A stretch of DNA of 64,000 nt from Comamonas sp. (GTDB lineage: Bacteria > Pseudomonadota > Gammaproteobacteria > Burkholderiales > Burkholderiaceae_C). Both the position numbers and the translations under genes were made by a program. The notes below the pieces were generated by a model. That model was not told the origin of the DNA. It worked only from the letters and a program-made list of their open reading frames with translations, and searched no databases. Each line of letters starts with the position of its first letter. Position 1 is the stretch's first letter. Of this stretch, positions 1-64,000 are shown piece by piece. The DNA lies in contig JAQVCA010000007.1 in the NCBI GenBank assembly GCA_028690035.1, positions 133,126 through 197,125 on the forward strand. Direction: 5' to 3'.

Positions 1-49
1 AGTTTTTCAAGGGTTGCCCTTTAGTCCAGCAACTTGGTGCAATAGCTTC

Positions 50-55
50 TATAAT
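50..55 (+). promoter_or_regulatory. -10 element of the rpsF operon
   Basis: A perfect TATAAT lies about 70 bases upstream of rpsF. No -35 hexamer at standard spacing is convincing; TTGGTG at 34-39 is too close. The predicted transcript would start near 62 and carry the leader hairpin described next. Confidence 0.5.
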
Positions 56-71
56 CGCCGGTTTTGCCTTG

Positions 72-102
72 CCCCACTGCTACTTTTTGGCGCAGCAGGG
101 GG
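72..102 (+). promoter_or_regulatory. Hairpin in rpsF leader, candidate S6:S18 autoregulatory site
   Basis: CCCC-A-CTGCT (72-81) pairs with AGCAGGGGG (94-102), a nine-pair stem with one bulged A and a 12-base loop, just ahead of the ribosome binding site of rpsF. In many bacteria the S6:S18 complex binds an rpsF leader to repress its own operon. The position fits that role; I did not match the known motif base by base, so the function is inference. Confidence 0.3.
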
Positions 103-124
103 CTTTACCCACAAGGGAGTTTTC

Positions 125-490
125 ATGCGTCATTACGAAATCATTTTGTTGATCCACCCGGATCAGAGCGAACAAGTTCCAGCCATGCTGGAGCGCTACA
201 AGGGCATGATCACCCAAGGCGGTGGCAAAGTGCATCGCGAAGAAGATTGGGGCCGCCGCCAACTGGCTTACCTGATTAACAAGCTGGCCAAAGCCCACTA
301 CGTGTGCCTGAACATTGAAGCCGATCAGACCATCATGCAAGAGCTGGAGCACGCCTTCAAGTTCAACGATGCCGTGTTGCGTCACCTGACTGTGCAGAAG
401 AAGAAAGCCGACACGGCTCCTTCGGCCATGATGAAGACCGTCGAGCGCGAAGAAGCCCGCAAGGCTTCCCAAGCGGTTGAACAAGCTTAA
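125..490 (+). CDS. rpsF: 30S ribosomal protein S6
   Basis: S6 binds 16S rRNA with S18 in the platform of the small subunit. The 121-residue protein opens with [17 protein letters not shown] and carries the family motif [11 protein letters not shown] near residue 40. This start was chosen over an in-frame ATG upstream because AAGGGAG sits just before it and S6 proteins begin at this point. It heads an operon with priB, rpsR and rplI, a classic arrangement. Confidence 0.97.
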
Positions 491-538
491 GCGCTTTCAT
501 CGCTTTTTCCTGAGCGTTTCCAATTCTTTGGTTCGGGA

Positions 539-862
539 GTGGAAAACCAGCTGATTCTGAGTGCCTGCATTGCTGAGCTGCCCGCGCTGCGCTACACGCC
601 AGCGGGTCTGCCAGCCCTAGATATGCGGTTGCAACACGAATCGGTGCAACACGAAGCAGGCAATCCGCGCACTGTGCAAGCCAGTCTCAAAGCCGTGGCT
701 TTTGGCCCCTTGGCAGAAAAGCTTGCCCGGCAAGAGCCCGGCAGCTGCTGGCGGTTTGAAGGCTTTTTGGTCTCGCCGCGCAACAGCAAAAGCGTCGTGT
801 TCCACATCCGAGAGATGCAACAAAATTCATTTTCAAAGAGGTCCAGCAATGGCCACGTTTAA
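539..862 (+). CDS. priB: Primosomal replication protein N (PriB)
   Basis: PriB is a single-stranded-DNA-binding OB-fold protein that helps PriA reload DnaB at stalled forks. The 107-residue product has the betaproteobacterial motifs [13 protein letters not shown] and [14 protein letters not shown], then VVFHIREM. It starts at GTG directly after GGGAG, so initiation spacing is poor; the frame has no better start. The 3' end overlaps rpsR by 14 bases, indicating translational coupling. The gene lies between the S6 and S18 genes as in most beta- and gammaproteobacteria. Confidence 0.9.
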
Positions 863-1130
863 AAAATTCAACAAAGACAAGCGCCCCAAGCGCAACACCC
901 AGTCGCTCTTGTTCAAGCGCAAGCGCTTCTGCCGCTTCACCGTCGCTGGCGTCGAAGAAATCGACTACAAAGATGTGGACACCCTGCGCGATTTCATCGC
1001 TGAAAACGGCAAGATCATCCCCGCTCGCCTGACTGGTACGCGCGCTATTTACCAGCGCCAGCTGAACACCGCCATCAAGCGCGCCCGTGTTCTGGCTCTG
1101 CTGCCCTACACCGACCAGCACAAGATCTAA
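849..1130 (+). CDS. rpsR: 30S ribosomal protein S18
   Basis: S18 is the S6 partner in the 30S platform. The 93-residue product contains [20 protein letters not shown] and ends [16 protein letters not shown], both typical. The start was chosen from the AAAGAGG ribosome binding site at 835-841; a longer in-frame extension overlaps priB and lacks S18 similarity. Confidence 0.97.
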
Positions 1131-1142
1131 GGAGTCGCCCTC

Positions 1143-1595
1143 ATGCAAATCATCCTGCTCGAAAAAGTGCTGAACCTGGGTAACCTGGGCGACATCGTCA
1201 AGGTGAAAGACGGCTACGCACGCAACTTTCTGATCCCCACTGGCAAAGCACGCCGCGCCACCGAAGCCGCCAAGGCCGAGTTCGAAGCCAAGCGCGCCGA
1301 ACTGGAAAAGCAAGCCGCTGAAAAGCTGGCTGCTGCCCAAGCCGAAGGCGAAAAGCTGAGCGGTCACACCGTCAAGCTGTCGCAAAAAGCCGGTGTCGAT
1401 GGCCGCCTGTTTGGCTCCGTCACCAACGCCGACATCGCTGAAGCACTGACCAAAGCTGGCTTCACCGTGGCCAAAGCCCAAGTGCGTATGCCCAACGGCC
1501 CCATCAAGACCGTTTCGGCCACCACCGTGGACGTTGCTTTGCACACCGACGTGGTGATCGAAGTGAACGTGGAAGTGGCTGGCGAACAAGCCTAA
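1143..1595 (+). CDS. rplI: 50S ribosomal protein L9
   Basis: L9 binds 23S rRNA near the L1 stalk with an N-terminal domain joined by a long helix to a C-terminal domain. The 150-residue protein starts [19 protein letters not shown], has the conserved [13 protein letters not shown], and a Lys/Glu/Ala-rich connecting helix at about residues 40-75. A good AAGGAG site precedes it. It ends the ribosomal part of the operon and is followed by a hairpin. Confidence 0.97.
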
Positions 1596-1633
1596 GCTGC
1601 CCGCAGCGCCAAGCGCCCTGTGCGCTTTGCCCC

Positions 1634-1660
1634 AAAAGCCACCGCAAGGTGGCTTTTGTG
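1634..1660 (+). terminator. Hairpin terminator after rplI
   Basis: A ten-pair perfect stem, AAAAGCCACC / GGTGGCTTTT with GCAA loop, followed by GTGTTT. It may end or attenuate the ribosomal operon; dnaB follows 100 bases downstream, perhaps from its own TACGAT -10 at 1697. Confidence 0.6.
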
Positions 1661-1763
1661 TTTCTGGTGCCCCGATTGCCACGCTGCGCCCTGCGCTACG
1701 ATGCCCGTCTTTGGCTACTCAGCCACCCCTGACCCCGTTCGCCTGCCCCCCGAGAGTGCCCCC

Positions 1764-3245
1764 ATGGAACCTGTCATGCCGCCCCTGGAGCATCCGTTTG
1801 ATACCGATGCCTCCCACCTTGCCTCCTCCGATCCGTTGGGGGTGGCCGACGTGTTTGCTGGTGCCCTGCCAGAAGACCCCCAGCTGGCGCAGCTGCGCCT
1901 GCCGCAGTTTTCGATGGAGGCCGAATCCAGCGTGCTCGGTGGTCTGCTGCTGGACAACAACGCCTGGGATCGGGTGGGTGATTTGCTCAAAGAAGGCGAT
2001 TTCTACCGCCACGAGCACAAACTGATTTTTGCTGCTGTGGCCAAGCTGGTGAACGACAGCAAGCCCGCCGATGTGATTACCGTCTTCGAGCACCTGCAAA
2101 GCCAGGGCAAGGCGCAGGAGGTGGGCGGCATCATGTACCTGAACCAGCTGGCGCAGTACGTGCCCAGCGCCACCAACATCCGCCGCTATGCGGAAATCGT
2201 GCGCGAGAAGGCCATCCTGCGCAAACTGCTGACGGTGAGCGACGAAATCGCCACCCAGGCGCAAAACCCGCAAGGCAAGACCGTAGAGCGCATCCTGGAC
2301 GAGGCCGAGCAGAAAATCTTTGCCATCGGCGAAGAAGGCTCGCGCATGAAGCAGGGCTTTCAGTCCATGGACACGTTGGTGGTGAGCCTGCTCGATCGGG
2401 TGCAGGAAATGGCCGACAATCCCATGGATGTGACCGGCGTGCCCACCGGCTTTGCCGATCTGGACCGCATGACCAGCGGCCTGCAGGCGGGCGATCTGGT
2501 GGTGCTGGCGGCGCGCCCCTCCATGGGGAAAACCTCGTTTGCCGTGAACATCGCCGAGCACGTGGCCCTGCGCGAGCAGCTGCCGGTGGCCATTTTCTCG
2601 ATGGAAATGGGCGCGGCCCAGCTGGCGGTGCGTATCGTCGGCTCCATTGGGCGCATCAACCAGGGCAACCTGCGCACCGGCAAGCTGGCCGACGACGAAT
2701 GGTCGCGCCTGATCGAAACCATTGAAAACCTGCGCCAGGTGTCGCTGCACATCGACGAAACGCCTGGCCTCACCCCTGCCGAGCTGCGCGCCAACGCGCG
2801 GCGCCTGGCCCGCCAGTGCGGCAAGCTGGGCCTGATTGTGGTGGACTATTTGCAGCTGATGAGTGGCTCGGGCGGTGGCAGCAGCACCGACAACCGCGCC
2901 ACCGAGTTGGGCGAAATTTCGCGCGGGTTGAAGATGCTGGCCAAAGAGCTGCAATGCCCGGTGATCGCGCTGTCGCAGCTCAACCGTTCGGTCGAGCAGC
3001 GCACCGACAAGCGCCCGATGATGAGCGACCTGCGCGAGTCCGGCGCCATTGAGCAGGATGCTGACATCATCATGTTCATCTACCGCGATGATTACTACAA
3101 CAAAGACAGCAAAGAGCCCAACGTGGCCGAGGTCATCATCGGCAAGCAGCGCAACGGCCCGACGGGGACGGTGAAGCTGTACTTCCAGAAAAACCAGACG
3201 CGCTTCGAGAATCTGGCCATGGGCTCGGACAGCTATTCCAGTTGA
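1764..3245 (+). CDS. dnaB: Replicative DNA helicase DnaB
   Basis: DnaB is the hexameric 5'-3' helicase at the replication fork. In the 493-residue product the N-terminal DnaG-binding domain covers about residues 45-150 (EAESSVLGGLLLDN), and the RecA-like ATPase follows with Walker A ARPSMGKTS near residue 250 and Walker B LIVVDYLQLM near 360. The frame is open further upstream, but a possible -10 at 1697-1702 and family length favour the ATG at 1764; 1779 is an alternative. The first 40 residues are a variable extension. Confidence 0.95.
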   Translation: MEPVMPPLEHPFDTDASHLASSDPLGVADVFAGALPEDPQLAQLRLPQFSMEAESSVLGGLLLDNNAWDRVGDLLKEGDFYRHEHKLIFAAVAKLVNDSKPADVITVFEHLQSQGKAQEVGGIMYLNQLAQYVPSATNIRRYAEIVREKAILRKLLTVSDEIATQAQNPQGKTVERILDEAEQKIFAIGEEGSRMKQGFQSMDTLVVSLLDRVQEMADNPMDVTGVPTGFADLDRMTSGLQAGDLVVLAARPSMGKTSFAVNIAEHVALREQLPVAIFSMEMGAAQLAVRIVGSIGRINQGNLRTGKLADDEWSRLIETIENLRQVSLHIDETPGLTPAELRANARRLARQCGKLGLIVVDYLQLMSGSGGGSSTDNRATELGEISRGLKMLAKELQCPVIALSQLNRSVEQRTDKRPMMSDLRESGAIEQDADIIMFIYRDDYYNKDSKEPNVAEVIIGKQRNGPTGTVKLYFQKNQTRFENLAMGSDSYSS

Positions 3246-3270
3246 TCGCGCAGTTCTTGCAGAGAAAGCT

Positions 3271-3370
3271 AATAAAAAAATAGCTGCTATCGCTTGCCCA
3301 GCATGGTTTTCAAGTGTTTTTATTCATGAAAACCAAGCGGAGTAAGCGCCAGCAGCTCTCTTTTTTATAA
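3271..3370. repeat. Nested-palindrome intergenic repeat, copy 1 (full length)
   Basis: First of the family. Outer arms are TAGCTGCTATCGCTTGC and its partner AAGCGCCAGCAGCTCTC; inner arms are GGTTTTCA and TGAAAACC around a T-rich centre. It lies between the convergent ends of dnaB and the PhoH-linked gene and should fold into a long stem with T tracts on both strands, so it probably acts as a bidirectional terminator. Confidence 0.7.
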
Positions 3371-3769
3371 GTTGCCAATGTAGATCAGCAGCCCCAGCGT
3401 ACAGGCCCCCAAGACGGCGCAGGCCCAGGCCAGGCGCGTGGCGCCGGTGCGCAGCAGGCCCACGGTGTGGACGATTTGCGCCTGCTGTTCGGCCATTTGC
3501 TCGATCAGCGCGGCACTGCTTTGCTGCGCTTGCTCCAGCTGGGCAATGCGCGCTTGCAGCTGGGCAATGTGCTGCAGCGCCAGCTCGCCCGCGTCGGCCG
3601 GGCTGTGTGCCGCAGCAGGATCGAGCGCCGCCGCGCCACCAGGTGCTGCCGATACAGGTGGGGTGGATTTTTTCATCAGGCCTTTGGCGGCCTTGATGAC
3701 GTCCGGTGCGGCCTGGATGACATCGCTCCAGGGCACCAGCTTGAGGGCAGTGACCCAGCTGATGGCCAT
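3365..3769 (-). CDS. Small coiled-coil protein with C-terminal membrane anchor
   Basis: I do not recognise a named family. The 134-residue product has a basic N-terminal part (DVIKAAKGLMKK), an Ala/Pro linker, a Gln/Ala-rich coiled coil at about 65-105 (HIAQLQARIAQLEQAQQSS) and one membrane helix at the end (LAWACAVLGACTLGLLIYIG). It begins 3 bases after the PhoH gene, so the two are almost certainly cotranscribed. This is the layout of a tail-anchored or C-terminally anchored membrane protein. Its stop falls inside the intergenic repeat. Confidence 0.65.
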   Translation of the reverse strand: MAISWVTALKLVPWSDVIQAAPDVIKAAKGLMKKSTPPVSAAPGGAAALDPAAAHSPADAGELALQHIAQLQARIAQLEQAQQSSAALIEQMAEQQAQIVHTVGLLRTGATRLAWACAVLGACTLGLLIYIGNL

Positions 3770-3772
3770 GGC

Positions 3773-5599
3773 TTACAGCACCTCGCTGGCAAAGTCGGCC
3801 AGACGCGAGCGCTCGCCGCGCGCCAGCTGGATGTGGCCACCGTGCTGCCAGCCCTTGAAGCGATCGACCACGTAGGTCAGGCCCGAGCTCCCCTCGGTCA
3901 GGTACGGCGTATCGATCTGCGCCAGGTTGCCCATGCAAATGATCTTGGTGCCCGGGCCCGCGCGCGTGATGAGCGTTTTCATCTGCTTGGGCGTGAGGTT
4001 TTGCGCCTCGTCGATGATGACAAACTTGTTCAGGAAGGTGCGCCCGCGCATGAAATTCAGGCTCTTGATCTTGATGCGGCTGCGGATCAGCTCGTTGGTG
4101 GCCGAACGCCCCCACTCGTGCGGGTTGCCGCCTTCGCCCTTGGCCAGAAATTCGAGGTTGTCGTCCAGCGCGCCCATCCAGGGGCCCATTTTTTCTTCTT
4201 CGGTGCCGGGCAGAAAGCCGATGTCCTCGCCCACACTGACGGTGGCGCGCGTCATGATGATTTCGCTGTAGCGGCGCGCATCGAGCACCTGGGTCAGGCC
4301 CGCGGCCAGGGCCAGCAGCGTTTTACCCGTACCAGCTTGACCGGTGAGGGTGACCACGTCCACCTCGGGGTCCATGAGCAGATTGAGGGCAAAATTCTGC
4401 TCGCGGTTGCGCGCGGTCACGCCCCAGACGTTGTGCTTGGCGCTGGTGTGGTCGCGCAGCACTTCCAGCACCACGGTGTCGCCGCGCAGCTCCACCACGC
4501 GGGTGTACAGGCTGGGCTCGCCCGGCGCCTCAAAATAGACGAACTGGTTGATGAGCATCTGCGCCGTCAGTGCGCCGCGCAGGCTGTAGAAGCTGCTGCC
4601 ACCTTCTTGCCAGCTGCGCACGTCCTTGGCCTTGCGCCAGACATCGGCGGGCAGGGCCAGGGCGCCGGTGTAGAGCAGGTCGTCGTCGTCGAGCACTTTG
4701 TCGTTGCGGTAGTCCTCGGCAGGCAGGCCCAGGGCACGTGCCTTGACGCGCATGTTGATGTCCTTGGACACCAGGATGACTTCGCGCCCGAGGGTTTCCT
4801 GCGCGCGCAGCGCCTGCACCACGCCCAGGATCTGGTTGTCTGCTTTGCCTTGGGGCAGGTTGATGGGGAGGGTGTAGGGCAGAGGGGCGGTCTGGAAGAA
4901 CAGCTGGCCCGTGGAGCCTTTGTTGCCGCTGGCGTCCAATTTCAGGCCCGCAGCCAGGTCGGTGTCTTTTTGCGCCTCAACCAGGGTGTCCAGCGTGCGG
5001 CTGACCTGGCGGCCATTGCGCGCCACTTCGGTGCTGCCGCGTTTGTGGCTGTCCAGCTCTTCCAGCACCATCAGCGGCAGGAAAACGTCGTGCTCCTGAA
5101 AGCGGAACACGCAGCTGGGGTCGTGCAGCAGCACGTTGGTGTCCAGTACAAACAAGCAGCGGTTTTCGCCGCGCTTGCTGCGCTTGTGGGGCAAGCGCGG
5201 GGCAGCGACAGCTTGGGCCGTTGCAGGCACAGCCGGAGTGGCCCGACGGGGCGTTTTTGCAGGGGCCGATTTGGTCGTGGATTTGGTTGTAGCAAGCCCT
5301 GGGCTGGCTGTTGGCGTGGCGGCAGGGGGCGCTGGTGCGGCTGGGGCAGGCTGTTTGCGCAGCTGCGCCAGGTTGTGCGCCGCCGCAGTGGTGGCCGCAC
5401 TGGCGGTGCTGGGTGCAGCAGCAACGAGCGCAGGCGTTGCTGGCATGGCAGAAACCGGGCCGGCGAGCGCTTGGGCAGTGTCTGGAGCCGGCGCTGCTGC
5501 CGCTTTGCTGCGGGTCTTTTTGGCGGGCGTGGCGGCGGTGGGTAGGCCCTCGGTGTTCAAACGAGCGGCGCGGCTGGTGGGGGCGGGGGGCAGAGGCAT
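3773..5599 (-). CDS. PIN domain plus PhoH-type ATPase
   Basis: Fusion of a PIN nuclease domain to a PhoH ATPase, the PhoH2/YlaK class, which in characterised members acts as an RNA helicase and RNase. In the 608-residue product a low-complexity Ala/Pro/Thr region fills residues 1-125. The PIN domain starts at LFVLDTNVLLHDPS with acidic residues in VLEELDSHKRG. The ATPase has Walker A LTGQAGTGKTLLALA and Walker B FVIIDEAQNL, then GNLAQIDTPYL. No antitoxin gene precedes it, unlike actinobacterial PhoAT systems. The partner downstream is a membrane-anchored coiled-coil protein. Confidence 0.88.
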   Translation of the reverse strand: MPLPPAPTSRAARLNTEGLPTAATPAKKTRSKAAAAPAPDTAQALAGPVSAMPATPALVAAAPSTASAATTAAAHNLAQLRKQPAPAAPAPPAATPTASPGLATTKSTTKSAPAKTPRRATPAVPATAQAVAAPRLPHKRSKRGENRCLFVLDTNVLLHDPSCVFRFQEHDVFLPLMVLEELDSHKRGSTEVARNGRQVSRTLDTLVEAQKDTDLAAGLKLDASGNKGSTGQLFFQTAPLPYTLPINLPQGKADNQILGVVQALRAQETLGREVILVSKDINMRVKARALGLPAEDYRNDKVLDDDDLLYTGALALPADVWRKAKDVRSWQEGGSSFYSLRGALTAQMLINQFVYFEAPGEPSLYTRVVELRGDTVVLEVLRDHTSAKHNVWGVTARNREQNFALNLLMDPEVDVVTLTGQAGTGKTLLALAAGLTQVLDARRYSEIIMTRATVSVGEDIGFLPGTEEEKMGPWMGALDDNLEFLAKGEGGNPHEWGRSATNELIRSRIKIKSLNFMRGRTFLNKFVIIDEAQNLTPKQMKTLITRAGPGTKIICMGNLAQIDTPYLTEGSSGLTYVVDRFKGWQHGGHIQLARGERSRLADFASEVL

Positions 5600-5618
5600 G
5601 GTCGATCACCTGTCATGC

Positions 5619-5659
5619 AAAAAGACACAGCCGCCGAGTGTGAACCCGGCGGCTGTGTC
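5619..5659 (-). terminator. Rho-independent terminator of the bcp gene
   Basis: A 12-pair perfect stem, GACACAGCCGCC (5624-5635) with GGCGGCTGTGTC (5648-5659), is followed on the minus strand by five T residues. It separates the peroxiredoxin from the phoH-like gene downstream. Confidence 0.85.
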
Positions 5660-5762
5660 AATTGGTTGGTCGTTGGACCCTGGACGCAAAGCGCGGGGCA
5701 GATGGCCCATTATGCAGCGCTTAGGTGGCGCTGCCGCGTGCGTTCGATGTTGCGGCGTGGTT

Positions 5763-6257
5763 TCAGGCCGCCACAGCCTGCTTGGCGCTGGCCTTGAGTG
5801 CTTTCACGGCCTTGAGCACTTCATCGACGTGGCCCGGTACTTTCAGGCCGCGCCATTCCTGCACCAAGATGCCATCGGCATTGATCAAGAAGGTGGAGCG
5901 TTCAATGCCCTTGACCTTTTTGCCATACATAATTTTGTTTTTCACGACGCCGAACATATGGCACATTTTTTCTTCGGTGTCGGCGATGAGTTCAAAGGGC
6001 AGCTCCAGCTTTTCTTTGAAGTCATCGTGCGATTTCATGTTGTCGCGCGAAACGCCAAACACCACCGCCCCGGCTTTTTCAAAATCCTTGAATTTGTCGC
6101 GAAACTGCATAGCTTCGGTGGTGCAGCCCGGGGTGTTGTCCTTGGGATAGAAGTACAGAATCAAGGTTTGACCGTTGTGCGAAGTGTTGGTGACCTTCAC
6201 TCCGCTGGTCGCGTTGGCCTCAAATTCAGGAAGGGGTTTGTTGACAACGATTGCCAT
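5763..6257 (-). CDS. bcp: Thioredoxin-dependent peroxiredoxin, Bcp/PrxQ type
   Basis: Reduces hydrogen and organic peroxides using thioredoxin. The 164-residue protein has the peroxidatic cysteine in DNTPGCTTEA near residue 45, preceded by LYFYPKD. The second cysteine five residues on, typical of some PrxQ members, is absent; a Cys occurs later in EEKMCHMFG, so it is a 1-Cys or atypical 2-Cys form. The C-terminal tail is Ala/Lys-rich. It is a single-gene unit with its own terminator. Confidence 0.92.
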   Translation of the reverse strand: MAIVVNKPLPEFEANATSGVKVTNTSHNGQTLILYFYPKDNTPGCTTEAMQFRDKFKDFEKAGAVVFGVSRDNMKSHDDFKEKLELPFELIADTEEKMCHMFGVVKNKIMYGKKVKGIERSTFLINADGILVQEWRGLKVPGHVDEVLKAVKALKASAKQAVAA

Positions 6258-6405
6258 GCGCCTATCTCTCGGTTGTAGCTTTTAAAAACCGAGGGGCTAA
6301 GCTGCACATATGATTGTTTTTGTAAATGCAAGCTGTGGACGCCCCCCGACCGCAACCTGCGATTGTACTCGGAAAACCAAGTTTTGATAAAGGGCGGTTC
6401 CGATA

Positions 6406-6807
6406 CTACTCCAAAACCAGGGCTGCCAACACATTACGGCCTTCCATCGCCAAAACGTTGTACGTGCGCAGTGCGGCGGGCGTGTCCATGGTCTCCATGC
6501 CGATGCGCTGCTGCATCAGCGGGCGCAGCCAGCTGGGGTGGACAAAGCGCTGGCGATTGCCGCTGCCCAGCAGTAGCACCTCGATGGCGCGCTGGGTGCG
6601 TTGCTCAATATCGGCGCAGACTTGGGCCAGCGCCTCGAAATGTTCGGCCTGCACATCTTCGAACCGGGCGCATGCCCAGGGCTGCAACAGGCCGCTGGAG
6701 CCCACCAGCAGGCTGCTGCGCTGTTCCTGGCGGTTCACGCTCAGCCAACCCGGGCCGTAGCCGGTAATGATTTGCACATCGTCTGCGCGGTCGGCCTGAA
6801 ATTTCAT
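6406..6807 (-). CDS. Mth938-like domain protein
   Basis: A 133-residue protein of the Mth938/NDUFAF3-like fold (DUF498). Conserved features are the N-terminal beta segment DVQIITGYGPGWLSVN, the central IEVLLLGSGNRQRFVHP and the ending TYNVLAMEGRNVLAALVLE. The eukaryotic relative assists complex I assembly; the bacterial role is not established. It is transcribed divergently from alaA. Confidence 0.8.
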   Translation of the reverse strand: MKFQADRADDVQIITGYGPGWLSVNRQEQRSSLLVGSSGLLQPWACARFEDVQAEHFEALAQVCADIEQRTQRAIEVLLLGSGNRQRFVHPSWLRPLMQQRIGMETMDTPAALRTYNVLAMEGRNVLAALVLE

Positions 6808-6951
6808 GGGGAGTCCTTCCTAGGGTGGGCATATGGGTCAGCCCGATGTTGCACGCAGGCGCACAGGCCTGGAACTGTGGTCAAATTGTAGGTTTCACCG
6901 GAGTACGGGGTGTGCTCTGGCGCTGTTTTTGTCTGCGGGGTGCATGGGGTT

Positions 6952-8232
6952 ATGAAAGCCATCAACAAATCGGCCAAATTGGCCAATGTCTGTTACGACA
7001 TCCGTGGGCCCATCATGGATGCGGCCAAACAAATGGAAGAGGATGGTCACAAGATCATCAAGCTCAACATTGGCAATCTGGCGGTGTTTGGCTTTGATGC
7101 CCCCGAAGAAGTGCAGCAGGACATGATCCGCAATCTGCCCAATTCGGCCGGTTACTCGGACAGCAAAGGTATTTTTGCGGCGCGCAAGGCCGTGATGCAC
7201 GAAACGCAGAAGCAGGGCGTCAAAGGCGTCACGCTGGACGATATCTATCTGGGCAATGGCGCTTCCGAGTTGATCAGCATGGCCACCAACGCGCTGCTGG
7301 ACAACGGCGATGAGCTGCTGCTGCCCGCGCCCGACTATCCGTTGTGGACGGCGGCCACCAGCCTCTCGGGCGGCACGCCGGTGCATTACCTGTGCGATGA
7401 GGCCAATGGCTGGATGCCCAGCTTGGCCGATATCCGCAGCAAAGTCACGCACCGCACCAAAGGCATTGTCGTCATCAACCCCAACAACCCCACCGGCGCG
7501 CTGTATTCCAAAGAATTGCTGCTGGGTATCGTCGACATCGCGCGCGAGCACGGTCTGGTGATTTTTGCCGACGAGGTGTACGACAAGGTGCTCTACGACG
7601 GCGCGGTGCACACGCCGCTGGCCAGTCTGTCCACCGATGTGCTGACGCTGACATTCAACTCGCTGTCCAAAGCCTACCGCTCGTGCGGCTACCGTGCGGG
7701 CTGGATGGTGGTGTCGGGCGACAAGAAATCGGCCAAGGACTACATCGAAGGGCTGAACATGCTCTCCAACATGCGCCTGTGCGCCAACGTGCCCGGCCAG
7801 TGGGCGGTGCAGACGGCGCTGGGCGGCTACCAGTCCATCAACGATCTGGTCTGCGAAGGCGGTCGCCTGCGCAAGCAGCGCGATTTGGCTTATGAGCTGA
7901 TCAACGCCATTCCCGGGGTCTCGTGCGTCAAACCGCAGGGCGCGCTGTACATGTTCCCGCGCCTGGACCCCGAGATTTATCCCATCCAGGACGATCAGGA
8001 GTTCTTCCTGGAAGTGCTGCAAGAAACCAAGGTCATGCTGGTGCAGGGTACAGGTTTTAACTGGCCCAACCCGGATCACTTTCGCATTGTGTTCCTGCCG
8101 CATGAAGCCGATCTGCGCGAGGCCATCCACCGCCTGGCCGAGTTCCTGGCCCAGTACCGCCAGCGCCGGGGCACGGACAAGCTGCTGCACAAGCCCGCTA
8201 AAAAAGCCAAAGCTGAGGTGCAAATTGAATAG
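6952..8232 (+). CDS. alaA: Alanine/glutamate-type PLP aminotransferase (AlaA family)
   Basis: Class I fold aminotransferase making alanine from pyruvate and glutamate. It matches the AlaA pattern over its length: NVCYDIRGP at the start, LNIGN, APDYPLWTAA, INPNNPTGA, and the PLP lysine in TFNSLSKAYRS. The ATG at 6952 was chosen because family similarity begins there; a GTG upstream would add 14 unrelated residues. The 426-residue product carries about 20 extra Lys/Ala-rich residues at its C-terminus, and its stop codon is the TAG of a TAGCTG in an intergenic repeat. hom and thrC follow. Some related genomes call this gene alaC. Confidence 0.85.
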   Translation: MKAINKSAKLANVCYDIRGPIMDAAKQMEEDGHKIIKLNIGNLAVFGFDAPEEVQQDMIRNLPNSAGYSDSKGIFAARKAVMHETQKQGVKGVTLDDIYLGNGASELISMATNALLDNGDELLLPAPDYPLWTAATSLSGGTPVHYLCDEANGWMPSLADIRSKVTHRTKGIVVINPNNPTGALYSKELLLGIVDIAREHGLVIFADEVYDKVLYDGAVHTPLASLSTDVLTLTFNSLSKAYRSCGYRAGWMVVSGDKKSAKDYIEGLNMLSNMRLCANVPGQWAVQTALGGYQSINDLVCEGGRLRKQRDLAYELINAIPGVSCVKPQGALYMFPRLDPEIYPIQDDQEFFLEVLQETKVMLVQGTGFNWPNPDHFRIVFLPHEADLREAIHRLAEFLAQYRQRRGTDKLLHKPAKKAKAEVQIE

Positions 8233-8286
8233 CTGCTCGCGCTTGCTGGATAAGCGGTTGAGTCAATTTTTATATAAATTTTTATA
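8228..8286. repeat. Intergenic repeat, half-length copy between alaA and hom
   Basis: Contains AATAGCTGCTCGCGCTTGC, one outer arm of the family, then a short imperfect partner GGATAAGCGG and an AT-rich tail. The alaA stop codon lies in its first bases. Confidence 0.6.
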
Positions 8287-8299
8287 GTTTGGAACCATC

Positions 8300-9634
8300 A
8301 TGAAACCCATCCAAGTAGGCCTTCTGGGCATTGGCACCGTCGGTAGCGGCACCTTCGCCGTTTTGCAACGCAACCAGCAAGAGATTGCACGTCGTGCAGG
8401 GCGTGGCATTGAAATTGCCATGGTGGCCGATCTGGACGTGGAGCGTGCCCGTGCCATCGTGGGCGACCAAGCCCAAGTGGTGAACGACGCGCGCGCGGTG
8501 ATTGCCAACCCCGATATCGACGTGGTGGTCGAGTTGATTGGCGGCTATGGCATTGCCAAGGCACTGGTGCTCGAAGCCATTGCTGCAGGCAAGCATGTGG
8601 TCACTGCCAACAAGGCGCTGCTGGCCGTGCACGGCACGGAAATTTTCCAAGCTGCGCACGAAAAAGGCGTGGTCGTGGCGTTTGAAGCGGCGGTGGCCGG
8701 TGGCATCCCGATCATCAAGGCGCTGCGCGAAGGCCTGACCGCCAACCAGATTCAGTGGGTGGCCGGCATCATCAACGGCACGACCAACTTCATCCTCTCT
8801 GAAATGCGCGACAAGGGTTTGGACTTTGACGTGGTGCTCAAAGAAGCGCAGCGCCTGGGGTATGCCGAAGCCGACCCGACCTTCGACATCGAAGGCGTGG
8901 ACGCCGCCCATAAGGCCACCATCCTGAGCGCCATTGCCTTTGGCATTCCGGTGCAATTCGACAAGGCTTACGTGGAAGGCATCACCAAGCTGGCCGCTGC
9001 CGACATCAAGTATGCCGAGCAACTGGGCTACCGCATCAAGCTGCTGGGCATCACCAAGCGCACCGACAAGGGCGTGGAGCTGCGCGTACACCCCGCGCTG
9101 GTGCCCGCCAAGCGCCTGATTGCCAATGTGGAAGGTGCCATGAACGCCGTGGTGGTCAACAGCGACGCCGTGGGCACCACGCTGTACTACGGCAAGGGCG
9201 CAGGCTCTGAGCCCACCGCCAGCGCTGTGATTGCCGACTTGGTGGACATTGCGCGCCAGCTGGATGCCGATCCGTCGCACCGCGTGCCGCCTTTGGCCTT
9301 CCAAAGCCACACCCTGGTGGCTGCGGCCGATGCGCTGCCGATCTTGCCCATGGCCGATGTGGTCACCAGCTACTACCTGCGCATTCGCGTGGCCGACGAA
9401 GCGGGCGTGTTGGCACAAATTACCGGCATCATCGCTGGCGCCCACATCAGCATCGATGCCGTGCTGCAGCGCGAAGCCGATGAAGTGGGTGGCGAAGGCT
9501 CGACCCAGACCGACCTGATCATCCTCACGCACGACACGCGCGAAGGCGATATGGACGCTGCACTGGCGCAAATCCAAAGCCTGCCCACCGTGCTGGCGCC
9601 CATCACCCGCATCCGCAAGGAAGAGTTGAACTGA
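8300..9634 (+). CDS. hom: Homoserine dehydrogenase
   Basis: Reduces aspartate semialdehyde to homoserine on the threonine/methionine branch. The 444-residue product has the N-terminal nucleotide site VGLLGIGTVGSGTF, the catalytic domain with GIINGTTNFILSEM and LGYAEADPTFDIEG, and a C-terminal ACT domain from about residue 355 (YLRIRVADEAGVLAQITGI) expected to bind threonine as feedback inhibitor. The stop overlaps the thrC start by one base (TGATG). Confidence 0.96.
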   Translation: MKPIQVGLLGIGTVGSGTFAVLQRNQQEIARRAGRGIEIAMVADLDVERARAIVGDQAQVVNDARAVIANPDIDVVVELIGGYGIAKALVLEAIAAGKHVVTANKALLAVHGTEIFQAAHEKGVVVAFEAAVAGGIPIIKALREGLTANQIQWVAGIINGTTNFILSEMRDKGLDFDVVLKEAQRLGYAEADPTFDIEGVDAAHKATILSAIAFGIPVQFDKAYVEGITKLAAADIKYAEQLGYRIKLLGITKRTDKGVELRVHPALVPAKRLIANVEGAMNAVVVNSDAVGTTLYYGKGAGSEPTASAVIADLVDIARQLDADPSHRVPPLAFQSHTLVAAADALPILPMADVVTSYYLRIRVADEAGVLAQITGIIAGAHISIDAVLQREADEVGGEGSTQTDLIILTHDTREGDMDAALAQIQSLPTVLAPITRIRKEELN

Positions 9635-11058
9635 TGCTGTACCAGTCCACCCGTGGTCATGCCGACCGCAAACGCTTTTGCGACATCTTGCTTGAAGGTC
9701 TGGCGCCCGATGGCGGCCTGTATCTGCCGGTTGAGTACCCCCAGATCAGTGACGCGAAGCTGACTGAGCTGCGCAATGTCTTGGCTAATCAAGGCTATGC
9801 CGCGCTGGCGTTTGAAATTTTGTCGCTGTACATCGACGACATTCCTGCCGACGACCTGCGCGCCCTGTGCGCCAAGACCTACACCAAGGACGTGTTTGGC
9901 ACCGAGGCCATCGTCCCCGTGCGCAAGCTGGAAAACAACCTGTACATCGAAGCCCTGTCCAACGGCCCCACGCTGGCCTTCAAAGACATGGCCATGCAGC
10001 TGCTGGGCAACCTGTTCGAGTACGAGCTGGCACGCCGCGGTGAAGCGCTGAACATTCTGGGCGCTACTTCGGGCGACACCGGCAGCGCGGCTGAGTACGC
10101 CATGCGCGGCAAAAAAGGCGTGCGCGTCTTTATGACCAGCCCGCATGGGCGCATGAGCCCCTTCCAACAGGCGCAAATGTTCTCGTTGCAAGACGAAAAC
10201 ATCCACAACATCGCCATCGAAGGCGTGTTCGATGACTGCCAGGACATCGTCAAGGCGGTCTCCAACGACCACGCTTTCAAGGCCAAGTACAAGATTGGCA
10301 CCGTCAACTCCATCAACTGGGCGCGTCTGCTGGCCCAAGTGGTGTACTACTTTGCCGGTTACCTGCAAGCGACCACGCGCAACGCAGAAAAGGTCAGCTT
10401 CACCGTGCCTTCGGGCAACTTCGGCAACATCTGCGCCGGCCATGTGGCGCGCCAGATGGGGCTGCCGATTGCCCGGCTGGTGGTGGCCACCAACGAAAAC
10501 GACGTGCTCGACGAGTTCTTCCGCACCGGTGTGTACCAAGTGCGAGGCTCGGCCAACACCTACGAGACGTCCAGCCCCTCGATGGACATTTCCAAGGCCA
10601 GCAACTTTGAGCGTTTCATCTTTGACCTGGTCGGCCGCGATGGTGCGCGCACCAAACAGTTGTTTGCCGAAGGCGTGGCCCAGCAGGGCAAGTTCGACCT
10701 GAGCGCTGACGCCTGTTTCCAGGATGCTGCCGCCAAATATGGCTTTGTCAGCGGCAAGAGCACGCACGCCGACCGTCTGGCCACCATCCAGGACTGTTAC
10801 CAGCGCCTGGGCCAGATGATCGACACGCACACCGCCGACGGCGTCAAAGTGGCGCGCGAGCACCTGGGCGCCGAGCCCATGCTGGTGCTGGAGACCGCTT
10901 TGCCCATCAAATTTGCCGCCACCATCGAAGAAGCCCTGGGCCGCTCGCCCGAGCGCCCGGCCAAGTTCGACGGCATTGAAGACCTGCCCAAGCGCGTGCA
11001 AGTCATGCCTGCGGATGTGGCAAAGGTCAAAGCCTATATTCAGCAGCACTGCGATTAA
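9634..11058 (+). CDS. thrC: Threonine synthase
   Basis: PLP enzyme converting O-phosphohomoserine to threonine. The 474-residue length and motifs indicate the bacterial long form: YQSTRG at the start, the PLP lysine in GPTLAFKDMAMQ, GATSGDTGSAAEYAM, and the glycine-rich SGNFGNICAGH. Coupled to hom by a one-base overlap. A small hairpin GCAGCTCT/AGAGCTGC and a repeat copy follow immediately and probably terminate the operon. Confidence 0.96.
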   Translation: MLYQSTRGHADRKRFCDILLEGLAPDGGLYLPVEYPQISDAKLTELRNVLANQGYAALAFEILSLYIDDIPADDLRALCAKTYTKDVFGTEAIVPVRKLENNLYIEALSNGPTLAFKDMAMQLLGNLFEYELARRGEALNILGATSGDTGSAAEYAMRGKKGVRVFMTSPHGRMSPFQQAQMFSLQDENIHNIAIEGVFDDCQDIVKAVSNDHAFKAKYKIGTVNSINWARLLAQVVYYFAGYLQATTRNAEKVSFTVPSGNFGNICAGHVARQMGLPIARLVVATNENDVLDEFFRTGVYQVRGSANTYETSSPSMDISKASNFERFIFDLVGRDGARTKQLFAEGVAQQGKFDLSADACFQDAAAKYGFVSGKSTHADRLATIQDCYQRLGQMIDTHTADGVKVAREHLGAEPMLVLETALPIKFAATIEEALGRSPERPAKFDGIEDLPKRVQVMPADVAKVKAYIQQHCD

Positions 11059-11063
11059 AGGCT

Positions 11064-11170
11064 GGGCAGCTCTTGAAAAGAGAGCTGCTTGCGCTGATTG
11101 GGTGTGGTTTTTCAGTGAAAAATATCTGAAATCTGGCTCTGATCCAGCGCAAACAGCTCCTCTTTTTGGA
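11064..11170. repeat. Intergenic repeat, full-length copy after thrC
   Basis: Outer arms AGAGCTGCTTGCGCTG and CAGCGCAAACAGCTCCTCTTTTT, inner GGTTTTTCAGTGAAAAATATCTGAAATC. The T run after the right arm makes it a terminator for thrC. Confidence 0.7.
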
Positions 11171-11270
11171 GTTGGCCCGATTTTGTATCTTGTACCGCGT
11201 ACTTGGTATCGGTACCCCGACGGCGCTGGACAACCCAGCGCCGTTTGTTCTTGGTGAGAAAGCGCACACG

Positions 11271-11843
11271 ATGAAAGCTCTGGGCTTTGCGGCCTATTCC
11301 GGCATGGGCAAGACCACCTTGCTGGAGCAAGTGATTGCGGCGCTGCGCGCGCGCGGCCAGCGCGTCTCGACCATCAAGCACGCGCACCACGATGTGGACA
11401 TCGACATTCCCGGCAAAGACAGCTGGCGCCACCGCCAGGCCGGTGCCAGCGAAGTGCTGCTGGTCTGCGACAAACGCCTGGCGCTGGTGCGCGAGTTTGA
11501 AGCGCAGCAAGACCTGGATGTGCATGCCATGCTCGCCGAGCTGCGCAGCGATGTGGACTGGGTGCTGATTGAAGGCTTTAAGCACGGCAACCTGCCCAAA
11601 ATCGAAATCTGGCGCGCGCCCGACGCTGCCAGCGGCAAAGCACCCAAAGCACCCAAAGCGCCCAAGCCGCTGCGTTTTCCCGATGATGCGCATGTGGTGG
11701 CGCTGGCCACCGATGATGTGGCGGCATTACCCGTGCAGCCGCCCGCGCACATCGCCGTTTTAGATTTGAACCAACCGGCGCAGATTGCCGACTGGATGCT
11801 GGCCCAGGCCAGCCGTTTTGCCTACCAAGGAGTGAAGACCTGA
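11271..11843 (+). CDS. mobB: Molybdopterin-guanine dinucleotide biosynthesis protein MobB
   Basis: Small P-loop GTPase adapter for MobA in molybdenum cofactor maturation. The 190-residue protein begins MKALGFAAYSGMGKTTLLEQ; the P-loop has Ala in place of the first Gly, as in E. coli MobB. Other family motifs are STIKHAHHDVDIDIPGKDS and VLIEGFKHGNLPKIEIWR. A PKAPKAPKPLR insertion is specific here. An upstream in-frame extension is non-homologous. Stop and moeA start overlap (TGATG). Confidence 0.9.
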   Translation: MKALGFAAYSGMGKTTLLEQVIAALRARGQRVSTIKHAHHDVDIDIPGKDSWRHRQAGASEVLLVCDKRLALVREFEAQQDLDVHAMLAELRSDVDWVLIEGFKHGNLPKIEIWRAPDAASGKAPKAPKAPKPLRFPDDAHVVALATDDVAALPVQPPAHIAVLDLNQPAQIADWMLAQASRFAYQGVKT

Positions 11844-13078
11844 TGGCCGCTATGACCACTTTGGACGATGCCCTGGCCCACGTGCTGGCCCAGGCCCAGT
11901 TGCTGGGCGTGGAGCACGTCGATCTGTTCCACGCCGATGGCCGTGTGCTGGCGCAAGACTGCATCTCGGCACTGCAGGTGCCGCCGCAAGACAACTCGGC
12001 CATGGATGGCTATGCCGTGCGCACTGCCGACATCACCGCCGCTGGCGTGGCACTGCCGGTGAGCCAGCGCATTCCTGCGGGCCACGTGGGCACCGCATTG
12101 CAGCCCGGTACCGTGGCGCGCATCTTCACCGGTGCGCCGGTGCCACCAGGCGCCGATGCGGTGCTCATGCAAGAAGACACGCAGGTGCTGGAAGATGGCC
12201 GCGTGCAATTCAATGCCGTGCCGCGTTTGGGCCAGAACATTCGCCGTGCGGGCGAAGACATTGCGCTGGGCAGCGCTGTGCTCCGCCAAGGTATGCGCTT
12301 GACGCCTGCTGCCGTGGGGCTGGCGGCCAGCATTGGCCTGGCGCAACTGCCCGTGGGGCGCAAGCCGCGCGTGGCGCTGTTTTCCACGGGCGATGAGCTG
12401 GTCATCCCCGGCACCGTGGCACCGCAGGACATGCCACCCGGCCACATCTACAACAGCAACCGCTATTTTTTGCAGGCGTTGCTGCAGCGCCTGGGCTGCG
12501 AGGTGGTCGATGGCGGCATCCTGCCGGACCACCGTGAACAGACCGTGCAGGCGATTCACCGGGTGGCGCAGGATTGCGATCTGGTGCTTTCCAGTGCCGG
12601 TGTGTCGGTGGGCGAAGAAGACCACGTCAAGCCCGCGGTGGAGCAGCAAGGCGAACTCAACCTGTGGATGATTTCCATGAAGCCGGGCAAGCCCTTTGCC
12701 TACGGCAAGGTCTGGCGCAATGGCCAGGATGCCAGCGCCGGTGTGGCGCACTTTATGGGCCTGCCGGGCAACCCGGTGTCCAGCTTTATCACCTTCTTGC
12801 TGCTGGTGCGCCCGTTTGTGCTGCGCTTGCAGGGCATGCAGGAGGTGGCGCCCCAGGCCATCACGGTGCAGGCGCAGTTCGACTGGCCCAAAAAAGAAAA
12901 GCGCCGCGAGTTTTTGCGCGCGCGCCACGGCGCCGCTGGTCTGGAGCTGTTTGGCAACCAAGGCTCAGGGGTGCTGACCTCCACCGTCTGGGGCGATGGC
13001 CTGATCGACAACCCGCCGCTCACGCCCATTCAAAAGGGCGACAGCGTGCGCTTTATTCCGTTTACCGAGCTGCTGTAA
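11843..13078 (+). CDS. moeA: Molybdopterin molybdenumtransferase MoeA
   Basis: Inserts molybdate into adenylylated molybdopterin. The 411-residue protein has the N-terminal PPQDNSAMDGYAVR, the Asp/Gly motif ALFSTGDELVIPG, NSNRYFLQALLQ, the active-site stretch SSAGVSVGEEDHVKPA and GLPGNPVSSFITF. AAGGAG precedes the ATG. It sits between mobB and moaD. Confidence 0.96.
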   Translation: MAAMTTLDDALAHVLAQAQLLGVEHVDLFHADGRVLAQDCISALQVPPQDNSAMDGYAVRTADITAAGVALPVSQRIPAGHVGTALQPGTVARIFTGAPVPPGADAVLMQEDTQVLEDGRVQFNAVPRLGQNIRRAGEDIALGSAVLRQGMRLTPAAVGLAASIGLAQLPVGRKPRVALFSTGDELVIPGTVAPQDMPPGHIYNSNRYFLQALLQRLGCEVVDGGILPDHREQTVQAIHRVAQDCDLVLSSAGVSVGEEDHVKPAVEQQGELNLWMISMKPGKPFAYGKVWRNGQDASAGVAHFMGLPGNPVSSFITFLLLVRPFVLRLQGMQEVAPQAITVQAQFDWPKKEKRREFLRARHGAAGLELFGNQGSGVLTSTVWGDGLIDNPPLTPIQKGDSVRFIPFTELL

Positions 13079-13106
13079 CCAGCCCACGCAGACCAAGGAG
13101 AGAACC

Positions 13107-13358
13107 ATGCACATCACCGTGCGCTACTTTGCTTCGATTCGTGAGGCCCTGGGCACCGGCAGCGAAGCGCTGGACACCAGCGCCACCACCGTGGGCGCTT
13201 TGCGTGAAGAGTTGATGGCCCGCAGCGCAGCGGCGGCGCAGGCGCTGGCCCAGGGCAAGGCGGTGCGCATGGCCTTGAATCAGGACATGTGCCAGGGCGA
13301 TGCCCCGCTCAAAGCGGGCGATGAGGTGGCTTTTTTTCCGCCCGTGACCGGCGGTTAG
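13107..13358 (+). CDS. moaD: Molybdopterin synthase sulfur carrier subunit MoaD
   Basis: Ubiquitin-fold carrier delivering sulfur as a C-terminal thiocarboxylate to MoaE. The 83-residue product ends in the required Gly-Gly (FFPPVTGG) and contains RYFASIREALG at the start. A strong AAGGAGAG site precedes the ATG. In related genomes moaE usually follows directly; here a terminator and the biotin transport operon come next. Confidence 0.93.
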   Translation: MHITVRYFASIREALGTGSEALDTSATTVGALREELMARSAAAAQALAQGKAVRMALNQDMCQGDAPLKAGDEVAFFPPVTGG

Positions 13359-13461
13359 GCCGCTGTTGGCGGTGCAATCGCTGCCGTACGCAGCGCGATG
13401 CGCCAAATGTGTGCTTTGTGCGCGCAACGTCGGCGATCTTGCACGGATAAATCGCCGCATT

Positions 13462-13486
13462 TGCCCGCTTTTGCGGGCATTTTTTT
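13462..13486 (+). terminator. Rho-independent terminator after moaD
   Basis: TGCCCGC (13462-13468) pairs with GCGGGCA (13473-13479) around a TTTT loop and is followed by seven T residues, closing the threonine/molybdopterin gene group. Confidence 0.85.
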
Positions 13487-13536
13487 GCCTGCCGGTTTTT
13501 CAACCCTGTAGGCCGTCTGGGGTCGGGTGGCCTTCC

Positions 13537-13542
13537 TAGAAT
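13537..13542 (+). promoter_or_regulatory. -10 element of the bioMNY operon
   Basis: TAGAAT followed by CGCGGC, resembling the TACAATCGCC boxes before other genes in this window. The transcript would start near 13549, giving a leader of only about 20 bases. No BirA- or BioR-type operator was recognised. Confidence 0.4.
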
Positions 13543-13570
13543 CGCGGCAGCTTGCATGTGCAAGGGCGGG

Positions 13571-14335
13571 ATGAAGGCAATGACGGTGAATCTTCCAGAC
13601 AACGCAGCTGCGCGGTGGCAGTTGCAAGGCATTGCGCTGCGGCGCGGCCAGACCCAGGTGTTCAGCGATCTGCATCTGGGCCTGCACGAGGCGCGCATTG
13701 GCTTGATCGGCCACAACGGCGCGGGCAAAACCAGTTTGCTGCGCCTGCTGGCGGGCCTGGAGCAGCCCCAGCAGGGACAGCTGCTGTGGCAAGGGCAGGT
13801 GCATGCCAGCGCGCCCAGCCGCCGCGTGGGGCTGATGTTCCAGAACCCGGACGACCAGATCATTTTCCCCACGGTGCAAGAAGAGCTGCAGCTGTCTTGG
13901 CAAAGCGCGCATGGCGGCAGCCGCAAGCAGGCGCTGGCCGGAGTGCTCGAATTTTTGCAGCAGCGCGGCCTGGCGCACTGGGCGCAGCGCGCCATGGGGA
14001 GTCTGAGCCAGGGCCAGCGCCAATGGGTGTGCTGGCTGGCCATGCAGGTGGCGCAGCCCCAGGTGCTGCTGCTCGATGAGCCGTACGCCAGTCTGGATTT
14101 GCCCGGCCAGTTGCGTCTGGCCGCCGAGATCGCCGCCAGCACGCAGCAGATCATCGTTTCCACCCATGTGCTGGACTATGTGTGTGACTTTGAGCGCGTG
14201 CTCTGGCTGGAGCAGGGCTGCGTGCGCATGGACGGGCCAGGTGCGCAAGTCTGCGCCGCGTACGAAGCCTGGGTTCACAGCCAAGTGCGCCCAGGCGGTG
14301 GGGGCTGGGCACACGAAGGGGCGCAACATGGGTAG
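13571..14335 (+). CDS. bioM: Biotin ECF transporter ATPase BioM
   Basis: ATP-binding component of an energy-coupling-factor importer. The 254-residue protein has Walker A GHNGAGKTSLL, the Q-loop MFQNPDDQIIFPTV typical of ECF ATPases, the signature GSLSQGQRQ and Walker B VLLLDEPYASLD, then the switch His in STHVLDYV. The ATG at 13571 follows AAGGG; 13556 and 13580 are alternatives. It overlaps bioN by eight bases. Assignment to biotin rests on the linked bioY. Confidence 0.88.
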   Translation: MKAMTVNLPDNAAARWQLQGIALRRGQTQVFSDLHLGLHEARIGLIGHNGAGKTSLLRLLAGLEQPQQGQLLWQGQVHASAPSRRVGLMFQNPDDQIIFPTVQEELQLSWQSAHGGSRKQALAGVLEFLQQRGLAHWAQRAMGSLSQGQRQWVCWLAMQVAQPQVLLLDEPYASLDLPGQLRLAAEIAASTQQIIVSTHVLDYVCDFERVLWLEQGCVRMDGPGAQVCAAYEAWVHSQVRPGGGGWAHEGAQHG

Positions 14336-14918
14336 TTTGTATAGCGAGCAGCGCACGTGGTTGCACGCTTTGCGCGCCGGTTTCAAGCTGTTTTGCTTGG
14401 CTGGCGCGGGCATCGTGCTCTTTATCTTGCAGCAGCCGTGGCAGCTGGCGCTGGCGGCGCTGCTGTGTGCCCTGCTGCTGGCCAGCTTGGGCCAGGCGCT
14501 GGCGCCGGTGCGCCGTTTGCTGATCGCCGTGCTGGTGGCCGCGCTGTTGGTGGCCGGTTTCCATGCCGTGCTGGGCCACTGGCAGCAGGGGGTGGTGGGT
14601 GCGCTGCGCCTGGCCTGCGCTTCCAGCTTGGGCGCAGCGCTGACGGTGAGCACGCGCAGCGGCGATCTGGTGGAGGTGCTGGAGTGGCTGCTGCAGCCGC
14701 TGCGCGTGCTGGGCGTGAACCCCCAGCGCCTGTCTTTGCAGCTGGGCCTGATGCTGCGCTTTACCGAACATTTTTTTGTGCAGTGGGGCAAGCTCGATGA
14801 CGCCTACCGCCTGCGCACTGGCCGGCGCGGCAGCTGGCGCCTGCTGGCGCCCCTGGCGGTGCAGATGCTGCAAACCGCGCGGCGTGTGGCCGATGCGCTG
14901 TTTGTGCGCCTGGGTTGA
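14328..14918 (+). CDS. bioN: Biotin ECF transporter transmembrane protein BioN
   Basis: T-component that couples the ATPase to the substrate-binding BioY in the inner membrane. The 196-residue product has hydrophobic segments in its first half (residues 20-85) and a cytoplasmic coupling region with LRFTEHFFVQWGKLDDAYRL near residue 150. It overlaps the end of bioM, and bioY follows 58 bases later. Family similarity is modest, as usual for T-components. Confidence 0.82.
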   Translation: MGSLYSEQRTWLHALRAGFKLFCLAGAGIVLFILQQPWQLALAALLCALLLASLGQALAPVRRLLIAVLVAALLVAGFHAVLGHWQQGVVGALRLACASSLGAALTVSTRSGDLVEVLEWLLQPLRVLGVNPQRLSLQLGLMLRFTEHFFVQWGKLDDAYRLRTGRRGSWRLLAPLAVQMLQTARRVADALFVRLG

Positions 14919-14976
14919 ACCGGGCGTTGTTGCAGAAAGCACGATTTCTGCATTTTTGGATAGAAGGAGTAAAACC

Positions 14977-15561
14977 ATGCATCCACAGACCTTGAGCCGC
15001 AGCGGCGCGCAGTCGCTGTCCGTCGTTGCCCTGTGTGCCGCGCTGATGGCGGTGCTGGGGTTGATCCCCAAAATCGACCTGCCTTTTGGCGTGCCCATCA
15101 CGCTGCAATCGCTGGGCGTGATGCTGGCCGGTTGCCTGCTGGGCGGCTGGCGGGGCTTTCAGGCGCTGGCGCTGTTTTTGCTGGCCGTGGCGGTGGGGCT
15201 GCCGCTGCTCTCTGGCGGGCGCGGCGGCATTGGCGTGTTCATGCTGCCTTCGGTGGGGTATTTGGTGGGCTATGCCTTTGCCGCTGGGGCCACGGGGCTG
15301 ATCATGGGGTGGCTACCGCGCAGCAACCCCAAGCAGGCGGCGCTGAGCGCTTTTATCGCCTCGCTGCTGGGTGGGGTGCTGCTGCTGCACGCCATGGGCA
15401 TTGCCGGGTTGGTGCTGGTGGCCAAGATGACGCCCCTGCAGGCGCTGTGGCTGGATCTGGCCTTTGTGCCGGGCGATTTACTCAAGGCAGGACTGTGCGC
15501 CCTGGTGGTCCACAGCGTGGCCAAGGCATTGCCCGACTGGCCGCTGGGAGGCCGGGCGTGA
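14977..15561 (+). CDS. bioY: Biotin transporter substrate-binding protein BioY
   Basis: The S-component that binds biotin with high affinity. The 194-residue protein has six predicted membrane helices and the BioY signature GVPITLQSLGVMLAG near residue 40, with SGGRGGIGVF and FVPGDLLKAGLCA. A strong AGAAGGAG site precedes the ATG. Its stop overlaps the GTG start of the acyl-CoA ligase by four bases, so uptake and ligase genes are translationally coupled. Confidence 0.95.
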   Translation: MHPQTLSRSGAQSLSVVALCAALMAVLGLIPKIDLPFGVPITLQSLGVMLAGCLLGGWRGFQALALFLLAVAVGLPLLSGGRGGIGVFMLPSVGYLVGYAFAAGATGLIMGWLPRSNPKQAALSAFIASLLGGVLLLHAMGIAGLVLVAKMTPLQALWLDLAFVPGDLLKAGLCALVVHSVAKALPDWPLGGRA

Positions 15562-17012
15562 CGGCCCCATCGGTAGCACCCTGCTGGCCGCTGGTGCACC
15601 AGTGCGTGGCGCACTGGGCGCAGCAGCGCCCCCAAGCCCTGGCACTGTGCAGCGAGCACGAGCAGCTCACCTTTGCCCAGCTGCACCAACGTGTGCAGGT
15701 GGCAGTGCAAGCGCTGGAGCAGGCCCGGGCGCCGCACACGGTCTTGCTGCCTTTGCAGGCGGGCGTGGTCGAGAGCCTGGTGCAGTTTGTGGCGGTATTG
15801 GCCAGTGGCCGCTGCGCTGCGCTGGGCGATAGCGCCTGGCCGCCGGCCATGGCGCAATCGGTGCGCGCCGCGCTGGAGGCACTGCCCGCGCACGTGGCGC
15901 CGCAGCCCGATCTGGCGCCGTTTTATATCGGCTTTACCTCGGGCAGCTCGGGGCGGCCCAAGGGCTTTCGGCGCCACCACCGCTCGTGGGTGGAGAGTTT
16001 TGCCGCCACGCTGGACAGTTTTCCGCAGGTGCTGCAGGGGCCGGTGCTGGCACCAGGGCGCATGGGCCATTCGCTGTTTTTGTTTGCCGCCTTGCTGGGC
16101 CTGTGGACGGGGCAGGGCACGCGGGTGCAGGAAAAATTTTCTGCCGAGCAAACCTGGGCACAGCTGCAGCAGCACCCCGGCTGCACCCTGGTGGCTGTGC
16201 CCAGCCAGCTCGTGCTGCTGCTGCAACTGGCCGCGCGCAAAGGCTGGGCGCCGCTGGCGCAGCCGCGCCTGGTGCTGATCAGCGGCGCACGCTGGATGCG
16301 CGAGCACACGCCGCGCCTGCGCCAGCTGCTGCCCCAGGCGCGCGTGGTGGAGTTTTATGGCGCTTCCGAGGCCAGCTACATCGCCTGGATGGACGTCGAT
16401 CCCCAGGCGCACCCGCAGGTGGTCGGCCAGCCTTTTGGGCAGGTCGAGCTGCGCATTGGCAATACCCCCGATATGCCCGAGGCACCGCAGCCGCCCGGCA
16501 GCGTGGGGCGCATCTGGATGCGCAGCCCGATGCTGTTCATGGACTATGTGCACGCGCACGATGGCTCAGCCGCCCAGCGCGTGGGCGACTGGCTCACCGT
16601 GCACGACATGGGTTGGCTGGATGTGCAAGGCCGCCTGCACCTGTGCGGGCGTGCCAGCCGCATGCTGGTCACGCAGGGCAAAAACCTGTTCCCCGAAGAA
16701 GTGGAAGCACGCCTGCTGCAGCACCCGGCCATCGCCCAGGCCAGCGTGCAGGGGCAGGCCGATGGTCTGCGCGGCCAGCGCGTGCATGCCGTGCTGCTGG
16801 GGGCTGACGATGATCTGCCCGCACCCAGTGCCTTGGCCGCGTGGTGCCAGGCGGCGCTGGAGCCCTACAAAACCCCGCGCCGCTGGTGGCGCTGGACGGG
16901 TGCCTGGCCGCACACGCCCAGCGGCAAGACCGACCATGCCGCCTTGCAGGCTGCGGTGGCACAGGCGCTGCAAGGGCAGGCGCCCGCGCAGCTGCAGCCC
17001 TGGGGCAGTTGA
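15558..17012 (+). CDS. AMP-forming acyl-CoA ligase linked to biotin uptake (YhfT-like)
   Basis: Adenylate-forming ligase of 484 residues with the full motif set: phosphate loop FTSGSSGRPKG near 130, FYGASEASYIAW near 270, HDMGWLDVQGRLHLCGR near 355, and the catalytic lysine in TPSGKTDHAAL near the end. The GTG start overlaps the bioY stop and has GGGAG seven bases upstream. In Bacillus subtilis the bioY paralogue yhfU is followed by yhfT (ligase) and yhfS (thiolase), the same pairing as here. A fatty-acid or pimeloyl-type substrate serving biotin synthesis is plausible but not shown. Confidence 0.8.
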   Translation: MTAPSVAPCWPLVHQCVAHWAQQRPQALALCSEHEQLTFAQLHQRVQVAVQALEQARAPHTVLLPLQAGVVESLVQFVAVLASGRCAALGDSAWPPAMAQSVRAALEALPAHVAPQPDLAPFYIGFTSGSSGRPKGFRRHHRSWVESFAATLDSFPQVLQGPVLAPGRMGHSLFLFAALLGLWTGQGTRVQEKFSAEQTWAQLQQHPGCTLVAVPSQLVLLLQLAARKGWAPLAQPRLVLISGARWMREHTPRLRQLLPQARVVEFYGASEASYIAWMDVDPQAHPQVVGQPFGQVELRIGNTPDMPEAPQPPGSVGRIWMRSPMLFMDYVHAHDGSAAQRVGDWLTVHDMGWLDVQGRLHLCGRASRMLVTQGKNLFPEEVEARLLQHPAIAQASVQGQADGLRGQRVHAVLLGADDDLPAPSALAAWCQAALEPYKTPRRWWRWTGAWPHTPSGKTDHAALQAAVAQALQGQAPAQLQPWGS

Positions 17013-17013
17013 G

Positions 17014-18213
17014 ATGTGGCCGATTCTGGCCTGGGCGCGCACGCCGGTGGCCCCAGTGGGCGGGGCTTTGGTGCATTGCAACATCCACGACCTGGCCCAG
17101 CCACTGGTGGCACAGCTGCTGGCGCAAGCGGGGCTGCCCGCGCAGGCGGTCGATGCCCTGCTCTTGGGCAATGCCCTGGGCGCCAATGGCAACCCGGCGC
17201 GCATGGTGGCGCTGGCCTCCGGTTTGCCTGAGCGCGTAGCCGCGGTCAGCATCGACAGCCAATGCTGCGCGGGCATGGACGCCGTCACCCACGCCTGTGC
17301 CTGGCTGGCGCTGGGCCAGGCCGATATCGCCATTGCCGGTGGTGCCGAGGCCTGGAGCCGCGCGCCGATCCGCATGCACCGCCCGCTGGATGCCACACAA
17401 GCGCCCGTGCCGTTTGAGCGCCCAGCCTTTGCCCCATGGCCGCAGCGCGACCCCGATCTGTTCGATGCCGCTGCCACGGGCGCTGCGGCCAGCGGCTGCA
17501 CGCGCCTGGCGCAGGATGCCTGGGCTGTGCTCAGCCACCAGCGGGCGCGTGCGTACAGTGCCACCAGCGCCGCCGATGCGCCGCCGCGCCCCGAGATCGT
17601 GCCGCTGGCGGGCTTGGCGCACGACGCCTATCCGCGCGCCCTCACGGCCACGCGCGCAGCGCGCATGCCGCAGCTGCGTACGGCCAGCGATGCCCAGGGG
17701 CGCGATTGCGGGCTGAGCCAGATCGCCGTCTCGCCCAAGGCCGATGGCGCGGCGCTGTTGCTGCTGGCCAGCCCGCAGGCCTGCGCGCGCTGGGGCGTGG
17801 CACCCCGCGCCTACTGGCGCGCAGGCGTGACGCTGGGCGCTGCGCCCGAGCAGCCCATGCAAGCGGCGCAGCAGGCAGCGCTGGCGCTGCTGCAACGCCA
17901 GCGCACCACGCCAGAACAGCTGGCGATTTTGGAACTGCACGATGCCTTTGCCGCCCAGGCGCTGGGCTTTGCCGCCGCGCTGGGCGTGGCGCCGCAGCGC
18001 CTGAACCAGCAAGGCGGCGGCCTGGCACGCGGCCACCCGATTGGCGCTTCCGGGGCGATTGCCTTGGTGCAGGCGCTGGCGCAGTTGGTGCCCTGTGTGC
18101 CCTGGGCGCCAGCGACCCCGGGGCAGCTGGCGCTGGTGGCCATTGCCGGTGCCGGGGGGCTGGGGTCTGCTACGTTATTAGAAGCTGCTGGCGCTGATTC
18201 AGTAAGGTTTTGA
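17014..18213 (+). CDS. Degenerate thiolase-superfamily protein linked to biotin uptake (YhfS-like)
   Basis: A 399-residue thiolase fold protein starting one base after the ligase stop. The nucleophilic cysteine is present in IDSQCCAGMDAV near residue 86 and the histidine in ARGHPIGASGA near 345. The usual NEAF is HDAF, and the C-terminal CxGG cysteine is replaced: the sequence is IAGAGGLG. The acid/base cysteine is thus missing both at the normal site and at the HDCF site used by SCP2-type thiolases. Normal Claisen chemistry is therefore doubtful; acyl transfer or hydrolysis is possible. Its last dozen codons run into an intergenic repeat. Confidence 0.8.
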   Translation: MWPILAWARTPVAPVGGALVHCNIHDLAQPLVAQLLAQAGLPAQAVDALLLGNALGANGNPARMVALASGLPERVAAVSIDSQCCAGMDAVTHACAWLALGQADIAIAGGAEAWSRAPIRMHRPLDATQAPVPFERPAFAPWPQRDPDLFDAAATGAAASGCTRLAQDAWAVLSHQRARAYSATSAADAPPRPEIVPLAGLAHDAYPRALTATRAARMPQLRTASDAQGRDCGLSQIAVSPKADGAALLLLASPQACARWGVAPRAYWRAGVTLGAAPEQPMQAAQQAALALLQRQRTTPEQLAILELHDAFAAQALGFAAALGVAPQRLNQQGGGLARGHPIGASGAIALVQALAQLVPCVPWAPATPGQLALVAIAGAGGLGSATLLEAAGADSVRF

Positions 18214-18270
18214 ATACTTTTTATACCTGAAACCTTTATAAAAAAAGCGCAAGCAGCTATTTTTTTAAGA
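18178..18270. repeat. Intergenic repeat, full-length copy after the thiolase gene
   Basis: Outer arms GAAGCTGCTGGCGCTGA and AGCGCAAGCAGCTATTTTTTT, inner GGTTTTGAATAC and ATACCTGAAACC. The left arm is translated as the C-terminus of the thiolase; the right arm with its T run should terminate the biotin operon. Confidence 0.7.
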
Positions 18271-18310
18271 GCTTTGGCCACGGTTGGCCTGCACAGGGCC
18301 CGCAGCTTTC

Positions 18311-18316
18311 TACAAT
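18311..18316 (+). promoter_or_regulatory. -10 element upstream of the cobalamin riboswitch
   Basis: TACAAT followed by CGCC places the transcript start near 18323, exactly where the riboswitch begins. No good -35 at standard spacing. Confidence 0.4.
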
Positions 18317-18324
18317 CGCCCGCT

Positions 18325-18530
18325 TTGGTGCTCGCAAGGTGGTTCCAACCTTGCAGTTAAACGGGAAACATGGCCGTGGGTCTGCCTGCATGGGCAGGCC
18401 GCGCAGCATGTACTGCCCCCGCAACAGTGCGCGCACCGGTCGCAAGACCACCCCTTCGCACCCAAGGTCACTGCAGCAGCACGCTGTGGGAAGGCCGCGG
18501 TGGGGATGTGCGCCAGTCTGGATACCGGCC
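18325..18530 (+). ncRNA. Cobalamin (B12) riboswitch
   Basis: The leader holds the ordered conserved elements of the cobalamin riboswitch: GGTGCTCG at the start, ACGGGAAACATGG, CTGCCCCCGCAACAGTGCG, GGTCACTG with TGTGGGAAGGCCGCGG, and the B12 box CGCCAGTCTGGATACCGGCC closing it. It precedes a BtuB-like receptor by 88 bases. Binding of adenosylcobalamin is expected to shut off the genes downstream; GC-rich complementary segments at 18538-18570 could form the expression platform. Confidence 0.93.
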
Positions 18531-18617
18531 AAAAAGGTGCCCGTCCGCCCTCTGGGGCAGGCGGGGGTGTGAGCTGCCTTGGCGGGGACGCTGGGGCGCA
18601 GCCGTCTTTTTTCTTGT

Positions 18618-20501
18618 ATGCAACATCTTCTCTCCCCCTGGGCGCAGGCCGCTGGCGTGCGCCTGCCTGCGTTTGCCCCCATGGCGGCCACTGCGCTGGC
18701 TGCCGCCGCTTTGTTTGCTTCGATGGGTGCCAGCGCACAAGCGCAGCAGCATCAGCACCCGACCACGGTCGTCACGGCCACGCGCAGCGCCTCGGCGCTG
18801 GACGACACGCTGGCCGATGTCACCGTCGTGACGCGCGCGCAGATCGAGTCGGTCGGCCCCGGACGCTCGGTGGCTGAAATTTTGCAGCGCATGGCCGGTG
18901 TGCAGCTGTCCAGCTACGGCGGCCGCGGGCACCTGCAAAGCGTATTTTTGCGCGGTGCTGGGGGCAGCCATGTGCTGCTGCTGGTCGATGGCGTGCGCTA
19001 TGGCTCGGCCACGGCGGCCGCGCCGGTGTTGGCCAATTTGCCGCTGGAGCTGATCGAGCGCATCGAAGTGGTCAAAGGCCCGGCCTCGGCCCTGTACGGC
19101 AGTGAGGCCGTGGGCGGTGTGATTCAGGTATTTACCAAGCGCGGCCAAGGTGCGGGCAAACCCTTTGTGGGCAACGCTGAAGTCACGCTGGGCGATTACG
19201 GACACAAGTCCGGCGCTGTCGGGCTGCGCGGTGAGCACAACGGCTGGGATTACCAGCTGGGCGTGAGCCGCGTGACCGAGCATGGCCTGTCGGCGACCAA
19301 CCCCCACGATGTTTGGAACTACGATCCCGACCGCGATGCCTTCGACCAGAGCGCCGCGCAGCTGGCCGTGGGGTACGCCCTGAACGCCGACTGGCGCGTG
19401 CAGGCGCAGTGGCTGCAATCGAAAGGCACGGTGTTGCTGGACGAAGGGGCCGGCAATCCCTATGCCGACATGCGCACCGAAGTGGGCCGGGTGCAGCTGC
19501 AAGGCCAGGTGCTGGCGCACTGGCGCAGCACGCTGTCGGTGGGGGAATCGACCGACAAGCAAATCAACCTGCAGTCGGCCTATGGCGATAGCCGTTACAA
19601 CACGCGCCAGACCGAATACAAGTGGGACAACACCCTGACCACCCCACTGGGGGTGCTGCTGGCGGGGTTGGAGCGGCTGGAGCAGAAGATCGACACCTCG
19701 GACGCATTTGCCGTGCGCCAGCGCAGCATCAACGCCGCGTTGCTGGGCCTGAATGGCAGCCAGGGGCGCCATTCCTGGCAGGTCAACCTGCGCCGCGACG
19801 ACAACTCGCAGTTTGGCGACTTCACCACCTATGGGCTGAGCTACGGCCTGCAGCTGCTGCCCAGCCTGCGTGCCTACGCCGCGCATGGCAAGAGCATGCG
19901 TGCGCCCTCGTTCAACGATCTGTACTACGTTTCGGCCTGGGGGCCGCAGTACAACGGCAACCCCAATCTGCGCCCCGAGCAAGGCAAAAACAACGAAGTC
20001 GGCCTACAGTGGCGCCATGAAGCCCACAGCGCCAAGCTGGTGCGCTTTGACAACAAAATTGAGCAGCTCATCGCCGCCAGCAGCACGGGCATGACCAACG
20101 TGGCAGGCACCACGCGCCTGAAGGGCTGGACCGCTGAGTACGGCTTTGCCCACCAGGGCTGGGCGCTGGCCGCTGCCTACGATTACCTGCATGCCAAACA
20201 GGCCAACGGCCAGACACCGGTGCGCCGGGCCAAGCACCAGGCCAACCTGCGTGTGGACAAGCAGCTGGGCGCCTGGACGCTGGGCGCCAGCGTGCTGCAC
20301 GTGGGCAGCCGCCCCGACATTGGCAACATCACCCTGGCGGCCTACACCAGCGCAGATGTGCATGCGCAGTACCAGTTCACCCCCGAATGGTCGCTGCAGG
20401 CGCGCATTGCCAACGTGGGCAACACGCGCTACGAAACCGCCTACGGCTTCAACCAGCTGGGCCGTGCCGGTTATCTGACGCTGAAGTGGGCCATGCGCTG
20501 A
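18618..20501 (+). CDS. btuB: TonB-dependent vitamin B12 receptor, BtuB-like
   Basis: Outer-membrane receptor for cobalamins. The 627-residue product has an N-terminal hydrophobic signal region ending about ASAQAQ, a TonB-box-like TTVVTATRS, the plug motifs FLRGAGGSHVLLLVDGVR and VKGPASALYGSEAVGGVIQV, and beta-barrel repeats to an Arg at the C-terminus rather than the common Phe. No clear ribosome binding site precedes 18618; the ATG at 18681 would give a neater signal peptide. The riboswitch and the following BtuF-like gene support a B12 substrate. Confidence 0.9.
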   Translation: MQHLLSPWAQAAGVRLPAFAPMAATALAAAALFASMGASAQAQQHQHPTTVVTATRSASALDDTLADVTVVTRAQIESVGPGRSVAEILQRMAGVQLSSYGGRGHLQSVFLRGAGGSHVLLLVDGVRYGSATAAAPVLANLPLELIERIEVVKGPASALYGSEAVGGVIQVFTKRGQGAGKPFVGNAEVTLGDYGHKSGAVGLRGEHNGWDYQLGVSRVTEHGLSATNPHDVWNYDPDRDAFDQSAAQLAVGYALNADWRVQAQWLQSKGTVLLDEGAGNPYADMRTEVGRVQLQGQVLAHWRSTLSVGESTDKQINLQSAYGDSRYNTRQTEYKWDNTLTTPLGVLLAGLERLEQKIDTSDAFAVRQRSINAALLGLNGSQGRHSWQVNLRRDDNSQFGDFTTYGLSYGLQLLPSLRAYAAHGKSMRAPSFNDLYYVSAWGPQYNGNPNLRPEQGKNNEVGLQWRHEAHSAKLVRFDNKIEQLIAASSTGMTNVAGTTRLKGWTAEYGFAHQGWALAAAYDYLHAKQANGQTPVRRAKHQANLRVDKQLGAWTLGASVLHVGSRPDIGNITLAAYTSADVHAQYQFTPEWSLQARIANVGNTRYETAYGFNQLGRAGYLTLKWAMR

Positions 20502-21418
20502 TGCGCCTTCTGGCCTGCCGCTTGGCGCGCTGGCTGGTGTGGGCCGGCGCAGCAGCAGGCGCTGCAGGGGCTGGGGCACAGGCCGATACCGCGCCCGAGG
20601 TGGCGCCCCGTTCGGCCTTGACGGCGCCGGTGGCCCCGCAGCGCATCGTCTCTTTGCTGCCTTCGGCCACCGAGGCGGTGTGCGCGCTGGGTGCCTGTGC
20701 GCGCCTGGTCGGGGTGGACGATTTTTCCATCGACCCGCCCCAGGTACAGCACCTGCCGCACCTGGGTCGCACCTGGGAGCCGCACATCGAAGCGCTGGTG
20801 CAACTGCGCCCGGACCTGGTGCTGATCGGCAATACGCCCCCGGTGCGCCAGCGCCTGCAAGCCCTGGGCGTGCCGGTGCTGGAGGTGGACGCCAACACCC
20901 TGCCCGAAGTGCATCAGGCGCTGCAGCGCATCGATACGGCCTTACAACTGGGCCAGGCCGACGCGCTGTGGGCCCGGTTGCAAACCCGTCTGCAGACCTT
21001 GGCCCGCCAGCAGCAGGCACAGCCGCCGCTGCGCGTGTACCTGGAGGTCGATGGCGCCATGTACGCCGCAGGCCCGCAGTCGTTCTTGGGGCAGCTGCTG
21101 GATCAGCTCGGGGCGCAGAACATCGTCCCGGCCAGCGCCAGTGCCACCCCCCTACCTTTTCCCCGGCTGTCGCCCGAATGGGTGCTGGCGGCCAACCCCG
21201 ACCTTATCGTGCTGGCGCACCAGGGTGCAGCGGCGGCGCCGCCGCTGTGGCAGCGCCCCGGCTGGGCGCGCCTGCGCGCCGCGCAGCAGCCCCAGCGCAT
21301 CTGCCGCCTGAACGCCGCCCAGGTGCGCACCGTGACACGCCCGGGCCCGCGTCTGGACGAGGCCGCCGCCATCCTGGCCGACTGCCTGCAGGCCGCGCGT
21401 CAGGCGCCCGAGCCATAA
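20501..21418 (+). CDS. btuF: Periplasmic cobalamin-binding protein, BtuF-like
   Basis: Class III periplasmic binding protein of 305 residues with a signal peptide (RLARWLVWAGAAAGAAGAGAQA). The core starts RIVSLLPSATEAVCALG, followed by LVGVDDFS and LVQLRPDLVLIGN, as in BtuF. It overlaps the btuB stop by one base. No BtuC or BtuD gene follows, so the inner-membrane permease must be encoded elsewhere or shared. Confidence 0.87.
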   Translation: MRLLACRLARWLVWAGAAAGAAGAGAQADTAPEVAPRSALTAPVAPQRIVSLLPSATEAVCALGACARLVGVDDFSIDPPQVQHLPHLGRTWEPHIEALVQLRPDLVLIGNTPPVRQRLQALGVPVLEVDANTLPEVHQALQRIDTALQLGQADALWARLQTRLQTLARQQQAQPPLRVYLEVDGAMYAAGPQSFLGQLLDQLGAQNIVPASASATPLPFPRLSPEWVLAANPDLIVLAHQGAAAAPPLWQRPGWARLRAAQQPQRICRLNAAQVRTVTRPGPRLDEAAAILADCLQAARQAPEP

Positions 21419-21468
21419 ATCCCCCCGGGGGCACCTGATCTTGCCCCCGCCCCAGAAAGCTTTTCCCC

Positions 21469-21996
21469 ATGCAATCGAGCAAAAACCGCGCCGAGCTGTG
21501 CTACCCCTTTATCCACGAAACCTCGGTGCTGTGCGACTTTGAAGTCGTCACCGACGAGTGGTGCACCCTGATCGGCATGGCCGTCTCTGCCACCGCGCCC
21601 GAACTGGCCGACCTGCGTGCCGATCTGGAGCAGGCCCAGCCGCTGGCCTTCCACGTCAACGGCTCCATCCGGGGGCGCTTGGCCGTCGAGGAATCGGACG
21701 TGCAATGGGCGCTGGCGCGCCTGCAGCATTACCTGGACGAGCTGGGTCCGCGCCAGCATCTGTTTGTACTGCCCCGTGGCACGGCGCCGGTGCCCCAGCT
21801 GCACCAGGCGCGCTCGGCCGCCAAGAAAGCCATCCGCGCCCTGGTGCGCGTCGAGCAAGAGGGGCGCCCCGTCCCCGACGTGCTGCCGCGCCTGTGCAAC
21901 GTGCTGTGCAACCTGTTTTTTGTCATGACCCTGGTGGTTAACCTGCGCCGTGGCGTGCAGGAGGTGGGGTTTGTCAGCAAGAGCTATGGGGGGTAG
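21469..21996 (+). CDS. Diverged PduO-type cobalamin adenosyltransferase-like protein
   Basis: A 175-residue protein whose C-terminal half follows the PduO pattern: FVLPRGTAPVPQLHQARSAAKK (split here: FVLPRGT, QLHQARSA), then LPRLCNVLCNLFFVMTLVVN, matching the usual LPGG, H-L-A-R and YLNRLSDLLF segments. The N-terminal nucleotide loop TGDxGTTSL is absent, replaced by LCYPFIHETSVLCDFEVV. Function as an adenosyltransferase is therefore uncertain; cobalamin binding or a specialised variant is possible. It lies 50 bases after btuF, downstream of the B12 riboswitch, which supports a B12 link. Confidence 0.6.
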   Translation: MQSSKNRAELCYPFIHETSVLCDFEVVTDEWCTLIGMAVSATAPELADLRADLEQAQPLAFHVNGSIRGRLAVEESDVQWALARLQHYLDELGPRQHLFVLPRGTAPVPQLHQARSAAKKAIRALVRVEQEGRPVPDVLPRLCNVLCNLFFVMTLVVNLRRGVQEVGFVSKSYGG

Positions 21997-22011
21997 GGCA
22001 GATCGCGCGGG

Positions 22012-22035
22012 CGGTGCGCGGCAGGGCGCGCACCG
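22012..22035. terminator. Hairpin between convergent B12 operon and hmp
   Basis: CGGTGCGC (22012-22019) pairs perfectly with GCGCACCG (22028-22035) around an eight-base loop. No T run follows on either strand, so termination is only a guess. Confidence 0.3.
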
Positions 22036-22047
22036 GGTGCTCAGCGT

Positions 22048-23274
22048 TTAAGCGCGCTGTTCCAGCTCTTGTTTGGGGCCGAAGAACTCGAAATGCACCT
22101 GCGCGCTGGGGATGCCCCACTTCAGCAGGTCGTGGTACACCGCGACCATGAACGGCTTGGGGCCGCAGAAGTAGTAATCGGCATCGCGACCGGGCACCAG
22201 GCGCTCGATGAGCTCGGCGCTGACCTGGCCGAAGCTGGCGTTGTCGCCCTGCGCGTCCGCTGCCGACTCGCTGTAGCGGTAGTGCAGCTTCAGGTTGGGG
22301 TGGCGCGCTGCCAGCGCATCCAGCGTGGGCTTGAAGGCCTGGACCGATGTGTTCAGGCAGGCCTGGATGACCACGATCTCACGCTGTGGCATGGCCTCCA
22401 GGGCCGCTTGCAAAATGCTCATGATCGGCGTGATGCCGACCCCGGCGCCAAACAGTGCCAGCGGGCGCTGGTGCTGCTCGGTGACGTCCAGGAAAAATTC
22501 GCCAAAAGGTGCCGCGACCTCGATGCCGTCCCCGACTTGCAGGTGGTCGTGCAGCCAGCTGGAAACATAGCCATCGGGCTGGTTTGCCTCCAGCGCCACC
22601 TCGCGCTTCACGCTGATGCGCAAATGCGGCTGGCCCGGCTTGTCCGACAGGCTGTAGTTGCGCATGGTGGTGGAGCCATCGGGCAAACGCACGCGCACCG
22701 TCAGGTACTGACCGGGCTTGAACGGGGGCAGCGCACTGCCGTCCTCCTTGGCCAAGTAGAACGACGTGATGTTGCTGCTTTCAGGCTCTTTGCGCAGCAC
22801 GCGCAAAGTCTGGAACCCCTCCCAGCCACCGGGCTGGCGCGCGCTGTCGTCGTAGATCTGCTTTTCGCGCCCGATCAGGATGTCGGCCAGAAAGCCATAG
22901 GCTTCGCCCCAGGCCTGGATGACCTCGTCGGTGGCGCCATCGCCCAGCACTTCCTTGATGGAGCACAGCAGGTTTTCGCCCACGATCGGGTAATGCTCGG
23001 GCTTGATCTGCAGCGCGGCATGCTTTTGCGCAATCAGCTCCACGGCATTGCCCAGCACCTCCAGATTGTCGATATGGGCGGCATACGCAGCCACGGCCCC
23101 GGCCAGCGCACGCTGCTGCGTGCCCACTTTCTGGTTGGAGTGGTTGAAGAAAGGGGCCACCTCCGGGTTGTGCTTGAACATGCGCTGGTAGAAGTGCCGC
23201 GTCAGCGTCTCGCCGTGTTCCTGAAGGATGGGGGCTGTGGACTTGACAACCTGGATGGTGCGTGGGCTAAGCAT
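22048..23274 (-). CDS. hmp: Flavohemoglobin, nitric oxide dioxygenase
   Basis: Converts nitric oxide to nitrate using O2 and NAD(P)H. The 408-residue protein has a globin domain (1-140) with the proximal His in IAQKHAALQIKPEHY, an FAD domain with MRNYSLSD, and an NAD domain with LFGAGVGITPIMS and DYYFCGPKPFM, ending EFFGPKQELEQRA. It is a single-gene unit; an AT-rich dyad upstream may be its operator. Confidence 0.96.
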   Translation of the reverse strand: MLSPRTIQVVKSTAPILQEHGETLTRHFYQRMFKHNPEVAPFFNHSNQKVGTQQRALAGAVAAYAAHIDNLEVLGNAVELIAQKHAALQIKPEHYPIVGENLLCSIKEVLGDGATDEVIQAWGEAYGFLADILIGREKQIYDDSARQPGGWEGFQTLRVLRKEPESSNITSFYLAKEDGSALPPFKPGQYLTVRVRLPDGSTTMRNYSLSDKPGQPHLRISVKREVALEANQPDGYVSSWLHDHLQVGDGIEVAAPFGEFFLDVTEQHQRPLALFGAGVGITPIMSILQAALEAMPQREIVVIQACLNTSVQAFKPTLDALAARHPNLKLHYRYSESAADAQGDNASFGQVSAELIERLVPGRDADYYFCGPKPFMVAVYHDLLKWGIPSAQVHFEFFGPKQELEQRA

Positions 23275-23286
23275 GGGTGCTCCTTT

Positions 23287-23309
23287 AACATTTATTTGGG
23301 ATGAATATT
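23287..23309. promoter_or_regulatory. AT-rich dyad upstream of hmp, candidate NO-responsive operator
   Basis: The 23-base stretch reads AAnATTnATnnnnnATnAATnTT on each strand, an imperfect palindrome 13 bases before the hmp start. hmp genes are commonly controlled by NsrR or FNR-type regulators that use such dyads. No regulator gene is nearby. Confidence 0.35.
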
Positions 23310-23354
23310 ATTGCACGCTGCAAGCCAGGGTTCGGCCAGTTCGTCAACCGGTGG

Positions 23355-23420
23355 CAAAGTGCTTCTATAAAAATAGCTGTTGGCGCTTATCTAGTAAGCG
23401 CTAGAGCCTTTTTTTATCAA
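23355..23420. repeat. Intergenic repeat, half-length copy between hmp and miaA
   Basis: AAAATAGCTGTTGGCGCTTA, then TAGTAAGCGCTAGAGCC and seven T residues: a short perfect GGCGCTTA/TAAGCGC type hairpin. It overlaps the miaA stop region. Confidence 0.65.
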
Positions 23421-24478
23421 CGTTGGTGTCCTGCCGCTATGGTCAGCGCCGCCCGCACCAGCGTGGCCTGGGCATCGGGCGCATCGCAGGCGATGGCGTG
23501 GCGCTGGGGCATGCTGCGCAGCCAGGTGATCTGGCGCTTGGCCAGCTGGCGCGTGGCGGCGATGCCTTTTTCGCGCAGGCCTGCCATATCCATAGGCTGG
23601 CCCATAGGCTGGCCGCTGGTGGCGCTGGCATCCAACGCTTCCCAGGCCTGGCGGTAGCCCACGCAGCGCATGCTGGGCAGGTCGGGGTGCAGGTCGCCCC
23701 GGGCGCGCAGGGTACGCACTTCGTCCAGAAAGCCCCCATCGAGCATGGCGTCGAAGCGCTGGGCAATGCGCTGGTGCAGCCAGGCGCGGTCTTGGGGTTC
23801 TAAAGAAAAAAAGGCGTTTTCGCTGATGGGGCAAGCGTGAGCAGCTCTTTTTTCAGGAGTATGAAAGCTCGATAGAGGCCGCCCGGTGCTGTGCCAGACC
23901 TCCAGCGCGCGCTGGATGCGCTGGCTGTCGTTGGGGGCCAGGCGCGCGGCGGTGCGGGGGTCCACCTGGGCCAGCTGGGCGTGCAGCGCGGGCCAGCCCA
24001 GCGCGGCGGCCTGGGCGTCGAGGTGCGCACGCACGGCGGGGTCGGCCGCGGGCATGTCGTCCAGGCCCTGCATCAGCGCTTTGAAGTAGAGCATGGTGCC
24101 GCCCACCAGCAGCGGCACGGCGTGGCGTGCGCGGATAGTGGCAATGAGCGCGCTGGCGTCGCGCACAAACTCGGCGGCGCTGTAGGACTGCAGCGGGTCG
24201 AGGATGTCGATCAGGTGGTGCGGCACCTGGGCCAGCTCGGCAGCGCTGGGCTTGGCGGTGCCGATGTCCATGCCGCGATAGACCAGGGCCGAGTCCACGC
24301 TGATGATTTCGCAGGCCTGACCGCGCGCAGCCAAGGCGTTGGCCAGGGCCAGGGCAGCGGCGGTTTTGCCGCTGGCGGTGGGGCCAGCAATCGCTATGCA
24401 GGGCAGGGAAGATGCCGCCGCAGACACAGCGGCGGTGGGCGCGGGCGCGGGGGTGGGGGAGGGATGCAAACAGGTCAC
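23417..24478 (-). CDS. miaA: tRNA dimethylallyltransferase
   Basis: Transfers dimethylallyl to A37 of tRNAs reading UNN codons. Motifs: P-loop [63 protein letters not shown] and [16 protein letters not shown]. Start is uncertain: GTG at 24478 gives 353 residues with a Pro/Ala-rich lead; GTG at 24427 gives family-typical length. The segment around residues 215-235 contains [12 protein letters not shown], encoded by a sequence matching the intergenic repeat family, an in-frame insertion into the variable loop before the LHQRI helix. Confidence 0.93.
23826..23872. repeat. Repeat-family segment inside miaA
   Basis: On the minus strand GAAAAAAGAGCTGCTCACGCTTGCC matches one outer arm of the intergenic family, next to CATACTCCTGAA. 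It stays in frame with miaA. Confidence 0.45.
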
Positions 24479-24495
24479 TACACAGGCCGGCGGGG

Positions 24496-25743
24496 CTAGG
24501 ACGAAGGCGCAAATTTTTGCACAGGCCACCAGGCCACCAGCGCCAGCAGGAGCGAGCAGCCCCACACGCCCTGCACCAGGGGCCAGACCGAATCCACGCG
24601 CAGCTGGCCCAGCCACAGGCCGATGGCAAAGGCCAGCAGCGTCATCATGAAGCCATTGAAGGCCGAGGCCACGCCTGCTGCTTGCGGGAAGGGGGCCACA
24701 CAGCCGGTCTGGCCACAAGGCTGGTGGATGCCATGCCCCAGGGTGAACAGGTAAAACGGTGCCAGCAATGCCACGGGGTGCTGCCAGCCCATCCATGCCG
24801 CGCCCGCCATCAGGGTGCCGCCACTGACACTGAGCAGCCCGCCCAGGGCCACGGTGCGCCGCAAGCCCCAGCGCGCCATCAGCGCACGGCACAAAAAGGT
24901 GCCAAAGAAGTACGACAACCCCGAAGAAAACAGCACCCAGCCGTAGTGCGTGCGGCTCATGCCCAGCACATCGATGAAGATGAACGAGGACGAGGCCAGG
25001 TACACAAACAGGCCGCCATACGAGGCCGTGGTCAGCAGCGAGTAGGCCCAGAACGTGGGGTGGCGCAGCACCAGCGCCCAGGTGCGCGCCAGGGTGCGCG
25101 GCTGCAGCGCCTGCGGGTTGGGCTGCTGCAGGGTTTCAGGCATGTAGCGCCAGACCAACCACAGGCAGATCAGTGCGTAGGCGGTGACGGCGGCCAGCGG
25201 TGCGCGCCAGCCCAGCCATTGGGTCAGCAGGCCGCCCACCGGGGCGCACATGCAGGCGACCACGCCCAGGCCAGTCAGTGCCTTGGACATGGCACGCGCC
25301 CCAGACACCGGGCTGTACAGATCGCGCACGATGGCGCGCCCGCACATCACCACCGCGCCCATGGCCGCGCCTTGCAGGGTGCGCCACAGAATGAGCAAGT
25401 CCATGCTGGCAGCCACCACGCTGCCCAGCGAGGCCAGGGTGTACAGCACGATGCTGCACAGCAAGATGGGGCGGCGGCCAAAGCGGTCGGACAGCGGCCC
25501 CCAGATCAGTTGCGAGCCACCAAAGGCCAGCAGCAGGGCGCTGAGGGTGAGTTGGCCACTGGCCATGCTGCCACCCAGCGCCTGCGTCAAGGCAGGCAGG
25601 GCGGGCAGATAGGCATCGGTGGTGACCGGCTGCAGACTGAGCAAGGCGGCCAGCACCACAATGGTGCTGGCCGCTTGGGCAGTGCGCGCGATGCGCTCGG
25701 CAGCGGGGGATGTCGAAGAAGTGGAGGCGTCGGTGGCAGGCAT
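24496..25743 (-). CDS. Bcr/CflA-family drug efflux MFS transporter
   Basis: A 415-residue, 12-helix major facilitator. The first helix region carries [16 protein letters not shown], typical of Bcr/CflA antiporters, followed by the MFS signature [14 protein letters not shown] and [21 protein letters not shown]. Likely exports bicyclomycin- or chloramphenicol-like compounds or sulfonamides by proton exchange; substrate unknown. It ends 17 bases before the proposed miaA start on the same strand. Confidence 0.88.
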
Positions 25744-25799
25744 AGGTGGGGGAGCTTAGCGCCTTTGGCAGGCCGGGCCGCCGAGCTGCATCTTAGGCC

Positions 25800-26462
25800 T
25801 CAGGCCGCAGCGTCGGGCTGCTGCGCCGGGGCGGCCTGGGCAAAAGCGGGCAGGGCTTCACAGGCCTGCACGATGCGCCCGATGGTGGGGTAGTCCTCCA
25901 GCGGGCAAGCAAAGCGGCGTGCGTTGAACACCTGCGGCACCAGGCAGCAGTCGGCCAGGGTGGGTGTATCGCCATGGCAAAAGCGCCCGGTGGCGCCCTC
26001 CTGGGTCAGCATGGTTTCGATGGCGCCCAGGCCCTCGCGCACCCAGTGGTGGTACCAGGCGGTTTTTTGCGCTTCGCTCACGCCCAGGTGCTGCGTCAGG
26101 TAGTGCAGCACGCGCAGGTTGTTGAGCGGGTGTACCTCGCAGGCCACGGCCTGCGCCAGGGCGCGCACGCGGGCGCGGCCCAGGGCATCGGCGGGCAGCA
26201 GCGCGGGCGCGTCCGGGTAGGCCTCGTCCAGGTACTCCATGATGGCCAGCGACTGCGTCAGCACGCTGCCGTCTTCGGTACGCAGGGCGGGCACCAGCTG
26301 CTGCGGGTTGATGGCCTGATAGGCCGCGCTGCGGTGCTGGCCGCCATCGCGCACCAGATGGATGAAGGCGCTGTCGTGCGGCAGGCCCTTGAGCGCTAGC
26401 GCGATGCGCACCCGAAAGGCCGCCGAGCTGCGAAAGTAGGTGTAGAGCGTGAGCATGGGCAT
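25800..26462 (-). CDS. Zeta-class GST, maleylacetoacetate/maleylpyruvate isomerase
   Basis: Glutathione-dependent cis-trans isomerase acting on maleyl keto acids. The 220-residue protein begins LTLYTYFRSSAAFRVRIALALKG (shown in parts: YTYFRSSAAFRVRIALALKG), the SSA(A/C)xRVRIAL active-site motif of zeta GSTs, then NPQQLVPAL and LTQSLAIMEYLDE. It is the last gene of the catabolic operon, whose FAH-family hydrolase is the expected next enzyme. Starts at 26462 or 26456; an upstream extension is unsupported. Confidence 0.88.
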   Translation of the reverse strand: MPMLTLYTYFRSSAAFRVRIALALKGLPHDSAFIHLVRDGGQHRSAAYQAINPQQLVPALRTEDGSVLTQSLAIMEYLDEAYPDAPALLPADALGRARVRALAQAVACEVHPLNNLRVLHYLTQHLGVSEAQKTAWYHHWVREGLGAIETMLTQEGATGRFCHGDTPTLADCCLVPQVFNARRFACPLEDYPTIGRIVQACEALPAFAQAAPAQQPDAAA

Positions 26463-26488
26463 GGGGGGGTGTGGTACTTCTGCGTGGG

Positions 26489-27811
26489 TTAATTCAGCAT
26501 GTGAACCAGCCACAGCGACAGCCCGGGCACCAGCATCAAGATGCCCGTGCGCACCAGGTCAGACAGGATGAAGGGAATGGTGCCTTTGTAGGTTTCCTTC
26601 ATGGGCACGTCTTTGGCCAGGCTGTTGATGATGAAAAGATTCATGCCTACGGGGGGGGTGATCAGGCCGATTTCCACCACCATCAGTGCCAGCACGCCAA
26701 ACCAGATGGCCTTGTCCGTGGGCCCCAGGCCCCAGAAGTCCAGCCCCATGACGATGGGCAAAAAGATCGGAATGGTCAGCAAGATCATGGACAGGCTGTC
26801 CATCACGCAACCCAGCACCAGGTAGATGAGCACGATCATCAGCAGCACCAGCATGGGCGGCAGATCGGCACCCAGCACCCATTCGGCGGTGGCCGTGGGC
26901 ATCTGCGACAGGGCAAAAAAGGCGTTGAGCAGGTCGGCGCCCAGCAAAATCAAAAAGATCATGGCCGTGGCCGAAGCGGTGTCAAAGGCTGCCTGCAGCA
27001 TGCCTTTGAGGGTCAACTCGCGCGTGATCAGTGCCAGCGCGCCTGTGGCCATGGTGCCGATGGCTGCGGCCTCAGTGGGCGTGAAAATGCCCCCGTAGAT
27101 ACCACCAATCACCGTGACGAACACCAGCACGATGGGCCAGACCTCGCGGATGGTTTGCCAGCGCTGCGCCCAGTTCATGCGCGGTGCTGCCGGGCCGCTG
27201 CCGGGCGAGACGCGCACGTAGATGGCAATGGCCACCATGTAGCCCGCCATGGCCAGCAGACCGGGAACCAGCGCGGCCATGAACATGGCGGCCACGTTCT
27301 GTTCGGCCAGCACGGCGTAGATCACCAGCACCACCGAGGGCGGAATCAAAATGCCCAGCGTGCCACCTGCCGCCAGCGCGCCGGTGGCCAGCGCGGGCGA
27401 GTAGTTGTAGCGGCGCAGCTCGGGCAGCGCCACCTGGCCCATGGTGGCCGCCGTGGCCAGCGAGGAGCCACAAATGGCGCCAAACCCGGCGCAGGCACCC
27501 ACCGCACTCATGGCCACACCCCCACGGTAGTGGCCCAGAAAGGCATTGGTGGCCTGAAACAGCCGCCGCGACAGGCCGCCGCGCGAGGCCAGATTGCCCA
27601 TCAGCAAAAACAGTGGCACCACCGACAGGTCGTACATCGAGTAGCGCGCAAACGCCATGGTTTTGGCGTAATTGAACAAGGGGTCGATGCCCGCCACCAG
27701 GGCGTAGCCCAGGCCCCCGGCCACCAGCATGGAGATAGCGATGTGTACGCGCAGCACCAGCAGCACCAGCACCAGAGCGCCCATCAGAAATCCGATCGAT
27801 TCGCTGCTCAT
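26489..27811 (-). CDS. TRAP transporter large permease (DctM family)
   Basis: Sodium- or proton-coupled carboxylate importer subunit of 440 residues with about 12 membrane helices. Characteristic segments are VVPLFLLMGNLASRGGL, the glycine-rich SAVGACAGFGAICGSSLAT, GGTLGILIPPSVVLVIY and ITPPVGMNLFIINSL. Its ATG overlaps the stop of the small permease (ATGA), so the two are coupled. No periplasmic binding protein gene is in the cluster. The likely cargo is the aromatic acid degraded by neighbouring enzymes. Confidence 0.92.
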   Translation of the reverse strand: MSSESIGFLMGALVLVLLVLRVHIAISMLVAGGLGYALVAGIDPLFNYAKTMAFARYSMYDLSVVPLFLLMGNLASRGGLSRRLFQATNAFLGHYRGGVAMSAVGACAGFGAICGSSLATAATMGQVALPELRRYNYSPALATGALAAGGTLGILIPPSVVLVIYAVLAEQNVAAMFMAALVPGLLAMAGYMVAIAIYVRVSPGSGPAAPRMNWAQRWQTIREVWPIVLVFVTVIGGIYGGIFTPTEAAAIGTMATGALALITRELTLKGMLQAAFDTASATAMIFLILLGADLLNAFFALSQMPTATAEWVLGADLPPMLVLLMIVLIYLVLGCVMDSLSMILLTIPIFLPIVMGLDFWGLGPTDKAIWFGVLALMVVEIGLITPPVGMNLFIINSLAKDVPMKETYKGTIPFILSDLVRTGILMLVPGLSLWLVHMLN

Positions 27812-28350
27812 GCTGCGCCTCCCAGTTTTTTGGCTTGTGTCCAAGCGGTGTACAGCGCGGTCAGGGTCAGCAGCGCAAACCCGGGTGCAATGGTGATGTG
27901 TGCCCACCACAGCGGCCAATCCAAAATCATGGAGCTTTCGCCATTGCGGTAGGCATCTATGGCGCCGACCGTGCTGCGCCAGGTCAGCCAGATGGAGGCA
28001 CAGGCCAGCAGCAGCGCAGCCAGCGTGTCCAAAAAAGCACGCAGGCGTGGCCCGGCGTTGTGCGTGAAAAAGTCCACGATGACATGGGCGTTCTTCATCT
28101 GCGCATAGGGCAAAAAGGCCGCAATGGCCAGCGAACAGGCGATTTGCACCATTTCCACATCGCCCAGCACGGGGCTATCGAACAGGGCGCGGCCCAGCAC
28201 GCTCCAGGTGGACAGGGCGCAGATGCCCAGCATCAGCGCCACACCGCCCAAGGCCGACAGCTGCGACCAGGCCAGCAGAAAGCGCCCTACCGGGTCTTGC
28301 GGGGTGAGGGGATCGGGTGCTCCGTCGGGGGAGCTAAAAACTTCGGCCAT
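27808..28350 (-). CDS. TRAP transporter small permease (DctQ family)
   Basis: A 180-residue, four-helix membrane protein; conserved points are STWSVLGRALFDSPVLGDVEM and AFLPYAQMKNAHVIVDFF (both DctQ-like). The ATG at 28350 has GGAGGG eight bases upstream; a longer frame upstream runs through a repeat and is rejected. Confidence 0.88.
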   Translation of the reverse strand: MAEVFSSPDGAPDPLTPQDPVGRFLLAWSQLSALGGVALMLGICALSTWSVLGRALFDSPVLGDVEMVQIACSLAIAAFLPYAQMKNAHVIVDFFTHNAGPRLRAFLDTLAALLLACASIWLTWRSTVGAIDAYRNGESSMILDWPLWWAHITIAPGFALLTLTALYTAWTQAKKLGGAA

Positions 28351-28424
28351 GGGGGAGGCCCTCCAGCACAGGGTAAAAAATCTGCCCTGCCACCGGCACA
28401 GCGCAGGCAACAGGCAGATTAGGT

Positions 28425-28500
28425 TTTTGAAAGAAAAACGCCGGAAACGCTTATGTAGCAAGCGATTGCAGCTACGCTTTTTGCTAGCAGCCATGCGCCG
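28425..28500. repeat. Degenerate intergenic repeat between FAH and dctQ genes
   Basis: GGAAACGCTTATGTAGCAAGCG then TTGCAGCTACGCTTTTTGC resembles one arm pair of the repeat family. It lies inside the operon, between two same-strand genes. Confidence 0.4.
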
Positions 28501-28517
28501 CCAGCAGGCCGCGCAGC

Positions 28518-29531
28518 TTAATCGAGGCTGTGGGTGTCCACGGTGTTTTCAATCGTGCCGAAGATGTTCTGTCCCTGTGCGTTGAACATCTCGATGCGCA
28601 CGGTATCGCCGTGGCGCATGAAGGGGGTGCTGGGTTGGCCTTGTTCAATGGTTTCGTAGGTGCGTACCTCGGCCAGGCAGCAGTAGCCCACGCCGCCATT
28701 GGCAATCGATGAGCCCCACAGGTTGCCCTGTTTGTTGGACACCGTGCCCGAGCCGATGATGGAGCCCGCGCACAGCGTGCGCGTCTTGGCCACGTGGGCG
28801 ATGAGCTGGCCGAAGTCAAACGTCATGTCCACGCCCGCGTTGGGCTTGCCAAACAGCTGCTCGTTCAGGTGCACCACCAGGGGCAGGTGGACTTTGGCGT
28901 CTTTCCAGGCCTCGCCCAGCTCATCGGGCGTCACGGCCACGGGGCTGAAGGCGCTGGCGGGTTTGCTTTGGAAAAAGCCAAAGCCCTTGGCCAGCTCGGC
29001 GGGAATGAGGTTGCGCAGGCTCACATCGTTGACCAGCATCACCAGGCGGATGGCCTGGGCGGCCTGCTCGGGCGTGGCGCCCATGGGCACGTCGCCCGTG
29101 ACCACGGTGACCTCGGCTTCAAAGTCGATGCCCCAGGCTTCCTTGGCCACCACCTTGTCGGTGGGGGGGATGAAACCGTCGCTGCCGCCTTGGTACATCA
29201 GCGGGTCGGTGTAGAAGCTCTCGGGCACTTCGGCGTTGCGCGCGCGGCGCACCAGCTCGACGTGGTTGATGTAGGCCGAGCCATCGGCCCATTGCCAGGT
29301 GCGCGGCAGCGGGCTGTGGCAGGCGCTTTGGTCGAAAGCGTCGCCCTCGATGGCCCCACTGTTCAGGGCTTCATAGACCTGGCGCAGCTGGGGCTCGACC
29401 GTGGCCCAGTCGTCCAGGGCGGCGAGCATCGTGCGGGCAATGGCAGGAACCGCGCGGCAGCGCGAGAGGTCGCGGCTGACGACGACCAGGGTGCCGTCGC
29501 GGCCGCCGTGCTTGAGGGTGGCAAGTTTCAT
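28518..29531 (-). CDS. Fumarylacetoacetate hydrolase-family protein
   Basis: Metal-dependent hydrolase that cleaves fumaryl keto acids. The 337-residue protein has metal ligands in GIDFEAEVTVVTGDV, followed by LVNDVSLRN, FFQSKPASAFSPV and the late GSIIGSGTVSNKQ. The full length resembles fumarylacetoacetase-like enzymes rather than the shorter decarboxylase forms. Placed between a VOC protein and TRAP transporter genes; together with the zeta GST it predicts release of fumarate plus a keto acid. Confidence 0.9.
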   Translation of the reverse strand: MKLATLKHGGRDGTLVVVSRDLSRCRAVPAIARTMLAALDDWATVEPQLRQVYEALNSGAIEGDAFDQSACHSPLPRTWQWADGSAYINHVELVRRARNAEVPESFYTDPLMYQGGSDGFIPPTDKVVAKEAWGIDFEAEVTVVTGDVPMGATPEQAAQAIRLVMLVNDVSLRNLIPAELAKGFGFFQSKPASAFSPVAVTPDELGEAWKDAKVHLPLVVHLNEQLFGKPNAGVDMTFDFGQLIAHVAKTRTLCAGSIIGSGTVSNKQGNLWGSSIANGGVGYCCLAEVRTYETIEQGQPSTPFMRHGDTVRIEMFNAQGQNIFGTIENTVDTHSLD

Positions 29532-29585
29532 GGGAATGCGTCCTAAGGTATCGAAGGGGAAAGAGGTGTAATGCAGGGCGCGGTT

Positions 29586-30131
29586 TTATTCCGCGTAGCT
29601 GCCGTCGTGCATCCAAGCGGCATGTTTGGGTGCCTGCTTGGTGCGCTCCCATTCGTCGAGCATGTCCCACTTTACGGCGTCCAGCATCTGGTTCATCTTG
29701 GGCGTGGCGGTGTCGGCGGCCAGCTCCAGGCGGTGTCCCGAGGGGTCGCGGAAGTAGATGGATTGGAATATGGTGTGGTCGGTTGGGCCGATGACTTCTA
29801 GGCCGTCCGCTTCCATCTTGGCCTTGACGCGCAGCATGGTCTCCACCGAATCGACCTTGAGCGCCAGGTGCTGCGTCCACGCCGGGGTGTTGGCATCCGA
29901 CGGGGCAATCATGGGTGCCTTGGTGGGCAGCTCAAAAAAGGCCAGGATGTTGCCGCCACCCACATCGATGAAGATGTGCATGTACGGATCGGGCTCCTTG
30001 GTCGAGGGCACTTGGTTTTCGGCAATGGCCAGAATGAAGTTGGCGTCCAGGTACTTTTGGTACCACAGCACCGTTTCTTTTGCGTTCTTGCAGCGGTAGG
30101 CGACGTGGTGTACGCCGTTGAGCAAAGCCAT
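29586..30131 (-). CDS. VOC-fold metalloprotein, candidate ring-cleaving dioxygenase
   Basis: A 181-residue glyoxalase/extradiol-dioxygenase fold protein with two beta-alpha-beta-beta-beta modules. Likely metal ligands are the His in GVHHVAYRC, the Glu in LAFFELP, the His in WTQHLALKV and the Glu in GHRLELAAD. The C-terminus adds a 40-residue tail ending AAWMHDGSYAE. No gentisate or homogentisate dioxygenase occurs in the operon, so this protein may open the ring. Glyoxalase-type isomerisation is the alternative. Confidence 0.75.
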   Translation of the reverse strand: MALLNGVHHVAYRCKNAKETVLWYQKYLDANFILAIAENQVPSTKEPDPYMHIFIDVGGGNILAFFELPTKAPMIAPSDANTPAWTQHLALKVDSVETMLRVKAKMEADGLEVIGPTDHTIFQSIYFRDPSGHRLELAADTATPKMNQMLDAVKWDMLDEWERTKQAPKHAAWMHDGSYAE

Positions 30132-30175
30132 GGTGGTCTCCTTGAATCCTTGGGTGTTTTTTTGGGGTGCAGTCC

Positions 30176-30406
30176 TTACTGCTCAAAAGGCTGGCGCGCA
30201 ATGGCCAGGGCCTCGCGCAGCACGCCGATGTCGCCAATGTGGTTGGCCAGCAGCAGCACCAGGCGGGCATTGACAGCCAGGCTTTCATCGTCGCTCAGGC
30301 CCTGGTGGGCATCGATCAGCGCCTCGTAAAAATCGTCGCCTGGCGAAAAGGTCTGAAAGTAGCGCTTGCCAGGTTCTTGCAGGTTGGGCTCGGTAATCAG
30401 GGGCAT
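30176..30406 (-). CDS. Small acidic protein, DUF2783 family
   Basis: A 76-residue protein, MPLITEPNLQEPGKRYFQ at the start, then FSPGDDFYEALIDAHQGLSD and a helical second half. CAAGGAGA precedes the ATG. I recall this family as a neighbour of FAD monooxygenases, which fits here; no biochemical role is known to me. It may be an accessory subunit of the hydroxylase or of the VOC protein. Confidence 0.72.
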   Translation of the reverse strand: MPLITEPNLQEPGKRYFQTFSPGDDFYEALIDAHQGLSDDESLAVNARLVLLLANHIGDIGVLREALAIARQPFEQ

Positions 30407-30444
30407 GGGGTGTCTCCTTGGCAATTCTCAGCAGTTCTCAATCG

Positions 30445-32121
30445 TTAGGCATTGCCGGTCGCACGGGCCACGGCGGCGCGCACCTTGGCAGCGTCAAAGG
30501 CGCGCCAGCGCGCGGCCACATGCTGGTCGGGGCGCACCAAGTAGGTGGTGCCTTCTTGCAGGTCGTAGCGCTGGGCCACCGTGCCTTGCACGTCGAGCAA
30601 CGTGGGCAGGCCTTGCGGGGCCGTGCCCTTTTGTGCCACCACCACGGCGCGCACGCCTATGCGGTCTTGCGCCACAGCGGCCAGCTGCTGCGCCAGCTCG
30701 GCGCCGATCTGGCTGGCATCGGCCACGTAGTACAGCAGTTGGAACTGGGTGTCCATAGCGCCCAGCAACCAGCCGTTTTTGCCACCGGCCACCGGGGCAT
30801 CGTCCATGGGCGCGCCGGGGATCATGGTGCCGGCAAAGCTGTCGCTTTCGGGCGTGTTCAGCGGCGAATCGACCAGCCAGCTGGGCACCGACAGGCGGCC
30901 CGAGTTGACCAGGGCGCGCGCAAACGGGTAGTCCTGCGCCAGCGCCAGCACCGCGTTGCGAAAGGCCTTGCTGGTTTTGCTCTTGGGCGTGATGAAGTCG
31001 GTCGAGCGCGTCGAGTTCATGATGTTCTCGTCGGCGGCGTAGCAGCGCTCGGCGCTGTAGGTGTCCAGCAGCGAAGCGGGTGCCTTGCCGTCGAGCACCA
31101 GTTTCAACTTCCAGGCCAGGTTGTCGGTGTCTTGGATGCCGCTGTTGGCACCGCGCGCGCCAAAGGGCGAGACCTGGTGCGCCGCATCGCCCACAAAAAG
31201 CACGCGGTTGTGGTTGAACCGGCCCATGCGACGGCACTGGAAGGTATAGACGCTGACCCACTCCAGCTCAAACTCGCGGTCTTTGGCACCTTGCTGCTCC
31301 AGCATGGCCTGAATGCGCGGGATGACGTTTTCCGGCTTTTTTTCGTGCTCGGGGTCGGCGTCCCAGCCCAGCTGGAAGTCGATGCGCCACACGTTGTCGG
31401 CCTGCTTGTGCAGCAGCACCGACTGGTTGCGGTGGAAGGGTGGGTCGAACCAGAACCAGCGCTCGGCGGGGTAGTCGGCCTTCATGATCACATCGGCAAT
31501 CAGGAAGCGATCCATAAAAATCTTGCCGTCGATGTCCAGCCCCAGCATGGTGCGAATGGGCGAGCGCGCGCCATCGGCGGCCACCAGCCAATCGGCCGTC
31601 AGGGTGTAGGCCCCATCGGGCGTTTCCACGCGCACGGTGGCCTGGTTGGCGTCTTGCTCCACGGCAATGACGTTGTTCTTGAAGCGGATTTCCAGGTTGG
31701 GCAACTGGCGCGCACGGTCGATCAGGTACTCCTCCAGGTAGTACTGCTGCAGGTTGACCATGCCGGGGCGCTGGTGGCCTTCTTTGGGGCACAGGTTGAA
31801 GTTGAACACCTCGCCATCGCCAAAAAAGGTGCGGCCCACATTCCAGGACACGCCTTTTTGCACCGCAGGCTCGCCGCAGCCCAGGCGGTCGAGCACTTCC
31901 AGCGTGCGCTTGGCGTAGCACACGCCGCGCGAACCGATGGAGACGGTGTCGTCGTTGTCCAGCACCAGCACGTTTTGGCCTTGCTGGGCCAGGTCGATGG
32001 CCATGGCCAGCCCGACGGGGCCAGCGCCCACCACCACCACGGGGTAGTGGCCGCTGCGCTGTTCGCGCACCTCAGGGGGGCAGACGTAGTCGAACTTGGG
32101 GTAGGTATAGGTCTTGAGCAC
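30445..32121 (-). CDS. FAD-dependent aromatic-ring monooxygenase
   Basis: A 558-residue class A flavoprotein hydroxylase related to MhpA and PHBH-type enzymes. It has the dinucleotide motif VVVVGAGPVGLAMAIDLA near residue 28, the DG motif WLVAADGARSPIR near 185, and the GD motif RVLFVGDAAHQVSPFGARG near 300, then a C-terminal thioredoxin-like domain. It starts at GTG behind AAGGAGA. Expected to hydroxylate a phenolic acid with NAD(P)H and O2, giving the substrate for ring cleavage. Confidence 0.9.
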   Translation of the reverse strand: MLKTYTYPKFDYVCPPEVREQRSGHYPVVVVGAGPVGLAMAIDLAQQGQNVLVLDNDDTVSIGSRGVCYAKRTLEVLDRLGCGEPAVQKGVSWNVGRTFFGDGEVFNFNLCPKEGHQRPGMVNLQQYYLEEYLIDRARQLPNLEIRFKNNVIAVEQDANQATVRVETPDGAYTLTADWLVAADGARSPIRTMLGLDIDGKIFMDRFLIADVIMKADYPAERWFWFDPPFHRNQSVLLHKQADNVWRIDFQLGWDADPEHEKKPENVIPRIQAMLEQQGAKDREFELEWVSVYTFQCRRMGRFNHNRVLFVGDAAHQVSPFGARGANSGIQDTDNLAWKLKLVLDGKAPASLLDTYSAERCYAADENIMNSTRSTDFITPKSKTSKAFRNAVLALAQDYPFARALVNSGRLSVPSWLVDSPLNTPESDSFAGTMIPGAPMDDAPVAGGKNGWLLGAMDTQFQLLYYVADASQIGAELAQQLAAVAQDRIGVRAVVVAQKGTAPQGLPTLLDVQGTVAQRYDLQEGTTYLVRPDQHVAARWRAFDAAKVRAAVARATGNA

Positions 32122-32154
32122 AGGGATCTCCTTGGATCGTCGAAACTTTTGTTT

Positions 32155-32222
32155 TCTAGTGTTTTTGGCTTGAAACGCTTGCTGCGCGTGCGGTTGCAGC
32201 TACGTTTTTAATTGTCTTTTGC
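32155..32222. repeat. Degenerate intergenic repeat between MBL and FAD genes
   Basis: GAAACGCTTGCTGCGCGTGCGG and TTGCAGCTACGTTTTTAATTG, similar to the copy at 28425-28500. Both lie inside the catabolic operon. Confidence 0.4.
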
Positions 32223-32223
32223 T

Positions 32224-33189
32224 TCAAGCCTGTTGCAGTGCGTGCCACATCTCCTGGTCGCGCTGGGCCGTCCAGATGCGCGGGTCGCGGATGCCGCTGG
32301 CCTCATCGTGGGCGCGCGTCACGTCAAAAGGCAGGCAGTGCTCGTAGATGAACACATGGCCAAACTTGGGGTCCATGGCCTTGCGGGTGTGCTTCATGCA
32401 GGCGTTCAAGTCCATGCCCTGGGCCACCGCTTCTTGCGCGCTGGTGTACAGGGTAGAAACAAAATCGCGCGTGTAGGCCAGGCCTTTTTGTACGGCGTCG
32501 GGGGTGAGCAGCGCCGGGCCACGGCCAGGCACCAGCTTGTCGAAATTCATGGCGGCCAGGTTGTCCAGCGTCTGCGGCCAGTCGGCCAGATAAGCGTCGC
32601 CGGTGTAGCAGGCGGCATCGGCTTCCACCAGATCGCCCGAGAAGCAAATGTTCTGGCTGGGCAGATACACGATGGTGTCGCCCTTGGTGTGGCCCCGGCC
32701 CACTTGCTTGATGCGCACTTCCAGCTTACCCAGCCACAGCGCCATCTCGCCTTCAAAGGTGATGGTCGGCCAGGTCAGGCCGGGCACACTTTCCACGGCC
32801 TGGAACAGGCGCGGGAAGCGGCCAATCTCCGAGTCCATATCCTGCTGGCCACGCTCAACGATCAGGTCGTAGGTGTCGCGGCTGGCAATGATCTGCTCCA
32901 GACCTTCGCTCTTGTAGCCCGAAGCGCCCAGCACGCGCACGGCGTGGTAGTGCGTCAGCACCACGTATTTGATGGGCTTGTCGGTGATCTCGCGGATCTT
33001 GGCAATCACGCCCTGCGCGGCCACCGGGGTGGCCGTGGCGTCGATGATCATGCAGCTATCGTCGCCAATGATGACGCCGGTGTTCGGGTCGCCCTCGGCG
33101 GTGTAGGCGTAGGCGTTGTCGCTGAGTTTTTCCCAGCTGACCTTCTTCTCTTCCAGATCGGCGTGGGAGGCAAATTTTTTCTCACTCAT
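32224..33189 (-). CDS. Metallo-beta-lactamase-fold protein with altered metal site
   Basis: A 321-residue MBL-fold hydrolase, first gene of the catabolic operon, with an AGGAGAA site upstream. The fold motifs are visible: LTHYHAVRVLGASGY near residue 80, GRGHTKGDTIVYLP near 170, CFSGDLVEAD, and LVPGRGPALLTPD. The canonical HxHxDH is HYHAVR, and the usual PGHG histidine is Arg, so all three non-bridging second-zinc ligands are lost while first-zinc ligands remain. A single-metal enzyme, perhaps a lactone or thioester hydrolase, is inferred. Confidence 0.82.
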   Translation of the reverse strand: MSEKKFASHADLEEKKVSWEKLSDNAYAYTAEGDPNTGVIIGDDSCMIIDATATPVAAQGVIAKIREITDKPIKYVVLTHYHAVRVLGASGYKSEGLEQIIASRDTYDLIVERGQQDMDSEIGRFPRLFQAVESVPGLTWPTITFEGEMALWLGKLEVRIKQVGRGHTKGDTIVYLPSQNICFSGDLVEADAACYTGDAYLADWPQTLDNLAAMNFDKLVPGRGPALLTPDAVQKGLAYTRDFVSTLYTSAQEAVAQGMDLNACMKHTRKAMDPKFGHVFIYEHCLPFDVTRAHDEASGIRDPRIWTAQRDQEMWHALQQA

Positions 33190-33320
33190 GGGGTTCTCCT
33201 GTGGTGCAGACCGCCACCTGCGGTCCGAGGCACATCATGTGTTGTGGGTGTGGGTACATTAGAGAAGAGATGCATTTATTATTCAAACGGTTTTTTTTTA
33301 TCAATTCATAAATTTTTTCG
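33190..33320. promoter_or_regulatory. Divergent control region of the catabolic operon and its LysR gene
   Basis: The 131-base gap holds a partly palindromic CACATCATGTG and, close to the LysR gene, an AT-rich stretch ATTATTCAAACGG plus a nine-T run and ATCAATTCATAAAT. LysR regulators normally bind such gaps at T-N11-A dyads and control both directions; the exact sites are not resolved. Confidence 0.45.
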
Positions 33321-34220
33321 ATGAATGTCACCCTGCGGCAGCTGCACGCCTTTGTGGCCGTGGCGCAAACCGGAAGTTTCACCCTGGCGGCCGAGCGCCT
33401 GTTCATCACCCAATCGGCCTTGAGCAGCCTGATCAAAGAGCTGGAATCGAGCCTGGGCCTGCGCCTGTTTGACCGCAGCACGCGCCGCCTGCGCCTGTCG
33501 GTGGTGGGGCAGGAGCTGCACCCGCAGATCGAAAAAATCCTGCAAGACTTGGATGGCGTGGTCAGCGAGGCGGGCAACCTCAAAGCCCTGCAGCGCGGCA
33601 AGGTGCGCATTGCCGTGCCGCAGCTGCTGGCCTGCACGCTGCTGCCGCCGGTGATGGCCGACTTTCAGCGCCAGCACCCTGGTGTGCAGCTGCGCCTGGT
33701 CGATTGCCCGGTGGAAAGCGTCATGGCGCGCGTCTTTTCTGCCGAGGTGGACATGGGCATCGGCCCCGAGCGCGAGGCCAACTCCGACATCGAAGCGGCC
33801 GAACTCTTCACCCTGCCCTTTATGGTCGTGCTGCCGCCCGATCACCCGCTGGCCCAGCACCCCCAGCTGCGCTGGCAAGACCTGGGCGCGCAGCCGCTGA
33901 TCACCCTGCAAGGCCAGTTCACCGACCTGCTGGTCAGCGACGCAGGCGAGGCCGCACGCGAGCTGCAGCAAGACGCCTTCATGCAAGTCACCTTCATGAC
34001 CACCGCCCTGGCCCTGGTGCGCGCGGGCCTGGGCATCACCCTGTGCATGCCCTACGCGCGCTCCCTGGTCGAGCAAAACGGCCTGGTCATGCGCCCGCTG
34101 ATCGAACCCTCGGTAGAGCGCAGCTTTTGGGTGTTCACGCGCAAGGGCCGCGCCCTGGCACCAGCGGCCGAGGCGTTTTTGACCTTCTTGCACACACAAC
34201 TGGGGCACGATTGGCAATAG
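33321..34220 (+). CDS. LysR-family transcriptional regulator of the catabolic operon
   Basis: A 299-residue LysR regulator. The winged helix-turn-helix lies at 1-65 (LRQLHAFVAVAQTGSFTLAA, then SALSSLIKELESSLGLRLFDR), followed by an effector domain from about 90 (RIAVPQLLACTLLPPVMADF). It is divergent from the MBL-FAD-VOC-FAH-TRAP operon and is the natural candidate activator, sensing the aromatic substrate or an intermediate. Confidence 0.92.
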   Translation: MNVTLRQLHAFVAVAQTGSFTLAAERLFITQSALSSLIKELESSLGLRLFDRSTRRLRLSVVGQELHPQIEKILQDLDGVVSEAGNLKALQRGKVRIAVPQLLACTLLPPVMADFQRQHPGVQLRLVDCPVESVMARVFSAEVDMGIGPEREANSDIEAAELFTLPFMVVLPPDHPLAQHPQLRWQDLGAQPLITLQGQFTDLLVSDAGEAARELQQDAFMQVTFMTTALALVRAGLGITLCMPYARSLVEQNGLVMRPLIEPSVERSFWVFTRKGRALAPAAEAFLTFLHTQLGHDWQ

Positions 34221-34404
34221 CGCCTGAACAACGACGCGTTTTCAATCCAGCCAGCGCACGTTTTGCAAAACTTCGGCAAAGAAGCCGCGCAGGCTGACGG
34301 TGCTCATGCTGTAAGGATCAAACGTCTTGCAGGATGCGGTGGTACAGCGCGTTGACTTAATAGATTGATCGTTGGCTTGCCTGAAAGATGGCAACCCAAG
34401 CTGC

Positions 34405-34470
34405 GCAGCTTTTGGGTGTTCTCCCGCAAGGGCTAGGGCTTGGCGCTAGCGGCGGAGGCGTTTTTGATAG
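34405..34470 (+). pseudogene. Remnant of a LysR gene 3' end
   Basis: The stretch encodes SFWVFSRKG-stop-GLALAAEAFLI, clearly related to SFWVFTRKGRALAPAAEAFLT at the end of the intact LysR gene 280 bases upstream, with an in-frame stop. The nucleotide match is strong (GCGCAGCTTTTGGGTGTTC is shared). It is a duplicated or recombined tail. Confidence 0.7.
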
Positions 34471-34530
34471 CTGCTTGCGCTGGTATAGCTTGGGTTTTAT
34501 GGTTTCTATGGCTTGAAACGCTGGCTGGTC
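34465..34530. repeat. Degenerate family repeat in the decayed stretch
   Basis: TTTTTGATAGCTGCTTGCGCTGG then, after a T-rich centre, GGCTTGAAACGCTGGCTGG. One intact arm only. Confidence 0.4.
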
Positions 34531-34559
34531 GTGCGGGGAGTGCTTTGATTTTTGAGTTG

Positions 34560-34835
34560 GGCTGGCCGCTCGTCGCGCGGCGGCGACTTACTTTTCTTGC
34601 ATGCACAAGAAAAGTAAGCAAAAGAAATGCACCCTGCTACCCGTGTCCCTTCGCTGCGCTGCGGGCAACCTGCGGTGCTCGATCACAGGGCGGGGCCGCA
34701 GAACTCGCTACGCGCTTGGCAGCGCTGCGCTCAAACAGCTGCGGCCAGCTTGATGACGATGCAGATGCGTCCTGCGGCGCATCTGCCCACCCTGTGCTCT
34801 GTGCGCCTCGGCACGGGGAGAAGGGGGGTAACTAG
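34560..34835 (+). repeat. Hairpin-bearing repeat element, plus orientation
   Basis: Begins with a GCGCGGCGGCGA segment and a perfect 13-pair hairpin, CTTACTTTTCTTG / CAAGAAAAGTAAG (34587-34618), then GAACTCGCTACGCGCTTGG and GCGCTGCGCTCAAACAGCTG. The same ordered parts occur inverted at 34895-35215. Elements of this style are scattered in beta- and gammaproteobacterial genomes. Confidence 0.6.
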
Positions 34836-34894
34836 ATTTAGACAACATGCAGGATGCATGTTTTTGTCGCGTAAGTCTGTATAGACCCTCAGAG

Positions 34895-35215
34895 AAAGAA
34901 GCAAAGACACTGTCGCTGTGGTCAAAAAAATCAATTCTTCGCAGATGGCACAGCACCACCGGCGCGCGTAAGCGTCGCGCCCCTCACAATAAAAATCTGA
35001 TTTCCGGCGGCTGTTTGAACGCAGCGCTGCAGGCGCGTAGTGAGTTCCGCCGGACAGCTGTCGGCAGACGCGTTTTTTGGTCTCCACTCACATTGCTGCG
35101 CAATATGAGTTCCGCCCCACGCAAGCGTGAAGGTTCCTTTTTGTCGCGCACAAAAAGGAACTCGCCCGCCGGGGCGAAACCCGGCCTCTGCAAGCAACCC
35201 CCCAGCAAAAGCAAA
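34895..35215 (-). repeat. Hairpin-bearing repeat element, minus orientation
   Basis: On the minus strand it runs CCGGGTTTCGCCCCGGCGGG, a perfect 12-pair hairpin GTTCCTTTTTGT / ACAAAAAGGAAC (35133-35161), then GGAACTCACTACGCGCCTG and GCGCTGCGTTCAAACAGCCG. It matches the plus-strand element in part order but is diverged in sequence. Confidence 0.6.
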
Positions 35216-35233
35216 AAACAACACCCCAAAAAA

Positions 35234-35312
35234 GCACCCAAAAAAATAGCTGCCACCGCTTACCCCGTAAGCGCTAACAGCCAATTTCATGCTGAAAAAA
35301 TAAAAACTACTT
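35234..35312. repeat. Intergenic family repeat after dbpA
   Basis: AAAAAAATAGCTGCCACCGCTTA then GTAAGCGCTAACAGCC and an AT-rich tail with GCTGAAAAAATAAAAAC. Lies at the 3' end of dbpA and may terminate it. Confidence 0.6.
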
Positions 35313-36720
35313 ACAGCACCCGCGCCCGAACACTCTTCCCCTTCACCCGCCCGTTATTCAACTTCGCACATGCCTCCGCCGCAATCCGCCGATCCACCGC
35401 CACATAGGTCGAAAAGTCATTCACACTGATCTTGCCAATCTGATCCTTGGCATACCCAAAATCCGCACACATCGCCCCCATCACATCCCCGGCGCGAATC
35501 TTCTCCTTGCGGCCCCCGATGATTTGAATGGTCATCATCGGCGGCAGCAAAGCCCCACCGGGTGCGGGCGTGAGTTCAGACACCGCAAACCACTCTGAAG
35601 GGCGCTCTTGCAGCTGCTCAATCCGGGTCACAAAAGGCATCTCGTCCATGGCGACCAAATTCAGCGCCAAGCCCTCGGCATCGCCCCGGCCCGTGCGGCC
35701 AATGCGGTGGATGTGGACTTCGGCGTCGGGCGTCACATCCACATTGATCACGCAGGCCAGGTTGGCAATGTCCAGCCCCCGCGCGGCCACGTCGGTGGCG
35801 ACCAGCACGGAGCAGCTGCGGTTGGCAAACTGCACCAGCACCTCGTCGCGCTCGCGTTGTTCCAGCTCGCCAAACAGGGCCAGAGCGCTGATGCCCTGCT
35901 GCTGCAACTCGGTCACCACATCGCGGCATTGCTGCTTGGTGTTGCAAAAGGCAATGGTCGATTCCGGGCGGAAGTGCGCCAGCATCTGCACCACCACGTC
36001 CACTTTTTGTTTGGCGGCCACTTCGTACCAGCGCTGCTCGATTTTGGCGGTGCTGTGCTGGGCGGTGACTTTCACCATCTCGGGCTCGCGCATAAAACGC
36101 TGGGCCAGTTGGGCGATGTCGTCCGGGTAGGTGGCCGAGAACAGCAGGGTTTGGCGCGCTGCGGGGCATTGTTCGACCACGGTGGCGATGTCGGCGTAAA
36201 AGCCCATGTCCAGCATGCGATCGGCTTCGTCCAGCACCAAGGTTTGCACGTGGGCAATGTCCAAAGCGCCACGCTCGATCAAGTCCATGATGCGCCCGGG
36301 CGTGCCGACGACGATGTGTGCGCCGTTTTCCAGGCTGGCGATCTGGTTGCGCGTGGGCACACCACCATAGACGGTGACGACCTTGATGTTCTCTTGCGCG
36401 CGCGCCAGGCGGCGGATTTCAGTGGCGACTTGGTCGGCCAGCTCGCGCGTGGGGCACAGCACCAGGCCTTGCACGGCAAACCAGCGCTGGTTCAGGCGCT
36501 CGAGCAGGGGCAGGCCAAAGGCGCAGGTTTTGCCGCTGCCGGTGCTGGCTTGGGCGATCAGGTCACGGCCACGCAGCGTCAGGGGCAGGCTGGCGGCTTG
36601 GATGGGGGTCATGTGCTCGTAGCCCAGCGCTTGCAGGTTGTGCAAGGTGGCGGGGTGCAGAGTGAGCGAAGCAAAGGCCGTGGCCGAGGGTGCGCCTGCG
36701 GCGCTGGAAGAGGTAGTCAT
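35311..36720 (-). CDS. dbpA: ATP-dependent RNA helicase DbpA
   Basis: DEAD-box helicase acting on 23S rRNA hairpin 92 during 50S assembly. The 469-residue protein has Q-motif MTPIQAASLPL, Walker A ASTGSGKTCAF, LVLDEADRML, SATYPDD and HRIGRTGRGDAEG. The C-terminal 75 residues (TIQIIGGRKEKIRAGDVMGA) form the DbpA RNA-binding domain that recognises hairpin 92. A GATAAT -10-like box ends only a few bases before the ATG on the minus strand. Confidence 0.93.
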   Translation of the reverse strand: MTTSSSAAGAPSATAFASLTLHPATLHNLQALGYEHMTPIQAASLPLTLRGRDLIAQASTGSGKTCAFGLPLLERLNQRWFAVQGLVLCPTRELADQVATEIRRLARAQENIKVVTVYGGVPTRNQIASLENGAHIVVGTPGRIMDLIERGALDIAHVQTLVLDEADRMLDMGFYADIATVVEQCPAARQTLLFSATYPDDIAQLAQRFMREPEMVKVTAQHSTAKIEQRWYEVAAKQKVDVVVQMLAHFRPESTIAFCNTKQQCRDVVTELQQQGISALALFGELEQRERDEVLVQFANRSCSVLVATDVAARGLDIANLACVINVDVTPDAEVHIHRIGRTGRGDAEGLALNLVAMDEMPFVTRIEQLQERPSEWFAVSELTPAPGGALLPPMMTIQIIGGRKEKIRAGDVMGAMCADFGYAKDQIGKISVNDFSTYVAVDRRIAAEACAKLNNGRVKGKSVRARVL

Positions 36721-36784
36721 AGCCGCGCATTATCCGGTGGCTCCGGTGGCGTTGCGCTGGGCGCAGTCTGCGCAAGCTGCGGGC

Positions 36785-36821
36785 AAAAAAAGAGCACTGC
36801 GTGGCGTGTGCCAGGCAGTGC
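36785..36821 (-). terminator. Second terminator between gdhA and dbpA
   Basis: GCACTGC (36794-36800) pairs with GCAGTGC (36815-36821); on the minus strand a run of seven T follows. It backs up the gdhA terminator 20 bases upstream. Confidence 0.65.
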
Positions 36822-36840
36822 GCAAAGAAAGAAGCGTTGG

Positions 36841-36878
36841 AAAAAAACAGGGCGCTGCGGCCCGCTGGGGGCCGCAGC
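36841..36878 (-). terminator. Rho-independent terminator of gdhA
   Basis: GCTGCGGCCC (36854-36863) pairs with GGGCCGCAGC (36869-36878), and seven T residues follow on the minus strand, starting 17 bases after the gdhA stop. Confidence 0.85.
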
Positions 36879-36894
36879 GGCGGGGCTTACACCC

Positions 36895-38247
36895 TTACAC
36901 CACGCCCTGGGCTAGCATGGCGTCGGCCACTTTGACGAAGCCCGCGATGTTGGCGCCGTCGATGTAGCTGATGCTGCCGTCGGCACGCTGGCCGTGCTTG
37001 ACGCAGGCAGCGTGGATGCTCTTCATGATGCCGTGCAGGCGGGCGTCGACTTCTTCGGCGCTCCAGCTCAGGCGCATGGCGTTCTGGCTCATTTCCAGAC
37101 CCGAGGTGGCCACGCCACCGGCGTTCGAGGCCTTGCCGGGTGCGTACAGCACGCCAGCGTGTTCAAAGGCCTTGGCCGCTTCGTTGGTGCTGGGCATGTT
37201 GGCGCCTTCGGCCACGCAGACCACACCGTTTTGGATGAGGGTCTTGGCGTCGTTCTCGTCCAGTTCGTTTTGTGTGGCGCAGGGCAGCGCGATGTCCACG
37301 GCGATGTGCCAAGGGGTTTTGCCTGCCTGGAACTCAGCGCCCACTTTGGCAGCGTATTCGCTGACGCGGCCGTACTGCTCGTTCTTGATCTGCATCAGGA
37401 TGGCCAGTTTTTCCGGGGTGAAGCCTGCAGCGTCGTACACGGTGCCGCCGGAGTCGGACACGGTCACCACTTTGGCGCCCAGTTGCATGGCTTTTTCCAC
37501 GGCGTACTGCGCCACGTTGCCCGAGCCGGACACCGACACGGTCTTGCCTGCAAACGATTGGCCACGGGTGGCCAGCATTTCCTGGGCGAAGTACACGGTG
37601 CCGTAGCCGGTGGCTTCGGGGCGGATCAGCGAGCCGCCAAAGCTCAGGCCCTTGCCGGTGAACACGCTCGAAGCGTTGTTGGCCAGCTTTTTGTACATGC
37701 CCGCGATGAAGCCCACTTCGCGGCCACCCACGCCGATGTCGCCTGCGGGCACATCGGTATCGGGGCCAATGTGGCGGAACAGCTCCGAGGCGAAGGCCTG
37801 GCAGAAACGCATGACCTCGGCGTTGCTCTTGCCCTTGGGATCGAAGTCCGAGCCGCCTTTGCCGCCACCCATGGGCAAGGTGGTCAGGGCGTTTTTGAAG
37901 GTTTGTTCAAACGCCAAGAATTTGAGCACCGACTGGTTCACCGAGGGGTGGAAGCGCAGGCCGCCTTTGTAGGGGCCAATGGCCATGCTGTGCTGGATGC
38001 GGAAACCACGGTTGACTTGCACTTTGCCTTTGTCGTCCATCCAGCTCACGCGGAACTGGATGATGCGCTCGGGCTCGACCAGGCGCTCCAGCAGGGCAAA
38101 GTCGGCGTACTTGGGATTTTTTTCGATGAAAGGCCACAGGCTTTCCAGCACTTCAGTGACGGCCTGCAGGAACTCTGGCTGACCAGGGTTGCGGCGGCTC
38201 ACGTCTTCGAGAAACTGAGACAGGCTGGGAAGGGTCGAGGAGGTCAT
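36895..38247 (-). CDS. gdhA: NADP-specific glutamate dehydrogenase
   Basis: Aminates 2-oxoglutarate to glutamate. The 450-residue protein has QVNRGFRIQHSMAIGPYKGG, the catalytic segment LPMGGGKGGSDFDPKGKS, DVPAGDIGVGGREVGF and the nucleotide motif VSGSGNVAQYAVEKA. Length and motifs match the hexameric small bacterial enzyme. Single-gene unit with its own promoter and two tandem terminators. Confidence 0.96.
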   Translation of the reverse strand: MTSSTLPSLSQFLEDVSRRNPGQPEFLQAVTEVLESLWPFIEKNPKYADFALLERLVEPERIIQFRVSWMDDKGKVQVNRGFRIQHSMAIGPYKGGLRFHPSVNQSVLKFLAFEQTFKNALTTLPMGGGKGGSDFDPKGKSNAEVMRFCQAFASELFRHIGPDTDVPAGDIGVGGREVGFIAGMYKKLANNASSVFTGKGLSFGGSLIRPEATGYGTVYFAQEMLATRGQSFAGKTVSVSGSGNVAQYAVEKAMQLGAKVVTVSDSGGTVYDAAGFTPEKLAILMQIKNEQYGRVSEYAAKVGAEFQAGKTPWHIAVDIALPCATQNELDENDAKTLIQNGVVCVAEGANMPSTNEAAKAFEHAGVLYAPGKASNAGGVATSGLEMSQNAMRLSWSAEEVDARLHGIMKSIHAACVKHGQRADGSISYIDGANIAGFVKVADAMLAQGVV

Positions 38248-38289
38248 GGAGAAAAATGCCTTTCAAGAAAATGGGTTTCAGCGGGGCGG

Positions 38290-38319
38290 ATTATGCACAA
38301 ACTGTATGACTTCATGCAA
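38290..38319 (-). promoter_or_regulatory. Sigma-70-type promoter of gdhA
   Basis: On the minus strand TTGCAT (38319-38314) and CATAAT (38295-38290) are separated by 18 bases, ending 43 bases before the gdhA ATG. Both hexamers match consensus at five and five positions. Confidence 0.55.
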
Positions 38320-38384
38320 TAGATGACTTTTGAGCGGGGTCTATGGCCTGCGCACGTGGCCATGGATAGTAGGATGTTTTTATG

Positions 38385-38420
38385 AAAAAAGCGCCTTTTA
38401 CGCAGACGTAGAAGGCGCTT
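38385..38420 (-). terminator. Terminator of the RpiR gene within a repeat copy
   Basis: AAGCGCCTT (38389-38397) pairs with AAGGCGCTT (38412-38420) and is followed on the minus strand by six T. The flanking CTAGCTATG and GGCCTGCGCA make this a variant of the intergenic family. Confidence 0.7.
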
Positions 38421-38444
38421 CTAGCTATGTTTTTTTGAGTGGTT

Positions 38445-39284
38445 TTATTCCAGCTGGAACGGGGTGGCACCCCATTGCACTGTGTGCGCCACCAGCCCAT
38501 AGACCAAGGTGTGCGCGGCGCTGGTGTCGGGCAGTGGGGCCAGCACGGGGGCATGCGGGGCGCAGTCGCAGCGCAGCAGCCAGTCGGAGGTGGGGGCGGC
38601 ACTGGCCCGGTCGGTGATGCACAGCAGCTGCGCCCCCGCCTGGCGCGCTTGCTGGGCCAGGGCCAGCAGTGGGGCCGACAGGCCGCCCAGGGCAAACAGC
38701 ACCAGCACATCGCGCGCGCCCAGGGTGGCGGTGGCCGCTTCGAGGGATTGCCCGGCTTCGGGGGCCGCGCAGACGCTTTTGCCCAGGCCCTGCTGCAGCA
38801 GCAGGCGCAGTTGCTGGGCCAGCAGGTGGTTGGCGCCCAGCCCGATGCCGACAATGCGCGGCGCGCGGTGCAGCGCAGCGGCCATGCTGTCCATGGTGCT
38901 GGCCGGAATCTGCGCCAGCGTGGCGCGCAGCTTGTCTTGCTGGGCCTGCCACAGCGTGCGGCTGTTGGGGGCGTTGGCGCTGGCCTGTGCGGCCGGGGGC
39001 AGGGGCAACTGTCCGGCGGCATCGGCCTCCAGACGCGCCTGGCGGCGGGCGGCTTCGTAGCTGTCATAGCCCAGGCGGCGCACAAAGCGCGTGATGGTGG
39101 CATTGGACACATCGGTGATCTGCGCCAGCTCGCTGGCGCTGTAGCTGCCCAGGCTGATGGGGGTGTCCAGAATCAGCAGGGCGAGCTTTTTCTCGGTGGG
39201 CGACAGGTGCTCCAGGTGCTGGCGCAGGCGTGCCAAAAAGGCGGTGGAGTCGGTCAGGGCAGGCTGGATGGGCATGGACGGCAC
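38445..39284 (-). CDS. MurR/RpiR-family transcriptional regulator
   Basis: A 279-residue regulator with N-terminal RpiR helix-turn-helix (SASELAQITDVSNATITRFV at about 48-67) and a C-terminal SIS sugar-phosphate-binding domain (IVGIGLGANHLLAQQL from about 140). It lies downstream of mutL on the same strand. No sugar gene is adjacent, so its targets are unknown. The first Met may be 9 bases downstream. Confidence 0.85.
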   Translation of the reverse strand: MPSMPIQPALTDSTAFLARLRQHLEHLSPTEKKLALLILDTPISLGSYSASELAQITDVSNATITRFVRRLGYDSYEAARRQARLEADAAGQLPLPPAAQASANAPNSRTLWQAQQDKLRATLAQIPASTMDSMAAALHRAPRIVGIGLGANHLLAQQLRLLLQQGLGKSVCAAPEAGQSLEAATATLGARDVLVLFALGGLSAPLLALAQQARQAGAQLLCITDRASAAPTSDWLLRCDCAPHAPVLAPLPDTSAAHTLVYGLVAHTVQWGATPFQLE

Positions 39285-39353
39285 AGAAAAGGCGGTGAAG
39301 ACGGGGAAGGCCAGAGGGGCAGATGGGCGGTGTTGTCAGGGGCGGGGCGCACC

Positions 39354-41351
39354 TCAGCGCCCGCGCAGGAACAGCGCATCCAGTTCGGCCATGGACAGCT
39401 GGCGCCAGGTGGGGCGGCCATGGTTGCATTGGTCGGCACGCTCGGTCTGCTCCATCTGGCGCAGCAGGGCGTTCATTTCTTCCAGGGTCAGGCGCCGCTG
39501 GGCGCGCACGGCACCGTGGCAGGCCATGGTGGCCAGCACCTGGTGGCGCGCGCGGGCCACCAGGGTGCTGGCCTCGTGCTGCTGCAGCTCGGCCAGCACG
39601 CTGCGCGCCAGCTCGACGGCATCGCCCCCCTGGGCCAGCACGGCGGGCACGGCACGCACGGCCAGCGTCTTGGGCGAGAACGGCGCGACTTCCAGCCCCA
39701 GCTGGTGCAAGGTGGCGCTGTGGGCCTCGGCGGTGGCCACTTCCTGCGCGGTGGCGGCAAAGGTGGCGGGGATGAGCAGCGGCTGGCTGGCAATCGGGTG
39801 GTCGTGGCCCAGCTGCGCCTTGAGGCGTTCATAGACGATGCGCTCATGCGCGGCGTGCATATCGACGATCACCAGCCCCTGGGCGTTTTCCGCCAGGATA
39901 TAGACACCCTGCACCTGCGCCAGGGCGCGGCCCAGCGGCCAGTCGGTGGGCGTGGCCTGGGGGGGCTGTGGGGCCGGTACGCTGGCTGGGGGCGTGGCGG
40001 GCGGCAGACCATCGGCCTGCGGGGAGGTGCGCTCGGCCACGTGGTGCGCCGCCGCTGGCGTGACGACCACCGTGGCCGGTTCTGGGGTGGCGCCACGCAG
40101 CGGCGCCCACAGCGCCTGCAGATGCTGGGGCGAGAGCGCGTGCCCCCCTGTGCCAGCACCCTCGGGCGGCGCTGCCCAGGCGATCGGTTGTTGCCGGGGT
40201 GCCGGTGTTGGCACTCGGGCGGGTTGGGCGGGAGCGGGGTCGTCGTTTTGAGTTGGGGCTGGAGCCGGGGCCGCAGCGCTGGCCTGCAGCAGCTGCGCGC
40301 GCGGTGCGGCCAGGGCGTCTTCGACGGCGTGCTTGACCGCTTGGTGGATGCTGCGGCTGTCGCGAAAACGCACCTCGATTTTGGTGGGGTGGACGTTGAC
40401 GTCCACCTGCTCGGGCGGCAGCTCGATATAGAGCGCGTAGGTGGGTTGTTTTTGCCCGTGCAGCACGTCCTCATACGCCGCTTTGGCCGCATGGCTGAGG
40501 GTTTTTTCGCGCACATAGCGGCCATTGACGTAGCAGTACTGCACATCGGCGCGGCTGCGCGCCGCATCGGGCAGGCCCGCGCGGCCAGAGACGGTGATGC
40601 CATCGAGGCGGCGCAACACGGGCAAGGAGGCATCGACAAAGTCTTGCCCCAGCACATCGGCCAGGCGCCGCGCCAACGCTTGCTGCGGCTCGGTGCCCTC
40701 GGGCAGAGCGCGCCACTGCTCGACCAGCTTGCCGTTGTGCCAGATGGCAAAGCCCACATCGGGGCGCGCCAGGGCGTGGCGGCGCACGCTTTCGATGCAG
40801 TGCGCCAGCTCGGTGGCATCGGACTTCAAAAACTTGCGCCGCGCCGGGGTGGAGAAAAACAGCTCTTTGACCTCCAGCGTCGTGCCCGGTGCGCGTGCGC
40901 CGGGGCTGAGTTCGCCGCTGCGCGCATCGAGCAGCCAAGCACGCTCGCCCTCTGCGGTGCGCGACAAGATGCTGGTGTGCGAGACCGAGGCAATCGCCGC
41001 CAGCGCCTCACCCCGAAAACCCATGGTGCCCACATGCTCCAGCTCGTGCAGATCGCGGATTTTGCTGGTGGCGTGGCGGCGCAGGGCAATGGGCAGCTCT
41101 TCGGGCGGGATGCCGCCGCCGTCGTCCTCCACACTGATGAGGCGCACGCCCCCGGCCATCAGGCGCACGGTGATCTGGCGCGCGCCGGCATCCAAGGCGT
41201 TATCGACCAGCTCGCGCACCACGGAGGCGGGGCGCTCGACCACCTCGCCAGCGGCAATCTGGCTGATGAGTTCGTCGGGGAGGTCTTGGATGGCGCGCCG
41301 CGCTGTGCTGGCGGCGGCACAAGCGTGCGATGGGGCCTGGGTGTCGGTCAT
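39354..41351 (-). CDS. mutL: DNA mismatch repair protein MutL
   Basis: Links MutS recognition to strand cleavage. The N-terminal GHKL ATPase has ISQIAAGEVVERPASVVREL, DNALDAGA, VEDDGGGIP and GFRGEALAAI. A Pro/Ala-rich linker covers roughly 340-470. The C-terminal domain keeps an endonuclease-type motif DMHAAHERIVYE, with Met for the usual Gln, plus ACHGAVRA, consistent with a nicking MutL as in bacteria lacking MutH. Start at 41351 (MTDTQ); two ATGs just upstream are alternatives. Confidence 0.93.
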   Translation of the reverse strand: MTDTQAPSHACAAASTARRAIQDLPDELISQIAAGEVVERPASVVRELVDNALDAGARQITVRLMAGGVRLISVEDDGGGIPPEELPIALRRHATSKIRDLHELEHVGTMGFRGEALAAIASVSHTSILSRTAEGERAWLLDARSGELSPGARAPGTTLEVKELFFSTPARRKFLKSDATELAHCIESVRRHALARPDVGFAIWHNGKLVEQWRALPEGTEPQQALARRLADVLGQDFVDASLPVLRRLDGITVSGRAGLPDAARSRADVQYCYVNGRYVREKTLSHAAKAAYEDVLHGQKQPTYALYIELPPEQVDVNVHPTKIEVRFRDSRSIHQAVKHAVEDALAAPRAQLLQASAAAPAPAPTQNDDPAPAQPARVPTPAPRQQPIAWAAPPEGAGTGGHALSPQHLQALWAPLRGATPEPATVVVTPAAAHHVAERTSPQADGLPPATPPASVPAPQPPQATPTDWPLGRALAQVQGVYILAENAQGLVIVDMHAAHERIVYERLKAQLGHDHPIASQPLLIPATFAATAQEVATAEAHSATLHQLGLEVAPFSPKTLAVRAVPAVLAQGGDAVELARSVLAELQQHEASTLVARARHQVLATMACHGAVRAQRRLTLEEMNALLRQMEQTERADQCNHGRPTWRQLSMAELDALFLRGR

Positions 41352-41410
41352 TGCGGGCATTTTATGCACCTGGGCCAGCCCCCGGCCTCAGGTGCAGCGG
41401 CGCACCGGCT

Positions 41411-41692
41411 TTAGCGATGGGGGTGGTGCTTGCCGTGCGGATGGGGCTTTTTGTGGTTGCGCCGGGGGCGGTTGTCTTCGGTGCGCTGCCCGATTTCGTG
41501 GCCAATCACCGCCCCGGCGGCAGCACCGCCGACGGTGCCCAGGGTGCTGCCAAAGACGGCATCGCCCAGCAACCCCCCGGCGACGGCGCCTGCACCAGCG
41601 CCAATTTGGGCGTTGCTGGGGTTGCTGGCACAGCCAGCCAAGCCCAGTGCCAACACGGCACTGGCGATGAGGGTGGGGATGCGTGTGGTCAT
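41411..41692 (-). CDS. Glycine-zipper outer-membrane lipoprotein
   Basis: A 93-residue protein with a lipoprotein signal (LIASAVLALGLAGCASN, lipobox LAGC at about residue 21), a glycine-zipper segment (GAGAGAVAGGLLGDAVFG and TVGGAAAGAVIGHEIG) and a His/Lys-rich tail KKPHPHGKHHPHR that could bind metal. A GGAG site precedes the ATG. Related to the SlyB/OsmB-like glycine zipper families; precise role unknown. Confidence 0.82.
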   Translation of the reverse strand: MTTRIPTLIASAVLALGLAGCASNPSNAQIGAGAGAVAGGLLGDAVFGSTLGTVGGAAAGAVIGHEIGQRTEDNRPRRNHKKPHPHGKHHPHR

Positions 41693-41907
41693 ATGAAAAA
41701 CTCCTGTCGATGGTGTGGGCGCCAACCACGTTGGCCCCGCGTCACCCGTACTGTGCCAGTGTCTGAAATGCTTGGTGGTGTAGGCTGCGTAAAGTTGTCT
41801 TGGGCTTTGCAAACGTTTGTGCCCGTGCCGCTCTGCACACTGACACCAAGACGCTACAGTTGCGCCTTTGTGCGGCCTGGGGCCGCAGGCTGCCAAAAGA
41901 GGTTCTC

Positions 41908-42558
41908 TTGGAAATCGTTGCTTTTTTGATCGACTTTGTGCTGCGCATTGACCAGCATCTGTACGCCTTTGTGCAGGACTACGGCCCCTGGGTCTATGCC
42001 ATTTTGTTTGCCATTGTGTTTGTTGAAACCGGCGTGGTGGTGATGCCGTTTTTGCCGGGCGATTCGCTGCTGTTCATTGTGGGCGCCATGTGCGGCGCGG
42101 GGCTGATGGATTTTTCCCTGGCCTGCAGCGTGCTGCTGGTGGCGGCCATCCTGGGCGACCAGTGCAATTACGCGATTGGGCGCTTTATTGGGCCCAAGGT
42201 GTTCCAGTGGGAGAACTCGCGCTGGTTCAACCGCCGCGCGTTCGATCAGGCACACAACTTCTATGAGCGCTACGGCGGCGTGACCATCATCTTGGCGCGC
42301 TTTATGCCTTTCATCCGCACCTTCGCGCCCTTTGTGGGCGGCGTGGCCGCCATGTCGCGCAGCAAGTTCACCTTCTACAACGTCACCGGCGCCTTGATCT
42401 GGGTGCTGGGCATTTGCACCGCCGGTTACTTCTTTGGCAACCTGCCCTGGGTGAAAGCCAACCTGGAAAAAATCATCTGGGGCCTGATCCTGGTGCCCAG
42501 CGCCATCGCCATCTACGGCAGCTGGCACGCCGGGCGCAAAGAGCGCGCTGCTGCATAA
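41908..42558 (+). CDS. dedA: DedA-family membrane protein
   Basis: Polytopic inner-membrane protein; DedA proteins act in lipid transport, including undecaprenyl-phosphate recycling. The 216-residue product has FVETGVVVMPFLPGDSLLF, GDQCNYAIGRFIGPKVF, FYERYGGVTIILARFMPFIRT (in part: ILARFMPFIRTFAPFVGG) and GALIWVL. AAGAGG precedes a TTG start at 41908, chosen over upstream frame extension on family length. Confidence 0.9.
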   Translation: MEIVAFLIDFVLRIDQHLYAFVQDYGPWVYAILFAIVFVETGVVVMPFLPGDSLLFIVGAMCGAGLMDFSLACSVLLVAAILGDQCNYAIGRFIGPKVFQWENSRWFNRRAFDQAHNFYERYGGVTIILARFMPFIRTFAPFVGGVAAMSRSKFTFYNVTGALIWVLGICTAGYFFGNLPWVKANLEKIIWGLILVPSAIAIYGSWHAGRKERAAA

Positions 42559-42559
42559 A

Positions 42560-42655
42560 ACAAAGCGCCTTGCGCTGAAAAACAAAGGGTTTCAGATAAA
42601 AACATATCTGAAACCCTTTTTTTACGAGCGGTAGCAGCTATTGATTTAGATAGAC
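42560..42655. repeat. Intergenic repeat with strong terminator between dedA and amiC
   Basis: Full-length copy: outer AAAGCGCCTTGCGCTGA and GAGCGGTAGCAGCTATT, inner perfect 15-pair stem AAAGGGTTTCAGATA (42584-42598) with TATCTGAAACCCTTT (42605-42619) and more T residues to 42623. It separates convergent genes, so it should terminate both. Confidence 0.75.
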
Positions 42656-44160
42656 CGCGAACGCGCCAGCGGGGGGTTCTTGGCAAAGTACTGGCGGATG
42701 CCTTGCATGATGGCATCGGCCAGCTTGGCCTGGTAGGCGCTGCTGCGCAGGCGCAGTTCTTCGTCGGGGTTGCTGATAAAGGCGGTTTCCACCAGCACGC
42801 TGGGAATGTCGGGTGCCTTGAGCACGGCAAAACCGGCTTGCTCCACCTTGGGTTTGTGCAGCTTGGCAAAGCCGCCGATCTGCGAGAGCAGGGCGCTGCC
42901 CAGCTTCAGGCTGTCGTTGATTTGGGCGGTGGTGCTCATGTCCAGCAGTGCGTGCGCCACGCCCTTGTCGGATTGGTCGCCCACGTTCAGGCCGCCGATC
43001 AGGTCGGCCTGGTTTTCCTTGTCGGCCAGCCAGCGCGCCGCCGTGCTGGAGGCGCCTTTGTGGCTCAGGGCAAACACGCTGGCGCCCTGCGCCGAGGGGC
43101 GGGTGAAGGCGTCGGCGTGGATGCTGATGAACAGGTCGGCCTGCACGCGCCGCGCTTTGCTCACGCGCGTGGCCAGGGGCACGAAGAAGTCGGCATCGCG
43201 CGTCAGATAGGCGCGCATGGGGTTGCCGTTGATGCGCGTGGCATTGATGCGCTGGCGCAGCTGCAGGGCAATTTTGAGCACCACGTCTTTCTCGCGCGTG
43301 CCGCGTGGGCCGATGGCGCCGGGGTCTTCGCCACCGTGGCCAGGGTCTAGCGCCACGATGATGATGCGCTCGGTCTGCTGCACCTTGGCCGTGGCCCGTG
43401 GCGGTGGTGTTGCCGGTGCTGCTGGTGGTGGGGACGCCACAGGTTCCGCTGGCTTGGGTGGTGGGGCAGCGGGTGCCTGTGCCGGTGCCGGTGCGCTGGC
43501 GACGGTGGTCGTGGTGTCTGTGCCGGAGTGCTTGCTGGCAATCAGTGCGCCCAGTGGGTCGTCGTGCGTGGGGGCCTGGGCGCTGGTGGCGCTGTCGGCA
43601 CCGCTGCTGGGGCTGCTGCCGGTATCGACGGCGGCAAAGGCGTTGTTCACGCGCTCTTGGATCAGCGCCTCCAGCGGGTCGATGGCTTTGGCCGGGTACA
43701 GGTCGAGCACCAGCCGGTGCTTGTAGGGGGCGACCGGCTGCAGGGTGAACACTTGGGGGTGCGCGGCCTGTTTGAGGTCGATGACGATGCGCACCACGGT
43801 GGGGCTGTTTTGCCCGATACGGATGGCGGCGATGTTGGGGTCGTCGGGCTGCACCTTGGCCACCAGCTCTTTGAGCGTGTTGCTCAGCACCATGCCTTCG
43901 ATGTCCACCGCCAGGCGCGGCGGGTTGGCGACAAAGGTTTGCGTGGTTTTGAGGGGCTTGTCCGATTCGAGCGTGACGCGCGAGTAATCGGGGGCAGGCC
44001 ACACGCGCACGGCCACCACGCTGGCACCGTAGGCCAGATGTTGCTGGCCCAGCAGCAGCGCCAGGCTGCCTGCTTGCAGCAGGCGCCGCCGCCGCAGAGA
44101 GGCAGGCGCCAGTGGGGAGGGGGTGGCGGCAAGGTCGGGGAGGGGAGGGTGTTCGCTCAT
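42646..44160 (-). CDS. amiC: N-acetylmuramoyl-L-alanine amidase, AmiC type
   Basis: Periplasmic cell-division amidase splitting septal peptidoglycan. The 504-residue protein has a Tat-like signal RRRRLLQAGSLALLLG, an AMIN septum-targeting domain at about 50-150, a long Pro/Ala/Thr linker, and an Amidase_3 domain with zinc residues in ALDPGHGGEDPGAIG, SIHADAF and VLVETAFISNPDEE. The ATG overlaps the tsaE stop; the pair is common in proteobacteria. Confidence 0.93.
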   Translation of the reverse strand: MSEHPPLPDLAATPSPLAPASLRRRRLLQAGSLALLLGQQHLAYGASVVAVRVWPAPDYSRVTLESDKPLKTTQTFVANPPRLAVDIEGMVLSNTLKELVAKVQPDDPNIAAIRIGQNSPTVVRIVIDLKQAAHPQVFTLQPVAPYKHRLVLDLYPAKAIDPLEALIQERVNNAFAAVDTGSSPSSGADSATSAQAPTHDDPLGALIASKHSGTDTTTTVASAPAPAQAPAAPPPKPAEPVASPPPAAPATPPPRATAKVQQTERIIIVALDPGHGGEDPGAIGPRGTREKDVVLKIALQLRQRINATRINGNPMRAYLTRDADFFVPLATRVSKARRVQADLFISIHADAFTRPSAQGASVFALSHKGASSTAARWLADKENQADLIGGLNVGDQSDKGVAHALLDMSTTAQINDSLKLGSALLSQIGGFAKLHKPKVEQAGFAVLKAPDIPSVLVETAFISNPDEELRLRSSAYQAKLADAIMQGIRQYFAKNPPLARSRSI

Positions 44161-44657
44161 GAAAGCCAAGGCTGCAACAGTTGCTGGCCGCGCGCGCTGC
44201 CGGGGTGCAGGCAAATGCGGCGCCGGGTTTCGTCAATTGCTTCTATATGAATAGCTACGTCCGCAGTCGGGGCAAGCCCTGCGGCCTTTTCTGGCCATTC
44301 TCCGATTTTAAGGCCGGGGCTGGCGAAAATGTCGCGAAAGCCCGCATCTTCCCACTCGCGCGGGTCGTCAAAGCGGTAGAAATCAAAGTGCCACAGCGCC
44401 AGACCCGAGGGCGTGTCGTAGGGCTCCACCACCGCATACGTGGGGCTTTTGATGCGCCCTTGCACCCCCAGGGCGCGCAGCAGGTGGCGCACCAGGGTGG
44501 TTTTGCCCGCGCCCAGGTCGCCGTGCAGCGTCAGGTAGGCATCGGCCAGGGCGGGGTGGCGCAGCAGGTGGGCCGCCAGCTGCTGGGCGAAAGCGGCGGT
44601 GGCGGCCTCATCGGGGCAGGTGAGCACGCCATCGGGGGAAGAGGGGTTTGCGGGCAT
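44157..44657 (-). CDS. tsaE: tRNA threonylcarbamoyladenosine biosynthesis ATPase TsaE
   Basis: ATPase that cycles the TsaBD complex in t6A37 synthesis. The 166-residue protein has Walker A LHGDLGAGKTTLVRHLL, SPTYAVVEPYD, LWHFDFYRFDDPREWEDAGF and IGEWPEKA. A segment near the C-terminus (VAIHIEAIDE) is encoded by bases resembling the intergenic repeat (GCTTCTATATGAATAGCT on the plus strand). Divergent from queG with 33 bases between starts. Confidence 0.92.
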   Translation of the reverse strand: MPANPSSPDGVLTCPDEAATAAFAQQLAAHLLRHPALADAYLTLHGDLGAGKTTLVRHLLRALGVQGRIKSPTYAVVEPYDTPSGLALWHFDFYRFDDPREWEDAGFRDIFASPGLKIGEWPEKAAGLAPTADVAIHIEAIDETRRRICLHPGSARGQQLLQPWLS

Positions 44658-44660
44658 TTT

Positions 44661-44666
44661 TACAAT
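44661..44666 (+). promoter_or_regulatory. -10 element of queG
   Basis: TACAAT followed by CCGCCG. Transcription would begin near 44673, after the tsaE start and about 18 bases before the queG ATG. Confidence 0.4.
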
Positions 44667-44690
44667 CCGCCGACTATGGCAGAAGGCAAT

Positions 44691-45845
44691 ATGGAAACAA
44701 CAGGGGCGGCGCAGGCCGAGCGTGCAGTGCTGGCGCGCATCCAGGCGTGGGCCAAAGCGCTGGGATTCTCGCAAATTGGCGTCACAGGCGTGGACTTGTC
44801 GGGTAGTGAGCCGGGATTGCTGCGCTGGCTGGCGCAGGGCTTTCACGGCGACATGCACTACATGCAAAGCCACGGCCTCAAGCGTGCGCGCCCGGCGGAG
44901 CTGGTGCCGGGCACCGTGAGCGTCATCACCGCGCGCATGGACTATCTGCCGCAGGGCACCGCCAGCGACTGGGTGCAGCAAGAGTGGCAGCGCCTGCAGC
45001 GCCCGCACGAGGGCATCGTCTCGGTCTATGCCCGGGGGCGCGATTACCACAAGGTGCTGCGCGCGCGCCTGCAAAAACTGGCCGAGCGCATGGTGCAAGA
45101 GCTGGGGCCGCTGGGTTATCGCGTGTTCACCGATTCGGCGCCGGTGCTGGAGGCAGAGCTGGCGCGCCACAGCGGCCAGGGCTGGCGCGGCAAGCACAGC
45201 CTGGTGCTCAACCGCAGCGCAGGCTCGATGTTTTTCTTGGGTGAAATTTATGTCGATCGGGCGCTGCCAACGACCGAGCCGGTGGCCGCGCACTGCGGCA
45301 GTTGCACGGCTTGCCTAGACATGTGCCCAACGCAGGCCATCGTCGGGCCGCAGCAGGTCGATGCGCGTCGCTGCATTTCGTATCTGACGATTGAGTACGG
45401 CGGCAGCATTCCGCTGGAGCTGCGCCCCTTGATGGCCAACCGCATCTACGGCTGCGACGATTGCCAGCTGGCCTGCCCGTGGAACAAGTTTGCCCAGACC
45501 AGCAGTTTGCCGGACTTTGCTGCCCGCCCCGGTCTGGCGGGCAGCAGCCTCGCCGAGCTGTTTGCCTGGGATGAGGCCATGTTTTTGCGCCGCACCGAGG
45601 GCAGCCCGATCCGGCGCATTGGTCATGAAAAATGGCTGCGCAACATCGCCGTGGCGCTGGGCAATGCGCTGCGCGTGGCGCCCGATGCGGCCACCGCCGA
45701 TGCTGTGCGCGCCGCTTTGCACACACGCGCCGCGCACCCCAGCGCTCTGGTGCGCGAGCATGTGGGCTGGGCCTTGGCGCAAGTGCCGCAGCAGACCCCG
45801 TCGATACAGCTACGAAATAAAGAGCTTGTAGCGCTTACCAGATAG
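44691..45845 (+). CDS. queG: Epoxyqueuosine reductase QueG
   Basis: Cobalamin-dependent iron-sulfur enzyme completing queuosine in tRNA wobble position 34. The 384-residue product has YARGRDYHKVLR, the cobalamin/active region FTDSAPVLEAELARHSGQGW, and two 4Fe-4S clusters in CGSCTACLDMCPTQAI and CDDCQLACPWNKF. AGAAGG precedes the ATG at 44691; an ATG at 44676 is in frame but close to the inferred transcript start. The last codons and stop lie in an intergenic repeat. B12 need ties it to the uptake operon at 18-22 kb. Confidence 0.94.
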   Translation: METTGAAQAERAVLARIQAWAKALGFSQIGVTGVDLSGSEPGLLRWLAQGFHGDMHYMQSHGLKRARPAELVPGTVSVITARMDYLPQGTASDWVQQEWQRLQRPHEGIVSVYARGRDYHKVLRARLQKLAERMVQELGPLGYRVFTDSAPVLEAELARHSGQGWRGKHSLVLNRSAGSMFFLGEIYVDRALPTTEPVAAHCGSCTACLDMCPTQAIVGPQQVDARRCISYLTIEYGGSIPLELRPLMANRIYGCDDCQLACPWNKFAQTSSLPDFAARPGLAGSSLAELFAWDEAMFLRRTEGSPIRRIGHEKWLRNIAVALGNALRVAPDAATADAVRAALHTRAAHPSALVREHVGWALAQVPQQTPSIQLRNKELVALTR

Positions 45846-45885
45846 GCATTTAAGAGGGTTTTGGTCTTGAAAATGGCTATAGGTC
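45800..45885. repeat. Intergenic repeat at the convergent ends of queG and the copper receptor
   Basis: ATACAGCTACGAAATAAAGAGCTTGTAGCGCTTACCAGATAGGC followed by a T-rich part GGTTTTGGTCTTGAAAATGG. The first half is translated as the queG C-terminus. Degenerate copy. Confidence 0.45.
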
Positions 45886-45898
45886 AGCGGGACATGCT

Positions 45899-48190
45899 TC
45901 AGAATTTGTAGTTCATGCCCACATAGACCGAGCGGCCCATGCCCGGCAGCGACACGCCCCAAGGCACGCCCATGCCCGACATGGTGTTGCCCTGGCCGGT
46001 GTAAGCGCCGCCTTGCGGATGGCGGTAGAAGCGGTTGAACAGGTTGTCCACGCCCAGCTCCACCTGCCACTGCTGCCATTGGTAGCTGGTGCGCAGGTTC
46101 ACCAGCGCGTAACCGGCGGTGGGGCGCTCGTTGTGCACGGCAGAGACTTTGGTCTTGGCGCGCACGGCCACCAGCTCGGCGCTGTTGCTCCAGCCACCTT
46201 GGCGGTGCGTGACGGCCAGGCGCGCGTTGAGCGGCATCAGGGCATACAGGTGCTCGCCCGTGTCGCGGTCTTTGCCGCTGACGTAGCTCAGCGCACCTTC
46301 CAGCGCCCAGCGGCCCCAGCGCGGGCTGTCGGCCAGCTGCGCCATGCCCGAGATGTCCAGCCCCTGCAGGCGCACATCCTGGTTGGCCATGCGCAGATAG
46401 ACAAAGCCTTGCTGGGCGCTGGCATTGGCGGCGGTGCATGAGCTCATTGAGCCCATGCCGCCGCTGCAGCGCTGGGCGCCGATGTAGTCGTTCACCTGGC
46501 TGACGTAGGGCGTGACCGACAGGCGCCATTGTTCGCCGCTGGCATCGTGCCAATGGGCGGTGGCGCTCAGGGTGTGCGCGGTTTCGGGGCGCAGGTTCAG
46601 GTTGCCGACGTAGCCGTTGCCATCGCCCACCCAGTTGACCATGCGCATGGCCATGCCGCCGGTGGACCAGGCGTAGCGCTCATACAGGCTGGGCGCACGT
46701 GTTTTGCGGGCAAAGCCCAATTCGTAATCGGCGTAGGCATTGGGGCTGTAGCGCGCCAGGGCGCTGAAGTCCCAGGCCTGATCGCTGCGCTTGCGGTTGG
46801 CGGCATTGAAAGCGTTGGCCTCCGCGTCGTAACTGGCGTTGTAGCCCTGCACCTGGCCACTGTCGCTGCGGATGTGGCTGGCGCGCACGCCCACCTGGGT
46901 GAGCCATTGCGGATTCCAGCGCGCCTGCCATTCGGCAAACATGTCCAGGCGGTCGCGCTGGCCATCGCGGATGTTCCAGAACACATTCGGGGCCATGCCG
47001 CCGCCCGAGGGGTTCCACCAGTCGTTCAGGGTGTAGCGCTGCGCCAGGGCGCCCACTTCCAGGGTGTCGCGTGCCGACAGGGGCAGCTGGGCGCGCACGT
47101 CCACGCCGCTGGTGTGGCCCCGGGTGTCCATGGGCATGCCGGGCACGTTGCCTGCCGGGCCGTACCAGAACTGTTTGTCCTCACCAAAATTCATGCTGTG
47201 GCGTGTGCGCTCGTGGTACACGCGTGCCTGCAGCTTGCCCCAGCTGCGCTGGCTCTGGTAGCGCAGGTTGAACTGCTGGCCGTCGTTGCCGGTCATGTCC
47301 ATGCGCTGGTTGGCAAAGTTTTGGTAGGGAATGTCTTGCACGCCCAGGCGCAGATCGACCATATCTTGCGCGCCGCGCCAGGCCAGGCTGAGGCTGTGGT
47401 TGCGCGTGAGGTAGCTGCTGGAGCCGACCTCGTCGCCACGCAGCCAGCGCTGGGGCTTGTCGGACGCTGCCGGGCCTGCGGCCTTGAAGTCGCGCGCGGC
47501 GCGGTAATTGTCCGACTGCGCCACCGCGCCGTCGTAGCGCAGACTGAACTGTTCGGTGGCGTAGGTGGCGCTGGCATGGCCGCCTTTGGCGCGGCCGTTG
47601 CTGCGGCCCCAGACGCCTACTTCGCCTTCACGCAGCGTGCCCGTACCGGGCGCGGCAAAGGCGGGCGGCAGCGATTCGACCTGGATGGTGGCACCAATGC
47701 TGTCACCGCCCACACTCACCGGGGTGATGCCGGCAAACAGGCGCACCGCGCCCACGCGCGTGGGGTCGATGTAGGACAGCGGCGGGTTCATGTGGTTGCC
47801 GCACGAAGAGATCAGGTCCATGCCATCGAGCTGGATGCGCAGCCGGTCGTCGCCCAGCCCCTGCACGCTGGGCAGGCTGGAGACGCCGCCCGCAGGGTGC
47901 AGGCTCACCCCAGGCAGACTGCGCAGCAGGCTGGCGCTGTCGCTGCTGCGCGCGCGCTGGCTGGCCAGGGCCTGGGCATCCAGGGTGCTGGTGGCCAGGG
48001 TGGATGGGGGCGACACGGCCTCGGCCCGCACGGTGGTGGTGGGCAGGGTGGCCAGGCCATCGGTGGGTGGTGTGGCAGCGGTTTGGGCCAGGCCGCCCAG
48101 GGGCCAGCACAGGGCAATCAGAGCGCAGATCGGTAGCAGGGCAGGGCGCTGCGTGCAGGCGTCGGTAGCCCGCAGGGGAAGAGAAAACAT
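45899..48190 (-). CDS. TonB-dependent copper receptor, OprC/NosA type
   Basis: Outer-membrane receptor of 763 residues: signal region to about 36, plug with QGLGDDRLRIQLDGMDL, barrel ending in Phe (YVGMNYKF). The residues that bind copper in Pseudomonas OprC have direct equivalents: C130-xxx-M134 in SSCGNHMNPPLSY and H331-x-M333 in TRHSMNFGEDK. The gene upstream encodes a DUF2946 protein, often found with copper uptake genes. Copper import is therefore a firm inference; the TonB complex is elsewhere. Confidence 0.88.
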   Translation of the reverse strand: MFSLPLRATDACTQRPALLPICALIALCWPLGGLAQTAATPPTDGLATLPTTTVRAEAVSPPSTLATSTLDAQALASQRARSSDSASLLRSLPGVSLHPAGGVSSLPSVQGLGDDRLRIQLDGMDLISSCGNHMNPPLSYIDPTRVGAVRLFAGITPVSVGGDSIGATIQVESLPPAFAAPGTGTLREGEVGVWGRSNGRAKGGHASATYATEQFSLRYDGAVAQSDNYRAARDFKAAGPAASDKPQRWLRGDEVGSSSYLTRNHSLSLAWRGAQDMVDLRLGVQDIPYQNFANQRMDMTGNDGQQFNLRYQSQRSWGKLQARVYHERTRHSMNFGEDKQFWYGPAGNVPGMPMDTRGHTSGVDVRAQLPLSARDTLEVGALAQRYTLNDWWNPSGGGMAPNVFWNIRDGQRDRLDMFAEWQARWNPQWLTQVGVRASHIRSDSGQVQGYNASYDAEANAFNAANRKRSDQAWDFSALARYSPNAYADYELGFARKTRAPSLYERYAWSTGGMAMRMVNWVGDGNGYVGNLNLRPETAHTLSATAHWHDASGEQWRLSVTPYVSQVNDYIGAQRCSGGMGSMSSCTAANASAQQGFVYLRMANQDVRLQGLDISGMAQLADSPRWGRWALEGALSYVSGKDRDTGEHLYALMPLNARLAVTHRQGGWSNSAELVAVRAKTKVSAVHNERPTAGYALVNLRTSYQWQQWQVELGVDNLFNRFYRHPQGGAYTGQGNTMSGMGVPWGVSLPGMGRSVYVGMNYKF

Positions 48191-48366
48191 AAACGGTGTC
48201 CACCGGCAAATGCCGGAAAAAATGCAAACGGCACGCCACCGCCCGCCTGCAATGAAGAGGTAAGAGGTGCAACAGGTCGGGCGGGGCAGGGAACGGTCAA
48301 CGCAGCCACGCTGATGGCCAGCACCTGCTCTGCGGACAGGTGCGGTCTAGGTGCTCAGGTGGGCTG

Positions 48367-48774
48367 CTATGCGGTGGACGATGGGGGGCCGTGGGGCCAG
48401 GGGCGCCAGTGGGGCGGCGCATGCGGTAGATACAGATCCAGCACCGCCACATGGGCAGTGGGCAGATCGACGTCGGGGCGCAGGCTGGGAAGGGTGCTGA
48501 CCAGAAAACCGGTGACGGCCACGCTGCACACGGGGCAGTGCTGCATGGCGCTGGCCGGATGCGTTTCGGTATCGCTGGCCTCCAGCGGGGCGGGAACATC
48601 GCTGGTGTGTACAAAGCACACCTGCGTTTGCCAGAACGCCTGCATGGCCATGGCGGCCAGGTGGCGGGTGCTCAGCTGCTGCATCCACAGCTGCGCCAGC
48701 AGCGCCAGCATGACCAAAGTCACGCCCAGGCTGCGGTAGCGCACAGAAGGGGGGAAGCGAAGGGAGCGAAGCAC
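48367..48774 (-). CDS. DUF2946 family protein, copper-associated
   Basis: A 135-residue protein with one N-terminal membrane helix or signal (LGVTLVMLALLAQLWM) and the DUF2946 hallmark MQHCPVCSVAV, a His-Cys-x-x-Cys motif suited to copper binding, near residue 80. The C-terminus is Pro/Trp/His-rich. It precedes the OprC-like receptor on the same strand with a 176-base gap, suggesting a shared copper role. Confidence 0.75.
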   Translation of the reverse strand: MLRSLRFPPSVRYRSLGVTLVMLALLAQLWMQQLSTRHLAAMAMQAFWQTQVCFVHTSDVPAPLEASDTETHPASAMQHCPVCSVAVTGFLVSTLPSLRPDVDLPTAHVAVLDLYLPHAPPHWRPWPHGPPSSTA

Positions 48775-48844
48775 GGCACGCGATTATGCCCAGGCGCAGC
48801 AGCGCGCTATTGCGTCAGCACAAACTGCGTGCATTCAAAACGCC

Positions 48845-48881
48845 AAAAACAACAGCCAGCGCGGCGTTGCCGGGCTGGCTG
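48845..48881 (-). terminator. Terminator of the RhlE-type helicase gene
   Basis: CAGCCAGC (48853-48860) pairs with GCTGGCTG (48874-48881) and is followed on the minus strand by TTGTTTTTGG. Confidence 0.7.
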
Positions 48882-48931
48882 TGAAGGGCTAGGGTGGCAC
48901 CACCCGTGCAGGTCTGTTTACAAGTTGCAGC

Positions 48932-50923
48932 TTACAGGTCGCGCACAAAGTTCTTGCGGCCACCGGCGCGGGGCTCGTAGGGCTTGCCAAAGCCGCCACC
49001 GCCACCACGGCGCTCGCCGCCGCGGTTGTCGCCACCACGTTCGGCAAAGCCGCCTTTGCGGCCAGCGCCTTCGCCATCGCGGCGCTGTTGGCCAAAGTGG
49101 CTGCCACGCTCTTGGCGCGGTGCAGCGTCGCGGTTGCCAAAGTCGCGGCCAGCGCTGGGAGCGCCGTCACGGGGGGCAAATTCGCGGCGTGGTGCGCCAT
49201 CGCGCTGACCGAAGTCGCGCGCCGGGCGGGGGCTGTCAAAGCCTTGGCGTTCGCCGCCAAAGCGGGGGCGATCGTTGTCAAAACGCTGGCGATCGTTGCG
49301 CTCGCCAGAGGCAGGACGGTCGCCAAAACCGCTCTTGCGGCCATAGCCCTCGCCATCGCGACGGCCACCAAAGCCACCGCCACCACCGCCAAAACCACCG
49401 CGACCACGTGCCGGGCCGCCAAAGCGGTCACCGCCACGGCCACCAGCACCAAAGCCGCCACCACCGCCACGGCGGCCATCGCGTTCACCGCCGCTGGGGA
49501 AGCGCTGCTGCGGCTCCAGGCCATCGATGGTTTCGGCCTTGAAGGGCTGGCGGGTGAATTCTTCGATGTCGAACACGCGACGGCGGTCGCGGAACTCGGC
49601 AAACGTCACGGCCATGCCTTCACGACCGGCGCGGCCCGTGCGGCCAATGCGGTGCGTGTAGTCCTCGGCTTTCATGGGCAGGCCGTAGTTGAAGACGTGG
49701 GTGATGGTGGGCACGTCGATACCGCGCGCGGCCACGTCGGTGGCCACCAGCACCTGGATCTGGCCTTCGCGCAGAGCACGCAGGCGGCGGTTGCGCAGGC
49801 CTTGGCTCAAAGCGCCGTGCAGGGCCGCAGCGGAAAAACCCGCTTCGACCAAGTCTTGCGCCAGACCGTCGCACTCCACTTGGGTGGAGGCAAACACGAT
49901 GGCCTGGTTGATGCTGGTGTCGCGCAGCCAGTGGTCCAGCAGCTTGCGCTTGTGCTGTGGGTTGTCGGCCCAATGCAGTTTTTGCTGGATGCTGTCGTGC
50001 TTGTTTTGCGGTGTGGCAATGGTGATCTTGTGCACGTTGGCGCCGCCTTCGTGCATCACACGCATGGCCAGCTGCTGGATGCGTGGCGCAAAGGTGGCGC
50101 TGAACATCATGGTTTGCTTGCGCTGGGCGGTCATTTGGTTGACCTCGGCCAGATCGTCGGCAAAGCCCAGGTCGAGCATGCGGTCGGCTTCATCGACCAC
50201 CAAGAATTGCACCTTGTCCAGCTTGATCTGCATGCTGCGCTGCAAATCCAGCAGGCGGCCTGGGGTGGCCACGACCAGATTGGCGTTTTGCAGCTTGGCA
50301 ATTTGCATCTGGTAGGGCATGCCGCCGACCACGTTGGCAATGCGCAGGCCCTTGCAGTGCTTGACCAACTCGATGGCATCCTGCGCTACCTGTTGGGCCA
50401 GTTCGCGGGTGGGGCACAGTACCAGGGCGCCGGGGACGGCAGCCTTGAAGTTGCGCGTCTGCATCGGGTTTTTGCGCTTGGCGCGCTTGGGCAGGGGCTC
50501 GCCCTTGGCTTCGGCTTCGGCGCGTAGGCGCTCAAACTCAGCGTGCTCGGCAGCTTCTTCAGCGGCCTTGTCGGCCATCAGCGTGTGCAGCACGGGCAGC
50601 AGGAAGGCGGCGGTTTTGCCCGAGCCGGTCTGGCTGGAGACCATCAGGTCGATAAATTCCGAGCCGGTGTCCTTCTGGCCCATGGCCAGAGGGATGGCTT
50701 GGTTTTGCACTTCGGTGGGCTGGGTGTAGCCCAGATCCATACAGGCGCGCACCAGGTCGTCGTGCAGGCCCAAGGCGGTAAAGGGGTTGGGGCCAGCAGG
50801 TGCGCTGGCTTCAGCGGCTTCGGTCGTGGCGACGGTTTCGGCTTGTGCAACAGCGCTCACAGTGGCAGACACGGGTGCGGTGGCAGCGGCGACCAGGCCC
50901 TGCTCGATGGTTTCTTGGTTCAT
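48932..50923 (-). CDS. rhlE: DEAD-box RNA helicase with Gly/Arg-rich tail, RhlE type
   Basis: A 663-residue helicase: Q-motif QPTEVQNQAIPLAMG, Walker A SQTGSGKTAAFLLP, FLVVDEADRMLDLGF, SATFAPR and HRIGRTGRAGREG. A 35-residue Lys/Arg-rich insertion follows Walker A. From about residue 475 the tail is a low-complexity Gly/Arg/Phe/Asp region with RGG and FG repeats, typical of RNA binding and condensate formation. Start at 50923 (MNQETIEQG) chosen because the frame upstream has no family similarity. Related cold-shock helicases share this plan. Confidence 0.9.
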   Translation of the reverse strand: MNQETIEQGLVAAATAPVSATVSAVAQAETVATTEAAEASAPAGPNPFTALGLHDDLVRACMDLGYTQPTEVQNQAIPLAMGQKDTGSEFIDLMVSSQTGSGKTAAFLLPVLHTLMADKAAEEAAEHAEFERLRAEAEAKGEPLPKRAKRKNPMQTRNFKAAVPGALVLCPTRELAQQVAQDAIELVKHCKGLRIANVVGGMPYQMQIAKLQNANLVVATPGRLLDLQRSMQIKLDKVQFLVVDEADRMLDLGFADDLAEVNQMTAQRKQTMMFSATFAPRIQQLAMRVMHEGGANVHKITIATPQNKHDSIQQKLHWADNPQHKRKLLDHWLRDTSINQAIVFASTQVECDGLAQDLVEAGFSAAALHGALSQGLRNRRLRALREGQIQVLVATDVAARGIDVPTITHVFNYGLPMKAEDYTHRIGRTGRAGREGMAVTFAEFRDRRRVFDIEEFTRQPFKAETIDGLEPQQRFPSGGERDGRRGGGGGFGAGGRGGDRFGGPARGRGGFGGGGGGFGGRRDGEGYGRKSGFGDRPASGERNDRQRFDNDRPRFGGERQGFDSPRPARDFGQRDGAPRREFAPRDGAPSAGRDFGNRDAAPRQERGSHFGQQRRDGEGAGRKGGFAERGGDNRGGERRGGGGGFGKPYEPRAGGRKNFVRDL

Positions 50924-51223
50924 GGTGTTCTCACGTGGCAACGCAGCAGCCCCACTGCAGGACAGTGGGCAATCAGACAAAGGCGGCTGCGCTTTTGACG
51001 GTTGAAGGAAAAACATCCACCGTCAAACAAATTCCGGCTCTTGCAGGGGCCTGTTCAGAAACAGGGGCGCAAAGCGGTGGGCGTTTTAAGGCGTTGCTGG
51101 CGATCTGTGGCAGATGGCCGTGGCACGCGAAGCCCGGTGTGTGATGGGAGATGCGACAAACTTGCCCTAGTGTTTTCACCTATTGGGGCAAGCCGTGCAT
51201 TATTGCATGAAACGAAAAATGCT
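50924..51223. other. Untranslated region upstream of the helicase gene
   Basis: About 300 bases between the helicase start and the orn stop, both minus strand. I see no gene. It is long enough for a structured 5' leader of the kind found on cold-inducible helicase mRNAs, but no specific fold was identified. Confidence 0.35.
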
Positions 51224-51820
51224 TCAAGGCGTTAAAAAATGCTGGCGGTAGTGCTGCAGTTCGTCGATGGACTCCTGCACATCGGCCATAGCGGTGTGGC
51301 GCTGCGCTTTTTTGAAGCCTTTGACCACCTCGGGCTTCCAGCGCCGGGCCAGTTCTTTCAAGGTGCTCACGTCCACATTGCGGTAGTGAAAGTAGGCCTC
51401 CAGCTTGGGCATGTACAGCGCCAGAAAGCGCCGGTCCTGCCCAATGCTGTTGCCGCACAGCGGCACTTTGCCCTTGGGGATATAGCGCCGCAAAAAACTC
51501 AGCAGTTGCTCTTCGGCCTGGGCTTCAGTCAGGGTGGAGGCCTTGACGCGCTCGATCAGGCCGCTGCGCCCGTGGGTGCCTTTGTTCCAGGCGTCCATGG
51601 CGTTGAGCAGCGCGTCGCTTTGGTGGATCACCAGCACCGGGCCGGGCACGCGCACTTGCAGCTGTGCGTCGGTGACGATGACGGCGATTTCAATGATGCG
51701 TTCGGTATTGGGGTTGAGGCCCGTCATCTCGCAGTCCAGCCAGACCAAATTCAGGTCGGACTTGGGTAAATCGGGAGTGCTGGCCGGGGCTGGGGTTTCG
51801 CTGGAGACGGGAGAAAGCAT
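51224..51820 (-). CDS. orn: Oligoribonuclease
   Basis: Degrades two-to-five-nucleotide RNAs and pGpG. The 198-residue DEDDh exonuclease has [13 protein letters not shown], the central [13 protein letters not shown] and SIGQDRRFL, and the catalytic [14 protein letters not shown]. The ATG at 51820 is preferred; 13 further residues upstream are unsupported. Divergent from the M48 protease gene. Confidence 0.95.
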
Positions 51821-51849
51821 GCGCAAATTGTCGCCTACACTCGCGCCGC

Positions 51850-53169
51850 ATGTCTTCATCCAGTCTTTTTTCTCCCAGCTTTTTCCTCACGGCGGCCTTT
51901 GCGCTGGCCTTGGTCTTGCAACTGCTGGCGCAGGTGTGGTTGCTCACCCGCCAGGTGCGCCACGTAGCCCAGCACCGGGGTGCGGTGCCCGCAGCATTTG
52001 CCCAGCGTATCCCCTTGGATGCCCACCAGAAAGCGGCCGATTACACCTTGGCAAAAGCGCGTATTGGGCTTATCCAGCTTGCCTGGGGTGCTCTCCTTTT
52101 ACTGGGGTGGACGCTGCTGGGCGGCTTGAATGCCCTGCACCAGCTGCTGCTGGACTGGATGGCGCCGGGGCTGGCGCAGCAGGTGGCGCTGGTGGCGGCG
52201 TTTGCTGTGCTCTCGGGGGCGTTGGAGCTGCCGTTGGCGCTGTACCGCACCTTTGTGCTGGAGCAGCGCTTTGGCTTCAACCAGAGCACGCTGGGGTTGT
52301 GGCTGGGCGACTTGCTCAAAAGCACGCTGCTGGGCGCAGCCATCGGTCTGCCGCTGGTGGCCGCCGTGCTGTGGCTGATGCAGGCAGCGGGCGCGCTGTG
52401 GTGGCTGTGGGCCTGGGCGCTGTGGACGGGGTTTCAGCTGCTGCTGATGTGGGTTTTTCCCACCTTTATCGCCCCGCTGTTCAACAAGTTTGAGCCTTTG
52501 CAGGATGAGGCGCTCAAGGCGCGCGTGACGGGCTTGATGCAGCGCTGCGGGTTTGCCGCCAAGGGGCTGTTTGTCATGGATGGCAGCCGCCGCTCGGCGC
52601 ATGCCAATGCGTATTTCACCGGCCTGGGCAATGCCAAGCGTGTGGTGTTTTACGACACCTTGCTCAAGCAGCTCAACGCCGACGAGGTGGAGGCCGTGCT
52701 CGCGCACGAGCTGGGCCACTTCAAGCACCGCCACATCACCCAGCGCATGTTTTGGGTGTTTGCTGCCAGTCTGCTGGGCCTGGGTGTGCTGGGGTGGTTG
52801 GGTCAGCAACCGTGGTTTTACAGCGGGCTGGGCGTCGCGCCATCGCTGGAATTGGCCTTGGGCCAAGGCGGGCAGATGCAGGCCGTGGCGCTGCTGCTGT
52901 TCATGCTGGCCGTGCCGGTGTTGACCTTCTGGCTGGCACCGCTGATGGCGCATTTTTCACGCCGCGATGAATTTCAGGCCGATGCCTACGCTGCGGCGCA
53001 GGCCCAGCCTGCGGCGCTGGCCTCGGCCTTGCTCAAGCTGTATGAGGACAACGCTTCCACCTTGACGCCCGATCCGCTGTACGCGCGCTTTTATTACTCG
53101 CACCCTCCTGCGGTCGAGCGCTTGGCGCGTCTGGCACCGTCGGGCCCTGCCGAAGTGGGCGCAGCATGA
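51850..53169 (+). CDS. M48 family membrane metallopeptidase (Ste24/CAAX-protease-like)
   Basis: A 439-residue polytopic zinc protease. The zinc motif HELGH occurs in [14 protein letters not shown] near residue 283, with the third ligand Glu in [11 protein letters not shown] near 377; six or more membrane helices surround it. Length and order match the Ste24-like M48A class rather than the shorter HtpX. TACACT 13 bases before the ATG suggests a very short leader. The stop overlaps the rsgA start (ATGA). Confidence 0.9.
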
Positions 53170-54140
53170 GCCGCAAGTCGCGTACCCAGACGGTGGCTGC
53201 GCCTGCTGCCACTTTGCTCCCCGGTTTGGTGGTGGGCAGCCATGGCCGCCACTGTGTGGTGGAAACCCCGGACGGTCAGCGCCGCATCTGCCATCCGCGC
53301 GGCAAGAGAAACCAGGCGGTGGTGGGCGATCAGGTGCTGTGGTTGCCCGCAGCGCCCGGCCAGGGCGACGAGGGCAGCATCGAAAAAGTGCAGCCACGGC
53401 GCAATTTGCTCTACCGCCAGGACGAGATTCGCACCAAATCTTTTGCGGCCAACATCGATCAGGTGCTGATCCTGATTGCCGCCGAGCCGGTGTTCTCGGA
53501 AAGCCAGCTCACCCGCGCGCTGATTGCCACGCACGAGGCGGGCATTGTGCCCATCGTGGCGCTGAACAAAAGCGATTTGGCCCAGCCCTTTGCCCAGGCC
53601 TGGGAGCGCCTGGCGCCCTACCGCGCGGCGCTGGATGCCGAGGGCGTGCCGCACTACCAAGTGCTGGGTTTGAACCTGACCCAGCCCAGTGCCACGCAGG
53701 CGGCCCTGTTGCAAGAACTGCTGGCGGGCAAAGCCACCCTGGTGCTGGGGCCGTCGGGCTCGGGCAAGAGCACCTTGATCAACCTGCTCATCCCGCAGGC
53801 GCGCGCGGCGACGGGGGAGATCTCGCAGGCGCTCAACTCGGGGCGGCACACCACCACCACCACCACCTGGTACTGGCTGGATGCGCAGCGGCGCACCGCC
53901 CTGATCGATTCGCCGGGCTTTCAGGAGTTTGGCCTGCACCACATTCCTCCGACCGCCTTGGCGCGCTACATGCCCGATGTGGGACAGCACGCGCAGGGCT
54001 GCAAGTTCTACAACTGCACGCACCTGCACGAACCGGGCTGCGCCGTGCTGGCGCAGGTGGGGCAGGGCATCAGCGCCCAGCGCCATCGGCTGTACGCCGA
54101 GCTGTTTGCTGAGCTGAGTCAGCCCACGCACTACGGCTAG
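53166..54140 (+). CDS. rsgA: Ribosome small-subunit GTPase RsgA
   Basis: Circularly permuted GTPase in late 30S maturation. The 324-residue product has an N-terminal OB domain, then G4 ALNKSDL, G1 LGPSGSGKSTLINLL and G3 DSPGFQEFGL in permuted order, and a zinc domain with GCKFYNCTHLHEPGC. The switch region carries a run of six Thr (GRHTTTTTTWYW). Coupled to the M48 protease by a four-base overlap. Confidence 0.95.
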   Translation: MSRKSRTQTVAAPAATLLPGLVVGSHGRHCVVETPDGQRRICHPRGKRNQAVVGDQVLWLPAAPGQGDEGSIEKVQPRRNLLYRQDEIRTKSFAANIDQVLILIAAEPVFSESQLTRALIATHEAGIVPIVALNKSDLAQPFAQAWERLAPYRAALDAEGVPHYQVLGLNLTQPSATQAALLQELLAGKATLVLGPSGSGKSTLINLLIPQARAATGEISQALNSGRHTTTTTTWYWLDAQRRTALIDSPGFQEFGLHHIPPTALARYMPDVGQHAQGCKFYNCTHLHEPGCAVLAQVGQGISAQRHRLYAELFAELSQPTHYG

Positions 54141-54256
54141 GGCGCGGGCATACCGGCCATTGGGACTGGTACCGGCTGGTACTGGCGCGATTTTTGCTTA
54201 TTTCTTGCTGGTGGCCCGTATGGCGCGGGCACTGCCAGAGCAATAAGGAGTAGGCC

Positions 54257-56821
54257 ATGGTGGCAAACCAGTGCAGCGAACCTGAAATCCCCATCGATAC
54301 GTTGGTCGTTTTTATGCGCGGGGTGCTGCGCTGTGAAAGCGCGCTGCGCGAGCTCAACCTGATGTGGCGTCTGATCGAGTCGTCGGCCAAGATGAATTGC
54401 CCGCAGGAGGCGCGCGCCCTGCTGCCCATGTTGCAGACCACGCGCGAGGGGCTGCAGCGCCTGGAGGTCGATCTGGTGCAGTCGCTGGTGGCGCAGTCGC
54501 TGCGCGAAGTGCTCACCGATCTGCGCACCAGTGCCCACCATGTGATCGACATCGTGGTGCGCAGCCTCTACGAGCGCACCGCAGACGTGGGTTTTTTGGC
54601 TACCGATGCTCAGTTGTGCGCCTATGTGGCAGGGCTCAGTGACGGTCAGGGCGTGCAGCAGCGCCTGTGGGAATACCGCCAAAAGTACAGCGTTTATGAC
54701 GAAATTTTGCTCATCGACCACCAAGGCGCCGTGCTGGCCCAGGTCGATGAACACTCCCCGGTCGAGGGCAGCGACGATCCCTTGATCGCCGCCACGCTGC
54801 AGCGCAAGGCGTACCTGGAGACATTTCGCGCCACCGACCTGCGCCCAGGCAAGGCCCAGGCGCTGCTCTACACCCACCGCATGCTGCATCCGCACACGCA
54901 CCAGAGCGTGGGCGTGCTGGCCCTGGGCTTTGACTTGGAAGGCGAGATGCACGGCCTGTTTGAGTCCTGGTGCGAACAACCCGCGCGCAGCATTGCTGTG
55001 CTGCTGGATGCCGATCGGCGGGTGCTGGCCAGCAGCGATGAACACTGGATTGGGAAGGGCGAGCGCGTGCCGGTGAATCTGACCGGCGCAGCCGTGCCGT
55101 GTGTGCACGCAGGACGCACCTATTTGGTGCAAACCGTGGCCGCCAGGCCCTACCAGGGCTACCCGGGGCCTGCTGGCTGGATGGGGCAGGTGATGATTCC
55201 CATCGACCAAGCCTTCGGCACCAAGGCGCGCCGGGCCATCGATGCGCTGGAGCCTGCAGTGGCGCAAGGCCTGCTGGCCCACGCGCACCGCTTTTGTCCA
55301 CCCCTGCATGCCGTGGTCGCCGCGACCGACACCATCCGCCGCGTGGTCTGGAATGGTCAGGTGATGACGGCCAGTCAGGGCACCACCACGCCCCAACTCA
55401 AGGCGGTGCTGGAGCAAATTGGCGAAACCGGTGCCCACACCCATGGGACGTTTGCCCACGCCATCCGCGATCTGTACGACACCGTACTCAGCGCCAGCCT
55501 GCGTGAGAGCGAGCAGCTCACCCAGCTCCTGGTGGATGTGCTCGATCGCAACCTGTACGAACGCGCCAACGATTGCCGCTGGTGGGCACTGACGCCCCAG
55601 CTGTGCGACCTGCTGGCCCGCGAAGCCCAGGGCCAGGACTGCACTGCCGAGCGCGAACAGGCCTGTGCGCTGTTGGAGCACCTCAACCGGCTCTATACGG
55701 TGTACGCACGCATCGTCGTGTACGACCGCCAAGGCACCATCGTGGCTGCCAGCCGCAGCACGTTGGCCCACGGCCTATCGGTGCTGGGCATGGGCATCGA
55801 GCCCGACACCTTGGATGCGGTGCTGCACCTGAGCGACACCCAGTCCTACCACGTGAGTCCATGGCGCAGCGGCGCCTACGGCTGCCCAGCGGATGAGCCC
55901 GGCTACGTGTACCACGCAGCCATACGTTCACCCCAGGACGCCACGCACATCGTCGGTGGCATTGGTCTGGTGTTTCACACCGTGGGCGAGTTACAGGGCA
56001 TGTTGGCCGATGGTTTGGTGGATCAGCCCGGCGTGCAAGCTGTGTACGCCCAGTGCGATGGCACCGTACTGGCCAGTACCCACCCTGAGGAGCACCCCGT
56101 GGGCACGCGTCTGGCACTGGAGCCGGGCTGGCTGCAGGTGGCCCCGGGCCAGCGCCGGGCGTGCGTGACGATATACCGTGGCCACTACTGCATCGTGGGG
56201 TGTGCGGCGGCGCACGGCTACCGCGAGTTTCGGCGTACTCCTGGCGCTGGCGATGGAGTACTGGCGCTGTCGTTCAAAGCGCTGGGGGCGGTGCAGCCCG
56301 ATGCCCAGGCGGCGGTGCAGCGGCGCGATACCGTGGTGCAGCCGATGGCACCACAGGGTGGTGGTGGGCGCGAGATGGCGACGTTCTTTGTGGGTTCGTC
56401 GCTGTTTGCCCTGGACGTGGCGCATGTCCTGGAGGCGCAACCGGCCAGTGCCGTGGCCCCTGTGTCTGCCGGGCGTCTGCCGCACTGCATCGGCACCTTG
56501 GCGCGACGCACCCAGGGCCAGGTGAGCGGGTATGTCTGGGTGTTCGATCTGGCGCATCTGCTCACCGGACAAGTAGCGCAGCGCAGTGCCAACAATCAGG
56601 TGGTGGTGGTGCAGTGCGCCGGGCGGCATCTGGGGCTGCTGGTCAGCGAGCTGCAGGGCGTGCATGTGTTTGCACTGGAGAGCATCGTGCCCATGCCGGG
56701 CACAGCTGGCGCTTTGGGGCAGCTGGTGCAGTCGCTGGTACGGGCCAATGGCGGGGCGCTGTTGGTGCCGTGTTTGCACCCGCAGGCCTTGCTCCATGTG
56801 CTGCAAAGCCCCACCGCCTGA
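54257..56821 (+). CDS. Soluble double-dCache sensor with C-terminal CheW domain
   Basis: An 854-residue protein after a strong AAGGAG. Residues 103-320 and 431-660 are related sensory modules: each opens with LYER(T/A)(A/N)D followed by a W/F-L/A-x-T segment, then two PAS-like cores (YDEILLIDHQGAVLAQ and ARSIAVLLDADRRVLASSDE; YARIVVYDRQGTIVAAS and GVQAVYAQCDGTVLAST). This is the dCache plan, twice. Residues 705-850 are a CheW-like domain (SLFALDVAHVLEAQPA, VVVVQCAGRHLGLLVSELQG). No signal peptide, membrane helix or MCP signalling helix is seen, so it appears cytoplasmic. It may feed a ligand signal directly into a CheA array. Confidence 0.82.
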   Translation: MVANQCSEPEIPIDTLVVFMRGVLRCESALRELNLMWRLIESSAKMNCPQEARALLPMLQTTREGLQRLEVDLVQSLVAQSLREVLTDLRTSAHHVIDIVVRSLYERTADVGFLATDAQLCAYVAGLSDGQGVQQRLWEYRQKYSVYDEILLIDHQGAVLAQVDEHSPVEGSDDPLIAATLQRKAYLETFRATDLRPGKAQALLYTHRMLHPHTHQSVGVLALGFDLEGEMHGLFESWCEQPARSIAVLLDADRRVLASSDEHWIGKGERVPVNLTGAAVPCVHAGRTYLVQTVAARPYQGYPGPAGWMGQVMIPIDQAFGTKARRAIDALEPAVAQGLLAHAHRFCPPLHAVVAATDTIRRVVWNGQVMTASQGTTTPQLKAVLEQIGETGAHTHGTFAHAIRDLYDTVLSASLRESEQLTQLLVDVLDRNLYERANDCRWWALTPQLCDLLAREAQGQDCTAEREQACALLEHLNRLYTVYARIVVYDRQGTIVAASRSTLAHGLSVLGMGIEPDTLDAVLHLSDTQSYHVSPWRSGAYGCPADEPGYVYHAAIRSPQDATHIVGGIGLVFHTVGELQGMLADGLVDQPGVQAVYAQCDGTVLASTHPEEHPVGTRLALEPGWLQVAPGQRRACVTIYRGHYCIVGCAAAHGYREFRRTPGAGDGVLALSFKALGAVQPDAQAAVQRRDTVVQPMAPQGGGGREMATFFVGSSLFALDVAHVLEAQPASAVAPVSAGRLPHCIGTLARRTQGQVSGYVWVFDLAHLLTGQVAQRSANNQVVVVQCAGRHLGLLVSELQGVHVFALESIVPMPGTAGALGQLVQSLVRANGGALLVPCLHPQALLHVLQSPTA

Positions 56822-56831
56822 GCGGTGGATT

Positions 56832-56936
56832 GTCAAAAAAGAGAGCTGCTTGCGCTTTATATACAAAGTTTTCTATATGAAAAGTATCTGAAACTTATAA
56901 CTATCAAGCGAAAGCAGCTCTTTTTTTGATAGCTTG
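56832..56936. repeat. Intergenic repeat, best full-length copy
   Basis: CAAAAAAGAGAGCTGCTTGCGCTTTA and ATCAAGCGAAAGCAGCTCTTTTTTTG as outer arms (about 20 pairs), with TTTTCTATATGAAAAGTATCTGAAAC inside. It lies between convergent genes with T runs on both strands, so it is a probable bidirectional terminator. Confidence 0.8.
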
Positions 56937-56938
56937 AT

Positions 56939-57859
56939 TCAGTGCAGCCAGGGTAAGACCACGTCCGCCAAGGCCTGGGGCTGCTCGTACTGCACCCAAT
57001 GGCCCGCCCCGGCGATCAGTTGCAGACGCCCCTGAAAACACGCCGCCACCTGTGGCCACAGGCCACGGTAGAGCACGTCCTGTTCGCCATACACCCCATG
57101 CACCGGGCAGGTGAGGCGCGGCAAGGTCTGGCGCAGGATGTCGGTGCTGGCCAGGCGGCGCCGGGGCAGGCGGTCGCGGTGTACGTTGGCGGTGTGCAGG
57201 GCCAGGGTGTTGCGGTCGATGCAGCGCGGGTCGCTGAGCATCAGCGCGGCCAGGTTGTGGCAGTGGCGGTGCAGTTGCTCTTGGGGGTCGCTCAGGTGGC
57301 GCCAGCCTTTGAGGCGGTAGCTGGGCTGGTCGCGCAGGCCCAGTCCTGGCGGGCCGACCAGCACCAGCTGGCGCACCAGGCCGGGATAGGCCGCTGCCAG
57401 CAGGGCGGCGGTCAGTCCACCCAGGGAAAAGCCCATGATCTGCACCGGCTGCCCGCCCAGCCACTGCTGCAGGGCAGCGGCCAGCAGGGGCGGCATGTCG
57501 TCGGCGTCCTGCTGGTCGGGCAGCGGGTCGGAGGCGCCAAAACCGGGCAGATCCAGCGCCCAGACGGCATGGCCCGCTTGCGTCAGCGGCCCCAGCATGC
57601 GCAGCCAATGCGTCCAGCTGCCGCTGCCGCCATGCAGCAGCACCACGGGCGCTTTCTGCGCCGTTTCCGGTGCCGCTGGCCAGTGGTGGGCCGTCAGCAC
57701 CCCGCCCGCATGCGCAAAGTGCGCGCACTGCGCCTGGGTGTGCCACTGCGCCACTTCCGGCGGCGTGACCTGACCGGCAGCGACGGCGGCGTAATCCTCG
57801 GCCGGGCCGGGCCAGGGCAGGGGCATGCGGTGGTCGGTGGTGGATGCCGGATTTACCAC
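56939..57859 (-). CDS. Alpha/beta-fold hydrolase
   Basis: A 306-residue hydrolase. Oxyanion motif LLHGGSGSWTHWL, nucleophile elbow IMGFSLGGLTAALL (Ser), acid in VYGEQDVLY (Asp) and the histidine in AGAGHWVQYEQP form a complete triad. It resembles the MhpC/BchO-like family. Likely start is GTG at 57859, overlapping the aroQ stop by seven bases; ATG at 57826 is an alternative. Substrate unknown. Confidence 0.85.
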   Translation of the reverse strand: MVNPASTTDHRMPLPWPGPAEDYAAVAAGQVTPPEVAQWHTQAQCAHFAHAGGVLTAHHWPAAPETAQKAPVVLLHGGSGSWTHWLRMLGPLTQAGHAVWALDLPGFGASDPLPDQQDADDMPPLLAAALQQWLGGQPVQIMGFSLGGLTAALLAAAYPGLVRQLVLVGPPGLGLRDQPSYRLKGWRHLSDPQEQLHRHCHNLAALMLSDPRCIDRNTLALHTANVHRDRLPRRRLASTDILRQTLPRLTCPVHGVYGEQDVLYRGLWPQVAACFQGRLQLIAGAGHWVQYEQPQALADVVLPWLH

Positions 57860-58299
57860 TGTGCCACCGCCTCGACCGCCAGCACATAGCCCTGCACGCC
57901 AAAGCCGCACATCACGGCACGCGCCACGGGCGAGAGGTAGGAATGGTGGCGGAAGGCCTCACGCGCAAAGACGTTGCTGATGTGCAGCTCCAGCAGCGCC
58001 ACGCCGGTGCCCTTGATGGCATCCATCAGCGCAATGCTGGTGTGTGTGTAAGCACCAGCGTTGAGGATGACGCCTGCCAGCGCGCCGCGTGCGTGCAGCT
58101 GGCCCGCTTCGTGGATCCAGTCGATCAGCTGCCCTTCGTGGTTGCTTTGGTGAAAGCGCAGCTGCAGGCCGTGGCGCGCGCAGGCCTGGGCGCACAGCTG
58201 CTCGACATCGGCCAGGGTCTGCGCGCCGTACACCTGGGGTTCGCGCGTGCCCAGCAGGTTGAGATTGGGGCCGTTGAGAACAAAAACCGTCTTCTGCAT
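57853..58299 (-). CDS. aroQ: 3-dehydroquinate dehydratase, type II
   Basis: Third step of the shikimate pathway. The 148-residue product has VFVLNGPNLNLLGTREPQVYG with the catalytic Tyr, FHQSNHEGQLIDWIHEA, VILNAGAYTHTSIALMDAI and ELHISNVFAREAFRHHSYLS. The start is the ATG before QKTVFVLNG; seven upstream residues are rejected. Divergent from glnS. Confidence 0.95.
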   Translation of the reverse strand: MQKTVFVLNGPNLNLLGTREPQVYGAQTLADVEQLCAQACARHGLQLRFHQSNHEGQLIDWIHEAGQLHARGALAGVILNAGAYTHTSIALMDAIKGTGVALLELHISNVFAREAFRHHSYLSPVARAVMCGFGVQGYVLAVEAVAQW

Positions 58300-58369
58300 G
58301 GGGAGTCTCGTGGAGTGCAAAAGCCGGTGATTATCCCGCCTGCCCGCTGCCGGGCTGCAGGCACCCGCC

Positions 58370-58375
58370 TACAAT
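58370..58375 (+). promoter_or_regulatory. -10 element of glnS
   Basis: TACAAT ends ten bases before the glnS ATG, so the transcript would begin with a leader of only a few bases, close to leaderless. Confidence 0.45.
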
Positions 58376-58385
58376 CCAACGCCAT

Positions 58386-60203
58386 ATGAATACCACCACC
58401 CACACCCAGGCAGACGTTGCCGCCGAGGCGGTTGTCAAGCCCACCAATTTTCTGCGCCACATCATCGAAACCCATCTGGCCGATGGCACCCACGCAGGCC
58501 GCCGCTGGGGCGGTGGCCCCGGCGATGCCCAGCACCACCAGCAAGGCCAGGTCGATGAGGCCAAAATCCGCACCCGCTTTCCGCCCGAGCCCAACGGCTA
58601 CCTGCACGTGGGCCACGCCAAGTCGATCTGCCTGAACTTTGGTCTGGCCAAGGACTACGGCGGCGTGTGCCACCTGCGCTTTGACGACACCAACCCGGAA
58701 AAAGAAGACCAGGAATACGTGGACAGCATCAAGGATGCCGTCCAGTGGCTGGGCTTTGACTGGAAGGATGCGCAGGGCAACAGCCACCTGTACTACGCCA
58801 GCAACTATTTCGACTTCATGTACCGCGCCGCCGTGTACCTGATCGAGCAGGGCTTGGCCTATGTGGACGAGCAGTCCGCCGAAGACATGAAGGCCAACCG
58901 CGGCGACTTCACCCGCCCTGGCGTGAACAGCCCTTTTCGCGACCGCAGTGTGGCCGAGAACCTGCAGCGCTTTGCCGACATGAAGGACGGCAAGCTGCAA
59001 GACGGCGCTGCCGTGCTGCGCGCCAAGATCGATATGGCTTCGCCCAATATCAATCTGCGCGACCCCGCCATCTATCGCGTGCGCCATGCCGAGCACCACA
59101 ACACCGGCAACCAGTGGTGCATCTACCCGATGTACACCTTCGCGCACCCCATTGAGGATGCGCTGGAACACATCACCCACTCGATCTGTACGCTCGAATT
59201 TGAAGACCAGCGCCCCTTCTACGACTGGCTGCTGGATCACCTGCGCGCTGGCGGTTTGATCGTTGCACCGCAACCGCGCCAGTACGAGTTTGCGCGCCTG
59301 AACCTGACCTATGTGGTCACCTCCAAGCGCAAGCTCAAGCATCTGGTGGACAGCGGCACTTTGAGCGGCTGGGACGACCCCCGCATGCCCACCATCGTCG
59401 GCCTGCGCCGCCGGGGTTACACGCCCGCGTCGATCCGCAACTTCTGCGAGCGCATCGGCGTGACCAAAGACTACAGCTGGATCGACTACGCCACGCTGGA
59501 CGGCTGCCTGCGCGAAGACCTGGAAAACAAGGCCCACCGCGCTATGGTGGTGCTCGACCCCGTGAAGCTGGAGCTGACCAACTGGGCGGAGGTGTTCGGC
59601 AGCGCCGACCATCTGGAAGCCTGCAGCCTGCCCGCTCTGCCCCACCACACTGAAGGTGAAACCGTGCCTGAGCGCCACTTTACGATTGGCCGTGAAGTGT
59701 GGATTGAGCGCGAGGACTTTGCCGAAGTGCCGCCCAAGGGCTACAAGCGCCTGTTCCCCGGCAACAAGGTGCGCCTCAAAGGTGGCTATGTGATCGAGTG
59801 CACCGGCTGCGAAAAAGATGCCGACGGCAACGTGACCAAGGTGCTGGCCACCGTGGTGCCCGACACCAAGAGCGGCACGCCCGGCGCCGATGCGGTGAAG
59901 GTGAAAGCCGCCATCACCTGGGTCGGCGTGGCCGATGGCGTGCAAGCCGAAGTACGCCTGTATGACCGCCTGTTCACCGACGCGCAGCCTGACGCCGGCG
60001 GCAAGGACTACCTGAGCCTGCTCAACCCCGACAGCCTCAAAGTCGTGACTGCGTATGTGGAACCGTCCATGAAGGCTGCACAGCCTGACGACAAGTTCCA
60101 GTTCGAGCGCTTTGGCTACTTTGTGGCCGACCGCAAGGATCACAGCACCGACCACCCCGTGTTCAACAAGATCACCGGCCTGAAAGACAGCTGGGGCAAG
60201 TAA
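58386..60203 (+). CDS. glnS: Glutaminyl-tRNA synthetase
   Basis: Class I synthetase charging tRNA-Gln. The 605-residue protein has [20 protein letters not shown] with the HIGH-type motif HVGH near residue 78, [15 protein letters not shown], and the KMSKS-type loop [11 protein letters not shown] near 317, then beta-barrel anticodon domains. The first 55 residues hold a variable segment rich in Gly/His/Gln. No ribosome binding site is evident, in keeping with the very short leader. Confidence 0.96.
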
Positions 60204-60238
60204 GCGTTCGGAGCGCTCCTCTTTTTTCTGGAACCAAT

Positions 60239-60273
60239 CCAAGGCTGCGAGACTCGCAGCCTTGGTGCTTTTT
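60239..60273 (+). terminator. Rho-independent terminator of glnS
   Basis: CCAAGGCTGCGA (60239-60250) pairs with TCGCAGCCTTGG (60254-60265) around GAC and is followed by TGCTTTTT. Confidence 0.85.
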
Positions 60274-60295
60274 GGCCAAGGAAGAAAGAATTTTC

Positions 60296-61294
60296 ATGCG
60301 TAAAAGTTCGATGACTTCGTGGTTTCCCCAGCCGGCAGCCAGCGAGATCACCCCGCCGCAGGTGTTTGCCCAGCGCCGTCGCCTGCTGCAGCAGATGGCA
60401 GCCGGTGCCGCAGGTGCAAGCCTGGCCACCTGGGCGGCCCGCGACGCATTGGCGGCGGCCACGCCGGCGGCAGACAAGCTGGCGGCCCTGCCCGGTGTGC
60501 CCTCCAAAGTGCCGGGCGCACAGGTGCAGGCCACGCCCACCCCCTACGCAGATGCCAGCAGCTACAACAACTTTTACGAGTTCGGCTACGACAAGCAAGA
60601 CCCGGCCCGCTACGCCGGGGCCATGCCCACCCGCCCCTGGACGGTGCGCGTCGAAGGCTTGGTGCAAAAACCCGGGGTGTGGGCACTGGAGGATTTGCTC
60701 AAGCTCAGCCCGATGGAGGAGCGCCTCTATCGCCTGCGCTGTGTGGAAGGCTGGAGCATGGTCATCCCCTGGGAGGGCTATTCGCTGTCGCGCTTGCTGG
60801 AGCGGGTGCAGCCTTTGGGCAGTGCCAAGTTTGTCGAATTTGTCACGCAGACCGATGCGCAGCACATGCCTGGCCTGCGCCACGGTGGGCTGGATTGGCC
60901 CTACACCGAAGGCCTGCGTCTGGACGAGGCCATGCACCCCCTCACGCTGCTGGCCTTTGGCATGTATGGCCATGTGCTGCCCAACCAGAATGGTGCGCCG
61001 GTGCGCCTGGTGGTGCCATGGAAATACGGCTTCAAGAGCGCCAAGAGTGTGGTCGCCATCCGTGTGCTGGAGCAGATGCCCACCACCGCCTGGGTGAAGG
61101 CCGCGCCGCACGAATATGGTTTTTATGCCAACGTCAACCCCAATGTGCCGCACCGGCGCTGGAGTCAGGCCAGCGAGCGCACCATTGGCCAAGGCGGTCT
61201 GTTTGCCCCCAAGCGCAAGACCGAGCTGTTCAACGGTTACGCCGAACAAGTCGGCCAGTTGTACGCCGGTATGGATCTCAAGCGCTATTACTGA
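60296..61294 (+). CDS. msrP: Methionine sulfoxide reductase catalytic subunit MsrP
   Basis: Periplasmic molybdopterin enzyme repairing oxidised methionine. The 332-residue protein has a Tat signal ([18 protein letters not shown]), the SUOX-type core with molybdenum-ligand cysteine in [17 protein letters not shown], and [27 protein letters not shown] precedes the ATG. It needs molybdopterin, linking it to mobB-moeA-moaD. msrQ follows after one intervening gene. Confidence 0.95.
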
Positions 61295-61339
61295 CGCTGT
61301 GCCCTCCCTGCGTGTTTTTATTGGAATGAAAGTCCACCT

Positions 61340-62167
61340 ATGACTCCCCCCGTTTTGCAAGCGCGCTACGGCGCCCAAGCCCCCGCTGTCTCCCTGCCCC
61401 ATCTGCCCGCTCTGGATGCCATGTTGCACCACCGCACGGTGCGCCACTTTCTGGGCGATGCTTTGCCCGAGCACACCATCGAGACGCTGGTGGCGGCGGC
61501 GCAATCGGCGCCGACCTCATCCAACCTGCAAACCTGGAGCGTGATTGCGGTCGAGTCGCAAGCGCGCCGCGACCAGCTGGCACAGCTGGTGGGCCAGCAA
61601 AAGCACCTGAGCGCTGCGCCGCTGGTGCTGGTGTGGCTGGCCGATCTGTCGCGCATTGAGCGCCTGGGGCAGGCCCAGGGCCGTGATCCTGCGGGCCTGC
61701 ACTACCTGGACACCTTCCTCATGGCGGTGATCGATGCCACCTTGGCAGCGCAAAACGCCGTGGTGGCGGCCGAGGCCATGGGCCTGGGCACTTGCTACAT
61801 CGGTGGCATGCGCAACCAGCCGGAGCAGGTCGCCCAGGTGCTGGGTACGCCGCGCCAGGTGTTTCCCGTGTTTGGCCTGGTGGTGGGGCACCCCGATCCG
61901 GCCCGCCCGGCCGCCATCAAGCCGCGCCTGCCGCAAAGCGCCGTGCTGCACCGCGAGCAGTACCACGTGCCTGCCACAGCGCAAGAAGAAATTGGTGATT
62001 ACAACGCAGCGTTGGCCGCTTTCATGCGCGCTCAGGGCATGCCCGAGGTGGACTGGAGCACCCAGGTGGTCGATCGCCTGATGACGCCGGAATCGCTGTC
62101 TGGCCGCCATCGCCTGTACGAAGCCTTGCGCAATGCAGGTTTTGGCTATACCGATATCGACGGCTGA
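61340..62167 (+). CDS. NADPH-dependent nitroreductase-family oxidoreductase
   Basis: A 275-residue FMN enzyme of the NfsA/flavin-reductase group. Motifs: MLHHRTVRHFLGDALPEH with the FMN-phosphate Arg, AQSAPTSSNLQTWSVIAVE, LGTCYIGGMRNQPEQVA, and FGLVVGHPDPARPAAIKPRL. It lies between msrP and msrQ and ends three bases before msrQ, so it is part of the same transcript. MsrQ takes electrons from a flavin reductase in some bacteria; this enzyme could fill that place. Confidence 0.88.
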   Translation: MTPPVLQARYGAQAPAVSLPHLPALDAMLHHRTVRHFLGDALPEHTIETLVAAAQSAPTSSNLQTWSVIAVESQARRDQLAQLVGQQKHLSAAPLVLVWLADLSRIERLGQAQGRDPAGLHYLDTFLMAVIDATLAAQNAVVAAEAMGLGTCYIGGMRNQPEQVAQVLGTPRQVFPVFGLVVGHPDPARPAAIKPRLPQSAVLHREQYHVPATAQEEIGDYNAALAAFMRAQGMPEVDWSTQVVDRLMTPESLSGRHRLYEALRNAGFGYTDIDG

Positions 62168-62169
62168 CC

Positions 62170-62883
62170 ATGGGCAGCGCCCCCCTTGCCCGCTGGTCCC
62201 CGCTGCTGTTGCACCGCGCCACCAAACCGGTGGTGTGGCTGCTGTGTCTGGCACCGCTGGCCTGGATGGTGGTGGCCTTGCTGACCGATCGGTTGGGGCC
62301 CAATCCTGCTGAAGCGCTGATCCGCAGCAGCGGCGATTGGGCACTGCGCGGTCTGTGTCTGGCGCTGGCGATCACGCCGCTGCGCCAGGCGCTGGGGCTG
62401 ACGCCGTTGGCGCGGTTGCGCCGCTTGATCGGGCTGTTTGCGTTTTTCTATGCCGCGCTGCATGCCCTGTGCTACCTCTGGCTGGACATGGGTTGGCTGT
62501 GGGACGATGCGCTGCAGGATGTGCTGCAGCGCCCCTTTATTCTGGTGGGGGCCTTGGCATTGCTGGTGCTGCTGGCCCTGGCACTGACCTCGCCCCAGCG
62601 CGTGCTGCAGGCGCTGGGCGCACGCCGCTGGCAGCGCCTGCATCTGGGTATTCATGCCGCAGCCTGGCTGGCATTGCTGCATTTTTACTGGATGCGTCTG
62701 GGCAAAAACCTGTGGGCAGAGGTGGCGGTGTACGCCACCATCGTGCTGCTGCTGCAGGGCTGGCGGGTGTTCAAAAAGCGTGCCCGACACTGGCCAGCAC
62801 CTGCAGGGGGCCTGTCTGGCGAATCAGATCGACCTGCTCGGGCTGGCGCACGTAGAGGGTGCCACCAAACGACAGGGCGTTGA
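62170..62883 (+). CDS. msrQ: MsrQ haem-binding membrane subunit
   Basis: Haem b quinol or flavin-linked electron donor to MsrP. The 237-residue product has six predicted helices, RSSGDWALRGLCLALAITPL with LRQALGLTPLARLRRLIGLF (both MsrQ-typical), haem histidines in YAALHALCYLW and RLHLGIHAAAWLALLHF. Family similarity ends about residue 205 (GWRVFKKRAR); the last 30 residues are antisense to the neighbouring gene and appear to be a read-on tail. Confidence 0.92.
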   Translation: MGSAPLARWSPLLLHRATKPVVWLLCLAPLAWMVVALLTDRLGPNPAEALIRSSGDWALRGLCLALAITPLRQALGLTPLARLRRLIGLFAFFYAALHALCYLWLDMGWLWDDALQDVLQRPFILVGALALLVLLALALTSPQRVLQALGARRWQRLHLGIHAAAWLALLHFYWMRLGKNLWAEVAVYATIVLLLQGWRVFKKRARHWPAPAGGLSGESDRPARAGARRGCHQTTGR

Positions 62884-63685
62884 TGGAAATGCCCTCAAAG
62901 TGCTCTTGGCTGCGCGGCACCACCAGCATCCAGCCGTGGCCCACCAGCAGATTGAAGGAGGGTAGCAATCCATCGGCACCGGGCTGCAGGCCCAGCTGGT
63001 CGCGTGCCTGGGTGTAGGCGCTGAGCATGGCGTCTGCGCTGACATCGGGGGGCACGCCGGGGCCGACGGGCACCTTCAGCAGGGCATGGGCCATGGTCAG
63101 GGCCGGGTGCCGGTACACCGTATGGGCCACGGCGTCTGTGGGCAGGTCGGCGGCCCACTGCGCCAGAGAGGCATTGCCGGGCTCTGCCGGAATCCATTGC
63201 ACATGCTTGTGGCGCTGGCTGGCACCTGCGGGCGCGCCGCCGTTGTAAAAGCCCAGGCCGCCCAGGGTGCAGAGCAGCTGGGCCAGCACCTCAAAATCGC
63301 ACCGTTCCAAGGGGGTCAGTTGCTCGGCAAAGGTGCGCCGTGCCAGCACCAAGTGGTGCAAGCAGACCGGAAACTTGTTCAACACGATGGTGTGCTGCGT
63401 GCCGATGGGGCCGACGGTGAGCGCTGGATCGGGGTTCAGAAACGGGTTGAAATTGGGGTCGCGCGGCCCGCCGGGCAACACGACGCTGCTGGTGGTGTGG
63501 TCTGCCACTGGTGCTGCGGCGGCTTTGGCCGCATCCTTGCGCGCCAGGGCCTCGGCCCAGCGCACGATGAAGCGCAGGCCGTGCTGTGTGACCTCAGTCT
63601 CGCTGGTCTGCAGGGGGCTGAGCGCGCCGCTGGCCAGGGCGCTGTCGGTGCGGCTGCGAATGGCTGCCATCCAGTCGGGTTGCAT
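62771..63685 (-). CDS. ATP adenylyltransferase (Ap4A phosphorylase) family
   Basis: Phosphorolyses diadenosine tetraphosphate to ATP and ADP. The 304-residue HIT-like protein has HTIVLNKFPVCLHHLVLAR, GFYNGGAPAGASQRHKHVQW with the HxHxQ catalytic motif HKHVQ, and the C-terminal PSFNLLVGHGWMLVVPRSQE. Start MQPDWMAAIRS at 63685; an upstream frame is unsupported. Its 3' end overlaps msrQ by 113 bases tail-to-tail. Confidence 0.88.
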   Translation of the reverse strand: MQPDWMAAIRSRTDSALASGALSPLQTSETEVTQHGLRFIVRWAEALARKDAAKAAAAPVADHTTSSVVLPGGPRDPNFNPFLNPDPALTVGPIGTQHTIVLNKFPVCLHHLVLARRTFAEQLTPLERCDFEVLAQLLCTLGGLGFYNGGAPAGASQRHKHVQWIPAEPGNASLAQWAADLPTDAVAHTVYRHPALTMAHALLKVPVGPGVPPDVSADAMLSAYTQARDQLGLQPGADGLLPSFNLLVGHGWMLVVPRSQEHFEGISINALSFGGTLYVRQPEQVDLIRQTGPLQVLASVGHAF

Positions 63686-63803
63686 GGGTCTGTCTCCTCT
63701 GTCCAAAACGCCCCATGCTACAGGCGCGCATCGGCCCCGATGGAGCGCCCGTCTGGTTACTTTCCCGGATTGTGCGTGCTGCAAAAACCGCGTGCTGTGC
63801 GTT

Positions 63804-64000
63804 TCACCAGGACACAGGCAAGGTCACGATGCTGTCCCAGTCCATGCCGGGCAGACTATCGTGGTGCGCCACCAGCACCCAGCGCGGCAGGGCGGTGTGG
63901 GCGATGTGCTCGGCCAAGGCGTCCAAGGCCCGCCCCAGATATTGGATCGAAGCCCAATCCAGCCCGGCATCGGGCGCATCGAGCACGGTGATGGACGCGC
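63804..64000 (-). CDS. C-terminal end of an ABC-type ATPase, cut by window edge
   Basis: The last 65 residues of a protein running off the window. SITVLDAPDAGLDWASI resembles a Walker B plus D-loop (usual form LLDEPxAGLD), and WVLVAHHDSLPGM contains an H-loop-like histidine. The catalytic Glu after the Walker B Asp is Ala here. It could be the ATPase half of an exporter; too little is visible for more. Confidence 0.5.
   Translation of the reverse strand, partial: ASITVLDAPDAGLDWASIQYLGRALDALAEHIAHTALPRWVLVAHHDSLPGMDWDSIVTLPVSW

Follow-up and report, generated by a model that had tools for sequence, protein, structure and literature searches.

CheW-fused sensors are already known, CheWS and CheW-CZB among them (PMC10653840). 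CheWS of Treponema denticola joins CheW to a CheR-like sensor of SAM; the available sections of the source report that it interacts with CheA and binds SAM, and term it the first characterised CheW-fused chemotaxis sensor. The same sections put at 30 the number of CheW architectures in Pfam 35 that had yet to be described, mention CZB and PAS among the fused sensors, and name CheW-CZB as a CheW fusion (PMC10653840). Cache domains are described, in the accessible part of another source, as principally extracellular, with Diacid_rec and YkuI_C as exceptions (PMC4822843). Like CheWS, the protein described here (P0001) joins CheW to a cytoplasmic sensor domain. However, the CheR-like sensor of CheWS lies C-terminal to CheW, whereas P0001 has two dCache modules N-terminal to it, and these are kin to soluble chemoreceptors; furthermore, CheA interaction and SAM binding have been reported for CheWS, whereas CheA docking by P0001 is proposed from sequence. 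CheV, which is CheW plus a receiver, and CheW-CZB are likewise CheW adaptors of several domains, to which a regulatory or sensor domain has been added, but P0001 has neither a receiver nor a CZB domain according to Pfam. No mention of a dCache-dCache-CheW architecture was found among the titles and abstract openings searched, nor in the accessible portions of PMC12654446, PMC10613068, PMC6600141 and PMC7184735; it may already stand in Fig. S10 of PMC10653840. What appears to be new here, judging by sequence comparison, is the kinship to mini-receptors, the single old duplication and a CheW-less clade with a tip-like linker.

The window, by which we mean the whole 64-kb stretch of DNA analysed, carries the gene on its forward strand at 54257..56821, encoding an 854 aa protein; inspection of the sequence shows AAGGAG at 54245-54250 ahead of the ATG. 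An ORF that we take to encode an RsgA-like GTPase lies upstream and a presumably hydrolase-like ORF lies downstream on the opposite strand, both judged by sequence features, and no GGDEF/EAL or MCP gene was seen among the ORFs inspected around this copy. Searches of the genome with CheW and MCPsignal profiles gave no further match inside the window, which for these two profiles agrees with the claim that the window holds no other chemotaxis gene. A contig search confirmed 589 stretches, of which the best 80 were kept, so that the protein has at least 80 relatives. Among the matches listed the closest was from an uncultured Comamonas MAG (L039, 71% identity over residues 1-853), and identity within the best 80 fell to a floor of 37% in a Geobacter MAG (L116). 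Hosts among these 80 included Comamonas, Acidovorax, Simplicispira, Curvibacter, Hydrogenophaga, Delftia, Duganella, Massilia and Thiobacillus. Eight of the 80 loci were set aside, one as a duplicate (L041) and seven as cut or frame-broken (L049, L052, L084, L087, L094, L111, L118). A further 16 were omitted to limit size, leaving an alignment (A2) of 56 relatives and P0001; L087 is present in alignment A1 and out of A2. In a single pairwise comparison of the gene with L039, pN was lower than pS in all six regions scored, with dS 0.77 and dN 0.193 for the whole gene and dS 0.87 and dN 0.178 for the CheW domain. Every region, CheW included, looks to be under purifying selection by this measure. 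Because there are at least 80 relatives and pN is below pS against L039, we consider the ORF at 54257-56821 to be a real gene.

The window's family was surveyed in 120 genomes, one per genus and its own among them, and 28 gave matches. The gene was scored as present in 24 of these, where matches span the protein length (best E at most 1.6e-80; in four pieces in one genome, G003). In the other four the match was confined to the CheW part or its vicinity (E 1.8e-6 to 3.2e-4), and they were not counted as members. Fifteen of the 120 genomes were less than 90% complete or more than 5% contaminated. The survey of the architecture that the original prediction had called for therefore returned a conserved family, found in 24/120 family genomes and in other families of the class.

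The N-terminal part of the protein holds a presumed helical stretch, T1 (residues 14-100; 54296..54556), which is conserved within the subfamily. Module 1 (residues 101-320; 54557..55216) follows, starting near RSLYERTADVGFLATD, and is separated by the linker T2 (residues 345-428; 55289..55540) from module 2 (residues 429-665; 55541..56251), which starts near RNLYERANDCRWWAL. T2 occupies the position of the MCP tip in the mini-receptors described below and carries a WNG motif at residues 365-367 (55349-55357). A poorly conserved linker (residues 666-703; 56252..56365) leads to the CheW domain (residues 704-850; 56366..56806). All of these features lie on the forward strand. Across the 56 relatives, mean identity to P0001 was 0.56 for T1, 0.57 for module 1 and 0.55 for T2, and 0.46 for module 2, 0.29 for the linker before CheW and 0.42 for CheW; the 57-row alignment has long invariant runs in the RNLYERxxD segments and in T1 and T2.

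The LYER..D segments that had been said to open each half are present as LYERTAD (residues 104-110) and LYERAND (433-439), and the internal duplication claimed with them is borne out by profile-profile comparison of the 57 rows, in which residues 60-330 match residues 395-665 over 222 columns (E 3.8e-24, probability 99.6%). The two modules, of approximately 230 aa each, are homologous. Pfam likewise places CheW (PF01584) at residues 707-847, scoring 45.6 bits (23.5 being the cut-off), where a CheW domain had been expected at 705-850. P0001 as a whole scored 11.9 bits for dCache_1 (PF02743), below the cut-off of 45, and its sCache_3_2 match was sub-threshold; NCBIfam gave no match. However, dCache_1 exceeded its cut-off in five of nine dual-module proteins scanned (L116, 63.0; L183, 61.1; L184, 64.2; L185, 48.6; L190, 54.7) and fell short of it in P0001, L039, L067 and L186. 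The best dCache_1 stretch in the relatives corresponds to module 1, and two of them, L185 and L190, also exceeded the cut-off for Cache_WalK. Searches of the PDB with P0001 (phmmer) or with L184 gave no match, and the module profile gave a single, marginal one (3by9, E 0.016). By sequence comparison, then, the modules of P0001 are probably dCache domains, an identity seen through relatives only.

The highest 19-residue Kyte-Doolittle mean in P0001 is 1.59, whereas three MCPs encoded by its genome reach 2.51-2.95; a customary threshold for a membrane helix is 1.6. No stretch of membrane-helix grade was thus found, as had been predicted, and the window protein is probably cytosolic on this measure. 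Among dual-module frames, 11/53 exceeded 1.6, with a maximum of 1.97. The claim that an MCP signalling helix is missing holds at the level of Pfam, in which P0001 has no match to the MCP signalling domain (PF00015), nor to receiver, CZB, CheR or HAMP domains. P0001 thus shares the dCache_1 sensor family, through its relatives, with membrane-bound dCache_1 chemoreceptors, but differs in lacking any stretch of transmembrane grade as well as, by Pfam, the HAMP and MCP signalling domains, and in having CheW. The anatomy originally proposed, a soluble protein of two dCache-like modules with a CheW tail, is supported, its dCache part through relatives only.

The module 2 profile matched 33 of 398 genomes of the phylum; the match was of full-length type in six of them and lay in a 319-460 aa frame in the other 27. 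We read 24 of these short proteins, here termed mini-receptors (L145-L168), which are 302-441 aa long with the chosen start (L149 as read begins inside the tip stretch). They open with an MCP-tip-like stretch, e.g. LALNALIESSRAG..GFAVVA.EV, followed by RNL[YF]ERxxDVRWWATD. MCPsignal was over its cut-off in all five scanned, and dCache_1 reached a sub-threshold 23-30 bits in 5/5 (E 6.1e-5 to 4.3e-7). The mini-receptor profile matched both halves of P0001 (half 1, E 5.4e-26; half 2, E 1.2e-31). Mini-receptors resemble P0001 in their homologous module and in having no stretch of transmembrane grade (hydropathy peak at most 1.59, n = 24), but differ in their recognisable MCPsignal tip, single module and lack of CheW. 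The nearest relatives outside the twin-module family are, at the level of sequence, soluble mini-receptors, in which a fragment of the MCP tip precedes one dCache module. In a tree of 62 modules (L211, L212 and L226 were missed by the reading pattern), first modules, second modules and mini-receptor modules each fell on one side of a branch, with supports of 100/99, 100/100 and 94/97. Because these are three separate branches, one old duplication accounts for the twin proteins.

A survey of the class gave matches in 9/321 genomes, three of which carry dual-module proteins that end where the CheW linker starts (L183, L184 and L185, the last cut at the start of its contig). Both forms, with and without CheW, were found in an order survey around one CheW-less genome, in which 39/151 genomes matched; in at least one, G955, the match was limited to the CheW part. 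CheW-less frames are 667-775 aa long (L184, 674 aa from ATG to stop). These twins share the order T1-module 1-T2-module 2 with P0001 and can be aligned to it end to end up to their termini; unlike P0001, they have LNGxIxxA[RK] in a T2 that resembles the mini-receptor tip, instead of WNG. The linker survey comprised 53 dual rows, 30 of them from the order survey (L039 was missed by the pattern). Among the 52 readable rows, LNGxIxxA[RK] was found in T2 of 14/14 rows without CheW (13 distinct genes, L184 being the same as L203) and WNG in 38/38 rows with CheW; WNG is also invariant in the 57-row subfamily alignment. In a 47-row tree built without the linker, which is unrooted, was thinned of thirteen rows beforehand and lacks L039 and L113 (missed by the pattern), nine CheW-less rows form one clade (100/97) and a single change suffices. 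Since the CheW-less rows are a single clade, the perfect match between linker type and CheW counts as one evolutionary event, not many. One change would link the twin proteins with and without CheW, and gain and loss alike fit the unrooted tree.

T2 of the CheW-less rows (13 rows) matched the mini-receptor tip with a score of 23.5 (E 1.9e-4), which none of 100 column shuffles reached; when 102 windows along the whole CheW-less protein were ranked, the best eight all overlapped the T2 region. Five outgroup rows, three CheW-less and two with CheW, scored 21.3 in the same comparison (0/100 shuffles). The match of CheW-less T2 to canonical MCP tips of the genome that holds the window was weak (14.7; 6/100 shuffles), the four best windows again lying at T2. 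A profile of all rows gave 11.9 for T2 against the mini-receptor tip, reached by 16/100 shuffles, and direct comparison of Burkholderiales T1 and T2 with that tip was not significant; T1 never rose above shuffles against the MCP tip in any comparison. Several comparisons were made before one succeeded. An apparent T2 match at E 1.1e-5, obtained when distant relatives were added, was rejected because the alignment held the shared DRNL end; after trimming, nothing beat the shuffles. T2 of the CheW-less clade is probably, from these profile scores, a remnant of the MCP tip. For the window protein a former tip is suggested by position only, the similarity of its T2 being not above chance.

The family CheW profile matched six PDB sequences at E 0.01, best 2qdl (E 7.5e-12), with 3ja6 and 1k0s at about 1e-8. 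In the G-x-x-N-L-R-G motif the glycine is kept in 57/57 rows and the arginine five columns on, which we take to be R62 in E. coli numbering, in 12/57. P0001 is among the arginine carriers (residue 751), but the NL..G context is absent. Within the same genome, the CheW of contig C10 reads GVVNLRG, and LRG is found in three of four CheWs, with VRG in the fourth. The absence of this arginine from most rows counts against array docking, as does the lower conservation of CheW relative to module 1. A tree of 18 fused CheW domains, the genome's own four CheWs and four P5 domains gave no resolution of the origin of the fused domains.

The genome has nine CheW-domain matches and 28 MCP matches. From ORF order and size, contig C10 carries a cheY-cheA-cheW-like cluster beside fliM/fliN-like, flagellar-looking genes, C11 a hybrid-CheA system, C12 a second system that includes a small STAS-like protein, and C9 a Pil-Chp type system with a 2130-aa ChpA-like protein; these gene names are our presumption from position, size and sequence features. 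Canonical CheA (PF02895, E at most 1e-15, a threshold set after the first CheA results) was found in 75/120 family genomes, comprising 23/24 of those with the gene and 52/96 of those without (one-sided Fisher p 5e-5, with one genome per genus and phylogeny ignored). Since 52 of the 75 canonical-CheA genomes are without it, the gene is optional. The exception, G052, carries the gene with no PF02895 match and has two other CheW-domain matches, in frames of 365 and 1067 aa. No conserved operon or che neighbourhood was found, the commonest neighbour cluster occurring in 19/72 loci at varying distance. Moreover, a FliA-like promoter was not detected in 73 upstream stretches using a simple consensus (mean 9.42, shuffled 9.47). 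Counting against array docking are G052, the CheW-less clade, the many canonical-CheA genomes without the gene and this lack of a che neighbourhood or FliA-like promoter.

We propose that P0001 acts in the cytosol as a sensor-adaptor: its CheW domain would dock it in CheA arrays, where it would modulate the kinase. Working from sequence, we give this reading a probability of roughly 0.6. The tandem dCache modules would bind a small molecule or report an internal state, and the C-terminal CheW domain would enter the CheA P5/CheW ring, putting those modules beside the baseplate. The array is most likely the flagellar one of contig C10. Ligand binding would then alter the ring and hence CheA activity. 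In ancestry the protein is kin to soluble mini-chemoreceptors built of an MCP tip and a dCache module, and it arose by one duplication; in the window subfamily, in which a tip is not recognisable between the modules, the CheW domain would supply the array contact. Array docking, ligand sensing, the array concerned, the sign of the effect on the kinase, and whether the tip decayed before or after CheW was gained are points that we infer. That the protein plugs straight into CheA arrays, as the original prediction had it, may hold insofar as the co-occurrence with canonical CheA and the selection on the CheW domain both fit. CheW is commonly regarded as a passive link; were our proposal true, a cytosolic dCache sensor would gain entry to chemotaxis arrays by way of the coupling protein instead of a receptor, and would do so in a fifth of the family genera sampled (24/120) and in other families of the class. 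A more specific history is conceivable but doubtful: a soluble tip receptor duplicated, its inter-module tip decayed, CheW was gained and entry came to be from the position of the coupling protein, with a related clade keeping or regaining the tip without CheW. If so, the same sensor could plug into arrays by either of two parts, the tip or CheW.

The CheW domain might instead make P0001 a negative regulator, binding CheA P5 or receptor tips as CheW does but leaving the ring incomplete. In this way it would compete with CheW, as the original prediction also allowed, and break up or uncouple arrays; a ligand might control the effect. A CheW fold that is recognisable and yet does not conserve the arginine that most of the genome's own CheWs keep would suit such a role, as would the absence of a Pfam-recognised receptor tip from P0001. 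However, a weak ring member and a competitor fit these data alike, and the part of the source available describes CheWS, which is also a CheW fusion, as belonging to the ring (PMC10653840); we regard a regulator of this kind as unlikely. Rather improbable, in our estimation, is a main partner other than CheA, e.g. c-di-GMP enzymes, with the CheW domain as a general protein contact or a relic. It would explain why the CheW-less clade keeps both modules and why GGDEF/EAL genes adjoin the gene in 9/72 loci (MCP genes do so in 4/72). GGDEF/EAL or MCP genes made up 13/92 adjacent ORFs compared with 12/300 distal ORFs by motif patterns (p 0.0013), which also speaks for the sensor-adaptor reading, but this excess ignores relatedness. 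Against a main partner other than CheA, too, dN lies well below dS in the CheW domain and the gene co-occurs strongly with canonical CheA. Moreover, the first three CheW-less genomes found (those of L183, L184 and L185) all have CheA (3, 6 and 4 matches) alongside 10 to 17 CheW matches.

The dCache domains of known function are mostly ligand binders, and the same module is the sole candidate input domain of the mini-receptors. Both points argue against the modules of P0001 being, in place of sensors, a platform for dimerisation or scaffolding that spaces or orients CheW in the array. We hold this last idea to be very improbable, even though the long invariant runs in the RNLYERxxD segments, T1 and T2 would suit it and PAS and Cache domains can act as dimerisation domains, as the available part of one source states (PMC8694187). 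Under the sensor-adaptor reading, the series of mini-receptor, twin without CheW and twin with CheW makes it testable whether CheW can replace a receptor tip as input port. Lastly, plasmid records gave three partial matches only, with E values of 4e-7 to 8e-7 and a query coverage of 10-31%; two of the three are annotated as methyl-accepting chemotaxis proteins.

Genes that directly adjoin relatives of the window gene were assigned by motif patterns. Genes encoding GGDEF/EAL proteins are immediate neighbours at nine loci (L046, L059, L062, L064, L066, L078, L088, L096 and L110), and genes for chemoreceptors (MCPs) at a further four (L039, L074, L081 and L083). Seven of these 13 adjoining genes lie on the same strand as the relative and less than 100 bases from it. 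In the window's own genome, an MCP gene was found at G000:C22:197706-198170, approximately 600 bases past the right end of the window, which places it 7.8 kb downstream of the window gene.

Among the genomes of the family, G014 and G056 each carry two copies, which belong to separate subfamilies roughly 50% and 35% identical to the window protein. G052, a 7.2-Mb genome that is 99% complete and carries the gene, returned no match to the CheA model PF02895; a CheW domain was recognised in another two of its frames, which are 365 and 1067 aa long. The relative in G003 (G003:C1:903966-906479) is split into four overlapping pieces in separate frames, reflecting either a broken gene or assembly errors.

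Among the best 80 relatives kept from 589 confirmed stretches, the three Delftia members (L089, L091, L097) read as 936-972 aa, exceeding most others. Burkholderiales-like copies also occur in records titled Chitinophaga pinensis (a MAG; L080) and Pantoea sp. (L114), and may be mislabelled, contaminated or transferred.

Dual-dCache proteins lacking CheW were found at L183, L184 (6381-8402), L185, L203-L205, L210, L219, L222, L224, L225, L227, L229 and L230; by sequence comparison, the linker between their modules looks similar to an MCP tip. A set of soluble proteins (L145-L168; 302-441 aa as read) carries an MCP tip at the N-terminus and a dCache module at the C-terminus, with no stretch of transmembrane grade by hydropathy. 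Judged from sequence, this layout is that of a chemoreceptor inverted and truncated. Proteins of this type were present in 27 of 398 genomes in the phylum-level search with the module 2 profile.
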